Below, piece by piece: positions 1 through 64,000 of a DNA stretch of 64,000 bases; the first letter of the stretch is position 1; every line of letters begins with the position of its first letter. The position numbers and the translations under genes were made by a program. Origin of the DNA: Geodermatophilus pulveris (GTDB lineage: Bacteria; Actinomycetota; Actinomycetes; Mycobacteriales; Geodermatophilaceae). The stretch spans positions 1 to 64,000 of the forward strand of contig NZ_FZOO01000012.1 in assembly GCF_900188375.1 (NCBI RefSeq), read 5' to 3'. The notes beneath the pieces were generated by a model. That model was not told the origin of the DNA, did no database searches, and saw only the letters and a program-made list of their open reading frames with translations.

Positions 1-971
1 GCCACTCGCGATCACCGGCACCGACCCTGGCAGTCCTCACCGGGCCGCCGCCACCGAGGCTTACAGAGCTACCCGCTGGTCCGCGACCTGGCCGCCGAGG
101 GCATCCCGGTGCGGCTGACCTGCGGGGTGCTGGGCCACTCGACCCAGGCCTACCACGCCTGGATCACCTCCCCGGTGAGCCGACGCGACCTCGAGGACGC
201 CTACCTCACCAACGCGCTCATCGACGCGCACGCCGATGACCCGGAGTTCGGCTACCTCGCCGACGAGGTCGAGCGTGCCGGCCACCTCGCGGGCGAGCGG
301 CGGATCTGGCGGCTGTGCTCGCAGCAGAAGCTGTGGTCGACCACGGTGCGCAAGGGGCGGCGAGGTGCGGGCAAGACGCCTGGCCCGGCGGTGCACGACG
401 ACCACGTGCAGCGGAACTTCACCGCCCAGCGCCCCGATCAGATCTGGGTCACCGACATCACCGAGCACCCGACCGCCGAGGGCAAGCTCTACTGCTGCGC
501 GATCAAGGACCTGTTCAGCAACCGCATCGTCGGCTACGCGATGGACGACCGGATGACCGCGCAGCTGGCCGTCACCGCCCTGCGCACGGCCGTGGCCCGG
601 CGCCAACCCGCTGGTGTGGTGGTCGTGCACAGCGACCGCGGATCGCAATTCCGAGCACGATCTTTCCGCGCCGTCCTGACCGCCGCCGGACTGCAGGGCT
701 CGATGGGCCGCGTGGCCTCCGCGGGGTGACAACGCCGCGGTGGAGTCCTGGCACGCACTACTCCAGAAGAACATCCTGGACCGCCACCGCTGGCGCACCC
801 GCGACGAACTCCACCAGGCGGTCGTGTTCTGGATCGAGCACACCTACAACCGCCGACGGCGCCAGCGCGCCCTGGGCAAGCTGACCCCGGTCGAGTACGA
901 ACTCGCCTTCACCACTCAGGCCGCTGTCGCGGCATGATCAGTCCCAACCGCCGTCAACCGAAGCTGCAGCA
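1..971 (+). mobile_element. IS3-type insertion sequence, right part
   Basis: The window opens inside an IS3-family element. After the transposase stop, a stretch near 950-971 (GTCAACCGAAGCTGCAGCA) resembles the terminal repeats of actinobacterial IS3 elements, whose reverse complement begins with TG. The right boundary is therefore placed near 971. The left end lies outside the window, so the target duplication cannot be checked. Confidence 0.5.
67..937 (+). pseudogene. IS3-family transposase (OrfB), frameshifted
   Basis: DDE integrase-type transposase of an IS3-family element. The first catalytic Asp is in WVTDITEH and the second in HSDRGSQF, both in frame 1. The reading frame then breaks in the G-run near 723-727, and the catalytic Glu (NAAVESWHALLQKN) lies in frame 2 from about 728 to the stop at 935-937. 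One extra base in the run explains the shift. The frame is open to the left window edge and no good start is visible; known relatives begin with a Met-Tyr-Pro-Leu-Val stretch, here Ser-Tyr-Pro-Leu-Val near 67. Programmed frameshifting in IS3 occurs between orfA and orfB, not here, so this copy is probably dead. A sequencing error in the G-run is the alternative. Confidence 0.85.
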
Positions 972-980
972 GTCCCGACG

Positions 981-1469
981 CTGGCCACCGCGTTCGAGGC
1001 CGCCGCACGCCGCGCCGCCGACCACGCCCACCCGGAACACGCGGTCCTGCGCGCGGCCGCCGACACCGCCCGCCACGAGCACGAGCAGGCGCGACACGCG
1101 CTGGCCGACGCCCGCCGCCGGCGCAACGACGAGATGGGCCGGTTCGGCGCGCTCGGCCGCACCCCGGACCCGGCGGGCAGGCTGGCCGACCTCGACCGCG
1201 ACATCGCCGCCGACCAGCACGAGCTGGCCACAGCACGGGCGCGCATCGCCCAACTGCAGGACCAACCGGCTCTCGACGGACAGCCGGCCCAGCGGCTCGC
1301 CGCGGAGCGCGACGCCTGGCGTGCGGCTCGGAACGCCGACCGCCACCTGGCCCGGTCGAGCTCCCGACGCCCGGTCGCTTCCGCGGGCGACATCGGTGGC
1401 CCACAGCTGTGGCACCACCATGGGCTGTCCGCCGGGAGTCGGGGTGCTGGCCCGTCCCTCGGGCGCTGA
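981..1469 (+). pseudogene. coiled-coil ORF remnant, possibly relaxase C-terminus
   Basis: Directly after the IS3 end, an open frame without a start encodes an Ala/Arg/Glu-rich helical segment. It contains heptad-like stretches (HEHEQARHALADARRRR and LATARARIAQLQDQPAL) followed by RLAAERDAWRAARNADRHLA. This style resembles C-terminal regions of MobF-type relaxases and other DNA-processing proteins of actinobacterial mobile elements. The coding character fades after about 1365, and the frame runs to a stop at 1467-1469. The most likely reading is a gene truncated by the IS3 insertion. The relaxase assignment is inference from residue pattern and context only. Confidence 0.4.
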
Positions 1470-1631
1470 CCGGGAGGTCCTGCAGTGAACAGGCCGCAGG
1501 CTCGGCGGGAGAAGTGCTGGAGGAAAACTGGGGACTGCCGGAGAAACCTGGCGGTGAGCTGTCACCGAACGGCCCGAAACAACGCCTTCTACAGGCGAGA
1601 GGCCCCACCAGCACCAGATCCGGAGTCCGCC

Positions 1632-1855
1632 ATGACCCAGCCCGCCACCGGCCGCGAGCCCGACCTGCTCACCATCACCGAAGCCGCCGACCTCCTGCGC
1701 GCCCCGTCGCCACCCTGCGCTACTGGCGACACCTGGGCACCGGCCCGCGCAGCTTCCGCCTCGGCCGCCGCGTCCTCTACCGCCGCGACGACCTGCACGC
1801 CTGGATCGACGCCCAGCACGGCCAGTCCACCGCCGGCCCGGAGAACCAGGGGTGA
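1632..1855 (+). pseudogene. excisionase-like HTH gene, frameshifted
   Basis: From the ATG at 1632 the product reads into a MerR/excisionase-type helix-turn-helix (DLLTITEAADLLRAP). One base is then missing near 1704-1706, and the rest of the domain (VATLRYWRHLGTGPRSFRLG, then RRVLYRRDDLHAWIDAQ) continues in another frame to the TGA at 1853-1855. Restoring one G gives a normal excisionase-family protein of about 75 residues, a type found beside tyrosine integrases and relaxases in integrative elements. It is probably inactive. About 160 bases upstream (1470-1631) hold nothing recognisable. Confidence 0.75.
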
Positions 1856-1893
1856 ACCCGCGCCACCACCGGCCCAGTCACCGGGATGCCTTA

Positions 1894-2777
1894 GAGATCG
1901 TTTCAAGATGAGCTCGGCGTGCCTCTCACGGCGATCTGCGCGACCTGCCCAGGCTGTGGTGGGTGATCGAGGAGCTCGTGCCTGACGGGCTGTGGGAGCG
2001 GATCGCTCCGCTGCTCCCGCCGCCCAAGCCGCGTCGCCACCGCTATCCCGGACGGCGACCGATCGATGACCGTGCCGCACTGGCCGGCATCGTGTTCGTC
2101 CTCAAGACCGGGATCACCTGGAACCAGCTGCCCACGTCGCTGGTCGGATGCTCCGGGGTGACCTGCTGGCGGCGGCTACGGAATTGGACCGAGGCCGGCG
2201 TGTCGCCGGCCCTGCACGAGCTGCTGCTGGCTCAGCTGCGCGCGCTCGGTGAGCTGGACCTGGAGCGCTGCGCGGTCGATGGCTCCCACGTCCGCGCGCT
2301 CAAAGGGGGGCCCAGGTCGGCCCGTCTCCGGTCGACCGCGGCCGTCCCGGCTCCAAGCGCCACCTGATCTGCGATGCCGGTGGCATCCCGCTCGCGGTCA
2401 GCCTGACCGGCGGCAACCGCAACGACATCACCCAGCTCATCCCGCTGGTCGATGCCATCCCGCTGATCCGCGGACGGCGCGGCCGCCCTCGGCACCGACC
2501 GCGGGAGCTGTTCGCCGACCGCGGCTACGACCACGACATCTACCGTCGCCAGCTCCGCCAGCGCGGGACCACTCCCGGATCGCTCGCCGCGGCGTCGCCC
2601 ACGGCTCCGGCTTGGGACGTCAGCGGTGGGTCGTCGAGCGCAGCTTCGCCTGGCTGCACGCCTTCAAACGGCTGTGCATCCGTTACGAGCACCGCGGCGA
2701 CATCCACCTCGGCCTACTCCAGCTCGCCTGCGCTCTCATCTGCTACCGGCAGCTGGCGGTCGTTCTGAAATGACTTC
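1894..2777 (+). mobile_element. IS5-family insertion sequence with TTA target duplication
   Basis: Imperfect terminal inverted repeats start with GAGATCGTTTC at 1894 and, read in reverse complement from 2777, GAAGTCATTTC. A TTA lies immediately outside each end (1891-1893 and 2778-2780), the TNA-type 3-bp duplication usual for IS5 elements. Removing the element plus one TTA restores TGCC-TTA-GGCA, a near-palindromic target. The element carries one transposase gene, now broken by frameshifts. Confidence 0.75.
1963..2773 (+). pseudogene. IS5-family transposase, two frameshifts
   Basis: DDE transposase in three frames. Frame 1 (GTG at 1963 to about 2310) gives the N-terminus (LWERIAPLLPPPKPRR, then GITWNQLP) and the first Asp region (LERCAVDGSHVRA). 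The frame slips by -1 at AAAGGGGGG (2302-2310) into KRHLICDAGGIPLAV and ELFADRGYDHD. A second shift near 2570-2580 leads to the C-terminus (QRWVVERSFAWLH, then RLCIRYEHR) ending at 2771-2773. Relatives of this IS5 subgroup are often made by programmed -1 frameshifting, so the first shift could be functional. The second has no such explanation, so the copy is judged defective. Confidence 0.85.
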
Positions 2778-2914
2778 TTAGGCACTACCCGCCGGGCGAG
2801 TACACCGCTCAGCGGCACGCTCGGACCTTGCCGGAGGACCTCGTAAGGCCACCGAGCCACCCTCACGGCCGGCGGCCGCTGATGGTGGCTCGGACAACCC
2901 CACGGCGGAGCGCG

Positions 2915-3133
2915 ATGCCACCTGCGTCCGCCCACGAGCACGTGCCCCTCGGCGACTCCGGTCAGCTGCTCACCATCGCCCAGGCTGCCGAGTACCTGGG
3001 CACCGGGCAGCGCTTCGTCCGCCGCCTCATCAGCGAGCGGCGCATCCCCTACGTCAAGCTCGGCGAGCACGTGCGCCTCGCGCGTTGCGCGCTGGACGCC
3101 TTTGTGGCCGCCGGCCGGGTGCCCTGCCGGTAG
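2915..3133 (+). CDS. excisionase-family helix-turn-helix protein
   Basis: Small DNA-binding protein of 72 residues with the excisionase/MerR-like pattern LLTIAQAAEYLGTGQRFVRR, LISERRIPYVKLGEHVRLAR, then a short helix ending the domain. The ATG at 2915 is chosen because GGAG lies four bases upstream; in-frame starts further upstream (2828, 2882) lack this and add no conserved sequence. It sits about 60 bases before an integrase gene, the usual place for a directionality factor that favours excision. It is intact, unlike the frameshifted excisionase-like gene at 1632. Its partner integrase is damaged, so function as an Xis is uncertain. Confidence 0.7.
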   Translation: MPPASAHEHVPLGDSGQLLTIAQAAEYLGTGQRFVRRLISERRIPYVKLGEHVRLARCALDAFVAAGRVPCR

Positions 3134-3194
3134 GGCGTCGACCAGCGTCCACAGACGAGTTCCCTGCAGAGCCGAAGGTGGCCAAGGTCGGAGC

Positions 3195-4325
3195 ATGCCA
3201 GCAAGCAGCAGCAGGAGGCGCTTCGGTCGTGTGCGCAAGCTGCCCTCCGGTCGGTGGCAGGCCCGCTGACCGGGCCCGGACGGCCGGGACCGGTCAGCAC
3301 CGAGCACGTTCGCCACCAAGACCGACGCGGCGCGCTTCCTGGCCGCGGTGGAGGTCGACATGGGGCGCGGCGTGTGGCTCGACCCCTTGCGCAGCGGCGT
3401 CACGCTCCGCGAGTACAGCCAGGCGTGGCTGGCCGAGCGGACCGTTCGAGGTCGTCCCCTCGCCGCGCGAACCCGCGAGACCTACCAGCACTCCCTCGAC
3501 CGCTGGGTGCTCCCCGCGCTCGGCGGCCTGCCACTCGACCGGGTCACCCCGGCCGCTGTGCGGCGGTGGCACGCCGAGACGAGCGCAGCCACCGGCCCGA
3601 CGGCCACCAGGCAGGCCTATGCCCTCCTCCACGCCATCCTGGCCACGGCCGTTGCCGACGACGCGCTCCCCCGAAACCCCTGCCGGATCAAGGGCGCAGG
3701 CCAGGCCCGCAGTGACGAGCGGCCGCTGCTGGACGTCGACCAGGTGCAGCACCTCTCCGCGCACATGCCCGAGCACCTCCGGGGCCTCGTCGACCTGGCC
3801 TTCTGGGCCCACCTGCGCCTCGGCGAGCTGCTGGCCCTCCGCATCGGCGACATCGATCTCGACGCCGGCACGGTGGCCGTGCAGCGGCAGGTCGTGGAGA
3901 CGGACGCGGGCCCCGTGGAGAGCCCACCGAAGGCGGGCAGCCAGCGCTTCGTCCACCTCCCCCCACGGGGCGTCTCGGCCCTGGCCGAGCACCTGAGGAC
4001 CCGCTCCCCGGCGCTGCCGACCGCTCGGCTGTTCGTGCGGAGGGACGGGAGGGCCCTCCGCGCCCACCACGTCCACGCCGCCTGGAGCACGGCCCGGCGA
4101 GCAGCTGACCTGCCCGGCATCCATCTGCACGACCTGCGGCATGCGGGACTCACCCTGGCGGCGCAGAGCGGGGCCACCCTGGCCGAGGTCATGCGACGTG
4201 CCGGCCACTCGTCGTCCCGCGCGGCGATGATCTACCAGCACGCGGCCGAGCGGCGCGACGCCGAGGTCGCGGCCCGCCTCGGGCGCCTCGCAGCGGGCAC
4301 GACCCCGAACCGTACGGGCACGTAG
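3195..4325 (+). pseudogene. tyrosine-recombinase integrase with in-frame TGA
   Basis: Phage/ICE-type integrase. From the ATG at 3195 the frame encodes a basic N-terminus (RRRFGRVRKLPSGRWQAR), hits TGA at 3267-3269 (codon 25), then continues open as an arm-binding region, a SAM-like core-binding domain (LREYSQAWLAERTV) and the catalytic domain. Catalytic residues are visible: Arg in HLRLGELLALR, Lys in SPPKAGS, HDLRHAG, and RRAGHSSSRAAMIYQHA with the Tyr nucleophile. Reinitiation at GTG 3348 would give 325 residues lacking the N-terminal arm-binding domain. Whether that form works is unknown. It ends 76 bases from the tRNA-Ser 3' end, fitting a site-specific integrase beside its attachment site. 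Confidence 0.8.
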
Positions 4326-4401
4326 CGGGCACGCGAGCCATTGGCGGCGCCGGACGCCTCCTGCCGGAGCTCCTCGGGTAACACAAAAACGCTGGTCAGA
4401 G

Positions 4402-4488
4402 CGGAGGGCGTGGGATTCGAACCCACGATGGGTGTCACCCCATAGCGGTTTTCAAGACCGCCGCCATCGGCCACTAGGCGAGCCCTCC
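4402..4488 (-). tRNA. tRNA-Ser(UGA)
   Basis: Read on the minus strand, the acceptor arms GGAGGGC and GCCCTCC pair over seven bases with discriminator G at 4402. The anticodon loop CTTGAAA gives anticodon UGA, a long variable arm follows as in serine tRNAs, and the T-arm is GTGGGTTCGAATCCCAC. CCA is not encoded. The 3' end faces the integrase, so the T-arm/acceptor segment is the probable attachment core. Confidence 0.97.
4403..4424. other. probable attachment site in the tRNA-Ser 3' end
   Basis: The 3' portion of the tRNA gene abuts the integrase and its excisionase, the standard arrangement for tRNA-targeting integrases. I see no second copy of this segment between 1 and 4401, so the other junction would lie left of the window or be lost. 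The exact core cannot be fixed from one end. Confidence 0.45.
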
Positions 4489-4535
4489 TGGCGGGTCGAG
4501 GCTATCCCGTCGGGCCGCCGGGCACGGGGCCGCGC

Positions 4536-4790
4536 TCAGCCCCCCGGCCGCTCGTCGCGCTGCGCCTCCTGCTCCCGGCGGAAGCGCAGCGACTCGCTCA
4601 GCACGTAGCCGAACAGCACGCACCAGGCGAAGTCCAGGAACGCCGACCCCCACTGGGCGTCCAGGAGGTGCAGCACCAGCTGCACCAGGCTGTAGGCGAG
4701 GGCGATCCCCGCCAGCACCTGCACGCCCCGGTTGCCGAACCACGGCGGGCGGTTGGGGGTGGCCACGGCGCCCACGCTATCCCCGCCCAC
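4536..4790 (-). CDS. small two-helix membrane protein
   Basis: Product of 84 residues, not recognised as a named family. After a short polar N-terminus come two hydrophobic stretches (QVLAGIALAYSLVQLVLHLL and SAFLDFAWCVLFGYVLSESL), then a charged Arg/Glu-rich tail, suggesting an inner-membrane hairpin with both ends on one side. The GTG at 4790 lies four bases after the stop of the upstream gene, so the two are probably co-transcribed. A shorter start at the GTG encoding VATPNRPPW is possible. Confidence 0.65.
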   Translation of the reverse strand: MGGDSVGAVATPNRPPWFGNRGVQVLAGIALAYSLVQLVLHLLDAQWGSAFLDFAWCVLFGYVLSESLRFRREQEAQRDERPGG

Positions 4791-4794
4791 GGGG

Positions 4795-5421
4795 TCACTC
4801 GGCCGGCTCGCCCTCCCGGACCACGCAGGCGCCGCCGATCGGCTCCACCGCGAAGCCGCGCACGGACAGCACCTCGGCCAGCGCGCGGTTCATCACCTGC
4901 TGCACCAGCGCGTCCGCGGCGGCGCCGTGCAGCCGCTCCCGGCTCATCCGGTCGTGCTGCCGCCAGCTGACGACCACGCCGTCCAGCGCCGTCTCCGGGG
5001 TCAGGCACACCCCGCCGAGCTCGCCGTCCGCGCCGGTCGGGTCGTAGAGGAACAGGCCCGCCTCGGCCAGCACCCCGAGCACCTCGAGGACCAGCCCGGG
5101 CAGCGGGTGCTCGTCGTCCAGGTCGGCGTCCCAGTCCTCGGGCAGCCGGTCGGCCTGCTCGCCGAGGAAGGACCACCAGGCGCGGTCCTGCGGCGACGCG
5201 CGGCGGCGCAGCAGCCCGTCGGCCCGCCGGACGCCGTAGACGGCCTGCACGCCGGCCGGCCGGTCCTCGTCGTCGGCGGCCCACACGGCCTCGTCGCGGT
5301 CACCGAAGGGGCCGTCGACGACCAGCCCGGGTCCGTCCTCGTCCTCGACGACCAGCCACCAGCCCTGACGGACGACGCCGCCCAGGACCACCTCGTCGAA
5401 CCGGGTGCCCACGGTGATCAC
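4795..5421 (-). CDS. acidic hypothetical protein
   Basis: Soluble protein of 208 residues, rich in Asp and Glu, that I do not recognise. It starts ITVGTRFDEVVLGGVVRQG, contains an acidic stretch (ADLDDEHPLPG) and ends with a basic/acidic mix (VEPIGGACVVREGEPAE). No signal peptide, membrane segment or catalytic motif is visible. The GTG at 5421 is chosen because the minus strand has GGAGGAAGG about ten bases before it. It is followed after four bases by the small membrane protein gene. The 305 bases upstream (5422-5726) hold no gene I can support and must contain its promoter. Confidence 0.6.
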   Translation of the reverse strand: MITVGTRFDEVVLGGVVRQGWWLVVEDEDGPGLVVDGPFGDRDEAVWAADDEDRPAGVQAVYGVRRADGLLRRRASPQDRAWWSFLGEQADRLPEDWDADLDDEHPLPGLVLEVLGVLAEAGLFLYDPTGADGELGGVCLTPETALDGVVVSWRQHDRMSRERLHGAAADALVQQVMNRALAEVLSVRGFAVEPIGGACVVREGEPAE

Positions 5422-5726
5422 CGGCCACCTTCCTCCCCCGCCAACGGGCCGCCACCGGGGAAGGGCGACGGTTCCCGTACGCAGCCGGCGGACCGGCTGC
5501 GGTGGACCGACCATAGGTGGTGCGGACCGCGACGTCCGGTTCCCGGCGACGTGGCCCGGCGCTGCGGACGCCGAATCGTTGCCATCCGCCCCAACCACCC
5601 CGGTGACCCGCCGTGACCAGCACCCACATGTCGACCCAACCGGTCCTTCGCGAGCGTGGCGGCGAGTGCGGCCGGGCCGGTCACCCCGGTCCGGCGGCGG
5701 CGGGCCCCGGCGTGTCGGCCGACGGG

Positions 5727-6434
5727 TCAGACGGCGGTGGCGGTGACGAACGTGCAGATGCCGTCGCCGTGCTGCGCCCGCCGCCGCAGGCCGATGAGCG
5801 CGAGCGCGGCCATCTCGGCCCGGTAGGCCAGGCGGGTCGCCCCGGTGTAGAAGGTGTCCCCGCCGCGGGTGACCTCGATCGAGCCGAAGCCCGCCTGCCG
5901 CACGTGCTCGGTGAGCATCCAGTCCGGGAGGATGGTGATGTGCCCGGGCTCGTGGTAGTGCCGCGGGCCGAAGATGAACGGCGCGCCGCGCAGGAACATC
6001 TTCAGCCGCGAGTGCGGGTGGGTGACGTTCGGCGTGCTGACCAGCAGCCGGTCGCCCGGGCGCAGCAGCGAGCGGATGGAGCGCAGCACCTGCCGCGGGT
6101 TCTCCACGTGCTCCAGCGTCTCGACGCACACGACCATGTCGAACGGGCCGCGGGTCTGCTCGGTCCACTCCGGGGCGTCGAGGTCCAGCCGGTGGATCCA
6201 GTCGTGCGGGGGGTCCAGGTCGGTGGGGACGACGTCGAGCCCGGCGTCGCGCAGCCGCAGCGCCAGCGCACCGCAGCCGGCGCCCACCTCCAGCACCCGG
6301 CCGCCGCCGGGCAGGGCCGCCCGCACCAGCTGCACGGCGTACTCGTGCACCCCCGGCGCGGCGTGCACGCTGTGCCCGCGGTAGTACCCGTGTGCCGCCG
6401 TGCGCCGGCCGCTCCTGTGCCCGACCCCCACCAT
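5727..6434 (-). CDS. class I SAM-dependent methyltransferase
   Basis: Rossmann-fold methyltransferase of 235 residues. Motif I is VLEVGAGCGALALRLRDAG, the acidic end of strand 2 is PTDLDPPHDW, and motif IV-like FDMVVCVETLEHVENP follows, with RPGDRLLVSTPN as motif VI. This order matches Methyltransf_11/23 (UbiG-like) enzymes. The C-terminal 80 residues (PRHYHEPGHITILPDWML onwards) resemble small-molecule or glycan methyltransferases, but the substrate cannot be read from sequence. It lies 43 bases after the GH2 gene on the same strand and could be its operon partner. Confidence 0.8.
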   Translation of the reverse strand: MVGVGHRSGRRTAAHGYYRGHSVHAAPGVHEYAVQLVRAALPGGGRVLEVGAGCGALALRLRDAGLDVVPTDLDPPHDWIHRLDLDAPEWTEQTRGPFDMVVCVETLEHVENPRQVLRSIRSLLRPGDRLLVSTPNVTHPHSRLKMFLRGAPFIFGPRHYHEPGHITILPDWMLTEHVRQAGFGSIEVTRGGDTFYTGATRLAYRAEMAALALIGLRRRAQHGDGICTFVTATAV

Positions 6435-6477
6435 CGGGCCAGCCTGGCACAGCGCGCGCCGGGCGGCGCCGGCCGGC

Positions 6478-8226
6478 TCAGCTCTCGCCGAGGGTGGCCC
6501 GGCGCAGCGCGTCGAGGTCGGCTTTGGGCTCCCGGTCCATGGTGAGCAGCCCGTTGGCCTCCTGGTAGGTGTCGGTCAGCTGGGTCCAGCAGGCGCCGGC
6601 CAGCGCGCTGCTGCCGTGCACCGCGGCCCACTGGGCGCGGTAGCGGGCCAGCAGGTCCTCGGGCGACGTGGCGTCGGCGTAGCCCCAGCCCTCGTCGGCC
6701 GGGTCGCGCAGGGCCACCCCGCCGAACTCCGACAGGACGACGGCCCGCCCGGCCACGCCGGCCCGGTCGAGGTCGGCGAGGTACCCGTCGGGACGGCGGC
6801 CGCGGGCGACCCGCTCGAGGTCGTCGGCGGTGGCGTAGCGCTCGCCGAGCACCGCCGGGTCCTGCTCGTAGTCGTGCACGCCCAGGACGTCGCCGCCGAG
6901 GGTCTCCCAGCCGTCGTTGGCCGACACCGGCCGGGTGCCGTCGAGGGCGTCGGCGGTGGCGGCCATCGCCCGCACGAGCCCGCGCTGCCGGCCGTCGACC
7001 ACCGCCTCCTGCACGCCCCAGGACTCGTTGAGCGGCACCCAGGCGACCACGCTCGGGTGGCCCCGGTGCGCGACGACCACCTCGGCCCACTCCCGCAGCA
7101 GCCGCGCGCTCGCCGTGGGGCCGGGCCGGTACGCCGACGGCATCTCGGCCCACACCAGCAGGCCCATCCGGTCGGCGAGGGCCAGGTAGCGCGGGTCCTC
7201 GGTCTTCTGGTGCTTGCGGGCCCCGGTGAAGCCCAGCGCCCGGGTGAGCTCCAGGTCCCGCCGCAGTGCCGCGACGTCCGGCGGGGTGGCCCCGGTGCCG
7301 GGCCAGTAGCCCTGGTCGAGCACCAGCCGCAGCGGCGCCGGCCGGTCGTTCACCAGCAGCCGCCCGTCACCCACGGCCACCGACCGCAGCGCGGTGTAGC
7401 TCGCCACCTCGTCGAGCACCTCCCCGTCGTCGGCGACCAGCGCCAGCTCGGCGTCCAGCAGCACCGGGTCCGGGCCGGGGCGCCACAGCAGCCCCCACCG
7501 GTCGTCGATGCCGCCGTCCCCCACCTGCACGGCCCGCTCGACCACCGCGCCGTCCACCCGCACCGCGTCGTCGGCCAGCAGCCGGTCCCCGGCCCGCAGC
7601 CGCAGGTGCAGCCGGGCGCCGGAGACGGGCCCGGCCAGCTCGACCCGGACGTCGACGCGCAGCGTGTGCGGGTCGCCGCGCCACTGCACGTCGGCGATGT
7701 GCCGACCGGCCACCTGCTCCAGCCAGGCGGTGCGCCAGATCCCGGTGGTGCGCGGGTACCAGATGGCGTGCGGCTCGTCCCGCCAGTCCTGCTTGCCGCG
7801 CGGCGCCTCCAGGTCCAGCGGGTCGTCGTCGGCCCGGACGACGAGGTCGGCGCCGTGGTCCCCCAGGTGGTCGGTGACGTCGACGGCGAACGGCGTGTAC
7901 CCGCCCTCGTGGGAGGCGACGTGCGCTCCGCCGACCCACACGTCGCAGACCCGGTCGACGGCGCCGAGGTGCAGCACGGTGCGCCGGTCGCCGGCCCGGC
8001 CGGGCAGCCGGCGGCGGTACCAGGCGCGGTTGAGCGGCCCCTGCCAGTGCACCCCGCTGGCCGGGGTCTCCGGCGCGTAGGGCACCTGGACGGTGCGGTC
8101 GAAGTCCACCGCGCCGACGGTGCCGGTGCGGTCGGGGTCGGCGGCGAACTGCCACGCGCCGTCCAGCGAGGTCCAGGGCCGGCGCAGCAGCGGGCGGGGG
8201 TGCTCGGTCGGGTCCGTGTGCTCCAC
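6478..8226 (-). CDS. glycoside hydrolase family 2 protein
   Basis: Retaining beta-glycosidase of 582 residues. An N-terminal jelly-roll sugar-binding domain (residues about 15-180), an immunoglobulin-like domain (about 180-280) and a TIM-barrel catalytic domain can be followed. The acid/base Glu is in WVPLNESWG and the nucleophile Glu in VVLSEFGG, both in the expected GH2 context. It is shorter than LacZ and closer in size to beta-glucuronidase, beta-mannosidase or galactosidase members; specificity is undetermined. No signal peptide, so cytoplasmic. The GTG at 8226 has a G-rich Shine-Dalgarno-like run before it. It is transcribed away from the TetR gene, and the shared 115-base region contains palindromes. 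Confidence 0.88.
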   Translation of the reverse strand: MEHTDPTEHPRPLLRRPWTSLDGAWQFAADPDRTGTVGAVDFDRTVQVPYAPETPASGVHWQGPLNRAWYRRRLPGRAGDRRTVLHLGAVDRVCDVWVGGAHVASHEGGYTPFAVDVTDHLGDHGADLVVRADDDPLDLEAPRGKQDWRDEPHAIWYPRTTGIWRTAWLEQVAGRHIADVQWRGDPHTLRVDVRVELAGPVSGARLHLRLRAGDRLLADDAVRVDGAVVERAVQVGDGGIDDRWGLLWRPGPDPVLLDAELALVADDGEVLDEVASYTALRSVAVGDGRLLVNDRPAPLRLVLDQGYWPGTGATPPDVAALRRDLELTRALGFTGARKHQKTEDPRYLALADRMGLLVWAEMPSAYRPGPTASARLLREWAEVVVAHRGHPSVVAWVPLNESWGVQEAVVDGRQRGLVRAMAATADALDGTRPVSANDGWETLGGDVLGVHDYEQDPAVLGERYATADDLERVARGRRPDGYLADLDRAGVAGRAVVLSEFGGVALRDPADEGWGYADATSPEDLLARYRAQWAAVHGSSALAGACWTQLTDTYQEANGLLTMDREPKADLDALRRATLGES

Positions 8227-8299
8227 GCACCCACCCCACCGGAGACCGCGGTGTCGCGCAGCGCGGGCGGCCTCCCCCGGAGGAGCCAGGCGCCCCCGC

Positions 8300-8342
8300 C
8301 GGTGCCGGACGGCACCGCCGGTACCGGGTACCGTCGGTACCG
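8300..8342. promoter_or_regulatory. palindrome array, candidate TetR operators
   Basis: Three inverted repeats in 43 bases just before the TetR start: CGGTGCC-N4-GGCACCG (8300-8317), CGGTACC-G-GGTACCG (8319-8333) and the palindrome CGGTACCG (8335-8342), the last overlapping the GTG. The repeated GGTACC core and position suggest autoregulation and possible control of the divergent GH2 gene. Binding is inferred. Confidence 0.65.
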
Positions 8343-8971
8343 TGCAGACCCCGACGCGCGACCGCCGCGACTCGCGGTGGGACGAGCACCGCCGTGCCCG
8401 CCGCGAGCAGCTGGTCGACGCCGCCGTCGCGGCGGTCGGCCGGCACGGCGCCGGGGTCGGCATGGAGGAGATCGCCACGGCCGCCGGCACCAGCAAGACC
8501 GTCGTCTACCGGCACTTCGCCGACCGCGGCGAGCTGCACGTCGCCGTCTGCGCCCGGGTGGCCGACTCCCTCACCGCCCGGCTGCGCGCGGCGACGGCGG
8601 GCACCACCGGCCCGCACCGGATGCTGGCCGCGGCGATCGAGACCTACCTGGCCTTCATCGAGGCCGACCCCGAGCTCTACCGCTTCGTCGTCCGGACGCC
8701 CGCGGCCGACGGCGACCCGATCGCCGGCCTGTCCACGCTCGTCGGCGAGCAGGCGGCGGCGCTGGTCGCCGTCGCCCTGGAGCGGGCCGGCCGCGACCCC
8801 GCGGCCGCGCTGCCTTGGGGCCACGGCCTGGTCGGCCTCGTCCGGTCGGCCGCCGACTGGTGGCTGCAGGCCGGCCGCCCCGTCCCCCGGGCGGAGCTCG
8901 CCGCCCAGCTGACCGACCTGACCTGGTCCGGGCTGTCCGCGATCGGGACCCACGAGGAGGACCACGCGTGA
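8342..8971 (+). CDS. TetR/AcrR-family transcriptional regulator
   Basis: Regulator of 209 residues. The N-terminal helix-turn-helix spans roughly residues 20-65 (REQLVDAAVAAVGRHG, MEEIATAAGTSKTVVYRHFA), followed by an all-helical ligand-binding domain of the TetR_C type common in actinobacterial fatty-acid regulators. The GTG at 8342 starts within the last palindrome of the operator array, consistent with autorepression. Its stop overlaps the start of the acyl-CoA oxidase-like gene (GTGA), so the two are translationally coupled, and control of lipid oxidation by an acyl-CoA ligand is a reasonable inference. Confidence 0.88.
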   Translation: MQTPTRDRRDSRWDEHRRARREQLVDAAVAAVGRHGAGVGMEEIATAAGTSKTVVYRHFADRGELHVAVCARVADSLTARLRAATAGTTGPHRMLAAAIETYLAFIEADPELYRFVVRTPAADGDPIAGLSTLVGEQAAALVAVALERAGRDPAAALPWGHGLVGLVRSAADWWLQAGRPVPRAELAAQLTDLTWSGLSAIGTHEEDHA

Positions 8972-10995
8972 CCAGGAGCCTGCCCCCGGCGGTGGACCCG
9001 GCCCGGCTGACCGAGGTGCTCGACGGCCGCTGGGCGCACGTGCGCCGCGACGCCCGCGAGCACCTGCACGACCCCGACCTGCTGCCGGCCCCCGGCGAGG
9101 ACATGGCGGCGGCCCGCGCGCGGGTGACCCGCATGGCGGCGAAGCTCGCCGCCAGTGGCCAGGTGACCCTCGGCTTCCCCAAGGCGTACGGCGGCGCGGA
9201 CGACGCCGGCGGCTCGGTCACCGCGATCGAGATGCTGGCCTCCACCGACCTGTCGGTCATGGTCAAGGCCGGCGTCCAGTGGGGGCTGTTCGGGGGGGCC
9301 GTCCACGCGCTGGGCACCGAGCGGCACCACGCGGCGTACCTGCCCGGCATCGCGTCCTTCGCGCTGCCCGGCTGCTTCGCGATGACCGAGACCGGGCACG
9401 GCTCCGACGTCCAGCAGCTGCGCACCACCTGCACCTACGACCCGGCGACACAGACCTTCGACCTGCACACCCCGCACGAGGCCGCGCGCAAGGACTACAT
9501 CGGCAACGCCGCCCAGGACGGCCGGATGGCGGTCGTGTTCGCCCAGCTGGTCACCCGCGGCGAGCGGCACGGCGTGCACGCCTGGCTGGTGCCCATCCGC
9601 GACGAGCGGGGCGACCCGCTGCCCGGCGTCACCATCGGGGACGACGGCGCCAAGGCCGGCCTGCCCGGCGTCGACAACGGCCGGCTGTCCTTCGACCACG
9701 TCCCCGTGCCGCGGGAGATGCTGCTCGACCGCTACGGCTCGGTCGCCCCTGACGGCAGCTACACCAGCCCGATCCCGAACGCCACCCGCCGCTTCTTCAC
9801 CATGCTCGGCACGCTGGTGCGCGGCCGGGTGAGCGTCGGCGGGGCGGCGTCGGCCGCGACCCGGGTGGCCCTGGACATCGCCGTCCGCTACGGCGAGACC
9901 CGCCGGCAGTTCACCGCGCCCGGCGCCGACCGCGAGGTGCTGCTCAACGACTACCGCGCGCACCGGCGCCGGCTGCTGCCCGCGCTGGCCGCCACCTACG
10001 CGTACGCCTTCGCGCAGGAGGAGCTGGTCGGCGCGATGCACGACGTGCTCGGCGCGGACGTCGTCGACGAGGACGCGCAGCGCGAACTGGAGTCCCGCGC
10101 CGCCGGGCTCAAGGCCGCGCAGACCTGGCACGCCACCCGCACCATCCAGGCGTGCCGGGAGGCCTGCGGGGGCGCGGGCTACCTGCAGGAGAACCGGCTG
10201 CCCCGGCTGCGGGCCGACACCGACGTGTTCACCACCTTCGAGGGCGACAACACCGTCCTGCTGCAGCTGGTCGCCAAGGGCCTGCTCACCGGCTACCGCG
10301 AGGAGTTCGGCTCGCTGGAGGGCTGGGGCCGGGTCGGCTTCGTCGCCGACCTGGTGCGGGAGACCGTGCTGGAGCGGACGGCGGCCCGCGGCCTGATCGC
10401 CCGCCTGGTCGACGCCGTCCCCGGCCGGGACGACGACGTACCGCTGCGCTCCCGCGGCTGGCAGCTGCGGGCCCTCGAGGACCGCGAGCGGCACCTGCTC
10501 GAGGGCGCCGTCCGCCGGCTGCGCCGCAACGCCGCCACCCCCGGGATGGCGCCGTTCGACGTCTTCGACGACGTGCAGGACCACGTGCTGCGGACGGCGC
10601 AGGCGCACGTCGACCGCGTCGTCCTGGAGGCCTTCGTCGCCGGCATAGTGCGCACGGCCGACCCCGGCGCGCGGGCCCTGCTCGAGCGGGTCTGCGACCT
10701 GTTCGCGCTCACCACCATCGAGGCCGACCGCGCCTGGTTCCTGGAGCACGGCCGGCTCACCCCGGCCCGCTCCAAGGCCCTCACCGCGACGGTCAACGCG
10801 CTGCTCGGGGAGCTGCGCCCGCACATGGTGACGCTGGTCGACGCGTTCGCCCTCCCGGAGGACTGGCGGGGCGCGGCGATCGTGCGCGAGGAGCCGGGCC
10901 GCCAGGAGGCCATGCACGCCCACGACGCGGCCACCTCCGACGGCCTGCTGCGCCGGGGGACCGCGACCTCGCTGGAGGTCCCGCCGGCCCAGTAG
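8968..10995 (+). CDS. acyl-CoA dehydrogenase/oxidase family flavoprotein
   Basis: FAD enzyme of 675 residues, the length of acyl-CoA oxidases rather than the roughly 380-residue dehydrogenases. The dehydrogenase core shows LGFPKAYGGADDAGG, the flavin/substrate motif CFAMTETGHGSDVQQL, the middle beta domain (DYIGNAAQDGRMAVVFAQL) and the helical domain with YGETRRQF and ACREACGGAGYLQENRLP, ending TTFEGDNTVLLQL where the catalytic base lies in oxidases. An extra C-terminal helical domain (about residues 460-650) completes the oxidase fold. It would oxidise acyl-CoA at the alpha-beta position in beta-oxidation. It is coupled to the TetR gene by a 4-base overlap. Confidence 0.87.
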   Translation: MTRSLPPAVDPARLTEVLDGRWAHVRRDAREHLHDPDLLPAPGEDMAAARARVTRMAAKLAASGQVTLGFPKAYGGADDAGGSVTAIEMLASTDLSVMVKAGVQWGLFGGAVHALGTERHHAAYLPGIASFALPGCFAMTETGHGSDVQQLRTTCTYDPATQTFDLHTPHEAARKDYIGNAAQDGRMAVVFAQLVTRGERHGVHAWLVPIRDERGDPLPGVTIGDDGAKAGLPGVDNGRLSFDHVPVPREMLLDRYGSVAPDGSYTSPIPNATRRFFTMLGTLVRGRVSVGGAASAATRVALDIAVRYGETRRQFTAPGADREVLLNDYRAHRRRLLPALAATYAYAFAQEELVGAMHDVLGADVVDEDAQRELESRAAGLKAAQTWHATRTIQACREACGGAGYLQENRLPRLRADTDVFTTFEGDNTVLLQLVAKGLLTGYREEFGSLEGWGRVGFVADLVRETVLERTAARGLIARLVDAVPGRDDDVPLRSRGWQLRALEDRERHLLEGAVRRLRRNAATPGMAPFDVFDDVQDHVLRTAQAHVDRVVLEAFVAGIVRTADPGARALLERVCDLFALTTIEADRAWFLEHGRLTPARSKALTATVNALLGELRPHMVTLVDAFALPEDWRGAAIVREEPGRQEAMHAHDAATSDGLLRRGTATSLEVPPAQ

Positions 10996-11043
10996 CAGGC
11001 ACCCGCCCGCCCCGCCGCCCATCGGTCACCGCACGGCAGAACC

Positions 11044-12579
11044 TCAGCGGGCGGGGGGCGCGGGGAAGCCGCCGACCAGCTGCTCGAAGGCGTGCGCCAC
11101 CCGCAGCGGGGTGGTGTCCTCGAACCGGCGGCCGACCAGCATCAGGCCGACCGGCAGGCCCTGGGAGAGCCCGGCCGGGACGCTGGTCGCCGGGTGCCCG
11201 CTGACGTCGAACGGCGCGCAGTTGACGATCATCTCCAGCGCGCGGGCCACCCGGGTCTCGATCGGGTCGTCCGGCGCGGGGATCTCCTTCGCCACCATCG
11301 GCACGGTGGGCATGAGCAGCAGGTCGACGTCGGCCAGCGCGGCGTCGTACTGCCGGCGCACCTCGCGGGCCAGCTCCTGGGCCATCGCGTAGTGCCGGCC
11401 CTGCTCGCGGTCCAGCGACCAGCGCCCGGCCAGCGCCACGGCGGTGACCGTCGGCGACCACCGGTCGACCGTCTCCCGCCGCTGCCGGCCGTAGTGCGCG
11501 ACCAGCTCGGGGTCGTAGCGGCCCTCCCAGTTGTGGCCGTAGCCGTTGCCGTCGACCATCTGCACGGTCGCGCCGTCGGTGGCGATGACGTTCCAGACGT
11601 GCAGAGCGTGCCGGTGCCAGGGCAGGTCCACGTCGACGACCTCGACGCCCAGCTCGCGCAGCCGGTCGGCGGCCGCCCGCACGGTGTCGTCCACGCCCGG
11701 CTCGGACAGCTCCGCCCAGCCGAAGCCCTGCGCGACCACGCCGACGCTCAGGCCGGCGACGTCCCCGTCGAGGGCGGCGGCGTACCGCTGGGGCGCGAGG
11801 TCGGCGGGCTGGCGGGGGTCCTCGCCGTCCCGGCCGGCCAGCACGTCGAGCATCGTGGCGGCGTCGGCCACCGTGCGGGTCATCGGGCCCAGGTGGTCCA
11901 GCGTCAGCTCGATCGGGAAGGCCCCGGTGTAGGGCACCAGCCCGTGGGTGGGCTTGTGGCCGACGATGCCGCAGAAGGCCGCGGGCATGCGGATGGAGCC
12001 GCCCTGGTCGCCGCCGAGCGCGAGGTCGACCTCGCCGGCGGCGACCAGGGCGGCGCTGCCGCTGGAGCTGCCGCCGGTCGTCCGCGCCGGGTCCCAGGGG
12101 TTGCGCACCGGCCCGGTGACGGAGGTGTGGCTGCCACCGGAGAAGCAGAGGTCCTCGCAGACGGACTTGCCGGTGACCGTCGCGCCGGCCTCGAGCAGCC
12201 GGGTGACGACGGTGGCGTCCTGCCGGGGGACGAAGCCCTCCACGGTGTGCGACCCGTTCATCATCGGGACGCCGGCGACCGCGACGTTGTCCTTGACCGC
12301 CACGGTCCGGCCGGCCAGCGGGCCGTCCGCGGCACCGCGGACCTCCGTGGTCACGTACCAGGCGCCCAGCGGGTTGTCGGCGTCGGCGGGCCGGGCGCTC
12401 GGCCGGTCGGTGGGCGCCTGCGGGGCGACGCCGTCGTACAGCTCCTCCACCGCGTCGTACGAGCTGAGGAAGGCGGCCACCAGCGGGGTGTACGCCGCCA
12501 CCTCGTCCGGGCTCGGCTTCATCCCGTAGCCGGCCGCCAGCGCGGCCACCTCGTTCTCGTCCGGCGGGCGTACGGGCAC
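11044..12579 (-). CDS. amidase signature family enzyme
   Basis: Amidase of 511 residues with the Ser-cisSer-Lys triad: Lys in TVAVKDNVAVAG, cis-Ser and Ser in the signature RTTGGSSSGSAALVAAG followed by LGGDQGGSIRMPA. The N-terminus (AAGYGMKPSPDEVAAYTPL, SSYDAVEELYD) and the ATDGATVQMVDGNGYGHNWEG stretch closely follow the enantioselective amidases of Rhodococcus that act after nitrile hydratase. Hydrolysis of small amides to acid plus ammonia is therefore likely. No nitrile hydratase gene is in the window. The GTG at 12579 is supported by AGGAGG five bases upstream. It is convergent with the acyl-CoA oxidase gene. Confidence 0.88.
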   Translation of the reverse strand: MPVRPPDENEVAALAAGYGMKPSPDEVAAYTPLVAAFLSSYDAVEELYDGVAPQAPTDRPSARPADADNPLGAWYVTTEVRGAADGPLAGRTVAVKDNVAVAGVPMMNGSHTVEGFVPRQDATVVTRLLEAGATVTGKSVCEDLCFSGGSHTSVTGPVRNPWDPARTTGGSSSGSAALVAAGEVDLALGGDQGGSIRMPAAFCGIVGHKPTHGLVPYTGAFPIELTLDHLGPMTRTVADAATMLDVLAGRDGEDPRQPADLAPQRYAAALDGDVAGLSVGVVAQGFGWAELSEPGVDDTVRAAADRLRELGVEVVDVDLPWHRHALHVWNVIATDGATVQMVDGNGYGHNWEGRYDPELVAHYGRQRRETVDRWSPTVTAVALAGRWSLDREQGRHYAMAQELAREVRRQYDAALADVDLLLMPTVPMVAKEIPAPDDPIETRVARALEMIVNCAPFDVSGHPATSVPAGLSQGLPVGLMLVGRRFEDTTPLRVAHAFEQLVGGFPAPPAR

Positions 12580-12706
12580 GGCGGCCTCCTGGGGACGGCG
12601 GGTCGGTGCGGCCAGCCAACCGCGTCCCGGCCGTCCTGTCACCCGGCCGCGGGACGGACCCCGCCGCCCGACACGGCGGGCAGGCCGGCGGGGAGGATGA
12701 CCGGCC

Positions 12707-13441
12707 GTGGAGATCCTCGCCGCGGCCGCCGGGACGCTCCCGGTCCCGGCCGCCGTCGACCTCGCCGCGGTCGTCGTCGGCGCCCTGACCGGCGGGCTGC
12801 TGGCCGCCCGCGAGGGCTTCGCCGTCTCCGGCGTGCTGCTGCTGGCCGTCAGCGGCGGGCTGGGCGGCGGGCTGATCCGCGACGTGCTGCTCGGCGACCT
12901 GCCGCCGGTGGCCCTGACCAGCACCGCCTACCTGCCCACGGTGGCCGTCACGGCCGCGGTGACCTTCTACTTCTCCGGCTGGCTGTCCCGGCTGACCCGG
13001 CTGCTCGTGGTGCTCGACGCCGCCACCCTCGGCCTGTTCACCGTCATCGGCGCGCAGAAGGCGCAGCTGCTCGGGCTGCCGAGCGCCTCGGTGGTCTTCA
13101 TCGGCACGCTCACCGCGGTCGGCGGGGCGGTGATCCGCGACGTGCTGCTCGCGCAGCGCGCCGACATCGTGCAGCCGGGGCCGTACAACGCCGTCGCGGC
13201 GCTGCTCGGGGCCATCGCGCTGACCGTGCTCGCCGGGCCGGCCGGCCTGGACCCCGTCCCGGTGGCGCTGCTGGTGATCGCGCTGGTGGCCGCGCTGCGG
13301 GTGCTGTCGGTGTGGCGCGGCTGGGCGGCGCCGGTCGCCGTCGACCTGCCCGGCCGGGCCCGCCGCCGGCTGCTGCGGGTGCGCGCGGCGCGCCGTCCGG
13401 GGACCACCGGGCGCCCGGCCCGCTGGCGTCGCCGGGCGTAG
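12707..13441 (+). CDS. TRIC-type cation channel (UPF0126 family)
   Basis: Integral membrane protein of 244 residues with two pseudo-repeats, each carrying a glycine-rich GGLIRDVLLG-type motif: VSGGLGGGLIRDVLLGDLPP and TAVGGAVIRDVLLAQRADIV. Seven hydrophobic stretches are visible. This is the hallmark of the prokaryotic trimeric intracellular cation channel family (YicG/UPF0126), thought to conduct K+ and Na+. The C-terminal tail of about 45 residues is strongly basic. The GTG at 12707 is preceded by GGGGAGGATG. It ends ten bases from the convergent phosphatase gene. Confidence 0.88.
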   Translation: MEILAAAAGTLPVPAAVDLAAVVVGALTGGLLAAREGFAVSGVLLLAVSGGLGGGLIRDVLLGDLPPVALTSTAYLPTVAVTAAVTFYFSGWLSRLTRLLVVLDAATLGLFTVIGAQKAQLLGLPSASVVFIGTLTAVGGAVIRDVLLAQRADIVQPGPYNAVAALLGAIALTVLAGPAGLDPVPVALLVIALVAALRVLSVWRGWAAPVAVDLPGRARRRLLRVRAARRPGTTGRPARWRRRA

Positions 13442-13451
13442 CGCCCGGCCC

Positions 13452-16166
13452 TCAGCCGCGCAGCCGGACGGCGAGCAGCGCGACGTCGTCCGCGGCGTCG
13501 GGCAGGAACAGCCGGGAGAGCACCCGGTCGCACAGGGCGGCCAGCGGGAGCCCGGCGGCGCCGCCCAGGACGGCCACCAGCGCGGCGGTGCCCTCGTCCA
13601 GGTCGCGGCCGCGGCGCTCGACCAGCCCGTCGGTGTAGAGCAGCACCGTGCTGCCCGCGGGGAGGACGGCGACCCGGTCCTGGCGGGCCACCGAGGGGTC
13701 CACCCCGAGCAGCAGGTCGGCGGGCTCGCCGTCGAGCACCTCCGCCCGCCCGTCGGGCCGCAGCAGCACCGGCGGCGGGTGGCCGGCGCTCGACCAGCGC
13801 AGCACGGTGCCGCCGGCCTCCGCCCGCTCCAGCCGGGCGACCAGCGCGGTCGCCATCGTGTCCAGGCCCAGCCCGCCGATCGCGGAGTCGACGCGGGTGA
13901 GCACCTGCGCCGGCGCGTCGCCGCTGGAGTAGCTGATCCCGCGCAGCAGGCCCCGCACCTGGCCCATCGCGGCGGCGGCCTGGCTGTCGTGCCCGACGAC
14001 GTCGCCGATGACCAGCACGGTGGCACCGCCCGGCTCGAGGAACGCGTCGTACCAGTCCCCGCCGATCTCCGCGCCGGCCGCGGCGGGCACGTAGCGGACC
14101 ACGATCTCGCCGTGGTCGGTCGCGGGCGGGGCGGTGAGCATGCTGTGCTGCAGCGCGTCGGCCAGCTCCCGCTGCGCGGCGTAGAGGCGGGCCTGGTCCA
14201 GCGCGGCTCCTGCCCGCCGGCCGACCTCGACCGCGGTGTCGACCTCCTCGGCGCGCAGCGGCGGTCGCTCCCGACCGCGGAGCAGGCACAGGACGCCGAG
14301 GGTCCGCCCCCGAGCGGTCAACGGGACGGCCGCGACCGACGCCGGCCCCAGCGCGAGCAACGCCTGCCGCGCTGCCGGGTCGGGCAGGGACCGCGCGATC
14401 CGCTCCGGCCGCAGGTCCGGGATGACCAGGGGTCTGCCGGTGCGGGCCACGATGCTCGGCGCACCCTCCTCGGAGACCGTGGACACCATCAGCCGCACGT
14501 AGGTCTGCGCCTCGTGCAGCCGGGACGGGTCGCGGTGGGCCACCGCGACCTCGTGCATGCGGCCGTGCTCGTCCGTGGCGACGATCCAGCACCAGTCGCC
14601 CAGCGGCGGGACGACCAGCCGGGCCAGTCGCTCCAGCTGCTGGGCGATGTCGTGCGTGCCGGTCATCGTGCGGCCCGCCTCGGCGAGCAGCTGCAACCGT
14701 GCGTTGGCCTCGGCCATGGCGGTGACCGCGGCGGCCCGCTCGGCGTCGGCCTGCAGCCGGGAGACGCTGAGCGCGATCTGCGCGGCCAGGCCCTCGAGCA
14801 GCTCGACGTCGCTGTCGGCGAACGCGTAGTCGGTGGTCCAGGTCGCGGTGGAGCTGCCGACCAGCCGGCCCTCGACCCGCAGCGGCAGCGCGGCCACGGC
14901 GCGCACGCCGTACCGCTGCTGGATCCCGGCCATCGCCGGGAACCGGGCGGCGGCCTCCTCCGCGGTGCCGAGCAGCACGGGCTGCCCGTGGCGGGCCGCG
15001 TACTGGGTGGGCAGCGCGTCGTCCAGCGGCAGCGGCACCCCCTCCGCCGGGAGCTCGACGTCGGTGCCCTCGCGGAGGGCGTCGGACAGCCGCCGGCCCA
15101 GGTGCAGCCGCAGCCCGTCGCCGTCGAGGACGGCGATCCCGCCGGACTCCGCGCCGAGCACCTGCGCGCCGCGCAGCGTGATGTCGGCCAGCTGGTCGAT
15201 CCGGGACGCGCCGGCCATCTCGGCGGCCACCTCCGCCATGGCCGCCGCGCGCTGCACCGCCGACAGGCGGCGCTGGGTGTCCTCGCGGGCGCCGGACACG
15301 TCGACGACCGTGCCGAGGATGCGCTGCGGCTCGCCGTCCGGACCGGTCAGCACCCGTCCCCGGCTCACCGTCCAGCGCACCGTCCCGTCGGTGTGGAGCA
15401 CCCGCAGCTCGACGGTGTACTGGTCGCGCGCGTCGATGGCCGCCTGCATCTCCCGCCGGGCGCGCTCCCGGTCGTCGGGGTGCACGTGGTCGGCGAACAG
15501 CCGGTCCAAGCCGAGCCGGACGGTGGAGTCGTAGCCGAAGAGGGCCGCGCAGCGGGCGTCCCAGTCGATGGTCCGCTGCTGCAGGTCGACCTCCCAGACG
15601 CCGACCGAGCCGGCCTCCAGCGCCAGGTCCAGCCGCACCAACGAGGTGCCGACGGCCGAGCGGGCGGCCGACAGCTCGAGCTCGGCGACCACCGAGGCGG
15701 CCAGGTGCTCCAGGGAGGCCACCGCATCGGCCGGCCAGGTGCGCGGGACCGGGTCGAAGACCGCGAGCACCCCGACCACGTGCCCGGACTGGGCGCGCAG
15801 CGGGACGCCGACGTGGGCCACCAGCGCCCCGGCGACGGCCGACGGCAGGTGGGCGGTGCGCGGGTCGTGCGCCGCGTGCGCGACGACGACCGGCGCCCCG
15901 GCGGCCACGGTGACCGCGCACGGGGACCCCTCGACCGGCAGCGGGCCGTCCGCGACGGACGCGGGCAGGCCGCAGGACCCGATCGGCACCTCGACGTCGG
16001 TGACCAGGCAGACCAGCGCCGCGGGGGCCGACGTCAGCCGGGCGGCCAGCCCGGCGAGCCGGTCGTGGGCGCCGGGCGAGGCCTCCGCGAGCAGTCTCCG
16101 GGCGGCCGCGACGCGGCCCTCGTCGGCGAGGACACCGCGCCCCGTGGGCGCAGGGGTCCTCGCCAT
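13452..16166 (-). CDS. GAF/PAS sensor PP2C (SpoIIE-type) phosphatase
   Basis: Multidomain signalling protein of 904 residues. Order: GAF about 45-180 (LVCLVTDVEVPIGS), PAS with PAC about 200-315 (GVWEVDLQQRTIDWDAR, LHTDGTVRWTVSRGRVL), GAF about 330-480, GAF about 510-670, then a SpoIIE/RsbU phosphatase domain about 690-904 with the metal ligands in GAEIGGDWYDAF, VIGDVVGHDSQAAA and LLYTDGLVERRGRD. No membrane segment, so cytoplasmic. Such proteins dephosphorylate anti-sigma-factor antagonists and so activate alternative sigma factors; no partner gene is adjacent. ATG 16166 is preceded by GGGAG. The 300 bases upstream (16167-16467) hold no supportable gene. Confidence 0.9.
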   Translation of the reverse strand: MARTPAPTGRGVLADEGRVAAARRLLAEASPGAHDRLAGLAARLTSAPAALVCLVTDVEVPIGSCGLPASVADGPLPVEGSPCAVTVAAGAPVVVAHAAHDPRTAHLPSAVAGALVAHVGVPLRAQSGHVVGVLAVFDPVPRTWPADAVASLEHLAASVVAELELSAARSAVGTSLVRLDLALEAGSVGVWEVDLQQRTIDWDARCAALFGYDSTVRLGLDRLFADHVHPDDRERARREMQAAIDARDQYTVELRVLHTDGTVRWTVSRGRVLTGPDGEPQRILGTVVDVSGAREDTQRRLSAVQRAAAMAEVAAEMAGASRIDQLADITLRGAQVLGAESGGIAVLDGDGLRLHLGRRLSDALREGTDVELPAEGVPLPLDDALPTQYAARHGQPVLLGTAEEAAARFPAMAGIQQRYGVRAVAALPLRVEGRLVGSSTATWTTDYAFADSDVELLEGLAAQIALSVSRLQADAERAAAVTAMAEANARLQLLAEAGRTMTGTHDIAQQLERLARLVVPPLGDWCWIVATDEHGRMHEVAVAHRDPSRLHEAQTYVRLMVSTVSEEGAPSIVARTGRPLVIPDLRPERIARSLPDPAARQALLALGPASVAAVPLTARGRTLGVLCLLRGRERPPLRAEEVDTAVEVGRRAGAALDQARLYAAQRELADALQHSMLTAPPATDHGEIVVRYVPAAAGAEIGGDWYDAFLEPGGATVLVIGDVVGHDSQAAAAMGQVRGLLRGISYSSGDAPAQVLTRVDSAIGGLGLDTMATALVARLERAEAGGTVLRWSSAGHPPPVLLRPDGRAEVLDGEPADLLLGVDPSVARQDRVAVLPAGSTVLLYTDGLVERRGRDLDEGTAALVAVLGGAAGLPLAALCDRVLSRLFLPDAADDVALLAVRLRG

Positions 16167-16467
16167 GCCCGCTCCCTCGTCCCGCCGTGGCGCTCCCGTC
16201 CCGGGCCGCGCCGACACCACATCCTGACACGCCGGTACGCTGCGCGACCGGTCCGTCGCTCTGCCGTGTCACCCCGGGTCGTCCACCCGACCGGGGGAGC
16301 GGGGACCGGCGCAGGTCGAGGCCGTCGACCTCGCCGCGGAGGCCGCCCGCCGCTGACCCCTGGTCCCCGGCTGGAGCCCGCCGGCCGGGCCGGGCACCGA
16401 GTCCGACGAGCGCGTCCGCCCGCACACCAGGAGCGCCTGAGCCGCCTCCGGGCAGGCGGGTCCTCCG

Positions 16468-17391
16468 TCAGGCGGACGCGGCGTCGAGCGCCTGCGTCTG
16501 CTCGTCGGTGAGCACCAGGTCCTGCATCGGCAGCAGGTCGGCCAGCTGCTCCACCGAGCGGGCGCTGGCGATCGGCGAGACGACGGTCGGCCGGTCGGCC
16601 AGCCAGCGCAGCGCCACCGCCGCGACGGTCACCCCGTGGGCGTCGGCGACCCCGCCCAGCGCGGCCAGCACCCGGTCGCCGCGCTCCCCCACGTAGGCCG
16701 ACGCGCCCTGGGCCCGCGGCGAGTCGACCTGCTCCCCGGGCCGGTACTTGCCGGTCAGGAAGCCCTTGGCCAGCGAGAAGTACGGCAGCACGCCCAGGTC
16801 GTGGGCGGCCACGACGTCGCGCAGCCCGTCCTCGTAGACCGCCCGCTCCACGAGGTTGTAGTGCGGCTGCAGCGCCACGTAGCGGGTCAGCCCCAGCCGC
16901 TCCGCGGTCCCCAGCGCCTCGGTGAGCCGCTCCGGGGAGTAGTTCGACGCCGCGACGTGGCGCACCTTGCCGGCCTGCACCAGCTCGTCGAAGGCGCGCA
17001 GCGTCTCCTCCAGCGGCGTGGACGTGTCGTCGTAGTGCGCGTAGTAGAGGTCGATCCGGTCGGTCTGCAGGTTGCGCAGCGAGCGCTCCGCCGCGTCCCG
17101 GATCTCCGGTGCGGACAGCGGGTGCTCCTTGCGTCCCGGCGAGGCCTTGGTGGCCACCACCACCCGGTCGCGCACCCCGCGCTCGGCCATCCAGGCGCCG
17201 AGCATCTGCTCGGAGCGGCCCTGGCCGTACATCTCCGCGGTGTCGACGAACGGGGCCCGGGTGCTCGGGGTGGCGTCGAGGTAGCGGTCCAGCACGGCGG
17301 CGGACGTCGGCTCGTCCGCCGTCCAGCCGAACACGTTGGCGCCCAGGCAGAGGTCGCTGACGGTCAGGTCGGTCCCGGGGATCTGCGGCAT
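16468..17391 (-). CDS. aldo/keto reductase
   Basis: NADPH-dependent oxidoreductase of 307 residues. The catalytic tetrad is visible: Asp and Tyr in FVDTAEMYGQGRSE, Lys in VVVATKASPGRK, His in IDLYYAHYDDTSTP. The cofactor-binding C-terminus (RPTVVSPIASARSVEQL) is intact. It belongs to the AKR11/YajO-like branch of bacterial reductases with broad aldehyde or ketone substrates; the physiological substrate is unknown. It is divergent from the HU gene across a 213-base region that must hold both promoters. Confidence 0.88.
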   Translation of the reverse strand: MPQIPGTDLTVSDLCLGANVFGWTADEPTSAAVLDRYLDATPSTRAPFVDTAEMYGQGRSEQMLGAWMAERGVRDRVVVATKASPGRKEHPLSAPEIRDAAERSLRNLQTDRIDLYYAHYDDTSTPLEETLRAFDELVQAGKVRHVAASNYSPERLTEALGTAERLGLTRYVALQPHYNLVERAVYEDGLRDVVAAHDLGVLPYFSLAKGFLTGKYRPGEQVDSPRAQGASAYVGERGDRVLAALGGVADAHGVTVAAVALRWLADRPTVVSPIASARSVEQLADLLPMQDLVLTDEQTQALDAASA

Positions 17392-17604
17392 GACCCCACC
17401 GTAGGAGGAGGACCCCCCGCCCCCTCGCGAGCCCGGGCCGGGCCCCTGCGGGAGGGCCGGGCGCCGGGGCCGGTGGGGCGCGAGCGACGCCGCCGACCCC
17501 CCGCGGTGGCGGGCTGTCGGCGGGGCATGGCACCGTGCCCCCGATCCGGCCGCGCTCCGCGCGGGGCCGGACGACGCCGCAGTTCCCGACACGGAAGGAC
17601 ACCT

Positions 17605-17889
17605 GTGAACAAGGCCGAACTCGTCTCCGCCATCGCCAAGCGGGCCGACGTACCCGCATCGACCGTCGACTCGGTGCTCACCGGGCTCCAGGACGAGCTC
17701 GTCGAGGCCATCACCCGCGGCGAGAAGGTCGCCGTCTCCGGCCTGCTGACCGTCGAGCGCACCCAGCGCTCCGCGCGCACCGGCCGCAACCCGCAGACCG
17801 GCGAGTCGATCGACATCCCCGCCGCCAACACCGTCAAGGTGACCGCGGGCTCGAACCTGAAGAAGGCCGCGAGCAACGTCCCGGTGTGA
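17605..17889 (+). CDS. hup: HU-family nucleoid protein
   Basis: Histone-like DNA-binding protein of 94 residues. The N-terminal helices (MNKAELVSAIAKRADVPAS), the RxxRxGRNPQTGE DNA-arm segment (RSARTGRNPQTGESIDIPA) and the C-terminal TVKVTAGSNLKKA match HU/IHF. It lacks the long Lys/Ala-rich tail of mycobacterial HupB, so this is the short HU type. The GTG at 17605 has GGAAGG eight bases upstream. A strong hairpin element follows directly after the stop. Confidence 0.95.
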   Translation: MNKAELVSAIAKRADVPASTVDSVLTGLQDELVEAITRGEKVAVSGLLTVERTQRSARTGRNPQTGESIDIPAANTVKVTAGSNLKKAASNVPV

Positions 17890-17892
17890 GCA

Positions 17893-17950
17893 GGGACCCC
17901 CTTGCCCCCCACCGCTCGCACGCGCGCGGCGGGACCCTGCAAGGGGGCCG
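17893..17950 (+). terminator. post-stop hairpin repeat, family A copy 1
   Basis: Left arm CCCCCTTGC (17897-17905) pairs perfectly with GCAAGGGGG (17939-17947), with a smaller GC-rich stem between them. It begins four bases after the HU stop. A second copy after the zincin gene (46272-46330) has the same layout but a different stem sequence, with all changes compensated. No U-tract follows, so Rho-independent termination is an inference. Confidence 0.65.
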
Positions 17951-18063
17951 TCCTCCGCCGCCGGGACGGCGGCTGCCCCTGTGAGCCGGCCCACGGGTTC
18001 GTGGGTCAGGATGCCTGGGGCAGCCGCCGTCCGACCGCGGGCGGCGCGAGGGACGGAGGACCC

Positions 18064-19317
18064 GTGACGGCACTCGAGGTGGACACCGACCCGGGGGAGG
18101 TCGGCTTCGACCCCGGCCGCCTGGCCCGGCTGGACCGGCGGCTGGCCCGCTGGGTGGACGACGGCCAGCTGCCGGGCTTCCTGGTCACGGTCGCCCGGCA
18201 CGGGCACCTGGTGCACGTCGGCTCCGCCGGGCACCGCGACGTGGAGGCGGGGCTGCCGGTGGAGCGGGACACCCGCTGGCGCATCTACTCGATGACCAAG
18301 CCGATCACCTCGGTCGCGGCGATGATGCTGTACGAGGAGGGCGCCTTCCAGCTCTCCGACCCGATCTCCCGGTGGCTGCCGGAGTTCGCCGAGACCCGCG
18401 TCTACGTGGCCGGCTCGGCGCTGCGGCCGGTCACCGCCCCGCAGGTCGAGCCGATCCGGGTGTGGCACCTGCTCACCCACACCTCGGGGCTGACCTACGG
18501 CTTCCACCACGCCCACCCGGTCGACGCCATGTACCGGGCCGCCGGTCACGAGTGGGGGACGCCGCCCGGCGCGGACTCCGCGGAGGTCTGCCGGCAGTGG
18601 GCGGCCGTCCCGCTGGTGTTCCAGCCGGGGTCGGAGTGGAACTACGGCGTGTCCACCGACGTCCTGGGCCGGCTGGTCGAGGTCGTCTCCGGCCGGCCGC
18701 TCGACGAGTTCCTCGAGTCCCGGGTCTTCCGCCCGCTCGGCATGACCGACACCTCCTTCGGGCTGCGCGAGGGCGACGACGTCGACTCCCTCGCCCGGCT
18801 CTACGCCGCCATCCCGGGGCAGCCCGGCGAGGCACCCACCCGCTTCGCCCCCTACGACACGATGGGCGCCGTCGCGCACGCCAAGCCGGCGTTCCTCTCC
18901 GGCGGCGGCGGGCTGGTGTCCACGGCCGCGGACTACCTGCGCTTCGTCGAGCTGCTGCGCCGCGGCGGCTCCTACGACGGCGGCCGGCTGCTCGGCCCGC
19001 GCACCATCGCGCTGATGACCCGCAACCACCTGCCCGGCAACGCCGACCTGGAGACCTTCGGCCGGCCGCTGTTCGCCGAGACGCCGCTGCGCGGGGTGGG
19101 CTTCGGGCTCGGCTTCTCGATGGTCCTCGACCCGGTCCGCTTCGGTGTGCTGTCCAGCGCCGGCGACTACAGCTGGGGTGGGGCGGCGTCCACCGCCTTC
19201 TACGTCGACCCGGTCGAGGACGTGACGGTCGGCTTCTACACCCAGCTGCTGCCGTCGAGCACGCTGCCGATCCGCAACCACCTGCGCACGCTGGTCAACC
19301 AGGCCCTGGTCGACTAG
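18064..19317 (+). CDS. beta-lactamase-fold serine hydrolase
   Basis: Class C beta-lactamase/esterase-type protein of 417 residues. The SxxK motif is YSMTKPIT with the catalytic Ser and Lys, preceded by DTRWRIYSM; the Tyr motif is WNYGVSTDVLG (a Y-x-V/S form), and WHLLTHTSGLTYG is the typical family signature. No signal peptide is seen, so it is probably a cytoplasmic esterase (EstB-like) rather than a beta-lactamase. GTG 18064 follows GGAGG. The 18.0 kb region before it has no other gene. Confidence 0.87.
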   Translation: MTALEVDTDPGEVGFDPGRLARLDRRLARWVDDGQLPGFLVTVARHGHLVHVGSAGHRDVEAGLPVERDTRWRIYSMTKPITSVAAMMLYEEGAFQLSDPISRWLPEFAETRVYVAGSALRPVTAPQVEPIRVWHLLTHTSGLTYGFHHAHPVDAMYRAAGHEWGTPPGADSAEVCRQWAAVPLVFQPGSEWNYGVSTDVLGRLVEVVSGRPLDEFLESRVFRPLGMTDTSFGLREGDDVDSLARLYAAIPGQPGEAPTRFAPYDTMGAVAHAKPAFLSGGGGLVSTAADYLRFVELLRRGGSYDGGRLLGPRTIALMTRNHLPGNADLETFGRPLFAETPLRGVGFGLGFSMVLDPVRFGVLSSAGDYSWGGAASTAFYVDPVEDVTVGFYTQLLPSSTLPIRNHLRTLVNQALVD

Positions 19318-19366
19318 GGGCGGGTCGGGGCCCGTGCCGGCCCGGCACGGGCCCCGGCCCGGCGGC

Positions 19367-19828
19367 TCAGAGGTAGCGGCGGAACAGGATCGAGGCGACC
19401 ATCGCCGGCTTGGGCTGGCCTTCGATCTCCATCGTGATGCCGAGGTTCATCTGCACGCCGCCCTCGAACTGCTTGGCCTCGTCGAGGGTCGCCGACGCGC
19501 GGATGCGGGCGCCGACCGGCACCGGGGACATGAACCGGATCTTCTCGGCGCCGTAGTTGACGCCCATCCGGAAGCCGGTCGCCTCGATGATCTGCCCGGC
19601 CAGCGCCGAGACCAGTGACAGCGTCAGGTAGCCGTGCGCGATGGGGCCGCCGAACGGGCTCTCCCGCTCCGCCCGCTCGACGTCGACGTGGATCCACTGG
19701 TGGTCGTGGGTGGCCTCGGCGAACTGGTTCACCTGCTCCTGGGTGATCTCCACCCACTCGCTGTGCCCGAGGTGCTCGCCGACCTTGGCCAGCACGCCCT
19801 CGACGCCCTCCACGGTGGTCTGCGCCAT
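19367..19828 (-). CDS. MaoC-type hot-dog enoyl-CoA hydratase
   Basis: Hot-dog fold protein of 153 residues with the hydratase-2 active-site pattern (FAEATHDHQWIHVDVERAE, FGGPIAHGYLTLSLVSAL), where the Asp and His act on the enoyl-CoA. It is one domain long, as in the single-domain (R)-specific hydratases of lipid metabolism. ATG 19828 is preceded by a GAGGAGAGG-like stretch. It diverges from the folP2-like gene. Confidence 0.87.
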   Translation of the reverse strand: MAQTTVEGVEGVLAKVGEHLGHSEWVEITQEQVNQFAEATHDHQWIHVDVERAERESPFGGPIAHGYLTLSLVSALAGQIIEATGFRMGVNYGAEKIRFMSPVPVGARIRASATLDEAKQFEGGVQMNLGITMEIEGQPKPAMVASILFRRYL

Positions 19829-19901
19829 GAGCCTCTCCTCTGCGATCCGCCGGTCTGGTTGGCTGACTCCACCACACGACGCGACGGCGGGGGGAGCGGG
19901 G

Positions 19902-20762
19902 TTGCTGCGGCTCGGGGACCTGGACGTGCCGCCCGGCCGGCTGGTGGTCATGGCGATCGTCAACCGCACGCCCGACTCCTTCTACGACCGCGGCGCCACC
20001 TACGAGCTGGCCGCCGCCGTCGAGCGGGTGGACCGGGTGGTCGCCGAGGGGGCCGACGTGGTCGACGTCGGCGGGGTCAAGGCCGCCCCCGGGGAGGAGG
20101 TCTCCCCCGCCGAGGAGGTCCGCCGCACCGTCGACCTGGTCGCGGCGATCCGCGCCGCCCACCCGGCGCTGCCGATCTCCATCGACACCTGGCGGGCCGA
20201 GGTGGCCCGCGAGGCGCTCGCCGCCGGGGCGGACGTCGTCAACGACGCGTGGGGCGGCGTCGAGCCCGAACTGGCCGAGGTGGCCGCCGCGGCCGGCGCG
20301 GGCATCGTCTGCACGCACGCCGGCGGGCTGCCCCCGCGCACCCGCCCGCACCGGGTGGAGTACGACGACCTGGTGGCCGACGTCGTCGCCCGGACGACCG
20401 CCCTCGCGGACGCCGCGGTCGCCGCCGGGGTGGACCGCGAGCGGGTGCTCGTCGACCCCGGGCACGACTTCGGGAAGAACACCCGGCACTCCCTGGAGGC
20501 CACCCGGCGGCTCGGGGAGCTGGCCGCCACCGGCTGGCCGGTGCTGGTCGCGCTGTCCAACAAGGACTTCGTCGGCGAGACCCTCGACGTCCCGCTGGGC
20601 GAGCGGCTGACCGGCACCCTGGCCGCGACCGCGGTGAGCGCCTGGCTGGGCGCCACGGTGTTCCGCGCGCACGACGTCGCCGCCACCCGGCAGACGCTGG
20701 ACATGGTCGCCGCCATCCGCGGCGACCGCCCGCCGGCGCGCACCACCCGCGGCCTCGCGTGA
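19902..20762 (+). CDS. folP2: dihydropteroate synthase paralogue, FolP2 type
   Basis: TIM-barrel protein of 286 residues from a TTG at 19902 preceded by a GGGGGGAGCGGGG run; GTG 19926 is an alternative. The motif MAIVNRTPDSFYDRGATYE replaces the usual NVTPDSFSDGG of canonical FolP, and the stretches VDVGGVKAAPGEE, SIDTWRAEVAREAL, NDAWGGVEPELAEVAA and DPGHDFGKNTRHSLE follow mycobacterial FolP2 closely. From what is known of FolP2, it may not make dihydropteroate, and its true role is unsettled. The canonical folate cluster is not in the window. It is followed after ten bases by the acetamidase-like gene. Confidence 0.85.
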   Translation: MLRLGDLDVPPGRLVVMAIVNRTPDSFYDRGATYELAAAVERVDRVVAEGADVVDVGGVKAAPGEEVSPAEEVRRTVDLVAAIRAAHPALPISIDTWRAEVAREALAAGADVVNDAWGGVEPELAEVAAAAGAGIVCTHAGGLPPRTRPHRVEYDDLVADVVARTTALADAAVAAGVDRERVLVDPGHDFGKNTRHSLEATRRLGELAATGWPVLVALSNKDFVGETLDVPLGERLTGTLAATAVSAWLGATVFRAHDVAATRQTLDMVAAIRGDRPPARTTRGLA

Positions 20763-20772
20763 GCACCGCCTG

Positions 20773-21711
20773 ATGGGTGCCGTCCCCGTGCTGGAGCCGC
20801 ACGCCGGCGCGCTGCACGGCTGGTTCGACCGCGACCTGCCCCCGGCGCTGACGGTCGACCCCGGCACCACCGTGCGCTTCCGGACGCTGGACTCCGGCTG
20901 GTTCCTCGAGCCCGCTCCCGGCGACGGCACCGCGGCCCGGCGCCGGGCGGCCGGGCACACCCCGGACGCCGGCCACGCGCTGACCGGGCCGGTCGAGGTG
21001 CGCGGGGCCCGCGCCGGGCAGGTGCTGGCGGTGCGCGTCGACGACGTCGTCCCCTCGTCGTGGGGGACCACCTACGCCGGCCTGCGCGACACCGCCTGGA
21101 GCGCCCGCCTGGGCATCACCGCCCCGGCCGTGCACCGCTGGACGGTCGACGTCGCCGCCGGCACCGCGCGCAACCACCTGGGCCACACGGTCGCGCTGCG
21201 GCCCTTCCTCGGCGTCATCGGGATGCCGCCGGCCGAGCCCGGCCGGCACTCGACCGTCCCGCCCCGGTGGCACGGCGGGAACCTGGACTGCCGCGAGCTG
21301 GTGGCCGGCAGCACGCTCTACCTGCCGATCCCCGTGGACGGCGCGCTGCTCAGCGTCGGCGACGCGCACGCCGCCCAGGGGGACGGCGAGGTGAGCGGGA
21401 CCGCCATCGAGTGCGGCACCGAGCGCGCCGACCTCACCCTCGACGTGCGCGACGACCTGTTCGGCCGGCCGCTGGCCACGCCGGTCGCCTCGACGCCGGC
21501 CGGCTGGGTGTGCCTGGGCCTCGGCGACGACCTCGACGAGGCCGCGGCCGAGGCGATGGACGCCGTGCTCGACCTGCTGGGCGCGCTGCACGGGGTGCCG
21601 CGGTCGGACGCGCTGGCGCTGGCCAGCGTCGTCGTCGACCTCCGGGTGACCCAGGTGGCCAACCAGGTGTTCGGCGTGCACGCCGTGCTGCCCCCCGGGG
21701 CGGTGCGCTGA
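20773..21711 (+). CDS. acetamidase/formamidase family protein
   Basis: Protein of 312 residues of the FmdA_AmdA fold. Diagnostic segments are GVIGMPPAEPGRHSTVPPR, HGGNLDCRELVAGSTLYLP and GDAHAAQGDGEVSGTAIEC, which carry the metal-binding His, Asp and Glu positions of the family. Members hydrolyse short aliphatic amides to acid and ammonia. ATG 20773 lies ten bases after the folP2-like stop, so the genes are likely co-transcribed, although no pathway link is evident. Confidence 0.88.
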   Translation: MGAVPVLEPHAGALHGWFDRDLPPALTVDPGTTVRFRTLDSGWFLEPAPGDGTAARRRAAGHTPDAGHALTGPVEVRGARAGQVLAVRVDDVVPSSWGTTYAGLRDTAWSARLGITAPAVHRWTVDVAAGTARNHLGHTVALRPFLGVIGMPPAEPGRHSTVPPRWHGGNLDCRELVAGSTLYLPIPVDGALLSVGDAHAAQGDGEVSGTAIECGTERADLTLDVRDDLFGRPLATPVASTPAGWVCLGLGDDLDEAAAEAMDAVLDLLGALHGVPRSDALALASVVVDLRVTQVANQVFGVHAVLPPGAVR

Positions 21712-21741
21712 GGCGCCCGGCCGGGCCCGACCCCGCCCCGC

Positions 21742-21779
21742 GGTGCCCGACCCCGCCCCGCAGCGCGAGGTCGGGCACC
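21742..21779. terminator. hairpin, family B copy 1
   Basis: GGTGCCCGACC (21742-21752) and GGTCGGGCACC (21769-21779) form a perfect 11-bp stem 31 bases after the acetamidase-like stop. The same stem sequence appears extended at 28620-28662. Probable transcription terminator. Confidence 0.65.
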
Positions 21780-21836
21780 ACGGCGCGAGGTCCGGGGTGG
21801 CGCGGGCGGTGGCTGCCGCCTCACTAGGTTGGCCGC

Positions 21837-22274
21837 ATGGCCGCCACCGGGTTCCACACCGCCGACGAGCTCAACGCCCTGCTGCCGGGCACCCTCCCGG
21901 GCCTGCTCGGGCTCACCGTCACGGCGCACGAGCCCGGCCGGCTGGCCGCCGCCCTCGACGTCCGGCCGGACCTGCTGGCGCCCAACGGCTACCTGCACGC
22001 CGCGACCGTCGTCGGGCTGGCCGACACCGCCTGCGGCCTGGCCACCCGCGCGCTGCTGCCCGAGGGGTCGGCCGGCTTCACCACCATCGAGCTGAAGAGC
22101 AACTTCCTGGGCACCGCCCGCGGGGGCCGGCTCACCGCCGTGGCCACCAACGCCCACGCCGGGCGGACCACCCAGGTGTGGGACGCCGTGGTGACCGCCG
22201 CGACGACCACCGGGGGCCCGGAGCGGACCGTCGCGCTGTTCCGCTGCACCCAGTCGGTGCTCTGGCCACGCTGA
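21837..22274 (+). CDS. PaaI-type thioesterase
   Basis: Hot-dog fold thioesterase of 145 residues. The pattern APNGYLHAATVVGLADTACG gives the catalytic-site His/Asp region, followed by FTTIELKSNFLGTARGG as in the PaaI/YdiI group, which hydrolyses acyl-CoA or aryl-CoA. ATG 21837 opens the gene. It is followed by a CoA ligase on the same strand, consistent with CoA-thioester turnover. Confidence 0.87.
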   Translation: MAATGFHTADELNALLPGTLPGLLGLTVTAHEPGRLAAALDVRPDLLAPNGYLHAATVVGLADTACGLATRALLPEGSAGFTTIELKSNFLGTARGGRLTAVATNAHAGRTTQVWDAVVTAATTTGGPERTVALFRCTQSVLWPR

Positions 22275-22349
22275 ACGGGGACCCCACTGCCCCCACCCCG
22301 CGACGGGTGTGAGACTGGCGCCACACCTGACGAGTGAGGAGCTGCACCC

Positions 22350-23951
22350 GTGGCGCTGGCCAGCCCATTCCCCGACGTCGAGATCCCCGACGTCTCCGTC
22401 CCCGAGTTCGTCCTCGCCGCCGGCCGGGACCGGCCCGGGGCGCCGGCGCTCATCGACGGGCTCTCCGGCGACGTCATCACCCACGGTCAGCTCGCCGCCT
22501 ACGTCGACCGGGTGGCCGCGGCGCTGCACGCCCGGGGCCTGCGCACGGGCGACGTCGTCGCGGTGTTCTGCCCGAACACCCCCTGGTTCCCGGTGGTGTT
22601 CCACGGCATCGCGGCCGCCGGCTGCGTGATGAGCCCGATCAACTCCCTCTACACGCCCGACGAGATCGCCTTCCAGCTGCGCGACTCCGGCGCGAAGGTG
22701 CTGGTCACCGTCTCGCCGTTCCTCGACCGGGCGCGCGCCGCCGTCGCGGACACCCCGGTCGACGAGGTGGTCGTGCTGGACGGCGCCGAGGGGCACGCCT
22801 CGATGCGCGACCTGCTCACCACCGACGCCCCGTCGGTGCGGGTCGACATCGACCCCGCCGAGGACCTGGTCACGCTGCCGTACTCCAGCGGCACGACCGG
22901 GCTGCCCAAGGGCGTCATGCTCACCCACCGCAACCTGGTGGCCAACGTGGCGCAGTGCCGCCCGCTCATCCGGATGGGCGCCGACGAGCGGATCATCGCC
23001 GTCCTGCCGTTCTTCCACATCTACGGCCTGACCGTGCTGATGAACCAGGGCCTGGCGTGGGGCGGCGCGGTGGTGACGCTGCCGCGCTTCGACCTCGAGG
23101 ACTTCCTGCGCACCATCCAGGACCACAGGATCACCCGGGCCTTCGTGGCCCCGCCGATCGTGCTGGCGCTGGCCAAGCACCCGCTGGTCGACGCCTACGA
23201 CCTCTCCTCGCTGACCTCGGTCACCTCCGGTGCCGCGCCGCTGGACGAGCAGCTGGCCCTGGCCGCCCAGGCACGGCTGCGCAAGGGCGCCGACACCGGC
23301 GTCACGGTCGCCCAGGGGTACGGCATGACCGAGCTGTCGCCGGTGTCGCACACCACGCCCGACATCGGCGCCGAGCCGCCGGGCGTGGCCCCCGGCTCGG
23401 TGCCCAAGGGCTCGGTCGGCTTCGCCGTCCCGAACTCCGAGTGCCGGCTGGTCGACCCGGCCACCGGGGAGGACGCCGGGCCCGGCGAGCGCGGCGAGCT
23501 GTGGGTGCGCGGGCCCAACGTGATGAAGGGCTACCTCAACAACCCCGCGGCCACCGCGGAGACCATCGACGCCCAGGGCTGGCTGCACACCGGTGACGTC
23601 GCGGTCGTCGACGAGAACGGCTGCTACACGGTCGTCGACCGGGTGAAGGAGCTGATCAAGTACAAGGGCTACCAGGTGGCCCCGGCGGAGCTGGAGGCGG
23701 TGCTGATCGGCCACCCGGAGATCGCCGACGCCGCCGTCATCGGCGTGCCGGACCGGGACAGCGGCGAGGAGCTGCCCAAGGCGTTCGTCGTGCGGGCGCC
23801 CGGCTCGGCGCTCACCGCGGAGGCGGTCATGGAGTACATGGCCGGCAAGGTGGCGCCGCACAAGAAGATCCGCGTCGTGGAGTTCATCGAGCAGGTGCCG
23901 AAGTCCGCGGCGGGCAAGATCCTGCGCAAGGACCTGCGCGCCGCCGGGTGA
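22350..23951 (+). CDS. 4-coumarate/acyl-CoA ligase family (AMP-forming)
   Basis: Adenylate-forming enzyme of 533 residues. The P-loop signature LPYSSGTTGLPKGVMLTHRN, the A5-type QGYGMTELSPVSH, the hinge region VVDRVKELIKYKGYQVAPAE and the catalytic Lys in KSAAGKILRKDL are all present. It activates a carboxylic acid (aromatic or fatty) with ATP and joins it to CoA. The 4CL-like branch is suggested by the VAPPIVLALAKHPLVDAYDL stretch, but the substrate is not predictable. GTG 22350 has GAGGAG upstream. Confidence 0.9.
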   Translation: MALASPFPDVEIPDVSVPEFVLAAGRDRPGAPALIDGLSGDVITHGQLAAYVDRVAAALHARGLRTGDVVAVFCPNTPWFPVVFHGIAAAGCVMSPINSLYTPDEIAFQLRDSGAKVLVTVSPFLDRARAAVADTPVDEVVVLDGAEGHASMRDLLTTDAPSVRVDIDPAEDLVTLPYSSGTTGLPKGVMLTHRNLVANVAQCRPLIRMGADERIIAVLPFFHIYGLTVLMNQGLAWGGAVVTLPRFDLEDFLRTIQDHRITRAFVAPPIVLALAKHPLVDAYDLSSLTSVTSGAAPLDEQLALAAQARLRKGADTGVTVAQGYGMTELSPVSHTTPDIGAEPPGVAPGSVPKGSVGFAVPNSECRLVDPATGEDAGPGERGELWVRGPNVMKGYLNNPAATAETIDAQGWLHTGDVAVVDENGCYTVVDRVKELIKYKGYQVAPAELEAVLIGHPEIADAAVIGVPDRDSGEELPKAFVVRAPGSALTAEAVMEYMAGKVAPHKKIRVVEFIEQVPKSAAGKILRKDLRAAG

Positions 23952-23986
23952 AGGACCCCCTGCCCCCCGCCTCCTAGGCTCGGCCC

Positions 23987-24979
23987 ATGCGTGCGGTGAC
24001 CCTCGACCGACCCGGTGGCCCCGAGGTGCTCGGCTGGGGGGAGGTGCCCGACCCGGTCCTGCGGCCCGGCGAGGTCCTCGTCGACGTCGTCGCCACCGCG
24101 GTCAACCGGGCCGACCTGCTCCAGCGCGCGGGCAACTACCCGCCGCCGCCGGGTGCCAGCGAGGTCCTCGGCCTGGAGTGCAGCGGGGTGGTCAGCGAGG
24201 TCGGGGAGGGCGTGACCGGCTGGTCGGTGGGCGACGAGGTCTGCGCGCTGCTGTCCGGCGGCGGCTACGCCGAGCGGGTCGCCGTCCCGGCCGGCCAGCT
24301 GCTCCCCCGCCCGGCGGGGGTGGAGCTGGCCACCGCCGCGGCGCTGCCCGAGGTCGTGTGCACCGTGTGGTCCAACGTGTTCATGCTGGCCGGGCTGCGC
24401 CGCGGCGAGACGTTCCTGGTGCACGGCGGCGCCAGCGGGATCGGCACGATGGCCATCCAGCTGGCCGCCCGCGCCGGCGCCCGCGTGCTCACCACCGCGG
24501 GCAGTGCCGCCAAGCTCGCCGTCTGCCGGGAGCTCGGCGCCGACGTGGGCATCGACTACCGGGAGGAGGACTTCGTCGAGCGGGTGCGGGAGGAGACCGG
24601 CGGCGCCGGGGCGGACGTCGTCCTGGACAACATGGGCGCGAAGTACCTGGCCCGCAACCTCGACGCGCTGGCCACCGGCGGGCGGCTGGTCTGCATCGGC
24701 ATGCAGGGCGGCACGCGGGCCGAGCTGGACCTCGGGAAGCTCATGCGCAAGCGGGCCGCGGTGCACGCCACCACGCTGCGGGCCCGCCCGGCGACCGGCC
24801 CCGGCGGCAAGGCCGAGATCGTCGCCGCCGTCCGGCACGACGTGTGGCCCGACGTCGAGCGCGGCGTCGTCCGGCCGATCATCGACCGCCGGCTGCCGAT
24901 GTCGCGGGCCGCCGAGGCGCACCGGGTGGTCGACGCCAGCGAGCACGTCGGCAAGGTGCTGCTGGTCAACGAACCGTGA
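23987..24979 (+). CDS. NAD(P)H quinone oxidoreductase, PIG3-like
   Basis: Zinc-independent MDR-family reductase of 330 residues. The family motif ADLLQRAGNYPPPPGASEVLGLE, the nucleotide-binding VHGGASGIGTMAIQLA and the C-terminal KAEIVAAVRHDVWPDVERG match the human PIG3/bacterial QOR group, which reduces quinones or alpha-beta-unsaturated carbonyls with NADPH. ATG 23987 starts about 36 bases after the CoA ligase stop. It is convergent, with one base between stops, with the desulfurase-like gene. Confidence 0.88.
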   Translation: MRAVTLDRPGGPEVLGWGEVPDPVLRPGEVLVDVVATAVNRADLLQRAGNYPPPPGASEVLGLECSGVVSEVGEGVTGWSVGDEVCALLSGGGYAERVAVPAGQLLPRPAGVELATAAALPEVVCTVWSNVFMLAGLRRGETFLVHGGASGIGTMAIQLAARAGARVLTTAGSAAKLAVCRELGADVGIDYREEDFVERVREETGGAGADVVLDNMGAKYLARNLDALATGGRLVCIGMQGGTRAELDLGKLMRKRAAVHATTLRARPATGPGGKAEIVAAVRHDVWPDVERGVVRPIIDRRLPMSRAAEAHRVVDASEHVGKVLLVNEP

Positions 24980-24980
24980 C

Positions 24981-26204
24981 TCAGCGCGGGCGCAGCGCGG
25001 CGACCGCGTCGATGAGGTAGCCGACCTCCTCGGCGGTGTTGTAGTGCATCAGCCCCAGCTGCACGGCGCCGCCCTCCTCGTTGGCGCCCAGCGCGTCGAA
25101 CAGCTCGCGGGCGTAGAGGTCGCCGTCCCACGCGCAGATGCCGCGCCGGGACAGCTCGTGGGCCACCTGCCGCGGGCGCATCCCCTCGACGGTGAACGAC
25201 AGCGTGGGCGTGGTCCGCGGGGCCGAGCCGATCACCTGCACGTGGCGCATCGCCCGCAGCGCCTGGTCCAGCCAGCCGAACAGGCCGTGCTCGTAGGCGG
25301 CCACGGCGGCCATCGAGGCCCGCAGCCGCTCCCGCCGGGTGCCGGTGGCGAGGTCGTCCAGCGCGGCGAGGTGCTCCACGGCCGCCGAGACGCCGGCGAG
25401 CAGCTCGAAGGCGTGCCCGCCGCTCTCGAACCGGTCGGGCACCCGGTCGGGCACCGGCGCGAGCCGCTCCGGCTCCAGCTCCGCCAGCAGCGCCGGGTCG
25501 GCCACCACCGCCGCCACGTGCGGGCCGCACCACATGTCGGCGGCCACGGCGAGGAAGTCCGCGCCCAGCGTGCGGACGTCGAGCAGGTCGTGGGCGGCGG
25601 CGTGCGTGCCGTCGACGAACACCAGGGCGCCGGCGGCGTGCGCCCGCCGGGCGATCGCGGCGACGTCCGGGCGGGTGCCGATCGCGGAGCTGGCCGCGGT
25701 GACCGCGACCAGCCGGGTGCGGGGGCCGAGCAGCTGGTCGTACTGCCAGTCCGGCAGCTCGCCGGTCTCGATGTCGACCTCCGCCCAGTGCACGACCGCG
25801 CCGGCGCCCGCGGCCAGCTCCACCCACGGGCGGACGTTCGCGTCGTGGTCCAGCCGGCTGACCACCACCTCGTCGCCGGGGCGCCAGGTGCGCGCCAGCG
25901 CCCGGGCCAGGGTCCAGGTCAGCCGGGAGCTGTCCGGGCCCAGGACGACGCCGGAGGACACCCCGCCGACCAGGTCGGCGACGGCGGTGCGGGCGCTGGC
26001 CAGCAGCCCCTCGGCGCGGGCGGACGCCGGGAACACCCCGCCGCGCTCGGCCACCGGCACCCGCATCGCCTGGGCCACGGCCAGCACGACGGCCTCCGGC
26101 AGCAGCGCGCCGGCGGGCCCTTCGGCGTGCACCAGACCGTCGGACAGACCGGGGAACAGGCCCCGGACGCGGGCGACGTCCAGCCGCCCCTCCCCCGGTC
26201 CCAT
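24981..26204 (-). CDS. class V aminotransferase-fold protein lacking PLP lysine
   Basis: Cysteine desulfurase-like (class V, TIGR01976-type) protein of 407 residues. The fold is complete: VVLGPDSSRLTWTLARAL, SRLDHDANVRPWVELA, the PLP-pyridine Asp in VFVDGTHAAAHDLLDV, and the C-terminal SFTVEGMRPRQVAHELSRRG. At the Schiff-base position, where relatives have a Lys before Trp/Phe-x-Gly-Pro-His, this protein reads AADMWCGPHVAAVV, with Met for Lys. The whole sequence contains no lysine. It therefore cannot form the usual internal aldimine. ATG 26204 is the first good start. It lies back-to-back with bpa. Confidence 0.85.
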   Translation of the reverse strand: MGPGEGRLDVARVRGLFPGLSDGLVHAEGPAGALLPEAVVLAVAQAMRVPVAERGGVFPASARAEGLLASARTAVADLVGGVSSGVVLGPDSSRLTWTLARALARTWRPGDEVVVSRLDHDANVRPWVELAAGAGAVVHWAEVDIETGELPDWQYDQLLGPRTRLVAVTAASSAIGTRPDVAAIARRAHAAGALVFVDGTHAAAHDLLDVRTLGADFLAVAADMWCGPHVAAVVADPALLAELEPERLAPVPDRVPDRFESGGHAFELLAGVSAAVEHLAALDDLATGTRRERLRASMAAVAAYEHGLFGWLDQALRAMRHVQVIGSAPRTTPTLSFTVEGMRPRQVAHELSRRGICAWDGDLYARELFDALGANEEGGAVQLGLMHYNTAEEVGYLIDAVAALRPR

Positions 26205-26281
26205 GGACCTCGACACTAGCCGCCGCGCCCGGGCCACCGGCCGCCCCGGCAGGGTCCCGCGGCGTTGGGGAGGATGGGTCC

Positions 26282-26830
26282 ATGACGGCATCCGGAAACG
26301 GCAGTGAACGTCCTCAGCAGGTCGTCGTCGTCGGTCCCGACGGGCGGCCCGTCGGGACGATGGCCGTGCCCGACGGCGGCGGCCCGGGCGGCGACGGCGG
26401 CGGCGGCGGGAACATCGGCGAGATGGTCGAGCAGCCGGCGAAGGTCATGCGGATCGGCACGATGATCAAACAGCTGCTGGAGGAGGTCCGCGCCGCGCCC
26501 CTGGACGACGCCAGCCGAAACCGGCTGCGCGACATCCACGCCTCCTCCATCCGTGAGCTGGAGCAGGGCCTGGCGCCGGACCTGCGCGAGGAGCTGGAGC
26601 GGATCACGCTGCCGTTCAGCGAGGGCGAGACGCCCTCGGACGCCGAGCTGCGGATCGCCCAGGCGCAGCTGGTCGGCTGGCTGGAGGGCGTCTTCCACGG
26701 CATCCAGACCGCCCTGTTCGCCCAGCAGATGGCTGCCCGCGCGCAGCTGGAGGAGATGCGCCGCCGCGCGCTGCCCGGCGGTCAGGTGCCCCAGCCGGAC
26801 CTGCGCCCCGGCGGCGGCCAGTACCTCTGA
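26282..26830 (+). CDS. bpa: bacterial proteasome activator Bpa
   Basis: Proteasome activator of 182 residues (DUF2587, Rv3780-like). A flexible Gly-rich N-terminus (about 30-45) precedes the helical ring-forming core (GEMVEQPAKVMRIGTMIKQL, LRDIHASSIRELEQGL, WLEGVFHGIQTALFAQQMAA), and the protein ends in GGGQYL, the HbYX-like C-terminus that docks into the 20S proteasome. It opens the gate without ATP for heat-damaged or disordered proteins. Proteasome genes are not in the window. A proteasome-bearing actinobacterium is implied. Confidence 0.93.
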   Translation: MTASGNGSERPQQVVVVGPDGRPVGTMAVPDGGGPGGDGGGGGNIGEMVEQPAKVMRIGTMIKQLLEEVRAAPLDDASRNRLRDIHASSIRELEQGLAPDLREELERITLPFSEGETPSDAELRIAQAQLVGWLEGVFHGIQTALFAQQMAARAQLEEMRRRALPGGQVPQPDLRPGGGQYL

Positions 26831-26910
26831 CCCACCTGCACCGGTGACGGCCGGCGACCGCCGCTCGCGTCGGTCGCCGCACCGGGGAGATCGACGAGGA
26901 GGGAGCGACG

Positions 26911-27105
26911 GTGAGCCCCCGCGACCGGGAGATCCGCGCGTCCGACGCCGACCGCGAGGACGCGGTGCGGCAGCTGCAGCGTGGGCTGTCCGACGGCCGG
27001 CTCACCGTCGACGAGTTCGACGACCGGGTGCGGGCGGCCTACGCCGCCCGCACCACCGGCGAGCTGGACGACCTCACCCGCGACCTGCCGCGGAGTCTCT
27101 GGTGA
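26911..27105 (+). CDS. DUF1707 small protein
   Basis: Protein of 64 residues that is essentially one DUF1707 domain: IRASDADREDAVRQLQRGLSDGRLTVDEFDDRVRAAY carries the usual D-x-D-R-E and GRL-x-x-x-EF-x-x-R positions. Members are usually N-terminal parts of membrane proteins or of SHOCT-like regulators; here it stands alone. GTG 26911 has GAGGAGGGAG before it. Its last 32 bases overlap the end of the convergent slipin gene. Confidence 0.8.
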   Translation: MSPRDREIRASDADREDAVRQLQRGLSDGRLTVDEFDDRVRAAYAARTTGELDDLTRDLPRSLW

Positions 27106-28000
27106 CCGGCCGGTCCGCGGCGGTCGCGCCGCCCTCCGGCTGACCGTTCCCGGCGACCGCCCGGGGTGCCTCGCCGGCCGCGGGCAGTGCGGACGGGACG
27201 TCGTCGGTCGCCGGGGCCGCCGCGGGCGCCTGCCGCGGCTGGGCGCCCGCCGCCTGCTCGAAGAAGCGGAGCAGCTCCACCGGGAAGGGCATCACCAGTG
27301 TGCTGTTCCTGTCCGAGGCGACCTCACCGACGGTCTGCAGCAGGCGCAGCTGCAGCGCACCCGGGGTGGCGCTCATCGCCTCGGCGGCCTGGGACAGCTT
27401 GGCCGACGCCTGCAGCTCGCCGTCCGCGGCGATGACCCGGGCGCGCCGGTCGCGTTCGGCCTCGGCCTGCCGCGACATCGACCGCCGCATGCTCTCGGGC
27501 AGCGAGATGTCCTTCACCTCGACGCGGTCGATCTTGATGCCCCAGTCCTCGGTGGGGGTGTCGATGACCGCACGGAGCTCGCTGTTGATCTGCTCCCGGT
27601 CCGACAGCAGGGTGTCCAGGTCGGCCCGGCCGATCACCGAGCGCAGCGAGGTCTGGGACACCTGGGACGTCGCCACCATGTAGTTCTCCACGTTGATCAC
27701 CGCCCGGACCGGGTCGACGACGCGGAAGTAGACGACCGCGTCGACGCCGATGGTCACGTTGTCCCGGGTGATCGTGCCCTGCGACGGCACGTCGAGGACG
27801 AGCGTCTGCACCGGCACCTTGGTCATCTGGTCGGCGAAGGGCACCAGCACCCGCAACCCGGGTTCCCTCACCTCCGGCAGCAGCCGGCCGAAGCGCAGCA
27901 CCACGCCGCGCTGGTACTGCTGCACCATCCGGATGCCGGTGCCCAGCAGGACCAGCGCGGTGATGCCGACGACGGCGAGGACGATCAGCAGGACGTCCAC
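27074..28000 (-). CDS. slipin/stomatin SPFH-domain membrane protein
   Basis: SPFH protein of 308 residues. One N-terminal membrane segment (LLIVLAVVGITALVLLGTGI) is followed by the SPFH domain (VVQQYQRGVVLRFGRL-like, RVLVPFADQMTKVPVQ, TRDNVTIGVDAVVYFRVVDP, EDWGIKIDRVEVKDISLPE) and an Ala/Pro-rich tail of about 60 residues that replaces the usual coiled-coil end. Slipins organise membrane microdomains. GTG 28000 is preceded by a perfect AAGGAGGTG. The C-terminal coding end overlaps the convergent DUF1707 gene. The upstream 28001-28334 holds no gene. Confidence 0.88.
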   Translation of the reverse strand: MDVLLIVLAVVGITALVLLGTGIRMVQQYQRGVVLRFGRLLPEVREPGLRVLVPFADQMTKVPVQTLVLDVPSQGTITRDNVTIGVDAVVYFRVVDPVRAVINVENYMVATSQVSQTSLRSVIGRADLDTLLSDREQINSELRAVIDTPTEDWGIKIDRVEVKDISLPESMRRSMSRQAEAERDRRARVIAADGELQASAKLSQAAEAMSATPGALQLRLLQTVGEVASDRNSTLVMPFPVELLRFFEQAAGAQPRQAPAAAPATDDVPSALPAAGEAPRAVAGNGQPEGGATAADRPVTRDSAAGRG

Positions 28001-28334
28001 GGACGCACCTCCTTGCCGGCTCGGTGGCCGAGGGGCGTTCCCCCGACACCTCGGGCGGCCGGCCTGTCCCCCTCCATGCTCCCGCAGGCCGGCCCTCACC
28101 GCCGTGACCTGGTCGTGACCGCCACCACCGTGGCCGTCGCGGTCCGGGCCGGCGGAGGGTCGGGCGGCCGGGTACCGGGAATGACGGACGGTCGCCCCGG
28201 CCACACGGCGCGTGCCTGGAGGTCACCTGACCCGGTGGATCCCCTGCCGGGGCCGTTTCCGGCAGCCCGGGGGTGCGCACCCGGGCCGGTCGACGGCCGG
28301 AGGTCCCGGCCGGCGAGCGACGTGTGGAGGCACC

Positions 28335-28613
28335 ATGACCAGCGGACAGACGAGCACCCCGCCGGTGGGACGCACCGGGAGTTCGAACGGACTGGCGGTC
28401 GCCGCCCTGGTGACCGGTGTCGCGGGCATCCTGTTCGCCCTGCTGGTCCCGATCGTGGGCGTGGTCCTCGGGGTGGTCGCCATCGGCCTCGCGGTCGCGG
28501 CCCGGCGCGGTGGCGTGCGCAGCGGTCAGGCCACCGCCGGCCTGGTGACCGGCGTCCTCGCGGTCGTCGTCGCCGTCGTCACCATGGTGGCGGCCTACGC
28601 CCTGCTCACCTGA
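28335..28613 (+). CDS. DUF4190 membrane protein
   Basis: Protein of 92 residues with a short polar N-terminus and two hydrophobic segments (AALVTGVAGILFALLVPIVG, GLVTGVLAVVVAVVTMVAAY) separated by a basic loop (ARRGGVRSGQATAG), the typical DUF4190 pattern. Function unknown, probably an inner-membrane accessory protein. ATG 28335 is preceded by GGAGG. A strong hairpin follows. Confidence 0.8.
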   Translation: MTSGQTSTPPVGRTGSSNGLAVAALVTGVAGILFALLVPIVGVVLGVVAIGLAVAARRGGVRSGQATAGLVTGVLAVVVAVVTMVAAYALLT

Positions 28614-28619
28614 GCGGGA

Positions 28620-28662
28620 GGTGCCCGACCCCCCCGGGCCGCGACCCGCGGGGTCGGGCACC
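28620..28662. terminator. hairpin, family B copy 2
   Basis: GGTGCCCGACCCC (28620-28632) and GGGGTCGGGCACC (28650-28662) make a perfect 13-bp stem seven bases after the DUF4190 stop. It shares its stem sequence with the hairpin at 21742-21779. It probably terminates DUF4190 transcription and separates it from the convergent dehydratase operon. Confidence 0.75.
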
Positions 28663-28756
28663 CGAGCGCGTGCCGGTCAGCCCCCGATGACGTCGCGGCC
28701 CTGCTCCCACAGGGTCCCGTGTGCCGCGCAGCGCGGGGCAGTGACCTCCGTGCCGC

Positions 28757-29092
28757 TCAGCCGAGCGGCAGGTGCTTGACCACCCGGGCGGCGACCCGGC
28801 CGATCCGGCGCCACTCCGGCGGCGGCGCACCGGCCGGGGCCGTGGTCACCGGCCGGTCGCCCGGCAGGGTGCGGTGGTGCACGGCCGCGGCACCGGCGGC
28901 GTCCAGGCCGATGCCCACGCCCAGCGGGGAGTCCGCGGCGGCCGCCGCGGCCAGGGCCGGGGCGTCGGGGGCAGGGGCCCCGGCCGGCCCGGGGACGTCG
29001 ACGACGTCGGTGGGCACCCCCTCCTCCTCCACCCCGGCGCGGACCTGGCGCAGCGCCGGCGCCGGGGCTGCCGGGTGCCGGTGGACCAACAC
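28757..29092 (-). CDS. ddrB: diol dehydratase reactivase, small subunit
   Basis: Product of about 111 residues, the length of DdrB/PduH. It contains RAGVEEEGVPTDVVDV, SPLGVGIGLDAAGAAAVHHR and RVAARVVKHLPLG, matching the EEEG, SPL-GIG and ARLVK-x-P positions of the family. With the large subunit it exchanges damaged cobalamin in diol dehydratase. The GTG at 29092 lies 23 bases after the large-subunit stop; no strong ribosome site is visible, and a non-ATG/GTG start further upstream in the same frame is possible. Last gene of the dehydratase operon. Confidence 0.85.
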   Translation of the reverse strand: MLVHRHPAAPAPALRQVRAGVEEEGVPTDVVDVPGPAGAPAPDAPALAAAAAADSPLGVGIGLDAAGAAAVHHRTLPGDRPVTTAPAGAPPPEWRRIGRVAARVVKHLPLG

Positions 29093-29115
29093 GGCCGGCC
29101 GTGGCCCGGGGTCCC

Positions 29116-31002
29116 TCAGCCGGTCGGGCACTCGACCGGGCGGGCGGCGTGCGCGCGGACCAGGCCCGCGGCGACCGCGGTCCGCGGCCCCTCGGTGCCC
29201 AGCACGTTGCCCGTCCCGCAGACCACCCCGTAGGGGGCGAGGGCGTCGGCGACCAGGTCGGGGATCTCGAAGTCCAGGGCCGACCCGCCCAGCAGGACGA
29301 CGAAGTCCAGCGCCCGCAGGTTGCCCCCGGGCGCCACCTGGCGCAGCGCCCGCAGCGCGTTGACCACGAACACCCGCCGCTTGGCCTCCCGGCGCACCCG
29401 CCGCACGTGGTCCAGGCCGTGGCGGGTGGGCACCGGGGCCGGGCCCTCGGGGGTCAGCACCACGACCCGGGCGAAGACGTGCGGCGGCAGGGGCTGGTCG
29501 ACGAACTGCACGGTGCCGTCCTCGTGGCGCAGGTGGAAGAAGCTCTCCACCTTGGCCAGCGGGAAGCGCTTGACCTCCTCGGCGACCTCGCGGTCGTCCA
29601 GGGCCAGCTCGGAGTCCACCAGCTTGGTGACCAGCTCCCCGGCGCCGGCCACGTGCACCGCCGTGCACTCGCCGTCGCGGGTCAGCAGGGCGGCGTCGGT
29701 CGAGCCGCCGCCGAGGTCCAGGACGGCGACCGGCCGGTCGACGCCGGGGGTGGTGAGCGCGCCGCCCACGGCCATCTCCCCCTCGACGCCGCCGATCCGC
29801 GCCGCCGCGCCGAGTTGCTCGGAGACCCGGTCGGCGACCAGCTGCATGCGGCTGCGGCTGGTGCGCACCATCGCGGCGAGTGCGACGGCGTTCTCCAGCG
29901 CCACCTCGCCGGCCAGCCCGCCGCGCACCTCGGCCGGGACGAACGTGTCGACGGCCAGCACGTCCCGGATGGCGATCTCCGCCACCGGCACCGCCGGCTG
30001 GCCGGCGACGTCCATGACGTCGGCCATCGTGTCGCGGACCTGGGCGAGCATCCCGCCGACGTGCGTGCCGGGCTCGCCGTCGGCGTCGTCGAGGGGCTGC
30101 ACCCGGGCGACGGTGTCCATGATCGCCTCCGCGCCGGCGTCGACGTCCACCCGCAGCGTCTTGCCCGCGCCCCGGAGCACCAGCTCCCCCACCGGGATGC
30201 GCCGGTCGGTGACGTCCCCGGAGGGGGTGCGCACGACGACCGCCGACCGGTTGCCGGTCAGCGCCCGCGCCACCGGGGACACCTGCCGGGTCTGCGCGGG
30301 GTCCAGGCCGAACACGGTGGCCAGGCCGTAGGAGTTCGACAGCGTCCGGATGGTCCGCCCGGGCGGGGCCACCTCGACGGCGGCCAGCATGCCCAGCGGC
30401 ACGCGCTCGACGGCCGCCACCTCGTCGACGACCGGGATCGGCCGGTGCAGCCGGTTGGTCACCAGCACCGCGTCGTCACCGGCGAGGACGGCGGCCACGA
30501 CGTCCACGCCGGCCGCGACGGCGGCGTTCACCGCGGCCGCGACGTCGTCGAAGTCCGCGCCGGCGGGGACGACGCACACCACCGGGGTGCCCGGCGGCTG
30601 CCCGGGCAGCTCGGCCATCGCGACGGTGGTGCCGACGCCGAGGCCCTCGCCGCCGGGGGTCGCCGGGTTGTGCCCGATCATCGTGGACTCGGTGATGATC
30701 GTCTCGGTGATCGTCTCCATGGCGAGCCCGCTGATCACCGGGGTGGCCTCGTTGAGCAGCACGGCGTCCACGTCGGCGGCGCCCAGCCCGGCGCGCGCCA
30801 GGGCCCCGCGGATCGCGGCCAGCGCGCCGGCGGTGTTGTCCGGGGTGCCCTTGACGCCCGTCGTGCGGGTCAGGTCGGTCGCCAGGTAGGAGATCGACCC
30901 GTCGGGGGCGACGGCGGCCAGGCACGCCTCGGTCGTGGAGTTGCCGATGTCGACGCCGACGACCAGCCGGCCCTGCGGCGGGCCGCCCTCGCGCGCGCCC
31001 AC
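29116..31002 (-). CDS. ddrA: diol dehydratase reactivase, large subunit
   Basis: ATPase of 628 residues with an actin/Hsp70-like fold: VVGVDIGNSTTEACLA, AVLDLGGGSTDAAL and the C-terminal VVLLGGSALDFEIPD are the phosphate and nucleotide-binding segments, and the swiveling domain (about residues 100-270) is present. Together with DdrB it reactivates diol dehydratase by ATP-driven release of inactive cobalamin. GTG 31002 starts one base after the medium-subunit stop, so the operon is translationally tight. Confidence 0.92.
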   Translation of the reverse strand: MGAREGGPPQGRLVVGVDIGNSTTEACLAAVAPDGSISYLATDLTRTTGVKGTPDNTAGALAAIRGALARAGLGAADVDAVLLNEATPVISGLAMETITETIITESTMIGHNPATPGGEGLGVGTTVAMAELPGQPPGTPVVCVVPAGADFDDVAAAVNAAVAAGVDVVAAVLAGDDAVLVTNRLHRPIPVVDEVAAVERVPLGMLAAVEVAPPGRTIRTLSNSYGLATVFGLDPAQTRQVSPVARALTGNRSAVVVRTPSGDVTDRRIPVGELVLRGAGKTLRVDVDAGAEAIMDTVARVQPLDDADGEPGTHVGGMLAQVRDTMADVMDVAGQPAVPVAEIAIRDVLAVDTFVPAEVRGGLAGEVALENAVALAAMVRTSRSRMQLVADRVSEQLGAAARIGGVEGEMAVGGALTTPGVDRPVAVLDLGGGSTDAALLTRDGECTAVHVAGAGELVTKLVDSELALDDREVAEEVKRFPLAKVESFFHLRHEDGTVQFVDQPLPPHVFARVVVLTPEGPAPVPTRHGLDHVRRVRREAKRRVFVVNALRALRQVAPGGNLRALDFVVLLGGSALDFEIPDLVADALAPYGVVCGTGNVLGTEGPRTAVAAGLVRAHAARPVECPTG

Positions 31003-31003
31003 C

Positions 31004-31597
31004 TCAGCCGGCGGTGCCCGGGCCGAAGACGGCCTCGACCTCCACCGGGCCGCGGCCCGGCTCGATGCAGTCGAACTCCTTGAGGTGCAGCAGCGCCGCC
31101 TTCGCCTGCCAGCGGGGCCGGGCCATCTGGTCGTTGCGGGTGGGCACCGGCTGGGGGTGCTCGCCCTTGGCGTACTGCGCGGCGTTCGAGCCGATCATCC
31201 GGAACACCGGGGCGTCGAGCAGCGGGGACTGCGGGAAGAGCTCCAGGTTGCTCAGCCGCGGCAGGTCCTTCTGGTGGATCATCGTCGTGCCGCGGGAGAG
31301 GATGCCCACCGAGATCCCCGACCCGGACATCCGGGCGGCGGTGTGCGCGATCGCCGCCAGGTCCGCGGTCTCGAGCACCCGCACCAGCCGGGCCGTCACG
31401 CCCTGCTCCTCGATGCCGGCCATCAACTGGCGGAGCACCTCGGCGTGCGGGACGTCGACGATCGTCTTGGTGAAGTGCCCCGCGAACGCCGGGGACAGCG
31501 CGATGACGACCTCGTCGGGTCGGGTGCCGCGCCGCGCGGGACCCACCTCCCGGAGGCTCACCGTGCGGTCCGGCGCGGTCGCCGTCGGAGTGCTCAT
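31004..31597 (-). CDS. pduD: diol dehydratase, medium subunit
   Basis: Beta subunit of 197 residues. FAGHFTKTIVDVPHAEVLRQ, EEQGVTARLVRVLETADLA, GISVGILSRGTTMIHQKDLP and AQYAKGEHPQPVPTRNDQMA follow PduD/DhaC and include the region that contacts adenosylcobalamin. The N-terminal microcompartment-targeting extension of canonical PduD is short or absent here (about 25 polar residues), in line with no shell genes in the window. ATG 31597 follows the large-subunit stop by three bases. Confidence 0.92.
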   Translation of the reverse strand: MSTPTATAPDRTVSLREVGPARRGTRPDEVVIALSPAFAGHFTKTIVDVPHAEVLRQLMAGIEEQGVTARLVRVLETADLAAIAHTAARMSGSGISVGILSRGTTMIHQKDLPRLSNLELFPQSPLLDAPVFRMIGSNAAQYAKGEHPQPVPTRNDQMARPRWQAKAALLHLKEFDCIEPGRGPVEVEAVFGPGTAG

Positions 31598-31600
31598 GGG

Positions 31601-33295
31601 TCAGCCCACCTCGGTCTCGGGGTTGCTCGCCGAGGTGACGTGGCGCAGCTTCTTGAGCTGCTCCCAGCGCTCGCCGGACAGCCGGTAGCCGGTGCCGGGG
31701 CCGGCGTAGTCGTTCGGGTCGTTGATCGCCGAGAGCGGGGTGAAGTCCGCGGTCAGGACGGCGGAGGTCTGCAGCAGGTCACCGGAGACCCGCTGGCGCA
31801 GGACGGTGAGCAGGTTCTCCGCGACGTCGTGGAAGCCGGCCGACTCCAGGGCCTTGACCAGGTCCAGGCCGGTGACCTCCCGGTCCATCACCGACTGCGC
31901 GGCCTTGAGGTCGGCGAGCACGTCGCGCAGCGGGTAGTCGTTCGAGGAGTTGGCGTAGGTGGCCGCCTCGACCTCGTCGTCGGTGATCGACGGCAGGTCG
32001 AGGTGGGCGAACACCGCCTGCAGCGCGCGGGCCGCCTTGTTGCGGGCGGCCAGGATCTCGTCCTCGCGGACGTGCCGCAGCCCCCCGTCGACCTGGAAGT
32101 CCCGTTGGATGGTGTTCCAGTCGTCGAAGTCGTCGGTGTCGAAGTTGGACCCGGCGAACATGTTGTCGGCGTTGGGCACCGAGGAGTACCCCGAGCACAC
32201 GAAGTCGGTGCCCGGGAGCATCTGGGGCATCGCCCGCGCCGTCCGGCGCATCGCGGAGTGCGAGAAGGACTGGTCGTTCCCCGACGCGCACTCCAGGTCC
32301 ACCATGCTGGCCACCAGGTTCTCCGCGGCCACCGCCCGCAGGCCGCCGGGCACCGCCCCGGGCACGCCGATGCAGCTGATCGAGCCGTTCTGCAGACCCT
32401 GCACCCCGGCCCCCTTGGCCATCAGGATGCAGCGGATCTCCAGGTACAGCATCGACTTGCCCTCGGCGTTGCCCATCTGCACCTCCGACCCGGTGCCGGA
32501 CGTGAAGCGCATCTTGATCCCGCGCGAGGCGTAGGCCGCGGCCAGGAACGACTTGGACCAGGGGGTGTCGTCGCCGTCGATGAAGACCGACTCGGTGCCG
32601 TAGATGGAGATCGTCTCCGCGTAGGCGGTGATCCCGCGCATGCCCAGTTCGAGCTCGGTGGCCTCCTCCAGGGCGCACTGGGTGAGCACGCCGCCGCGTC
32701 CCACCTGGCCGCCGACCTGCAGCGCGATGGCCACCAGCGGCGCGTAGCGCACCACGCCCAGGGTCGTCTCCAGCTCGGCGAACCCGCGCAGCGCCCCCTC
32801 GGCGGCGTCGGCGGCGACCTGGATGGGGTTGTCCCGGGCGCTGGTCGAGTGCCCCTGGTTGGCCGGGGTGCGCCGGGCGCGCATCTTCTGCATCCCCTGC
32901 ATGATCTCCACGACGTTCATCAGCTTGACGACGTCGAGGATCTTGGCCGGGGTGAGGCCGCGGCTGACCGCGAGGACGTCGCCCCGGGAGACGCCCGGGT
33001 CGATGAGCATCCGGGCGATCTCCGCCGAGGGGATGGCCACGGACGCCTCGGCCGATGCCACGTCGATCGCGTGGTCGGCGATGAAGGTGTCCATGAAGTC
33101 GAAGTCCGCGCGCTCGGTGCCGTCGAGTTCGACGACCCGGCCGTCCTGCACCCGGATGCTCGGTGCCGGGTCGAAGTCGCTCTCCATGGCGACCAGGCCC
33201 TTCTCGGGCCACTCCTCCACGAACCCGTCGAGGTTGACCGGGCGGCTCTCCAGGATCTCGGTGCGCAGTGACTGGCGCGGTCGGGTGCTGGTCAT
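31601..33295 (-). CDS. pduC: diol/glycerol dehydratase, large subunit
   Basis: Catalytic alpha subunit of 564 residues, normal length. The TIM barrel carries the conserved segments FMDTFIADHAIDVASAEAS, RRTPANQGHSTSARDNP, VFIDGDDTPWSKSFLAAAYA, IKMRFTSGTGSEVQMG and CASGNDQSFSHSAMRRTARA. It converts 1,2-propanediol or glycerol to propionaldehyde or 3-hydroxypropionaldehyde using adenosylcobalamin and K+. Substrate preference cannot be read from the sequence. ATG 33295 overlaps the stop of the small-subunit gene (ATGA), so this operon runs small, large, medium, not the usual large, medium, small. Confidence 0.95.
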   Translation of the reverse strand: MTSTRPRQSLRTEILESRPVNLDGFVEEWPEKGLVAMESDFDPAPSIRVQDGRVVELDGTERADFDFMDTFIADHAIDVASAEASVAIPSAEIARMLIDPGVSRGDVLAVSRGLTPAKILDVVKLMNVVEIMQGMQKMRARRTPANQGHSTSARDNPIQVAADAAEGALRGFAELETTLGVVRYAPLVAIALQVGGQVGRGGVLTQCALEEATELELGMRGITAYAETISIYGTESVFIDGDDTPWSKSFLAAAYASRGIKMRFTSGTGSEVQMGNAEGKSMLYLEIRCILMAKGAGVQGLQNGSISCIGVPGAVPGGLRAVAAENLVASMVDLECASGNDQSFSHSAMRRTARAMPQMLPGTDFVCSGYSSVPNADNMFAGSNFDTDDFDDWNTIQRDFQVDGGLRHVREDEILAARNKAARALQAVFAHLDLPSITDDEVEAATYANSSNDYPLRDVLADLKAAQSVMDREVTGLDLVKALESAGFHDVAENLLTVLRQRVSGDLLQTSAVLTADFTPLSAINDPNDYAGPGTGYRLSGERWEQLKKLRHVTSASNPETEVG

Positions 33296-33840
33296 GCCGG
33301 CTGCCCCTCCTCCCGATCGGCCCGGGCGGCGGCGGCGGTGGCCGCCGTCGTGACCGGGGTGGCGGCGGGGCTCCCGGCGGGAGCCCCGGCGTCGGCATCG
33401 CCGCCGGCCTCGGGCCGGGCCAGCAGCCCCCGGCGCGCGTAGACCTCGGCGGCCTCGCGGACCAGCGCCGCGCACACCGGCGCGGTGTAGGTGCCCTCCA
33501 GCCGCTCGGCCAGCGCGGCCAACTGCTCGGCCGTGGAGGCCCGCGGCCGCAGGGCGTTGTACATGGCCAGCACCTCCTGGTCGGGGATGGCGGTCATCTC
33601 CGCGGCCCGGCGGAAGTTGGCCGCGAGCTGCGGGCGGCCGCTGGCCTCGGCCAGCTGCGCCTGCAGCTGCAGCGTCTCCGGGGCGATGCGCAGATCCGCC
33701 GGGGACAGGTCGCCGGAGACCACCGAGTCCATGGTCAGGGCGGTGATCGGCTTGCCGGTGGGGGTGCGCAGCAGCTCGGGCCGGTTGATCGAGAGGGGGT
33801 AGTCGGCCGCGTTCAGCGTGGGAGGGGAAGCGCTCGTCAC
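33292..33840 (-). CDS. pduE: diol dehydratase, small subunit
   Basis: Gamma subunit of 182 residues. DYPLSINRPELLRT, LRIAPETLQLQAQLAEASGR, NFRRAAEMTAIPDQEVLAMY, NALRPRASTAEQLAALAERL and AALVREAAEVYARRGLL match PduE. A Pro/Ala/Thr-rich tail of about 40 residues is extra. GTG 33840 is the first gene of the operon, with GAGGAG upstream. Its stop overlaps the large-subunit start by four bases. Confidence 0.92.
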   Translation of the reverse strand: MTSASPPTLNAADYPLSINRPELLRTPTGKPITALTMDSVVSGDLSPADLRIAPETLQLQAQLAEASGRPQLAANFRRAAEMTAIPDQEVLAMYNALRPRASTAEQLAALAERLEGTYTAPVCAALVREAAEVYARRGLLARPEAGGDADAGAPAGSPAATPVTTAATAAAARADREEGQPA

Positions 33841-33864
33841 GGGCTCGCTCCTCGGGAGTCGCGT

Positions 33865-33912
33865 CGTCGGGCACAGCAGGCGACGGGCACAGCAGGCGTC
33901 GGGCACAGCACC
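33865..33912. repeat. three 16-bp tandem repeats in the dehydratase promoter region
   Basis: Three consecutive copies of CGTCGGGCACAGCAGG (33865-33880, 33881-33896 with CGACGG, 33897-33912 ending in CC) lie between the divergent small-subunit and regulator genes. Sixteen base pairs is about one and a half helical turns. They are candidate binding sites for the divergent regulator. Confidence 0.75.
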
Positions 33913-33936
33913 GTCGCGGCCACTGTGGCACGCGAC
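33913..33936. promoter_or_regulatory. inverted repeat beside the tandem repeats
   Basis: GTCGCG-GCCAC-T-GTGGC-A-CGCGAC forms a near-perfect palindrome (one bulged base) directly after the third 16-bp repeat, still upstream of both divergent genes. It is a plausible second operator or promoter element. Confidence 0.55.
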
Positions 33937-34061
33937 ACGTTGCACGGACGTTGCCTCGGCGGGGCCGGCCGGTGGGCGCCCTTGCTGGCCCGCACGGGGA
34001 TGGGCGATGATCCGCGGCGGGCGGGCGCGGACCCGCCCCGCGCGCGTTCCCCGGGGGTCCC

Positions 34062-35570
34062 ATGTCCCGCACCGGCCGGCACCCCCGCCACCGCGGCGGG
34101 CCCGGCCTGCCGGGCGGCGACGCCGTCGCGCACGCCCGGCAGCTGGCCGAGACCTTCGACGACGTCCTCGGTGGCGGCCCGTCGCGCCGGTCGCCCCGGC
34201 CGGTGGTCTCGGCGTCCTGGGCCCGCAGCCTGGCCGCGCACGTGGACCCCGACCGCCGCACGCCGCCGGTGGTGTACGCCCCGGACGAGCTGGGCGACGT
34301 CCGGTCGGCGCACCCGCTCAGCGAGGTGATGCCGCTGCTGCGGGGGGCGCTGGCCACGGCCGCCGACGAGGCGGCGCACCTGGTGCTGGTCACCGACGCC
34401 GCGGGGTGCGTGCTGTGGCGCGAGGGCTCCGTCGGGCTGCTCGGCCGGGCCGACCGCGTCGGGCTGTTCCCGGGCACGGACTGGAGCGAGGCGGCCATCG
34501 GGACCAACGCGATGGGCACCACGCTGGCCGTCGACGCGCCGGTGCAGATCCACTCCGCCGAGCACCTGGTCCGCACCTACCACGCCTGGACCTGCGTGGC
34601 CGCGCCCGTGCACGACCCGGACACCGGGCGGCTGCTGGGTGCGGTGGACCTCAGCGGCCCGCTGCAGACCATGCACCCGCTGCTGGCCCAGCTGGTGTCG
34701 ACGACCGCCCGGCTGGCCGAGGCCCACCTGCGGGCCCGGATGGCCGAGGCCGACCAGCGGCTCCTGCTGCGCCACGCGGCCCACCTCGCCGGCCTGCGCG
34801 GCGCCGCCGGCGCGCTGGTCACCCCCACCGGCCGGGTGCTCGCCGCGGACCCGGACGGCGGCTGGCCCGTGCGGGTCGACCTGGCCGGCGCGACGGGGCA
34901 CGCGGTGCTGCCGGACGGCCGGGAGGTGCGCGTCGAGCCCCTGGCCGAGGGTCACCTGCTGGTGAGCCCGCGGCCGGCCCGGGCGGTCCGCCGCACCCCG
35001 GTCCTCTCGCTGCGCTTCACCGGGGGCAGCCCGGGCGCGGTGCTCGACGGGCGCGCGGTGCCGCTGACGCTGCGGGCGGCGGAGGTCCTCACCGCGCTCG
35101 TCCTGCACCCCGAGGGCCTGACCGCCGACCAGCTCGGCTGCCTGCTCTACGGCGACGACGGCAACACGACCACCGTGCGCGTCCAGGTCCGCCGGCTGCG
35201 GGCGCTGGTGGGCGGCGACGTGCTGGGCACCCGCCCCTACCGGCTCACCGCCGCCGTGGACAGCGACTTCGCCCAGGTGCGGCGGGCGCTGCGGGAGGGC
35301 CGGCCGGCCGCGGCGCTGCGCGGGTGCGCCGGGCCGCTGCTGCCGCGGTCGGAGGTGGCCGAGGTCCGGCAGCTGCGCGAGGAGCTGGCCGCCGGGCTGC
35401 GCCGCGCCGTGCTGGGCAGTCCCGACATCGACCTGCTGCACGCCTACGTGGCCCACCCGCTGGGCGAGGAGGACCTGGCCGCGCACGACCGGCTGCTCGC
35501 GCTGCTGCCCGACGGAGACCCGCGGTCGCCCCGGGTGGCGCTGCGCGCGGCTCGCCTCCGGGCGGAGTGA
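34062..35570 (+). CDS. GAF-domain transcriptional regulator with winged-helix C-terminus
   Basis: Regulator of 502 residues. The N-terminal half follows the sensor part of AcoR-like activators: VVSASWARSLAAHVDP, GLFPGTDWSEAAIGTNAMGT and HAWTCVAAPVHDPDTGRLLG form a GAF domain (about 60-230). The NtrC-type AAA domain and Fis HTH are absent. Instead residues about 335-400 (LTLRAAEVLTALVLHPEGLT, TTTVRVQVRRLRALVGG) look like an OmpR/SARP-type winged helix. Divergent from the diol dehydratase operon and facing the 16-bp repeats, it is the obvious candidate regulator, probably sensing diol, glycerol or aldehyde. That role is inference. Confidence 0.82.
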   Translation: MSRTGRHPRHRGGPGLPGGDAVAHARQLAETFDDVLGGGPSRRSPRPVVSASWARSLAAHVDPDRRTPPVVYAPDELGDVRSAHPLSEVMPLLRGALATAADEAAHLVLVTDAAGCVLWREGSVGLLGRADRVGLFPGTDWSEAAIGTNAMGTTLAVDAPVQIHSAEHLVRTYHAWTCVAAPVHDPDTGRLLGAVDLSGPLQTMHPLLAQLVSTTARLAEAHLRARMAEADQRLLLRHAAHLAGLRGAAGALVTPTGRVLAADPDGGWPVRVDLAGATGHAVLPDGREVRVEPLAEGHLLVSPRPARAVRRTPVLSLRFTGGSPGAVLDGRAVPLTLRAAEVLTALVLHPEGLTADQLGCLLYGDDGNTTTVRVQVRRLRALVGGDVLGTRPYRLTAAVDSDFAQVRRALREGRPAAALRGCAGPLLPRSEVAEVRQLREELAAGLRRAVLGSPDIDLLHAYVAHPLGEEDLAAHDRLLALLPDGDPRSPRVALRAARLRAE

Positions 35571-35624
35571 GGCGGCAGCACCCCTCCGGCCCCCCTCCCC
35601 GCACCGCCTCGCAGGCCGACGACG

Positions 35625-36428
35625 TCAGAGGCCGCGGAGGAAGGCGGCGACGCCGTCGTCCTCGTTGGTGCCGGTGACGTCGGTCGCGGCGGCCAGCAGG
35701 TCGGGGTGGGCGTGCGCCATGGCGACGGCGCGGCCGCCCGCCTCGCGCACCCAGTCGAAGGCGGCGATGTCGTTGGGCATGTCGCCGAAGACGACGACGT
35801 CCTCCGGGCCGACGCCGTGCTCCGCGGCGACCTTGGCCAGGCCGGTGGCCTTGGTGACGCCGAGCGCGGAGATCTCCGCGAGGGCGTCGCTGGAGGAGTT
35901 GGTGACCGTCGCCCGGCCGTCGACGACCCGCTCGACCAGCGCGACGAACTCGTCCCGCGGCAGGTCCTCGTGCCGGGCCAGCAGCTTGGCGGCCGGCGCG
36001 GCGACCATCTCGTCGAGCGTCGCGACCGCCACGCCGGGCGCGTCGACGTCCCAGCGCGGCTGGTAGACCGGCTCGTGGCGGAACTCCAGGCCGTACTCGA
36101 CGGCGAACCAGGTGTCCGGCTGGTGCCGGCGCAGCTCGGCGGTGACCTCCTGGAGCACGTCGGGGCCCAGCGAGACCTCGTCGAGGACCTCGAAGCCGGC
36201 CAGGTCCAGCAGGACGGCGCCGTTGCAGCACACCGCCGTGCCGTACCGCAGCACCTCGCGGATGCGGACCATCCAGCGCGGCGGCCGCCCGGTGGCCAGC
36301 ACGACCGGCACCCCGGCGTCCCGCCAGCGCTCCAGCTCGGCCACCGTCGCCTCGCTGACGGTGTCGTCGCCGCGCAGCAGCGTGCCGTCCATGTCGCTGG
36401 CGATCAACCGCGGGCTCCAGTCAGACAC
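35625..36428 (-). CDS. HAD-superfamily Cof-type phosphatase
   Basis: Phosphatase of 267 residues. Motif I is LIASDMDGTLLRGDD with the nucleophile Asp, motif II VVLATGRPP, motif III Lys in GVTKATGLAKVAAEHG and motif [18 protein letters not shown]2B-type cap between motifs II and III is of normal size. It would dephosphorylate a sugar phosphate or flavin nucleotide. GTG 36428 overlaps the stop of the upstream HAD gene by eight bases, so the two are translationally linked. Confidence 0.87.
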   Translation of the reverse strand: MSDWSPRLIASDMDGTLLRGDDTVSEATVAELERWRDAGVPVVLATGRPPRWMVRIREVLRYGTAVCCNGAVLLDLAGFEVLDEVSLGPDVLQEVTAELRRHQPDTWFAVEYGLEFRHEPVYQPRWDVDAPGVAVATLDEMVAAPAAKLLARHEDLPRDEFVALVERVVDGRATVTNSSSDALAEISALGVTKATGLAKVAAEHGVGPEDVVVFGDMPNDIAAFDWVREAGGRAVAMAHAHPDLLAAATDVTGTNEDDGVAAFLRGL

Positions 36429-37332
36429 CCAGCACCGCCTCCAGGTAGCGGGCCACGCCGTCGGCGTCGTGGCCGCTGGTGACCAGGGGGGTCGCCGACC
36501 GGACGGCGGGGTGCGCGTTCGCCACCGCGACCGCGCGGCCGCCGGCGTCGCGGACGGCCTCGATCATCGGCAGGTCGTTGGGCATGTCGCCGAAGACCAG
36601 CACGTCGCCGTACTCGACGCCGTGCCGGTCCAGGGCGATCGCCAGCCCGGTGGCCTTGGTGATGCCGGGGGGGAGCACCTCGATGAAGCCCAGCCCGGCG
36701 TGGGTGACCTCCGCGTCGACGGGGTCGACGACCCGGCGGGCGCGCGCCAGCAGCTCGTCCTGGCCGAGCGTCGTCGACCGCAGGAACACCTTGAGCACCG
36801 CGCCGGTGGGCAGCACCTGGTGGCGGGGCAGCAGGTGCGCGGGCTCCGGGTAGGGCCAGTCGAAGCCGTGCTGCACGCGCAGCGGCGAGTGCACCTCGCC
36901 CTGCTCCGCGGCGTCCTCGACGGCCACGACGAGCTCCCCGGCGACCTCCTCGATGCGCTCGATGACCGCCGTCGCCTGCGAGCGGGGCAGCCCGACGGTG
37001 CGCAGCACCTCGTCGCGCTCCAGGTCGACGACGAACCCACCCTGGGCGAGGACGGCGATGCCGCGGCCGTCGAGCGCGGCGCGCACGCTGTCCAGCAGCC
37101 GCGGGCCGCGGCCGGTGACGCCGACGACCGGGATGCCGGCGTCCCAACAGGCGTCCAGCGCCGTCCGGGTGCGGGCGCTGACCTCGCCGCGGGAGGTGAG
37201 CAGCGTGCCGTCGAGGTCGGTGGCCACCAGCTTCGGGCGCCAGGTGCCCAGGTCGCCGAGGTCGACCACCCGGTCGGCGGCCGGGGAGGGGACGTGCCCG
37301 GACAGCACGGCCCGGGGCGCGGTCTCGCTCAT
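36421..37332 (-). CDS. HAD-superfamily Cof-type phosphatase (paralogue)
   Basis: Phosphatase of 303 residues with the same architecture as its downstream neighbour: [71 protein letters not shown]. About 35 extra N-terminal residues precede the first motif. The two adjacent genes look like a tandem duplication. ATG 37332 overlaps the end of serS by four bases. Confidence 0.87.
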
Positions 37333-38624
37333 GCGGCCGGGACCGGGGGCGCCAGCGGCATGCCGGGGGCCAGCGCCTCGGCACCGCCGAGCCAGGGGCG
37401 CAGCGCGGCGGGCACGTGCACCGACCCGTCGGCGCGCTGGTGCACCTCGAGCAGGCAGGCGATGGTGCGGGCTATCGCGCACAGCGTGCCGTTGAGCGTG
37501 GCCGCGACCTGGTTGCGCCCGTCGGCGTCCTTGTAGCGGGTGTTCAGCCGGCGGGCCTGGAAGGTGGTGCAGTCCGAGGTGCTGGTGAGCTCGCGGTAGG
37601 TGCCCTGGGAGGGGAACCACGCCTCGATGTCGTACTTGCGCGCCGCGCTGGTGCCCAGGTCGCCGGCGGCGATGTCGACCACCCGGTAGGGCAGCTCGAG
37701 AGCCTGCAGGAACTCCTCCTCCCAGGCGAGCAGCCGCAGGTGCTCGGCGGCGGCGTCCTCGGGCCGGCAGAAGCTGAACATCTCGACCTTGTCGAACCAG
37801 TGCACCCGGATGATGCCGCGGGTGTCCCGGCCGTAGGAGCCGGCCTCCCGGCGGAAGCAGGACGACCAGCCGGCGTAGCGCAGCGGCCCGGCCGACAGGT
37901 CGAGCACCTCGTTGCCGCGCATCGCGGCCAGCGCGACCTCCGAGGTGCCGACCAGGTAGAGGTCGTCGCGCTCGATGCGGTACACCTCCTCGTCGTGCTC
38001 GCCGAGGAAGCCGGTGCCCTCCATCGCCTCGGGGCGGACCAGGGCGGGGGCGACGACGGGGGTGAAGCCGGCGGCGACCGCCCGGCTGATCGCCAGCTGG
38101 GCCAGCGCGAACTCCAGCAGCGCGCCGGGGCCGGTGAGGAAGTAGAAGCGGGCGCCGGAGACCTTCGCGCCGCGCTCGGTGTCGATCGCGCCGAGGGCCT
38201 CGCCGACCTCCAGGTGGTCGCGCACCGGGAAGTCGTGCACGGGCGGCTCGCCGACGGTGCGCAGCGTCACCGCGTCGTCCTCGCCGCCGGGCGGGACGCC
38301 GTCGTGCACCACGTTCGGGAGGCGCAGGTGCGCCGCGCGCAGCGCCGCGTCCGCGGCCCGCAGCTCCTCCTCGGCCTCCCGGACCTGGGCGGCGAGCGCC
38401 CGGGCCCGCTCCAGGACGGCGGGGCGCTCCTCCGGTGCGGCCTTCCTCACCGCCTGGGAGGCCGCCTTCTGCTCGGCACGCAGGTCGTCGGCGCGCTTGA
38501 CCGCCTCGCGGCGGGCGGCGTCGGCGGCGACCAGCTCGTCGACCCGGGACTCGTCGGCCCCGCGGGCCCGCTGGCTGGCCTTGACGAGGTCGGGGTGCTC
38601 GCGCACCAGGCGCAGGTCGATCAC
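37329..38624 (-). CDS. serS: seryl-tRNA synthetase
   Basis: Class II synthetase of 431 residues. The N-terminal coiled-coil arm (about 25-105, [20 protein letters not shown]) and catalytic core are intact: motif 2 [20 protein letters not shown], motif 3 [19 protein letters not shown], and [18 protein letters not shown]. It charges tRNA-Ser; a tRNA-Ser(UGA) gene lies at 4402 but is not linked. GTG 38624 begins the frame. It heads a three-gene unit with the two HAD phosphatases, all overlapping. Confidence 0.96.
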
Positions 38625-38659
38625 CGCTCGATCGTAGGTGTCGGCCGCGACCGCACCCG

Positions 38660-41449
38660 TCACCGCGCCACGTCGTCGAGCAGCGCGGTGACCGCGGCCC
38701 GCACCCGGGAGCGTTCCCGGTCCAGGACGGCCAGCGTGTCGCCGACCGCGAGGTCGGTGGGGTCGACGGTCTCCAGGCTGTGGCACACCCCGGCCAGCGC
38801 GGTCGCGCCCAGTGCGGCGCTGCTGCCCTTGAGCCCGTGTGCCAGCCGGGGCACCGAGCCCTCGTCGTCCAGCGACCAGGAGGGCCGGTCCGCGGCGGCC
38901 ACGATGGCCGCGACCGCGTCGTCGAGCGTGGTGAGGTAGCGGGTGTAGAGGTGGGCGAAGGCGTCGTCCCCGAGGTCGCGGAGGTCCTCCACCGTCTCGG
39001 GGTCGAGCGCCGCCTGCGGCCCCGGTCCGACCGGCGCGTCCGGCGCGTCCGGCGCGTCCGGCGGGAGCATCACCTCGTCCAGGGCATCCCGCAGCGTGGC
39101 CATCCGGATCGGCTTGGTGAGGAACCCGTCGGCCCCGGCCTCGAGGAAGGCGGTGCGGTCGGCCGCCAGCACGCTGGCGGTCACCGCGTAGATCCGCGGC
39201 TGCCGCGCGGCCAGCGGCAGCAGACGGATGGCGGCGGTCGCCTCGACGCCGCCGAGGACCGGCATCTGCGCGTCCATGAGGACGACGTCGTAGGTGCCGC
39301 GCAGGACGGCGTCCACCGCCTGCTCGCCGTCGCCGACGTGCGTGCACGCGTGGCCCAGCTGGCGGAGGTAGAGGCCCATGAGCTGGGCGTTCACCGCGTT
39401 GTCCTCGGCGACGAGCACGCGCAGCGACCGGGCCGGGGCGGGCAGTGCGCGCCTCCCCCGCTGCCCACCGCCGGTGACGCCCTCGGTCCGGTCGCGGAGG
39501 GCGACCGAGCGCACCGTCTGGGCCAGCCGCTCGGGCCGGACCGGCTTGTTGATCCGGGCGTCGAAGTCCGCGTAGCGCTCGGCGGGCAGCGTCGCGGAGC
39601 TGCTCAGCAGGACCAGCGGCAGGTCCGCCGTCCCGGGCCGGGCCCGCAGCCGCGCGGCGAGCACGTCGCCGTCCATCCCGGGCATGTCGAGGTCGAGGAC
39701 GGCCACGTCGATCCTGGTCCCCTGGTCGAGCAGCTCGAGGGCCGCGGGACCGCCGCCCGCGAGGATGCACTCGGCACCGTGCCGGGACAGCTGGTGCTCG
39801 AGGATCCGCAGGTTCGTTGGGCTGTCGTCGACGACCAGCAGCCGCAGGCCGGCGAGACCGTCGCCGGAGGGGCCGTGGGGCACGGCCGGGGCCAGCGGCA
39901 GGTCGATCGCCACCGTGAAGGTCGACCCGACGCCGAGCTCGCTGTCCACCTGGATGTCGCCACCCATGGCCCGGGCGATGCGCTGGCTGATCGCCAGACC
40001 CAGGCCCGTGCCCCCGTAGGAGCGGGTCACCGAGGCGTCGACCTGGCTGAAGGAGCGGAACAGCCGGTGGCGCTGGTCGGGGCTGATGCCGATCCCGGTG
40101 TCGGCGACCGACAGCCCGCACCGCAGCCGCCCGTCGGAGACCGTCCCGGTGAGCCGGATGACGACGTGGCCCTCGTTCGTGAACTTGACCGCGTTGCCCA
40201 CGAGGTTGGTGACGACCTGGCGGACCCGGCTGCCGTCGCCGACCACCTGCCACGGCCCGTCACCGGCGACGTCGACGAGCAGGTCCAGCCCGGCGCCGCT
40301 GGCCGTGGGCGCCAGCAGCTGGGCGACGTCGTAGACGACGCCGACCAGGTCGAACGGCGCGGCCTCCAGGTCCAGCTCGCCGGCCTCGATCTTGGAGAAG
40401 TCGAGGATGTCGTTGATGAGGGACAGCAGGCTGTCCCCGCTGCCGGCGACGGTCTCGAGGTGGCCGCGCTGCTCGTCGGTGAGATCGGTCGCGAGAAGCA
40501 GGTCGGTCAGGCCGAGGACGGCGTTGAGCGGCGTCCGGATCTCGTGGCTCATCGTCGCGAGGAACGTGGTCTTGGCCTGCCCGGCGCGCTCGGCCTCGTC
40601 ACGTGCGGCGACCAGGTCCCGCTCGCGGGCGGCGACCAGCTGGTTGCGCTCCTGCAGGGCGTGTCCGAGGGCGTTGACGTCCGCGGCGATCCGGCGCAGC
40701 TCGGCCGACCCGGACTCGCCGGCGCGGCGGGTGAGGTCCCCGGCCGCCAGTGCCGCGAGGGCGTCGCGCACCTCCTGCGTGGGCGGGACGACCTGGGCCT
40801 CGAGCCGGCGGTAGGCGCGCCGCAGGACGGCCGCCACCGCCGCCGCCGTGCCCACCCCGACGAGCGCCCCGGAGTGGAGGGCGAGCTCCTGCAGCGCCAT
40901 CGCCCCGGCCCGCCGCTCCTCGACCGCGGCCCGCGCCTGGGCCTCGATCGCCCGGTAGTCGTCGAACAGCGACTTGTCCTCGTTCAGCAGCTCGGCCAGC
41001 GCGACGGCGTCCCCCACCGCCGGCTGCTCGGCGAGCATCGGGCGCACCCACTTCTCGGTCCACCGCTGGTGCGCCGCCGTCAGCTCGGCCAGCCGGCCGG
41101 CCAGCTCGGCGTCGACCCCGGTCCACGAGGCGATCTCCGCGTCGACCTCCCGCAGGTCGGCCACACCCGCCTCGTAGGGCTGCAGGAAGCGCTCCTCGCG
41201 GGTGATGAGGTACCCGCGCAGACCGGTCTCCTGGTTGAGCATCGCGACGTGGCTGTCCTGCAGGGCCCGCGACATCTGGTCGTACGTCGTGATCCGGTTC
41301 CCGAGCACCGGGACGACGAGCACCGCGAGCCCCAGCAGGGTCAGGGCGACGACGGACACGCCCGAGAGCGCGACGAGCAGGGGGCGCCGGAGCAGCACGC
41401 GCAGCGGGAGCGGCTCGGCGCGGGGACGGCGTGCGCGGTGGGGGGACAC
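38660..41449 (-). CDS. CHASE3 hybrid sensor histidine kinase
   Basis: Membrane kinase of about 929 residues. After a basic leader, one transmembrane segment ([23 protein letters not shown]) leads into a CHASE3-type sensor ([34 protein letters not shown]), a second membrane segment near residue 210, HAMP (about 225-290), HisKA with the phospho-His in [16 protein letters not shown], HATPase ([26 protein letters not shown]), two REC domains ([30 protein letters not shown]) and a C-terminal HPt ([14 protein letters not shown]). GTG 41449 is chosen; upstream in-frame starts exist. It diverges from a response-regulator gene, its likely partner. Confidence 0.88.
39033..39059. repeat. 9-bp triplicate inside the kinase gene
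   Basis: GGCGCGTCC is repeated three times head-to-tail, encoding repeated Pro-Asp-Ala units in the linker before the HPt domain. It is in frame, so slippage would only change linker length. Confidence 0.8.
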
Positions 41450-41586
41450 GCTTCCGGTGTCGGCTGCCGGCACCGCTTCCTTGAACGCGGCCGGGCGGTG
41501 ATCGATCCGTCCCACGCACCACTTCAGTCCCAGCCGTGTCCTGCCGATGGGAGGTCCGAGTCCACCCACGGATGGGAGAACCCGCC

Positions 41587-41967
41587 ATGCCGCACGTCCT
41601 CGTCGTCGACGACGACCCCGTCGTCGCCGACCTCGTCGCCTTCCGCCTGCAGCGGCTGGGCCTGCAGGTCACCGTCGAGACCGACGGCGAGACCGGGCTC
41701 GCCGCCGCCCGCCGGCTGCGCCCCGACCTCGTGGTGCTCGACTGGCTCATGCCGCGCATGGACGGCCTGGAGGCCTGCCGGGCGCTGCGCGCCGACCCCG
41801 ACCCCACCCTGGCCCGGACCCCGGTGCTGATGCTGACCGCCAAGTCGCAGGAGCCCGACCTCGAGCGCGGCTTCGCCGCCGGCGCCACCGACTTCGTCAC
41901 CAAGCCCTTCAGCACGCGCGAGCTGGTCAGCCGGGTCACCGCGGCCCTCCACGCCGTCCCGGCGTGA
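41587..41967 (+). CDS. single-domain response regulator
   Basis: CheY-like receiver of 126 residues: acidic pocket VLVVDDDPVVAD, phospho-acceptor Asp in LVVLDWLMPRMDGLEA, Thr in VLMLTAKSQEPD and Lys in DFVTKPFSTREL. There is no output domain. ATG 41587 is preceded by GGGAG. It overlaps the HEAT-repeat gene by four bases (GTGA) and starts a three-gene unit with a glycosyltransferase. The divergent hybrid kinase probably supplies phosphate. Confidence 0.9.
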   Translation: MPHVLVVDDDPVVADLVAFRLQRLGLQVTVETDGETGLAAARRLRPDLVVLDWLMPRMDGLEACRALRADPDPTLARTPVLMLTAKSQEPDLERGFAAGATDFVTKPFSTRELVSRVTAALHAVPA

Positions 41968-43015
41968 GCTCCCTCGCCGCGCCGGCCGCGGTCGCGACGG
42001 CCGTGCTCGGCGTCCTGGTCGTGGTGCTGCTGGTCGCGGTCGCGGCGGTGCACACCACCCGCGCCCGCCGGCTGGCCGCCGCCCAGGGGAGCCGGGCCGG
42101 GCTCATGGCCCTGGTGCACGACCTGCTCGACGACGGCGACGACGAGGCTGTCGTGGCGGCCCCGCGCGACCTCGACGAGGTCCTGCTGCACCTGCTCCCC
42201 CAGCTGCGCGGCGCCGACCGCGAGGCGATCCAGACCGCGCTCACGCGCCGCGGCGTCGTCGCCCGCGCGGCCGCCGACCTCGACGCCCGGGCGGCGTGGC
42301 GGCGCGGGCGGGCGGCGACGCTGCTCGGCAGCACCGCGGGCCGCGACCACCTGGCCCGGCTGACCGCGCTGCTCGCCGACCGCTCGCTCGAGGTGCGCTG
42401 CGCCGCGGCCCGAGCCCTGGGCCGGGTGGGCGACCCCGCCGCCGTCCACGGCCTGCTGGCCTCCCTCACCACCGCCCGCCCGCTGCCCGCCGGCGTCGTC
42501 GGCATGGCCGTCCTGGACCTGGGCACCGCCGTCCTGCCGGCCCTGCGCGCCACGCTCGTCACCGGGTCACCGGCCGCGCGAGCGCTGTCGGCCGACGTGG
42601 TCGGGGTGCACGGCGACCTCGCCGCCACCTCCGCGCTCGTGGACCTGCTCACCGACGCCCGCCAGCCCGAGGACGTCCGCCGCGCCGCGGCCACGGCGCT
42701 GGCCCGGATCGGCGACCCCGCCGCCACCGACCCGCTCGCGCGGGTGCTGCTCGACGCCGCGCTGCCCCCGCTGCAGCGGGCCGCTGCCGAGGCGCTCGGG
42801 CGCATCGGCGACCCGGCCGGGGCGCCGGCGCTGCTCGCCGGCCTCACCTGCCCCGCCCGCGAGGTCGCCGCCGCCTGCGACGACGCACTGGTCGCCCTGG
42901 GCCCGGAGGGCGCCGCGGTCCTGGCCGACGCCGCGGGACGGGGCGGTCCGCTGGGGACCGCCGCCGCGGCCACCCTCGACGCGACCTCGCAGCCCGGCCG
43001 GCTGGTGGGTGTGTG

Positions 43016-43016
<1 letters not shown>
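41964..43016 (+). CDS. HEAT-repeat protein with N-terminal membrane anchor
   Basis: Protein of 350 residues. One N-terminal membrane segment (AVATAVLGVLVVVLLVAVAAV) is followed by helical HEAT/PBS-lyase-type repeats, for example [40 protein letters not shown] and LQRAAAEALGRIGDPAGAPA. Such scaffolds bind other proteins. Locked between a receiver and a GT2 enzyme by overlapping ends, it probably links the signal to polysaccharide synthesis. That role is inference. Confidence 0.85.
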
Positions 43017-46267
<3,251 letters not shown>

Positions 46268-46271
46268 TCGA

Positions 46272-46330
46272 AGGACCCTGCTGCCCCCCACCCCTCGCTT
46301 CGCTCGCGGCGGGCCCCTGCAGCAGGGCCA
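46272..46330 (+). terminator. post-stop hairpin repeat, family A copy 2
   Basis: Left arm CCCTGCTGC (46276-46284) pairs with GCAGCAGGG (46319-46327), with a loop containing a CGCTTCGCTCG segment. It lies a few bases after the zincin stop. Layout and flanking GGA...GCCCCCCACC match the copy after HU, but three stem positions differ on both arms in a compensating way. Confidence 0.65.
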
Positions 46331-46362
46331 CTCCGCGCCCTGGCCACGTAACGTGAGCGGGC

Positions 46363-46686
46363 GTGGCCGACGACAAGAAGCTGCCGATCAAGATGCTGCA
46401 CGACCGCATCCTGGTCGCGCTGCGGCGGGAGGACGGCGAGCGGCGGTCCACCGGCGGCATCCTCATCCCGGCGACCGCGCAGGTGGCCAAGCGGCTGGCC
46501 TGGGGCGAGGCGCGCGGCGTGGGCGCGAGCGTCCGCCAGGTGAAGGTCGGCGACCAGGTGCTCTTCTCCCCCGAGGACCAGCACGAGGTCGAGGTGCACG
46601 GCGAGGAGCTGATCATCCTGCGCGAGCGGGACGTGCACGCCGTCGCGGCCGAGCGGATCGAGGAGTCCACCGGCCTCTACCTCTGA
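46363..46686 (+). CDS. GroES-family co-chaperonin-like protein
   Basis: Protein of 107 residues with the Cpn10 barrel: PIKMLHDRILVALRREDG, RRSTGGILIPATAQ as a mobile-loop-like segment, KVGDQVLFSPEDQHEVEV. A short extension (VAAERIEESTGLYL) ends the protein. It stands alone, with no groEL in the window; the usual groES pairs with groEL, so this is probably a divergent paralogue. Partner and client are unknown. GTG 46363 is the start. Confidence 0.8.
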   Translation: MADDKKLPIKMLHDRILVALRREDGERRSTGGILIPATAQVAKRLAWGEARGVGASVRQVKVGDQVLFSPEDQHEVEVHGEELIILRERDVHAVAAERIEESTGLYL

Positions 46687-46706
46687 GGTCCCGGAGCCCC
46701 AGGCAC

Positions 46707-46756
46707 AGGAGGCGATGCCCACGCCGCGGCGGCCCCGGACGTGGGCACTGCCTCCT
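46707..46756. terminator. bidirectional hairpin between GroES-like and MarR genes
   Basis: AGGAGGC-N3-GCCCACG (46707-46723) pairs with CGTGGGC-N3-GCCTCCT (46740-46756), two 7-bp blocks around a small internal mismatch. It lies between convergent genes and overlaps the MarR stop codon, so it can serve both directions. Confidence 0.65.
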
Positions 46757-47222
46757 ATGCCGAGGGCTCGCCGCCGTGGGCGTGGCGGGAGATGACCGCC
46801 GACATCTCCGTCAGGAAGCGCTGCACGACGGCCAGCTCGTCGTCCGGGTAAGCCGCCATCGCGGCCATCAGGTCGCGGTTGAGCCCGCCGAAGAACTCCG
46901 CGCCGGCGGCCATCGCGGCCGGCGAGATCTCCAGGGTGACCCGGCGCCGGTCGTCGGCGTCGCGCACCCGGCGCACGTGGCCGACCCGTTCCAGCCGGTC
47001 GACCAGCGCGGTCACCGACGCCGAGCTGAGGTCGACGGTGCGGCCCAGCGCGCCGGCGGTGAGCGCCTCCCCGCGGCGGGCGGCGTCCATGATCGCCACC
47101 AGCGCCCGGACGTCGGTGCGGCCGAGCCCGTGCAGCGTGGCGAACCGCTGCCCGACGGCGTCCAGGTCGATGCTCAGCCGGCGCAGCTGCAGCGCGGCCT
47201 CCTGCCGCGGGTCGTCGTCCAC
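46755..47222 (-). CDS. MarR-family transcriptional regulator
   Basis: Regulator of 155 residues. A winged helix is visible: ALTAGALGRTVDLSSASVTA, LVDRLERVGHVRRVRDADDR, RRRVTLEISPAAMAA, flanked by dimerisation helices. It diverges from the MMPL transporter over 85 bases that contain palindromes, so it likely represses the transporter and itself. GTG 47222 is the start. Confidence 0.88.
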   Translation of the reverse strand: MDDDPRQEAALQLRRLSIDLDAVGQRFATLHGLGRTDVRALVAIMDAARRGEALTAGALGRTVDLSSASVTALVDRLERVGHVRRVRDADDRRRVTLEISPAAMAAGAEFFGGLNRDLMAAMAAYPDDELAVVQRFLTEMSAVISRHAHGGEPSA

Positions 47223-47267
47223 ACCGCCACCTCCGACGCTTGCGCCGGCACCACCCCGGCCCTAACC

Positions 47268-47297
47268 TCTCGACCGTCGAGATTATCGATCATCGAG
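47268..47297. promoter_or_regulatory. candidate MarR operators
   Basis: TCTCGAC-C-GTCGAGA (47268-47282) is a perfect 7-bp inverted repeat. It is followed at once by TTATCGATCATCGAG, which carries a second TCGA-N3-TCGA repeat. Both lie between marR and the MMPL gene, 11 bases before the MMPL start. Confidence 0.65.
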
Positions 47298-47307
47298 GGA
47301 CACCACC

Positions 47308-49419
47308 ATGGGTCGCTGGCGCTGGATCCTCCCCGCACTCGTCGTCCTGGTCTGGCTCGCCGGCGCGGGACCCCTCGGCGCGCTCGGCGGGCAGCTGACC
47401 GAGGTGCAGGAGAACGACACCGCGGCCTTCCTGCCCGACAGCGCCGAGTCCACGCGGGTCGCCGAGCTGCAGCAGGGGTTCGCGCCGGCCGAGGCGATCC
47501 CGGCCGTCCTGCTCTGGGAGAGCACCGGCGGGGCGATCGACCCGCAGACCCTCGTCACCATCGGCGAGCGCGTCGGGGAGGCCGCCCGTGTCGCCGAGGA
47601 GGCCGGCGCCCTGGCCGGGCAGCCCTCCCCGCCCGTCCCGTCGCAGGACGGCCAGGCGGTGCAGGCGCTCCTCCCCCTCCCCACCGACCTCGGCGAGGAG
47701 CTCGGTCCGCTGGTCGACGAGATCCGGGCGGCCATCGCGGTCGAGGGCACCGACGCCTACGTCACCGGCCCGGCCGGCATCTTCGCCGACTTCGGGAAGG
47801 CCTTCGAGGGCATCGACGGCCTGCTGCTCCTGGCCGCGTTCGGCGTCGTCCTGCTCATCCTGCTGGTCGTCTACCGCAGCCCGATCCTGCCGTTCCTGGT
47901 CATCGGCACCGCCGGCCTGGCGCTCACCGCCGGCAACGCGGTCGCCTACCTGCTGGCCGACGGCGGGGTGATCACCGTGAACGGCCAGAGCCAGGGCATC
48001 GCCTCGATCCTGGTCGTCGGCGCGGCCACCGACTACGGCCTGCTGCTGGTCGCCCGGTTCCGCGAGGAGCTGCGCCACGAGCAGTCGAAGTACACCGCGA
48101 TGCGGACCGCACTGCGCCGCTCCTGGGAGCCGATCGTGGCCTCCGGCGCGACCGTCGTCCTCGGCGTGCTCTGCCTGCTCTTCTCCGACCTGGCCTCCAA
48201 CCGCGGGCTGGGGCCCATCTCGGCGGTCAGCGTCACCCTCGCCGTCCTGGCCGCCCTCACCTTCCTGCCGGCCGCGCTGGTGCTGCTCGGCCGCGCGGCG
48301 TTCTGGCCGTTCCGCCCGCGGTACGGCGTCGAGCCGCCGGAGGGCCGCGGCTGGCAGCGGGTCGCCGTCGTGGTGGGACGCCGTCCCCGCCGGGTGCTCG
48401 CGCTGAGCACGCTGGCGCTGCTGGCGGCGGCCGTGTTCGCCCCCAGCTACGACGCCTCGGGCATCACCTTCTCCGACGCGATCCAGGGCGAGTCCAACGC
48501 CGTCGACGGCCAGGAGGCGCTGGCCCGGCACTTCGACGCCGGCTCCGGCAGCCCCACGGTGGTGGTGACCCCGGAGACGACGTGGCCGGCGGTGGCCGAG
48601 GCGGCCGCGGCCACCGAGGGCGTGGCGACCGTCGTCCCGTTCACCGGGGCCGACGGCCCCCCGCAGCCCGGCGCCGCGCCGGTCGTCGTCGACGGTCTGG
48701 TCCGGCTGGACGTCGTCCTCGCCGTCCCCGCCGACAGCGTCGAGGCCATCGACACCGTGCAGGCCCTGCGGGCCAGCCTGGACGGCGCGGACCCGGGCGC
48801 GCTGGTCGGCGGGGACACCGCCGCCAACCTCGACGCACGGGAGAGCGGCGCCCGCGACCTGCGGGTGATCGTGCCCAGCGTGCTGGGGGTCATCACCGTG
48901 GTGCTGGCGCTGCTGCTGCGCTCCCTCGTCGCGCCGCTGCTGCTGATCACCACCGTGGTGCTCAGCGTCGGCGCGACCGTCGGCGTGGCCGCGCTGCTCT
49001 TCGGCGACGTCTTCGGCTTCCCCGGCAGCGACCCGGGCATCCTGCTGATCGCCTTCGTGTTCCTCGTCGCGCTGGGGATCGACTACAACATCTTCCTGAT
49101 GACCCGGGCGCGCGAGGAGTCGCAGCGGCACGGCACCCGGGACGGCGTGCTGCGGGCGCTGGCCGTCACCGGCGGGGTCATCACCAGCGCCGGGCTGGTG
49201 CTGGCCGCGACGTTCGGCGCGCTGTCGGTGCTGCCGCTGCTGTTCCTCGTGCAGCTGGCGTTCCTGGTCGGCTTCGGCGTGCTGCTCGACACCTTCGTCG
49301 TGCGCTCCCTGGTGGTGCCCTCGGCGGTGGCGTTGCTGGGCGACCGCACCTGGTGGCCGAGCAGGCTGGCCCGCCGCCGGCCCGAGCCGGAGCGGGAGCG
49401 GGAGCTGGAACGGGTGTGA
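47308..49419 (+). CDS. MMPL/RND-family membrane transporter
   Basis: Transporter of 703 residues with the twofold RND plan. The first half has an N-terminal helix, a periplasmic domain (about 40-155) and helices II-VI with ATDYGLLLVARFREELRH; the second half has a matching periplasmic domain (about 395-520) and VFLVALGIDYNIFLMTRARE, where the GxDYxxF Asp-Tyr pair drives proton coupling. The charged tail (PEPERERELERV) is cytoplasmic. It may export lipids or drugs. ATG 47308 follows the MarR operators, so export is probably induced by a ligand of that repressor. Confidence 0.9.
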   Translation: MGRWRWILPALVVLVWLAGAGPLGALGGQLTEVQENDTAAFLPDSAESTRVAELQQGFAPAEAIPAVLLWESTGGAIDPQTLVTIGERVGEAARVAEEAGALAGQPSPPVPSQDGQAVQALLPLPTDLGEELGPLVDEIRAAIAVEGTDAYVTGPAGIFADFGKAFEGIDGLLLLAAFGVVLLILLVVYRSPILPFLVIGTAGLALTAGNAVAYLLADGGVITVNGQSQGIASILVVGAATDYGLLLVARFREELRHEQSKYTAMRTALRRSWEPIVASGATVVLGVLCLLFSDLASNRGLGPISAVSVTLAVLAALTFLPAALVLLGRAAFWPFRPRYGVEPPEGRGWQRVAVVVGRRPRRVLALSTLALLAAAVFAPSYDASGITFSDAIQGESNAVDGQEALARHFDAGSGSPTVVVTPETTWPAVAEAAAATEGVATVVPFTGADGPPQPGAAPVVVDGLVRLDVVLAVPADSVEAIDTVQALRASLDGADPGALVGGDTAANLDARESGARDLRVIVPSVLGVITVVLALLLRSLVAPLLLITTVVLSVGATVGVAALLFGDVFGFPGSDPGILLIAFVFLVALGIDYNIFLMTRAREESQRHGTRDGVLRALAVTGGVITSAGLVLAATFGALSVLPLLFLVQLAFLVGFGVLLDTFVVRSLVVPSAVALLGDRTWWPSRLARRRPEPERERELERV

Positions 49420-49436
49420 GGGGCGGGGGTCCCCCC

Positions 49437-50372
49437 TCAGACCCCTCCGGCGCGCACCTGCCGCAACCAGCCGGCGGCCTCGCCGAAGGCGGCGTCCGTG
49501 GACACCGGCGTCACCGGCTTGTTCTCCCGGCCGTCGGCGCGCGGGTAGGAGCCGAGGAAGCGCAGCCCGTCGCAGACCCGGTGCAGCGCCGACAGCGCCT
49601 CCCCCACCCGGGCGTCGGCCACGTGGCCCTCGCAGTCGAGGGAGAAGGAGTAGACGCCCAGGCGCTCGCGGGTGGGCCGCGACTCGATGCGGGTCAGGCC
49701 GATGCCGCGGACGGCGAACTCGGTGAGCACGTCCAGCAGCGCCCCGGTGCGGTCGCCGACGACGGCGACCAGCGAGGTCTTGTCGTTGCCGGTCGGCGCG
49801 GGCAGCGGCCCGGGCGGCGCGACCAGCACGAAGCGGGTGACCGCGCCGGGGTGGTCGGCGACGTCGTCGGCCAGCACGGTCAGCCCGTAGCGCTCCGCGG
49901 CGATCGGGGCGCAGACCGCGGCGTCGTGCTCGCCGGCGGCGACCTGCCGGGCGGCCTCGGCGGTGGAGGTGGCCGGCAGCGGGACGACGCCGGGCAGCAG
50001 CCGGGCCAGGGTGCCGGCGGTCTGGGCCAGCGCGTGCGGGTGGCTGGCCACCGAGCGCACGCCGTCCGGCGCCGTCCCGGGACGGCCGGCGAGGACGAAG
50101 GAGACGGCGAGGAACACCTCGCGGGTGATCAGCAGCGGCGCGCCGTCGGCCAGGCCGTCCATGGTCGCCGGCACGGAGCCCTCGACGGAGTTCTCCAGCG
50201 GGACGAGCGCCGCGTCGGCGTCCCCCGCGCGGACGGCGGCCAGCGCGGCCGGCACCCCGGGCATGGGTTGCCGGACACCCCCGTCGGGGCCGACGGCGCC
50301 GATCAGGGCCGATTCGGCGAAGGTACCCTCGGGCCCGAGGTAGGCGTACCGCGTCGGCGTCGTCCCGGTCAC
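49437..50372 (-). CDS. pheA: prephenate dehydratase
   Basis: Enzyme of 311 residues making phenylpyruvate from prephenate in phenylalanine synthesis. Catalytic domain: YAYLGPEGTFAESAL, DAALVPLENSVEGSVPATMD, ASHPHALAQTAGTL, and TRFVLVAPPGP, followed by the regulatory ACT domain (TSLVAVVGDRTGALLDVL, GIGLTRIESRPTRERLGVYS). No chorismate mutase domain is fused. The GTG at 50372 starts the frame in the convention of actinobacterial pheA. It diverges from the GGDEF gene. Confidence 0.95.
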   Translation of the reverse strand: MTGTTPTRYAYLGPEGTFAESALIGAVGPDGGVRQPMPGVPAALAAVRAGDADAALVPLENSVEGSVPATMDGLADGAPLLITREVFLAVSFVLAGRPGTAPDGVRSVASHPHALAQTAGTLARLLPGVVPLPATSTAEAARQVAAGEHDAAVCAPIAAERYGLTVLADDVADHPGAVTRFVLVAPPGPLPAPTGNDKTSLVAVVGDRTGALLDVLTEFAVRGIGLTRIESRPTRERLGVYSFSLDCEGHVADARVGEALSALHRVCDGLRFLGSYPRADGRENKPVTPVSTDAAFGEAAGWLRQVRAGGV

Positions 50373-50462
50373 CGGGCGAGGGTAGAGCCGGCGGGTGCGC
50401 GACCCCCAGCGAGCTGCCACGTTGGTGCCGGCCCGTGCTCGCACACCGTCGGGAGGGGATGC

Positions 50463-52118
50463 GTGACACCCGGCCCGGAGGACCTCACCGACGGTGACCT
50501 CGAGGACGCGCTGTGGCGCCTGCTCGCCGCCGCCGACCGGGACGACCCCGCCGCCTTCACCGCCGAGCACGACCGCGCAGAGGCCGCCCTGCTCGCCGCG
50601 ACCGACCCGTGGTGGGTCGCCTGGCGGCACGCGCTGGCCGCCCGCCGCGGCCTCGTCGACGGCGACCGCGCGGCCGCCGCGGCGGGGGTCGCCGCGGCCC
50701 GGGAGGCGCTGCGCGACTGCCCGCCCGACGCCCGGGCCGCGCTGGCCCTGGCCCACCTCGCGGCCGTGGAGGTGTCCGCCGACCACGTGGACGCGGCGAT
50801 GGTGCTGGCCGTCGACGCCTGCCTGCTGGCCGAGGCCGCCGACGACGACGGGCCCTCCCGCGCCCGCACCCACGCCCACCTGTGGCTGTCGCTGGCGCTC
50901 GCCGCCCTCGACCTGGAGGAGCTGGCCGTCGCCGAGGCGCAGGCCGGCTCCCGGGCGGCCCACCGGCTGCCCGGCGTCTGCGACCGCCACCGGCTGCTGC
51001 AGCTCTGTGCCCAGCAGCACGCCGAGCTGGCCCAGACCCTGCACCGGCGCGGCGAGACCGACCGCGCCCAGGAGGCGGCCAGCACCGCGGTGGGGTGCGC
51101 GGAGGCCGCCCGCGCGCTGGACGGGGATCCCGGACCCGACGACCAGGACCTGCTCGACGTCGTCCAGGCGTGGGCGGTGGCCGGGCGCGGCGACGTCGAG
51201 GACGCCGTCGGCCCGCTGCGCCGGGCACACCGGCGGGTGCACCGGGACGGCGGGACCTGGCTGCGCGGCTACGCCGACCTGGTGCTGGCCCGCGTGCTGA
51301 CCCGGCTGGCCCGCACCGCGTCCGGCGGCGGGCACGACGCCGAGGCCACCGACCTGCTGGTGGACGCCGCCGGGGCCTTCGCCGCCAGCGGCGACCGCCG
51401 TCGCTACCGCCAGTGCCTGCTGGAGCTGGGCCAGGGCACCGCGGCACTGGGCCGCCCCGCCGAGGCGCTGCACTGGCTGGAGGCCTACCGCGCCGACACC
51501 GGCCGGGCGCAGGCCCGCGGCCGGGAGCTGTGGGCGGAGATGTTCGTGCGGCGCAGCCGGCTGCGCGACGCCCGCCGCCGCACCGCGCACCTGCGCCGGG
51601 CCGCGCTGGAGGACCCGCTCACCGGGCTGGGCAACCGGCGCAGCGCCGAGAGCCGGCTGGGCGCGCTCCGGGGCGGCGCCGGGCCGGTGTCGCTGGCCGT
51701 GGTCGACGTCGACCGCTTCAAGGCGGTCAACGACGACACCTCCCACTCGCACGGGGACGCCGTGCTGCGCCGGGTGGCCGAGCTGCTGCGCGAGCACAGC
51801 CGCACCGGCGACGAGGTGTACCGGTGGGCCGGCGACGAGTTCCTCGTCGTGCTGCCGACGGCGACCGCGACCCAGGCGCTGCTCGCCGTCGACCGGCTGC
51901 GGGCCGCCGTCGCCGACGCGGACTGGGGCGAGCTGCAGCTGCCGGAGCCGGTGACCGTGAGCATCGGCGTGGCCACCGGGGACGCCGGGGACGGCGAGCC
52001 GCTGGGCTGGCGCTCGCTGTTCGACACCGCCGACCTGCACCTGTCCAGCGCCAAGCGCGGCGGCCGCAACCGGGTGCGTGCCCCGGGCCCGACGGGCGCC
52101 GGAGAGACCCGGCCGTGA
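50463..52118 (+). CDS. TPR-like plus GGDEF protein
   Basis: Protein of 551 residues. Residues about 1-370 are Ala-rich helices of tetratricopeptide style (AALALAHLAAVEVSADHVDA, HAELAQTLHRRGETDRAQEA), then a GGDEF domain (DPLTGLGNRRSAESRL, VVDVDRFKAVNDDTSHSHGD). The signature is WAGDEFLVV, AGDEF instead of GGDEF; this variant occurs in some active diguanylate cyclases. No membrane segment or EAL domain, so cytoplasmic. GTG 50463 follows GGGAGGGG. It overlaps the next paralogue by four bases. Confidence 0.87.
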   Translation: MTPGPEDLTDGDLEDALWRLLAAADRDDPAAFTAEHDRAEAALLAATDPWWVAWRHALAARRGLVDGDRAAAAAGVAAAREALRDCPPDARAALALAHLAAVEVSADHVDAAMVLAVDACLLAEAADDDGPSRARTHAHLWLSLALAALDLEELAVAEAQAGSRAAHRLPGVCDRHRLLQLCAQQHAELAQTLHRRGETDRAQEAASTAVGCAEAARALDGDPGPDDQDLLDVVQAWAVAGRGDVEDAVGPLRRAHRRVHRDGGTWLRGYADLVLARVLTRLARTASGGGHDAEATDLLVDAAGAFAASGDRRRYRQCLLELGQGTAALGRPAEALHWLEAYRADTGRAQARGRELWAEMFVRRSRLRDARRRTAHLRRAALEDPLTGLGNRRSAESRLGALRGGAGPVSLAVVDVDRFKAVNDDTSHSHGDAVLRRVAELLREHSRTGDEVYRWAGDEFLVVLPTATATQALLAVDRLRAAVADADWGELQLPEPVTVSIGVATGDAGDGEPLGWRSLFDTADLHLSSAKRGGRNRVRAPGPTGAGETRP

Positions 52119-54940
52119 CGGTGCACGGCCGGTGGGACGGTTGTGACGCACGTGCCCCCGGCCCCCGGCGTGCCCCCGGGACGGTGCTCGACTCCGCCGG
52201 CACCGGGAGGCACAGTGCGCTGGTGCCTCCGGGAGCCCTGCACCACCGGGTGACCGCCGCCCTGACCACCGGGCAGCTGGACGAGGCCGAGGAGCTGCTG
52301 GCCGACGTCGGCTCCGGCTCCTCCCCCTACGTCGCGGCGGCCCCTCACGACCCCCCCTCGGACGGTGCGGCCGACCTGGGCCGGGCATGGGCGGACACGC
52401 TGCGCGCCGAGCTGCTCGTCCGCCGGCTGCGGCAGGCCGGCTTCACCCTCGTCGGCGACCCGGTGGGGTCCGCGCCCGACACGGACCCGGCCGACCCCCT
52501 CGACCTGCACGCGGGCGTCGCCGAGCTCATCGACGGCCGCCCGGCCGGCACCGGCGACGGGTCGGCGTCGCACGCCGCGCTGGCCATCGCCCTGGTCCGC
52601 TCGGCGAAGGCCTCCTTCGACGCCACCGAGGACGAGTTGCAGCGGGCCGCCGGCCTCGCCCGGCACGCCCGCATCGAGCTGCTGTCCCGCCGCATCGACG
52701 CCGCCATGGACGAGGCGGTGGAGGCGGCCAGCCTGCTGGACCCGGCGCTGCCGCCCTCGGCGCTGCTGGTGCAGACGCTGACCACCCTCGCCGGCGTGCT
52801 CGCCGACCTCGAGCTGCTGCCGCTGGCCCTGGACTACCAGCGGCGCGCGCACGAGACCGCGGTGGCCGCCGCCGCCCTCGACGCGACCGGCGACCACCCG
52901 GACGGCGACCCCGACGTCCTCGTCGCCCGCGCGGCCAGCTGCCTGGGCGAGCTGTGCGCCGAGCTCGGGGAGGCGCTGCTCGACGAGGGCGACCCGGACG
53001 CGGCCGCGCCGCACTTCGCCGAGGCCCGCGCGCTGGCCGAGCAGGCGCTGGCCCTGCTGCCCCCGGAGTCGGCCGGGGCGGTCGTGGCCGCGCAGGTCGT
53101 GCACGGCTGGGCCCTGGTCGGCGCCGGCGAGCACGCCTCGGCGGTGGGTCCGCTGCGGGCCGCCGTCCGGGCCGCCGGTGCCGGCGACCCGGCGCTGCAG
53201 GCCGCGGCGCTGCTCGCCCTCGGCCGGGCGCTGCGGCGGCAGGCCGACGGCGACGGCGCCGACGAGCACCTGGTCCGCGCGCTGGCCACGGCCGGCGAGC
53301 ACGGCCTCCCCCGGGTGCGCCGGGCCGCGCTGCGCGAGCTGTGCACGCTGCACGCCGAGCGGGACGACGCCGGCCGGGCGCTGCCCTACCTGCAGGCGTA
53401 CCTCGCCGACGAGCTGGACCGCGTCGACGAGCGGCGCACCCGGTGGGTGGAGCTGTTCGGCCGCCGCAAGAGCCTGCTGGAGACCGAGCGGGTCGCCGGG
53501 CAGCTGCGCCGGCAGGTCTACGAGGACACGCTCACCCACCTGCCCAACCGGCGCTACGCCGAGGCCCGGCTCGACGGGCTGCTGGACGGCGGCGGGACGA
53601 TCGCGCTGGCCGTGGTGGACGTCGACCGGTTCAAGGAGGTCAACGACGCCATCGGTCACGCCGGCGGCGACGAGGTGCTGCGCCGCGTCGCCGAGGTGTT
53701 GGTGGCCGGGTGCCGCGACACCGACGAGGTGTGCCGCTGGGCCGGCGACGAGTTCGTCGTCCTGCTGCCCGACACCACCGCCGAGCAGGCCGAGCCCGCG
53801 CTGGAACGCTGCCGCCGCGCCGTCGCCTCGACCGACTGGGCCGGCCTCGGGCTGCCCGCGCCGGTGACGATCAGCGCCGGCATCGCGTCGGCCACCGTCG
53901 GCGACGACCGGCGCACGCTGTTCTCCGCCGCCGACGGGGTGCTCTACGACGCCAAGCGCAGCGGCCGCGACCGCGTCGTCCGGCTGTCGGCGGTGACCCA
54001 GACCCGGGCGGCGGGCCCGCCGGCCGCCGCGGCTGGGGCGGCTGTGACGGACGGGTCCCCCGGGGACGACACGGTCCCCGCCGGCTCCCCGGGGCCGGCC
54101 GCCGGGGCCCCTAGGGTCCCTGCCGTGCAGCCCACCCCGCTGGACGACCCGGCCGGCGAGACCGGCGGTTTCGCCCCCCTCCTCGTCGAGCCCGCCGACC
54201 CGCCGCTGGGCCTGGGCAGCCCCGCCGAGCCCGCGCTGGCCCCGCTGCCGGCGGTCGGCGCATCCGACCTCCCGGCCGCGCCGGCAGGCCGGGCGCCGGC
54301 CGGACCCGACGTCATCTGGGGCACCGGCCGCAGCACCGAGCAGGTGCTGGCCCTGGTCCGCACCGCGCGCCGGGAGTTCCCGGACCGGGCGGCCGTCGTC
54401 GTCCGGGCCGCCGCCGAGACGCTGGTCGCGCTGGCCGGCGAGCACGACGCCTACACGACCGTCGACGCCGCGTCGATGTCCGCGGCCGTCGGCCCGCTGC
54501 CCGAGCCGGCCGGCCGGGTCGCCGTGGTGTGCGGGACCGGCGGGGACCTCGCGGTCGCCGCGGAGGCCGCCTTCGCCGCCCGCGTCACCGGCACCGGCGT
54601 GGTGCGGGTGGACGACGTGGGCGGCAGCCGCTTCCGCGCCGGGTCCCTGGACGGCGTGGTGCCCGAGGACGTCGACTGCCTGGTCGTCGTCGCGGGCCTG
54701 GACGCCGCGCTGGGCGGCCTGCTCGGCGTGCTGACCGACGTGCCGGTCGTCGCCGTCCCGACCTCCACCGGGCAGCCCGGCGCGTTCGGCGGGTTCGGCG
54801 CGCTGCTGACGATGCTGTCCTCGACCGCCCCCGGCGTCGTGGTGAGCACCATCGACAACGGCCACGCCGCGGGCGTCTTCGCCGCCCGCGTCGCCCGCCG
54901 GACGCGCCGCCGGGGAATGGCCCCCCCGGGTCTCAGCTGA
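52115..54940 (+). CDS. GGDEF protein fused in frame to a LarB-like domain
   Basis: One open frame of 941 codons. Residues about 40-450 are TPR-like helices, and about 465-620 a GGDEF domain (EDTLTHLPNRRYAEARL, DVDRFKEVNDAIGHAGGDE, WAGDEFVVLL). An Ala/Pro/Gly-rich linker (about 625-740) follows, then a LarB/AIR-carboxylase-like domain to the end: PDVIWGTGRSTEQVLALV, RVAVVCGTGGDLAVAAEAA, CLVVVAGLDAALGGLLGVL, VPTSTGQPGAFGGFGALL, STIDNGHAAGVFAARV. In LarB the catalytic Cys lies in an NSCA motif; here it reads SSTA. GTG 52115 overlaps the previous stop. GTG 54125 could start a separate LarB-like protein, so fusion versus internal start is open. Confidence 0.75.
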   Translation: MTVHGRWDGCDARAPGPRRAPGTVLDSAGTGRHSALVPPGALHHRVTAALTTGQLDEAEELLADVGSGSSPYVAAAPHDPPSDGAADLGRAWADTLRAELLVRRLRQAGFTLVGDPVGSAPDTDPADPLDLHAGVAELIDGRPAGTGDGSASHAALAIALVRSAKASFDATEDELQRAAGLARHARIELLSRRIDAAMDEAVEAASLLDPALPPSALLVQTLTTLAGVLADLELLPLALDYQRRAHETAVAAAALDATGDHPDGDPDVLVARAASCLGELCAELGEALLDEGDPDAAAPHFAEARALAEQALALLPPESAGAVVAAQVVHGWALVGAGEHASAVGPLRAAVRAAGAGDPALQAAALLALGRALRRQADGDGADEHLVRALATAGEHGLPRVRRAALRELCTLHAERDDAGRALPYLQAYLADELDRVDERRTRWVELFGRRKSLLETERVAGQLRRQVYEDTLTHLPNRRYAEARLDGLLDGGGTIALAVVDVDRFKEVNDAIGHAGGDEVLRRVAEVLVAGCRDTDEVCRWAGDEFVVLLPDTTAEQAEPALERCRRAVASTDWAGLGLPAPVTISAGIASATVGDDRRTLFSAADGVLYDAKRSGRDRVVRLSAVTQTRAAGPPAAAAGAAVTDGSPGDDTVPAGSPGPAAGAPRVPAVQPTPLDDPAGETGGFAPLLVEPADPPLGLGSPAEPALAPLPAVGASDLPAAPAGRAPAGPDVIWGTGRSTEQVLALVRTARREFPDRAAVVVRAAAETLVALAGEHDAYTTVDAASMSAAVGPLPEPAGRVAVVCGTGGDLAVAAEAAFAARVTGTGVVRVDDVGGSRFRAGSLDGVVPEDVDCLVVVAGLDAALGGLLGVLTDVPVVAVPTSTGQPGAFGGFGALLTMLSSTAPGVVVSTIDNGHAAGVFAARVARRTRRRGMAPPGLS

Positions 54941-55226
54941 GCCGCTGCTGGAGCCGGACCGCGACCTGCTCGCCGGCGTCGGCCTTGCCGATGGCCCGGC
55001 ACAGGGCGGCGCGCAGCGGCAGCCAGTGCGGCCCGGTGCCCGACGGCATCAGGGTGGCCCGGAACTCGTGCCCGTCCAGGGTGCCGGCGACCTTGACGGC
55101 CCGCCGGGTGCCGAGCAGCTCGACGGAGCCGTCGAGCTCCAGGTAGGTGGGGAAGGCGCCGTCCTTGCGGATCGGGGCGGTGAAGGCGGCGTCCAGTCGC
55201 TGGACGCCCGCGGGTGCCGCGGTCAT
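54933..55226 (-). CDS. DUF1905 domain protein (copy 1)
   Basis: Small beta-barrel protein of 97 residues (DUF1905, YdeI/OmdA-associated). Core motif: VELLGTRRAVKVAGTLDGHE, FRATLMPSGTGPHWLPLRAA, AIGKADAGEQVAVRLQQRLS. A second paralogue lies at 56935 with the same end ([19 protein letters not shown]). Function unknown. The last eight bases overlap the convergent LarB fusion gene. The 152 bases upstream (55227-55378) hold nothing else supportable. Confidence 0.82.
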   Translation of the reverse strand: MTAAPAGVQRLDAAFTAPIRKDGAFPTYLELDGSVELLGTRRAVKVAGTLDGHEFRATLMPSGTGPHWLPLRAALCRAIGKADAGEQVAVRLQQRLS

Positions 55227-55378
55227 CGGTCCTCCTGCGGGGCGGGTCGGTGGCGGTCGGTCACCGTGCAGACCGTCCGGGCGGGGCGGACTCATCGGTC
55301 CGGTCAGGCCGGCGGGGTGGCGTACGGCCAGGAGATGGTCATCGGGCGGGTCTCCCGGCCACGGCGGGAGCGGGCGGC

Positions 55379-56005
55379 TCAGGGGACCAGGGCCAGCCGG
55401 GCACCGAAGCCAAGGAAGACCGCGGCGCACACCCCGTCGAGGCCCCGCGCGACGCGCGGACGGCGCAGCCAGGCGCCGGCGCGGTGGGCCAGCAGCGAGA
55501 TGCCGCCGAGGAAGACCGCGCCCTCGACGGCGTGCACCGAGGCCAGCAGCAACCCGGCGGGCAGGGCGGCGGCGTCGGCGGGGACGAACTGCGGGAGGAG
55601 GCTGAGGTAGAGGACGCCGATCTTGGGGTTGAGCAGGTTGGTGAGCAGGCCCTGGACGTAGGCGCGCCGCCCCGACAGCACGGCGGGGACCGGGTCGGCG
55701 GGTGGCGGGGACGCCGTCCTCAGCAGCGAGCGCAGCGCCCGGAGGCCGAGCCAGAACAGGTAGGCCGCCCCGGCGGTGCGCAGCGCGGTGTAGGCGCCGG
55801 TGCTCGCGGTCAGCACCGCACTGGTGCCGGTGGCCGCGGCCAGGCCCCAGCAGTACAGGCCGGTGAGGGTGCCCAGCGACGTCAGCACGCCGCGGCGGGC
55901 GCCGTGCCGGGTGGCGGTGGACAGGACCAGCATGGTGTCCACCCCCGGCGTGAGGGTCACCAGGGCCGCCACGAGGGCGAACGCCCAGACGGCGTCGAGG
56001 CCCAT
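55379..56005 (-). CDS. LysE/RhtB-family amino-acid exporter
   Basis: Membrane exporter of 208 residues with six hydrophobic segments. The N-terminus VAALVTLTPGVDTMLVLSTA and GLLTNLLNPKIGVLYLSLLP carry the family PGP-like and NPK motifs. It exports amino acids or related compounds. ATG 56005 is the start. No transport substrate or regulator is indicated by neighbours. Confidence 0.88.
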   Translation of the reverse strand: MGLDAVWAFALVAALVTLTPGVDTMLVLSTATRHGARRGVLTSLGTLTGLYCWGLAAATGTSAVLTASTGAYTALRTAGAAYLFWLGLRALRSLLRTASPPPADPVPAVLSGRRAYVQGLLTNLLNPKIGVLYLSLLPQFVPADAAALPAGLLLASVHAVEGAVFLGGISLLAHRAGAWLRRPRVARGLDGVCAAVFLGFGARLALVP

Positions 56006-56035
56006 GCGTCCCCCTCCCCTCCGTGGGCTGCGGTC

Positions 56036-56221
56036 GTGGACGAGCGCCGCGACCACGATCTCACCGAGGTCCGCGCGGCGATCGACGCCCTCGACGCGCG
56101 CATCGTCGCGCTGATCGGCGAGCGCACCCACCGTGCGCCGGTCAGCGCGTTCGTCGACCTCGAGCTCGCGGTGCACGCGCACGAGGACGGCGGCCCTCCG
56201 CGACCGCGGTCCAGCGGCTGA
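56036..56221 (+). pseudogene. chorismate-mutase-like remnant
   Basis: From GTG 56036 the frame gives DERRDHDLTEVRAAIDALDARIVALIGERTHRA, the first helix of an AroQ-type chorismate mutase (D-x-x-R-x-x-ID-x-LD-x-x-I-x-x-L-x-x-R pattern). It then runs into unrelated sequence and stops after 61 residues. A full enzyme needs about 85-90 residues and two more helices with active-site charges, so this is probably a broken gene. Confidence 0.55.
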
Positions 56222-56252
56222 CGGACCCTGCGGGACGATCAGGAGGTCTCCG

Positions 56253-56413
56253 GTGCCCGAGCTGTCGGATCGCCTGCAGGCGGTCGTCGACGCCCTGCCC
56301 CTGCGCCGTGCCTGCGCGCAGTGCTGACGCCCCGCGGCCGCCTGCTCGTCGACGGTGGGGACCCGCTGCGCGAGGTCGCCCTGCCCCTCTCCCCGGCATC
56401 GGACGGTTCCTGA
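56253..56413 (+). pseudogene. methyltransferase relic with internal deletion
   Basis: GTG 56253, behind a good AGGAGGT site, starts PELSDRLQAVVDALPLR, the usual N-terminus of a class I methyltransferase just before motif I. The frame then jumps to a C-terminal-like RAVLTPRGRLLVDGGDPLR ending at 56413 in another frame. The SAM-binding core is missing. The pattern fits one large internal deletion. Assignment rests on style of both ends and is tentative. Confidence 0.5.
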
Positions 56414-56452
56414 TCACCGGGTGACCTCGCGCGCCGGAGGGGTCCCCCGACG

Positions 56453-56884
56453 GTGACCCGGCGTCAGACTGCGGTGGTGGCCACCTGGGCGGACGTGCGG
56501 CGACTGGTCGCCGCCCTGCCGGACACCGACGAGCACGCCTCCTACGGCGGGCTGCCCTCCTGGCGGGTGCGCGGGGAGCTGTTCGTGTGGGAGCGGCCGC
56601 TGCGCGGGCCGGACCGCGCGGCCCTGGGACCCGCAGCGCCGGACCCCGCCGAGCCGCTCCTGGGCGTGCGGGTGGCCGACGAGGGCGTCAAGGCGGCACT
56701 GGTCGCCGACGACCCCGACGTCTTCCTCACCATCCCGCACCTCGACGGCTACCCGGCGGTGGTCGTGCGGCTGGACCGGATCCCGCTCGAGGAGCTCGCC
56801 GAGCTGGTCGAGGACGCGTGGCGGGCCCGCGCACCGAGACGCCTGGTGGCCGGGTCCGACGGCCCGCCCGCGCGGGACCGATGA
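56453..56884 (+). CDS. MmcQ/YjbR-family protein
   Basis: Product of 143 residues of the MmcQ/YjbR (CyaY-like fold) group: [59 protein letters not shown] and [20 protein letters not shown]. Members are small putative DNA-binding proteins of unclear role. GTG 56453 is the start; about 50 bases separate it from the DUF1905 gene downstream. Confidence 0.82.
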
Positions 56885-56934
56885 CTCCGCGCCTCCGAGC
56901 CAGTCCAACCGGCATGACGACGAGGAGGACGACC

Positions 56935-57219
56935 ATGGCCGGCCCGACACCCCTGGACATCGCGTTCACCGCCCGGCTGGGCAGGGTGCGCCCCGGGGAC
57001 ACCTGGACCTGCGTCCAGTGGCCCGACTCGGCGGAGGTCCTCGGCACCCGGGGCCTGGTCAAGGTCGCGGGCACGGTCGACGGCCACCCGTTCACCGGCG
57101 CCTTCATGGCCCTGGGCGACGGCACCCACAAGCTCCCGGTCGCCGCCGCGGTCCGCTGGGCCATCGGCAAGGGCGACGGTGACGACGTCGACGTCCGGCT
57201 CACCCAGCGGCTGAGCTGA
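56935..57219 (+). CDS. DUF1905 domain protein (copy 2)
   Basis: Product of 94 residues, paralogous to the gene at 54933. It shows [40 protein letters not shown] and [22 protein letters not shown] 56935 is favoured by GAGGAGG just upstream; ATG 56914 would add seven residues. The two copies face each other around LysE, two gene relics and the MmcQ gene, and may stem from a local duplication. Confidence 0.8.
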
Positions 57220-57260
57220 CCCGGCCGGCCGTGGCCCCCCGGGACGCGGAGGGGCCGCGG

Positions 57261-58343
57261 CTACCGGGAGGGCAGGCGGTGGTCCTCGAAGAAGTCCCAC
57301 ATGACCTCGGCCGCCTCGATCTCCTGGGTCACCGTGCCGTTGGACGTGGGGTACTCCGTGCCCGGCCAGGTGTGGCCGCCGTCGGAGACGCGGTACAGCT
57401 GCACCTCGCTGCCCCCGTCGCACTGCGCGTAGCCCAGCCTGGTCACGTGCGTGCTGACCGGGACCGCCTCCGGGCCGACCCGGCACCCGTCCAGGCGCGC
57501 CCAGGTCTGCACGGCGAGCGGCACGTCGTAGCCCCAGCGCAGGTCGGGGCTGCCGTCGTAGGGGTTCACCGCGTCCTGCTGGCCGTGGAAGGTCACCACC
57601 GGCACCGGCCGGTCCGGTCGGCAGTCCTCGACCTCGGGGACGGAGGTGTCGTCCGGGTCGGGTCGCCCGGCGCGCAGCCCGGCCACCGGGGCGATGGCGG
57701 CGACGCGCTCGGGGGTCCGGCAGGCCAGGGTCGAGGCCATCCGGCCGCCGCCGGAGTAGCCGGTGGCGTATGTGCGGGCGTCGTCGGTGCACAGCCGGTC
57801 GGAGACCACGTCGGCGACCCGGCCCAGGAAGGCGACGTCGTCGCGGGCGTCCGCCGGCGGGAGGGCGTTCTCCGTGGTCGGGACGCCCGGCACGTTCCAG
57901 GCCCAGCTGCCGGCCGGGTCGGGCGGCGTCCGCGGGGTCAGCGGGATCGCCCCGCTGGGCGCCGCAACGACGAATCCCTCCCGGTCCGCGACGGGCCGCA
58001 GCTCGCTGACGTCCATCTGCTGGGGGCCGTTGCCGGTGCTGCCGTGCAGGTTGAGGACGAGCGGCAGCACCCGGTCGGCGGGTACGCCGCCGGGCACGTA
58101 GACGGCCACCGGGTACGTCACGCCGTCGTGGGTGACGTCGAGGGTCAGGTCGCCGGCGACGTCGGTCCGCCGGCAGCCGCCCCCACCCGCCTCCCCGCCG
58201 TCCCGGTGCTGCCCGGCCGCGGCGCGGTGGCCGCCGTCCGTGGGCCGGTCCCCGCCGGCCGTGGCCGTGGTGACGCCGCTGCCGACCACCGCCGCCGCGG
58301 CGAGGACGACCAGGGTGCGCCGGCGGGTGCTCGGGTGGGTCAT
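57261..58343 (-). CDS. secreted LpqC/feruloyl-esterase-like hydrolase
   Basis: Alpha/beta hydrolase of 360 residues. A basic N-terminus and hydrophobic stretch (RRRTLVVLAAAAVVGSGV) form a signal peptide. The catalytic Ser is in TYATGYSGGGRMASTLA, the Asp in HGQQDAVNPYDG and the His in SDGGHTWPGTEYP, typical of the PHB-depolymerase/LpqC esterase group. VLPLVLNLHGSTGNG is the oxyanion segment. It would act outside the membrane on esters or polyesters. ATG 58343 is the start. Confidence 0.88.
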   Translation of the reverse strand: MTHPSTRRRTLVVLAAAAVVGSGVTTATAGGDRPTDGGHRAAAGQHRDGGEAGGGGCRRTDVAGDLTLDVTHDGVTYPVAVYVPGGVPADRVLPLVLNLHGSTGNGPQQMDVSELRPVADREGFVVAAPSGAIPLTPRTPPDPAGSWAWNVPGVPTTENALPPADARDDVAFLGRVADVVSDRLCTDDARTYATGYSGGGRMASTLACRTPERVAAIAPVAGLRAGRPDPDDTSVPEVEDCRPDRPVPVVTFHGQQDAVNPYDGSPDLRWGYDVPLAVQTWARLDGCRVGPEAVPVSTHVTRLGYAQCDGGSEVQLYRVSDGGHTWPGTEYPTSNGTVTQEIEAAEVMWDFFEDHRLPSR

Positions 58344-58458
58344 CAGGACCTCCGCGGGGTTCCCGGCGTCCGCTCCGCTGCGGCAGCCCGGGGCCGCACC
58401 GACCGTAGGCCCCCGGCCCGGTGGCGGCGACCCGTGGTCCCGGCCCGTGGACGCTGCG

Positions 58459-59889
58459 TCAGACCACCGCCAGCTCGCGTGGCTCGCCGGCGGGTGGCCG
58501 GGCGCCGGTGGCCGCGGCGTCCGCGCGGGCGAGCAGGGCGATGCCGCGGCGCAGCACCTCCGGCGGCTGGGTGTAGGGCAGCCGCAGCCGGTCGTCGAGA
58601 GCGTGCCCGGTGCCGAACAGCGGCCCGGCGGCCAGCCGCAGCCCGAGCCGCTCGGCGGCGGCCACCACCGCCCGGGAGCGCGGCGTGGGCAGCCCGCACC
58701 ACAGGACCAGGCCGCCGGCCGGCTCGGGCACCCGCCAGGACGGCAGCCGGGCGCGCAGCTCCCCCGCCAGGACGGCGCGCCGCTCGCGCAGCTGCGCCCG
58801 CAGCCCGGGCAGGGCGGCGTCCAGCCCGTCGAGCAGCACGCACGCGGCCAGCTGCTCGACCACCGGCCCGGACATCGACGTCGCGACGGCGACCGTTGTC
58901 AGGCGCCGGACGACGTCGGCCTCGGCGCGCACCCAGCCCACCCGCAGGCCGCCCCACGCCACCTTGCTCAGCGTGCCGACCGAGACGTGGCCGGCGCCGA
59001 ACGCCGCCAGCGGCGGCGGCGCCGCGGCGTCCAGCCCCAGCTCGGCGAACGTCTCGTCCACCACGGCCGGGACCCCGCTGCGGCGCAGCGCCGCCGCCAG
59101 CCGCTCCCGGCCGGGGACGTCGAGCAGGACGCCGGTCGGGTTCTGGAAGTCCGGCATGAGGTAGGCGGCCGCGGGCCGGACGGCGGACAGCGTCCGCCCG
59201 GCGGTGTCGACCCAGGCGGCCGGCTCGTCGGCGTCCAGCGCGACGGGGACGACGCGGGCGCCCAGCGCGCGGGCGGCCTGCAGGGCGTTGGGGTAGCTCG
59301 GCTGCTCCACCAGCACCCGGCGGCCGCGGCCGAGCAGGGCGGCGAAGGCGACCGACACCCCGTGCAGGGCGCCGTTGGTGACCAGCACCTGCTCCGGCGT
59401 CGTGGGCAGGCCGCGCGCGGTGTAGCGCTCGGCGACCCGCGCGCGCAGGTCGGGCAGGCCGGCCGGGTGGTAGCCGTGGGAGGACAGCAGGCGGGGCAGC
59501 TCCTCCAGCGCCGCGGCCAGCGCGGCGGGCACGGTGGCCGGCGCGGCCGGAGCGGCGTGGGCCAGGTCCACCGTGCCGTCGTCCACCGGGCCGGGGACCC
59601 AGGCGCCCCGGTGCGGGCCGGCCGGCAGTGCCGCGAAGGTGCCCGCGCCCTGCCGCGCGGTGGCCCAGCCGTCCTCGCGCAGCCGGGTGTAGGCGGCGGT
59701 GACGGTGGCCCGGCTGACCGCCAGCGCCGCCGCCAGCTCCCGCTCGGCCGGCAGCCGGGTGCCCAGCGGCACCCGGCCGTCGGCCACCAGCCGCCGGACC
59801 CGCCCGGCCAGCGCCGCGTAGCGCGGCGGCCGCTCGGTGGCGAGGTCGCCGACGAGGGCGGCCAGCGCGCGGGCCGATGTCGCCTCCAT
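58459..59889 (-). CDS. MocR-family regulator (YczR-like)
   Basis: GntR/aminotransferase fusion of 476 residues. The winged helix is LAGRVRRLVADGRVPLGTRL and AVSRATVTAAYTRLREDGWA (about 20-85). The class I aminotransferase-like domain (about 110-460) carries NGALHGVSVAF, YLMPDFQNPTGVLL, VDETFAEL and the PLP Lys in VGTLSKVAWGGLRVGWV. It is divergent from a yczE-like gene, the well-known YczR/YczE pairing, and a perfect inverted repeat lies between them. Confidence 0.92.
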   Translation of the reverse strand: MEATSARALAALVGDLATERPPRYAALAGRVRRLVADGRVPLGTRLPAERELAAALAVSRATVTAAYTRLREDGWATARQGAGTFAALPAGPHRGAWVPGPVDDGTVDLAHAAPAAPATVPAALAAALEELPRLLSSHGYHPAGLPDLRARVAERYTARGLPTTPEQVLVTNGALHGVSVAFAALLGRGRRVLVEQPSYPNALQAARALGARVVPVALDADEPAAWVDTAGRTLSAVRPAAAYLMPDFQNPTGVLLDVPGRERLAAALRRSGVPAVVDETFAELGLDAAAPPPLAAFGAGHVSVGTLSKVAWGGLRVGWVRAEADVVRRLTTVAVATSMSGPVVEQLAACVLLDGLDAALPGLRAQLRERRAVLAGELRARLPSWRVPEPAGGLVLWCGLPTPRSRAVVAAAERLGLRLAAGPLFGTGHALDDRLRLPYTQPPEVLRRGIALLARADAAATGARPPAGEPRELAVV

Positions 59890-59903
59890 GCCACCTCCCG
59901 ATG

Positions 59904-59928
59904 ATTGGCCTGTGGTGAGCAGGCCAAT
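59904..59928. promoter_or_regulatory. MocR operator, inverted repeat
   Basis: ATTGGCCTG-N7-CAGGCCAAT is a perfect 9-bp inverted repeat placed 15 bases from the mocR start and 20 from the yczE start. It is the natural operator for YczR-type control of both genes. Confidence 0.8.
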
Positions 59929-59947
59929 CCTGGCGCAGGATCGGGGG

Positions 59948-60547
59948 GTGCACCAGCCCGTCCGCCGCCTCGTCCAGCTGTACGCGGGCCTGGCGCTCTA
60001 CGCCCTGTCGATGGCCCTGCTGGTGCGCTCGGGCCTCGGGGTGATGCCGTGGGACGTGCTGCACCAGGGCCTGGCCCGCCAGCTCGGCTGGTCGCTCGGC
60101 GTGGTCACCGTCGTGGTCGGCGCCCTGGTGCTGCTGGCCTGGGTCCCGCTGCGCGAGCGGCCCGGGCTGGGCACGGTGAGCAACGTCGTGGTCATCGGGG
60201 TGGTGCTGGACGCCGTCCTCGCCGTGCTGCCCGAGCCGTCGTCCCTGGCCGTCCGGGTCGCCCTCGTCCCGCTCGGCGTCGGCCTCAACGCCGTCGCGAC
60301 CGCCGCCTACGTCGGCGTGCACCTCGGCCCGGGGCCGCGGGACGGGCTGATGACCGGCCTGGTGCGCCGCACCGGCCGCTCGGTGCGGCTGGTGCGCACG
60401 TCGATCGAGGTCGTGGTGGTCGTCGCGGGCTGGCTGCTCGGCGGCACGCTCGGCGTCGGCACCGTGCTGTACGCGCTGGCCATCGGTCCGCTGGTGCACC
60501 TGCTGCTCCCCCGGCTGTCGGTCCGGCCACCGGCGCCGGTCAGCTGA
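59948..60547 (+). CDS. yczE: YczE/YitT-like membrane protein
   Basis: Membrane protein of 199 residues with five or six hydrophobic segments: LVQLYAGLALYALSMALLV, RSGLGVMPWDVLHQGLARQL, VVTVVVGALVLLAWVPL, and the family-typical GLNAVATAAYVGVHLGPGPRDGLMTGL. YczE proteins occur beside MocR regulators and are suspected transporters; the substrate is unknown. GTG 59948 is used; a GTG near 59912 is an alternative that would run through the operator. Its end overlaps the convergent MFS gene by eight bases. Confidence 0.87.
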   Translation: MHQPVRRLVQLYAGLALYALSMALLVRSGLGVMPWDVLHQGLARQLGWSLGVVTVVVGALVLLAWVPLRERPGLGTVSNVVVIGVVLDAVLAVLPEPSSLAVRVALVPLGVGLNAVATAAYVGVHLGPGPRDGLMTGLVRRTGRSVRLVRTSIEVVVVVAGWLLGGTLGVGTVLYALAIGPLVHLLLPRLSVRPPAPVS

Positions 60548-61613
60548 CCGGCCGCCGCAGCCCGGCCGCGGCCACCGGGACGACGGCCAGCACGAGCACC
60601 GCCACCGCGGCCACGCCGCCTGCGGCCCACGCCGCGAAGACCAGCAGCCCGCCGACCTCGACGCCCACGCCGGCGACCGAGGTCACCGTCGCGCGGCGGG
60701 TGCTCTCGATGCGCTCCTGCAGCCGCGCCTCGGCCACCACCAGCACCGCGAGGTACAGCCCGTAGGAGGCCGCGACCACGGCCAGGGCCGCCGGCCCGGG
60801 CAGCACGGCGACCGCGCCGAGCAGCACGCCGGCGAGCAGCAGCAGGGCGGGCAGCGCCCGGTCGGGCAGCCCGGCGACCCGGCCGCCCAGCGCCGCGCCG
60901 AGCGCGCCGGCCAGCGCGATGCCCAGGACGGCCAGGGGAACGGCGACCGTCGGCACGCCGCGGTCGCCGGCCAGCACCGGGAAGTACTCCTCCACCGCGT
61001 CCAGCCCGCCGACCAGGGCCATCGCCAGCACGGTGAGCCGCAGCGCCGGCACCTGCGCGACGTCGGCCAGCCCGAGGCGCAGCGTGCCGAGCAGCGACCC
61101 CCCGTCGGGCTCCCGCGGCGGCTCGGGGAACCGCAGCGCGAGGGCCGCCCAGGCCAGGCAGACGGCCACGCTCGCCCAGCCGACCAGGGGATAGCCGCCC
61201 AGCGCGTACAGCCCGCCGGCCGCGGCCGCCGTCGGGACCTGCACGAGCAGCTCGGCGGAGGTCATCCAGCCGTGCACCCGGGCGAAGGCCTCCTCGGCGC
61301 CGAGGTCGGCCAGGCCGTCGTGGACCAGCGCCTCCACCGTCCCCGAGACCAGCGCGCCGGCCAGCCCCCAGACGGCGAAGCCGGCGGCGAACCCCGCGGC
61401 CGACGGGCCGACGGTCCACACGACGAAGGCCAGCGCCTGCAGGACGCCGCCCAGTGCGAGCACCCCGCGGCGGGACCACCGGTCGGCCAGGGCGCCACCG
61501 GGCACCTCGGCCAGCAGGGCGGTGACCGACCAGACCGCGAACAGGCCGGAGACCTCGGCGGTCGACAGCCCGGTGTCGAGGAAGAGCAGCGCGTAGAGCG
61601 GGTAGAGCGGCAC
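60540..61613 (-). CDS. MFS transporter, N-terminally short
   Basis: Major facilitator transporter of 357 residues from GTG 61613. The motif-A loop is GGALADRWSRRGVLALGGVL, and eleven hydrophobic segments follow. Upstream, in the same frame, about 24 codons (LARLAVGWAALSELVPLYPL region) continue the first membrane helix with no ATG, GTG or TTG before an upstream TGA. Either a CTG start is used or the protein begins inside helix 1. Substrate unknown. Confidence 0.8.
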   Translation of the reverse strand: MPLYPLYALLFLDTGLSTAEVSGLFAVWSVTALLAEVPGGALADRWSRRGVLALGGVLQALAFVVWTVGPSAAGFAAGFAVWGLAGALVSGTVEALVHDGLADLGAEEAFARVHGWMTSAELLVQVPTAAAAGGLYALGGYPLVGWASVAVCLAWAALALRFPEPPREPDGGSLLGTLRLGLADVAQVPALRLTVLAMALVGGLDAVEEYFPVLAGDRGVPTVAVPLAVLGIALAGALGAALGGRVAGLPDRALPALLLLAGVLLGAVAVLPGPAALAVVAASYGLYLAVLVVAEARLQERIESTRRATVTSVAGVGVEVGGLLVFAAWAAGGVAAVAVLVLAVVPVAAAGLRRPVS

Positions 61614-61808
61614 CAGCTCGGACAGGGCGGCCCAGCCGACGGCCAGCCGGGCCAGTGGGCGGGCGGCGGGCGGCAGGGCGGGCGGGTCGGTGCGTCAACG
61701 GAACGGCATGCCGGGACCGTAGCGCGGGGTCACCCGCTGCGCACCGGGGTTCCGGACCGGCCCGACTAGGCTCGCGCGGGCCCGGCGGTCGAGCGGAAGG
61801 GGAGCCCC

Positions 61809-62411
61809 GTGCTGTCCCTGACCGTCGTGGCGACCGCGTTCGTCCTCGTGCTCCCGGTGGAGCTGCCGGACAAGACGCTGTTCGCCAGCCTGGTCCTGGC
61901 CACGCGGTTCCCGGCGCTGCCGGTGTTCGTCGGCGTGGGGACGGCGTTCGGCCTGCAGGTGGCGATCGCGGTGACCGCGGGCAGCCTGCTCTCCCTGCTC
62001 CCCGAGGCGCTGGTCAGCGGGGTGGTCGCCGTCCTGTTCCTGGTCGGCGCGGTGCTGCTCTGGCGCAGCGCGACCGAGGGCCCGGAGGAGGCCGGCGAGG
62101 TGGCGGCCGGCCGGGAGGGGACGTCGTTCCTGCGAGCGGCCGCCGTCTCCTTCGGCGTGCTGTTCGCCGCCGAGTGGGGCGACCTGTCGCAGCTGGCCAC
62201 GGCCGGGCTGGCCGCTCGCCTGGACGACCCGGTGTCGGTCTTCGCCGGCGCCTGGGCGGCGCTGCTCACCGTCTCCGGGCTGGCCGTGTTCCTGGGCGGG
62301 CGGCTCGCCGACCGGCTGCCGGTGGCGCTGATCCGTCGGGTCGCCGCGGTGCTGTTCCTCGGCTTCGCCGTCGTCGCCGCGGTCGAGACGGTGCGCACAC
62401 TCGCCGGCTGA
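61809..62411 (+). CDS. GDT1/TMEM165-family cation transporter
   Basis: Membrane protein of 200 residues with two copies of the UPF0016 motif: LPVELPDKTLFASLVLA in the first half and LFAAEWGDLSQLATAGLAA in the second. The first is an ExPDKT form of the usual ExGDKT, as in some bacterial single-gene members. Family members move Mn2+ or Ca2+ against protons. GTG 61809 is the start. Confidence 0.87.
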   Translation: MLSLTVVATAFVLVLPVELPDKTLFASLVLATRFPALPVFVGVGTAFGLQVAIAVTAGSLLSLLPEALVSGVVAVLFLVGAVLLWRSATEGPEEAGEVAAGREGTSFLRAAAVSFGVLFAAEWGDLSQLATAGLAARLDDPVSVFAGAWAALLTVSGLAVFLGGRLADRLPVALIRRVAAVLFLGFAVVAAVETVRTLAG

Positions 62412-62433
62412 CGACGCCCCCCGTCGGAGGTGG

Positions 62434-62653
62434 GTGGTGGCTCCGGGGTTCGACGCGACCCCGGCGGCTGCAGTCCGGCGCCGCGGTCGCCGGCCAGCCG
62501 GCCGACCTCGCCGCGCTGGTGGTCGGCACCTTCCACCGCCGCCGGCAGGCGCTGCGGCTGGCCGTGCCGGCCGCGGAGAGCCAGGCCGCCCAGGCGCAGG
62601 CCGAAGCCGCGCACGCCGCTGCACGGCTCCGGGAGGCGCCGCCGGGTGACCGC
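62434..62653 (+). pseudogene. possible small frameshifted gene, unknown
   Basis: Between GDT1 and the ABC gene, one frame begins VAPGFDATPA (GTG 62434), and a second frame from about 62467 continues as an Ala/Gln-rich helix (LQSGAAVAGQPADLAALVVG, ESQAAQAQAEAAHAAARLRE). Read together they resemble a small helical protein of the WXG or secretion-target style broken by one base. No family is confirmed and the stretch could be non-coding. Confidence 0.3.
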
Positions 62654-62667
62654 CGGACGGTGGGAGC

Positions 62668-63657
62668 ATGGCCGTGGTGGACGCGGGTGGGGAGGGCGGC
62701 GCCGCCGTCGAGGTGAGCGACCTGGTCAAGCGCTACCCCGGCCGGCCGGCCAACGCCGTCGACGGCATCTCCTTCACCGTGCACCGCGGGGAGGTCTTCG
62801 GCCTGCTCGGCCCCAACGGGGCGGGCAAGACGACGACGCTCGGCGTCCTCACCACCCGGGTGCTGCCCACGTCGGGCACCGTCACCGTCGCGGGGGTGGA
62901 CGTGGCGGCCGACCCGGTGACCGCCCGCAGCCGGCTGTCGGTGGTGCCGCAGCGGTCCAACCTGGACCGCGCGCTCACGGCGCGGCAGAACCTGGTCTTC
63001 CACGCCGCCTACCACGGCGTGGGCCGGGCCGAGCGCAACCGCCGGGCCGACGCGCTGCTGGAGCAGCTGGGCCTGTCCGGGCGGGGTGGGGACAAGGTGG
63101 ACGACTACTCCGGCGGGATGGCGCAGCGGCTGCTGATCGCCCGCGCGCTGATGCACGCCCCGCAGGTGGTGTTCCTCGACGAGCCGAGCACCGGGCTGGA
63201 CCCGCAGGCCCGGCTGTTCGTGTGGGACCGCGTCCGGGAGCTGCGCGCCGGCGGGGTCACCGTGGTGCTCACCACGCACGACATGGACGAGGCGGCGACG
63301 CTGTCCGACCGGGTCGGCATCATGGACTCCGGCCGGCTGCTGGCCCTGGACACCCCCGCCGCGCTCACCCGCGCCCTGCCGGGCAGCGCCACGCTGGACA
63401 TCGACGTCGAGCGGGCCGACGGCGACACCGACGAGGCGGTGCTGGCCGCGCTCGCCCCGCTGGCCGAGCGGGTCGAGCAGGTCACCGACGCCGCCGGGCT
63501 GCGCGCCCGCCTCTACCTGTCCGGGGACGCCGCGGCGCTGGTCGGCCCGGTGTCGGAGGCCCTCGGCGCCCGGCGCGCGCGGCTGACCGGGGTGCGGATC
63601 GGCGAGCCCAGCCTGGAGGACGTCTTCCTCAGCCTGACCGGACGGGAGCTGCGATGA
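62668..63657 (+). CDS. ABC transporter ATPase (DrrA/NodI-like)
   Basis: ATPase of 329 residues: Walker A LLGPNGAGKTTTLGVL, Q-loop VVPQRSNLDRALTAR, signature DDYSGGMAQRLLIARAL, Walker B VVFLDEPSTGLDPQ, H-loop VLTTHDMDEAA. The C-terminal 100 residues (RLTGVRIGEPSLEDVFLSLT) match the DUF4162-type tail of drug or polysaccharide exporters. ATG 62668 follows GGGAG. It overlaps the permease start by four bases (ATGA). Confidence 0.92.
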   Translation: MAVVDAGGEGGAAVEVSDLVKRYPGRPANAVDGISFTVHRGEVFGLLGPNGAGKTTTLGVLTTRVLPTSGTVTVAGVDVAADPVTARSRLSVVPQRSNLDRALTARQNLVFHAAYHGVGRAERNRRADALLEQLGLSGRGGDKVDDYSGGMAQRLLIARALMHAPQVVFLDEPSTGLDPQARLFVWDRVRELRAGGVTVVLTTHDMDEAATLSDRVGIMDSGRLLALDTPAALTRALPGSATLDIDVERADGDTDEAVLAALAPLAERVEQVTDAAGLRARLYLSGDAAALVGPVSEALGARRARLTGVRIGEPSLEDVFLSLTGRELR

Positions 63658-64000
63658 GCACGGACACGGCCGCACCGGCCCTGACCGCCGGGGCCGGCGC
63701 GCCCGCGCCGCGCCCACCGGCCGTCGGCCGGGCGTTCCGCGCGCTGCTGTGGCGCGACGTGTTCGTCACCGGCCGCGAGCTGGTGCCGTTCCTGCTGCAG
63801 GTCGTGCTCCAGCCGGTCTTCCTGCTGTTCGTCTTCGGCAAGGTGCTCGTCGAGCTCGGCTTCGCCACCGCCCAGTACTCCCTCGTGCTGCTGCCCGGCG
63901 TCATCGCGCTGACCGCGTTCCTGACCGCGCTGCAGAACACCGCGTTCCCGCTGGTCATCGACTTCTCGTTCACCAAGGAGATCGAGGACCGGCTGCTCGC
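63654..64000 (+). CDS. ABC-2 type permease, cut by window end
   Basis: First 115 residues of an ABC-2 permease: an Ala/Pro-rich leader, ALLWRDVFVTGRELVPFLLQ, then membrane helices (VVLQPVFLLFVFGKVLVELG, VLLPGVIALTAFLTALQ). It pairs with the upstream ATPase as an exporter of drugs, lipids or glycans. The C-terminal half and any third gene lie beyond 64000. Confidence 0.88.
   Translation, partial: MSTDTAAPALTAGAGAPAPRPPAVGRAFRALLWRDVFVTGRELVPFLLQVVLQPVFLLFVFGKVLVELGFATAQYSLVLLPGVIALTAFLTALQNTAFPLVIDFSFTKEIEDRLL

Follow-up and report, generated by a model that had tools for sequence, protein, structure and literature searches.

The window, that is, the whole stretch of 64,000 nucleotides analysed here, includes on its forward strand two consecutive genes for GGDEF proteins. 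The second does not end behind its GGDEF domain and continues in the same frame into a domain resembling LarB, the NaAD carboxylase/hydrolase which converts NaAD to P2CMN in the synthesis of the nickel-pincer nucleotide (NPN). The locus is composed of the following features.

50463–52118, + strand: GGDEF1, a tandem TPR-like/GGDEF protein with an AGDEF signature and an RTGD motif resembling an I-site (about 551 aa; presumed start codon)
52115–54940, + strand: fused open reading frame GGDEF2::LarB-like (941 aa, GTG start)
52376–53479, + strand: helical TPR-like N-terminal region (residues 88–455)
53522–53974, + strand: GGDEF (diguanylate cyclase) domain (residues 470–620; Pfam PF00990)
53714–53725 and 53741–53755, + strand: RDTD and AGDEF, respectively, within the GGDEF domain of the fused frame
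53996–54298, + strand: disordered Ala/Pro/Gly linker (residues 628–728; pLDDT < 50)
54112–54117, + strand: TAGGGT, which may serve as the −10 box for internal initiation, 7 nt before GTG 54125
54125–54940, + strand: putative second, leaderless product, a free LarB-like protein (271 aa from GTG 54125)
54305–54904, + strand: LarB-like domain of the AIR-carboxylase fold, lacking the catalytic Cys (a Thr codon, 54824–54826, takes the place of Cys221)

On translation, the frame 52115–54940 is free of stops until TGA 54938–54940 and encodes, in this order, the TPR-like region, the GGDEF domain, the disordered linker and the LarB-like domain. Pfam scores it at 124.9 bits for GGDEF, against a cut-off of 23.8, and at 32.7 bits for AIR carboxylase, where the cut-off is 30. 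An initial sequence-only reading of this DNA, which had proposed that a GGDEF domain with an AGDEF signature runs in frame into a LarB-like domain, is thus borne out by translation and by Pfam. The N-terminal region reaches 30.6 bits with TPR_MalT, below the cut-off of 45, and its predicted model is mostly helical. In the full-length model the tether at residues 628–728 is disordered and pTM is 0.46, so that the arrangement of the LarB-like domain relative to the GGDEF domain is not reliable.

The RDTD motif precedes AGDEF by five residues, and R534, D537, G544, D545 and E546 are invariant in an alignment of 68 sequences. This alignment excludes loci whose gene start is absent or unsure (L040, L043, L050, L053, L059, L074, L092, L097 and L108) as well as L093, which is cut at its end. 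Five relatives, all of them fused, carry AGDEY instead of AGDEF. The Pfam score, the [GA]GDEF signature and the RxxD inhibitory site identify the protein, by its sequence, as a diguanylate cyclase, whose activity itself is a prediction. The start codon GTG 52115 shares four bases (GTGA) with the TGA stop of GGDEF1. Each of the 68 loci counted for this overlap has a relative of GGDEF1 upstream, and a comparable overlap is kept in 56 of them. Since the four-base overlap is conserved, GGDEF1 and GGDEF2 can be considered a tandem pair, and GGDEF1 probably forms one operon with the fused gene.

Two other stretches of the gene are unusual. Codons 33–40 (52211–52234) retain AT-ending codons which are otherwise rare: Ser34 is AGT in all 65 rows with Ser, and the codons of Pro38 and Gly40 end in A or T in 88% of 67 rows each, compared with a mean AT-ending rate of 3.3% over 764 columns. 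They sit in the consensus GTGCACAGTGCGCTCGTGCCACC (64 of the 68 sequences lined up) and may represent a control element acting at the DNA or RNA level; alternatively, GTG 52223 may be a second start. Within the linker, at 54164–54244, GGFAPLL..., DPPLG... and EP.L.P are conserved amid fast-changing residues, with Phe686 invariant in 68 sequences; this stretch is possibly a binding peptide.

A fusion fixed in the Geodermatophilaceae

The DNA is about 79% GC, and an open frame alone is therefore weak evidence; it is the conservation of the frame which provides the evidence. A scan of GTDB contigs with two peptide patterns taken from Geodermatophilaceae, which could for this reason miss more distant fusions, identified 77 loci. 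They are labelled Geodermatophilus, Modestobacter, Blastococcus, Klenkia, Goekera, Trujillonella and, in one case, Geodermatophilaceae bacterium, with two further labels, a "Frankiales" MAG and a "Bacillus" record marked unverified. This last, L074 ("UNVERIFIED_ORG: Bacillus sp. AZ43"), is probably mislabelled since its contig bears the Geodermatophilaceae fusion gene. Six of the 77 loci are too short upstream to test for the fusion. In the window and in all 71 testable loci, the two parts lie in the same open frame. The 72 linkers (window included) have 55 different lengths and contain no stop in the fusion frame, versus 68 and 41 in the other frames.

A second set, partly overlapping since many of the 77 loci are apparently from the same strains, comprises 61 genomes near the window, its own genome counted, 48 of which matched the LarB-like domain. 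Of the loci of relatives read first, 28 of 29 are fused in frame. The exception, L126 (genome G017, a single contig), has a one-base deletion in the linker which breaks the fusion frame. This may be a sequencing error or decay, since the TANNNT motif considered below is also missing there (alignment by eye). The set includes 37 genomes of the family, of which 34, G017 counted, carry the fused type at an identity of at least 59%; G029, G032 and G034 have Cys-type LarB matches instead, and G034 has a short partial match as well. Among 150 genomes of the order, 18 matched the fused protein's N-terminal region. These 18 all belong to the Geodermatophilaceae, and no orthologue of this region of GGDEF2 was found outside the family among the 150. 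A class-wide GGDEF search matched 165 of 296 genomes, with at most 47% identity outside the family among the matches listed.

These observations establish a genuine gene fusion which is a fixed trait of the family, and they are best read as indicating that it is ancestral to the core Geodermatophilaceae, bacteria living in soil and on stone. The loss of a stop codon by the upstream neighbour is consequently no local accident; like an artefact, such an accident is ruled out by the conservation in the window and the 71 testable loci. The sequence-only reading had named a stop codon between the domains in relatives as a refutation; the fusion frame has none over the 72 linkers, and G017, a further genome, has the frameshift. 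It had also named a sequencing error there as a refutation. Indel errors arise readily in high-GC sequence and G017 illustrates a one-base indel, but that an assembly or sequencing error in the linker should have joined two separate genes is extremely improbable and is refuted by the 71 testable loci, which come from separate records and all share this frame.

A LarB fold without its catalytic residues

The AlphaFold model of the C-terminal domain has a pLDDT of 86.1. Its best 27 Foldseek matches are all LarB chains (7mj0, E 5.6e-16), and VIA-align to LarB 7mj2 gives Z 24.6 and an rmsd of 2.8 over 198 residues, with PurE at a Z of about 15. The structural comparison which had been suggested from the sequence thus places the predicted model in the LarB fold. 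By profile, the domain remains below the cut-off of 175 of the LarB equivalog NF033503 (122.8 bits for the whole frame, 126.3 bits from GTG 54125), and it is not a PurE (24.2 bits with the purE model; cut-off 149.6).

The Cys of LarB is reportedly a nucleophile (the title of a 2021 study by Rankin is said to name it as such). At the corresponding position of the NSCA motif, Cys221 (residue numbers follow the PDB chains and were placed by alignment), the window has Thr, as had been pointed out from the sequence. None of the 76 fused domains retains this Cys, versus all 16 canonical LarB rows (the truncated L093 and L097 were left out of the former and L122 out of the latter). Instead, the fused domains carry A, S, T, G or P at position 221. 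Ser127 and Tyr204 are likewise absent from all 76, and Thr126 and His158 are kept in only seven and nine. In contrast, D128 is retained in 75 and E134, T200, S201, D231 and G233 in every one. Positions conserved in LarB and changed in the fused domains include K57 (to R), G181 (to A) and Y204; these possibly belong to the LarB nucleotide site, and their change could mean that binding has been lost.

Over 15 close pairs chosen by hand, dN/dS is 0.15 for the LarB-like domain, 0.06 for the GGDEF domain and 0.165 for the TPR-like region. For the linker it is 0.66 before and 0.51 after GTG 54125 (15 hand-chosen pairs); such fast evolution is as expected of a tether, but also fits a weakly needed joint. 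A tree built from 16 canonical domains and 19 fused ones (the window and 18 of the 77 loci) separates canonical from fused with 100/100 support. Since the catalytic residues are lost and dN/dS is 0.15, the C-terminal domain is a pseudo-LarB under purifying selection.

Could the domain nevertheless be a Cys-independent enzyme, a carboxylase or phosphoanhydride hydrolase acting on a pyridine or imidazole nucleotide? Its low dN/dS, the retention of D128, E134, T200, S201 and D231 and an AIR-carboxylase Pfam score barely above the cut-off would fit such an activity. However, C221, S127 and Y204 are missing throughout and H158 from nearly all of the fused domains, no new residue has become fixed at position 221, and the score with the purE model is very low. 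We regard this possibility as improbable.

The distribution of the other NPN genes bears on the same question. All 23 genomes of the genus which were searched for every part carry the fused domain. A second, separate LarB is found in 13 of them, the same 13 in which LarE exceeds its cut-off, and LarC occurs in these 13 and in G014; in nine of the 23, the second LarB, a LarE above cut-off and LarC are all absent. The second LarBs all have TSD and the Cys: 17 of 17 in one set, 11 of which are from the 13 genomes, and also those of L002, L119 and L120, which complete the 13. The fused domain is present in all 23 genomes and none uses it instead of LarB; it is therefore not a LarB replacement, and it does not depend on the nickel-pincer pathway. 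A new c-di-GMP-linked enzyme, one of the two possibilities offered by the sequence-only reading, is unlikely because Cys221 and Ser127 are lost and all 13 LarE genomes of the genus keep a separate Cys-LarB. A still-working LarB was likewise judged unlikely from the residue loss and the gene profile.

The locus nevertheless has a link to this pathway. Of the 77 loci, 41 have larC downstream in the same orientation, and in 36 of the 77 it is no more than 0.8 kb away (one locus lacks downstream DNA). On this basis the fused domain probably originated in the nickel-pincer pathway. The remark from the sequence that neither larC nor larE is nearby is correct for the window, but in many relatives larC follows the fusion closely. 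In the genome of the window, the sole larC match and the sole larE above cut-off are on contig C12, not C17, and the single larC follows a Cys-LarB there; the window has either lost a larC neighbour of the fusion or never had one. No GGDEF match was found near the canonical LarB loci L109–L123 within the DNA retrieved.

Within the genus, G005, G014, G018, G020, G021 and G022 have a single larC match, and it follows the fusion. In all of these except G014 the Cys-LarB is located apart from the fusion locus, beside larE in the last four, which leaves the genes of the cofactor pathway distributed among at least two loci. Together with the proximity of larC elsewhere, the fact that five of these six genomes have their Cys-LarB and LarE away from their only larC could suggest that the domain is a regulatory subunit of NPN synthesis, pairing with canonical LarB or LarC and tying the pathway to c-di-GMP. 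This seems quite unlikely in view of the nine genomes of the genus which maintain the fusion and have no larC, no larE above cut-off and no second LarB.

A putative internal start in the linker

TANNNT is the usual −10 box of M. tuberculosis (PMC3898074) and, when placed about 12 nt ahead of the start, marks leaderless genes in Actinobacteria and other high-GC groups (PMC3160421). In the window, TAGGGT at 54112–54117 is followed after 7 nt by GTG 54125. This is a TANNNT at leaderless distance from an RTG, and a leaderless transcript is predicted. A count over 463.6 kb from the same genome, made up of 400 kb of contig C12 plus the window minus its linker, shows TANNNT ahead of ATG or GTG most often at spacings of 6, 7 and 8 (31, 22 and 25 cases); 18 other spacings average 7.5 cases. 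Among the linkers, 33 of 34 TANNNT–RTG pairs at spacings of 0–15 are separated by exactly 7 nt and are in frame, across 32 of the 72 loci; G. africanus and G. chilensis are among the species which have the motif, and G. nigrescens is one which lacks it. Common descent explains part of this clustering. The T and A of the motif are constant while the residues which they help to encode vary (V, P, A, D, I, S and F, then R, T, S and I), and of 62 Val-x-x-Val anchors, 32 have both the third-base T and the first-base A, against background rates in the linkers of 4.6% and 9.2%, respectively. TANNNT-N7-GTG is present in both main halves of a midpoint-rooted tree and requires 11 changes on it, and for these reasons the internal leaderless promoter is probably old and has been lost many times.

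The presence of the motif does not follow that of larC. Over 68 rows, 17 have both, 12 the motif only, 15 larC only and 24 neither (Fisher p 0.14), and a comparison of independent pairs was also not significant. The idea that the internal promoter is kept for larC is thus unsupported.

The strongest form of the argument for an internal start is that there are in practice two genes, the LarB-like protein being made only from GTG 54125 as a leaderless product and the open frame being incidental. The TAGGGT-N7-GTG arrangement, the genomic enrichment of TANNNT at spacings of 6–8, the recurrence of the motif in 32 of 72 linkers despite varying encoded residues and the frameshift in the linker of G017 would all agree with this. 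On the other hand, the 40 linkers without the motif are still in frame, linkers of so many different lengths contain no in-frame stop where the other frames have dozens, and G017 itself is devoid of the motif, so that its frameshift may be error or decay. We therefore consider an exclusively internal start unlikely. The second possibility of the sequence-only reading, a LarB-type protein started at GTG 54125 whose upstream neighbour had lost its stop, can accordingly be divided: the start gains from the motif in these linkers, and the stop loss gives way to a fusion which is family-wide. The motif makes it plausible that a free LarB-like protein is produced alongside the fusion, and both products may exist.

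A proposed role and its relation to known systems

As the best explanation, which we favour tentatively, the pseudo-LarB would be a non-catalytic, probably nucleotide-binding and/or oligomerizing module of a diguanylate cyclase, with a free copy where the motif has been kept. A former larB probably stood between the tandem GGDEF pair and larC. In-frame joining to the second GGDEF gene and the loss of LarB catalytic residues would have left a LarB-like domain which would now act as a non-catalytic module of the cyclase. The module would most likely keep a nucleotide-binding fold and a tendency to oligomerize. The former is proposed because LarB acts on NaAD and its structures have been solved with AMP and NAD; as for the latter, the occurrence of chains A–F of 7mj0 and 8soq among the Foldseek matches is a hint of LarB oligomers, not proof. 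GGDEF pairing, and hence c-di-GMP output, would then be tuned either by self-assembly or by a bound pyridine or adenine nucleotide. In species with TANNNT-N7-GTG, that of the window included, the leaderless transcript would probably yield free pseudo-LarB, which could mix into oligomers of the fusion protein; where larC follows, the transcript would carry larC too.

A more specific and rather unlikely version is that the dead LarB is a sensor of NaAD/NAD-type nucleotides which sets cyclase output, the internal leaderless promoter adding a free copy of the sensor which enters the same oligomers and so tunes the response. If true, c-di-GMP signalling would follow pyridine-nucleotide status. To our knowledge, the input signals of many diguanylate cyclases are unknown. 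In this case the module is conserved across the family and the substrate of its ancestral enzyme, NaAD, is known, which allows immediate testing of candidate ligands. The promoter pattern inside the fused frame also provides a handle on fused genes which still give separate products.

In the open-access literature searched we found no report of a GGDEF–LarB fusion or of a dead cofactor enzyme as a cyclase module and, by title and beginning of abstract, no paper on a Geodermatophilaceae diguanylate cyclase with a LarB-like module; in PMC11796402 and PMC7583248, no occurrence of "fused" was found. What appears new, within the literature searched, is the use of a dead cofactor-synthesis enzyme as the module of a GGDEF protein. 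The data suggest that a metabolic cofactor enzyme has been recruited as a non-catalytic signalling part, with its likely original neighbour larC retained in many species.

Compared with LarB itself (NF033503; PDB 7mj0–7mj2), the fused domain shares the fold over its whole length, about 36% identity with the solved LarB and, in many relatives, larC as the downstream gene. It differs in lacking the Cys and Ser127, in its position behind a GGDEF domain, in scoring under the equivalog cut-off and in persisting where the nickel-pincer pathway is absent. About two thirds of the domain adopt the fold of AIR carboxylase (PurE), and the Pfam AIRC score exceeds its cut-off, whereas the purE model scores far under its own. 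The putative internal start resembles those of leaderless Actinobacteria genes, with 13 nt here from the first T compared with about 12 nt, but the motif of the window sits inside another open reading frame. Finally, GGDEF domains fused to sensory modules are of a known kind (PF00990), and the fused protein conforms to this pattern with an AGDEF signature and an RxxD site behind a TPR-like region; it departs from it in carrying its additional module at the C-terminus and in having a dead cofactor enzyme as this module.
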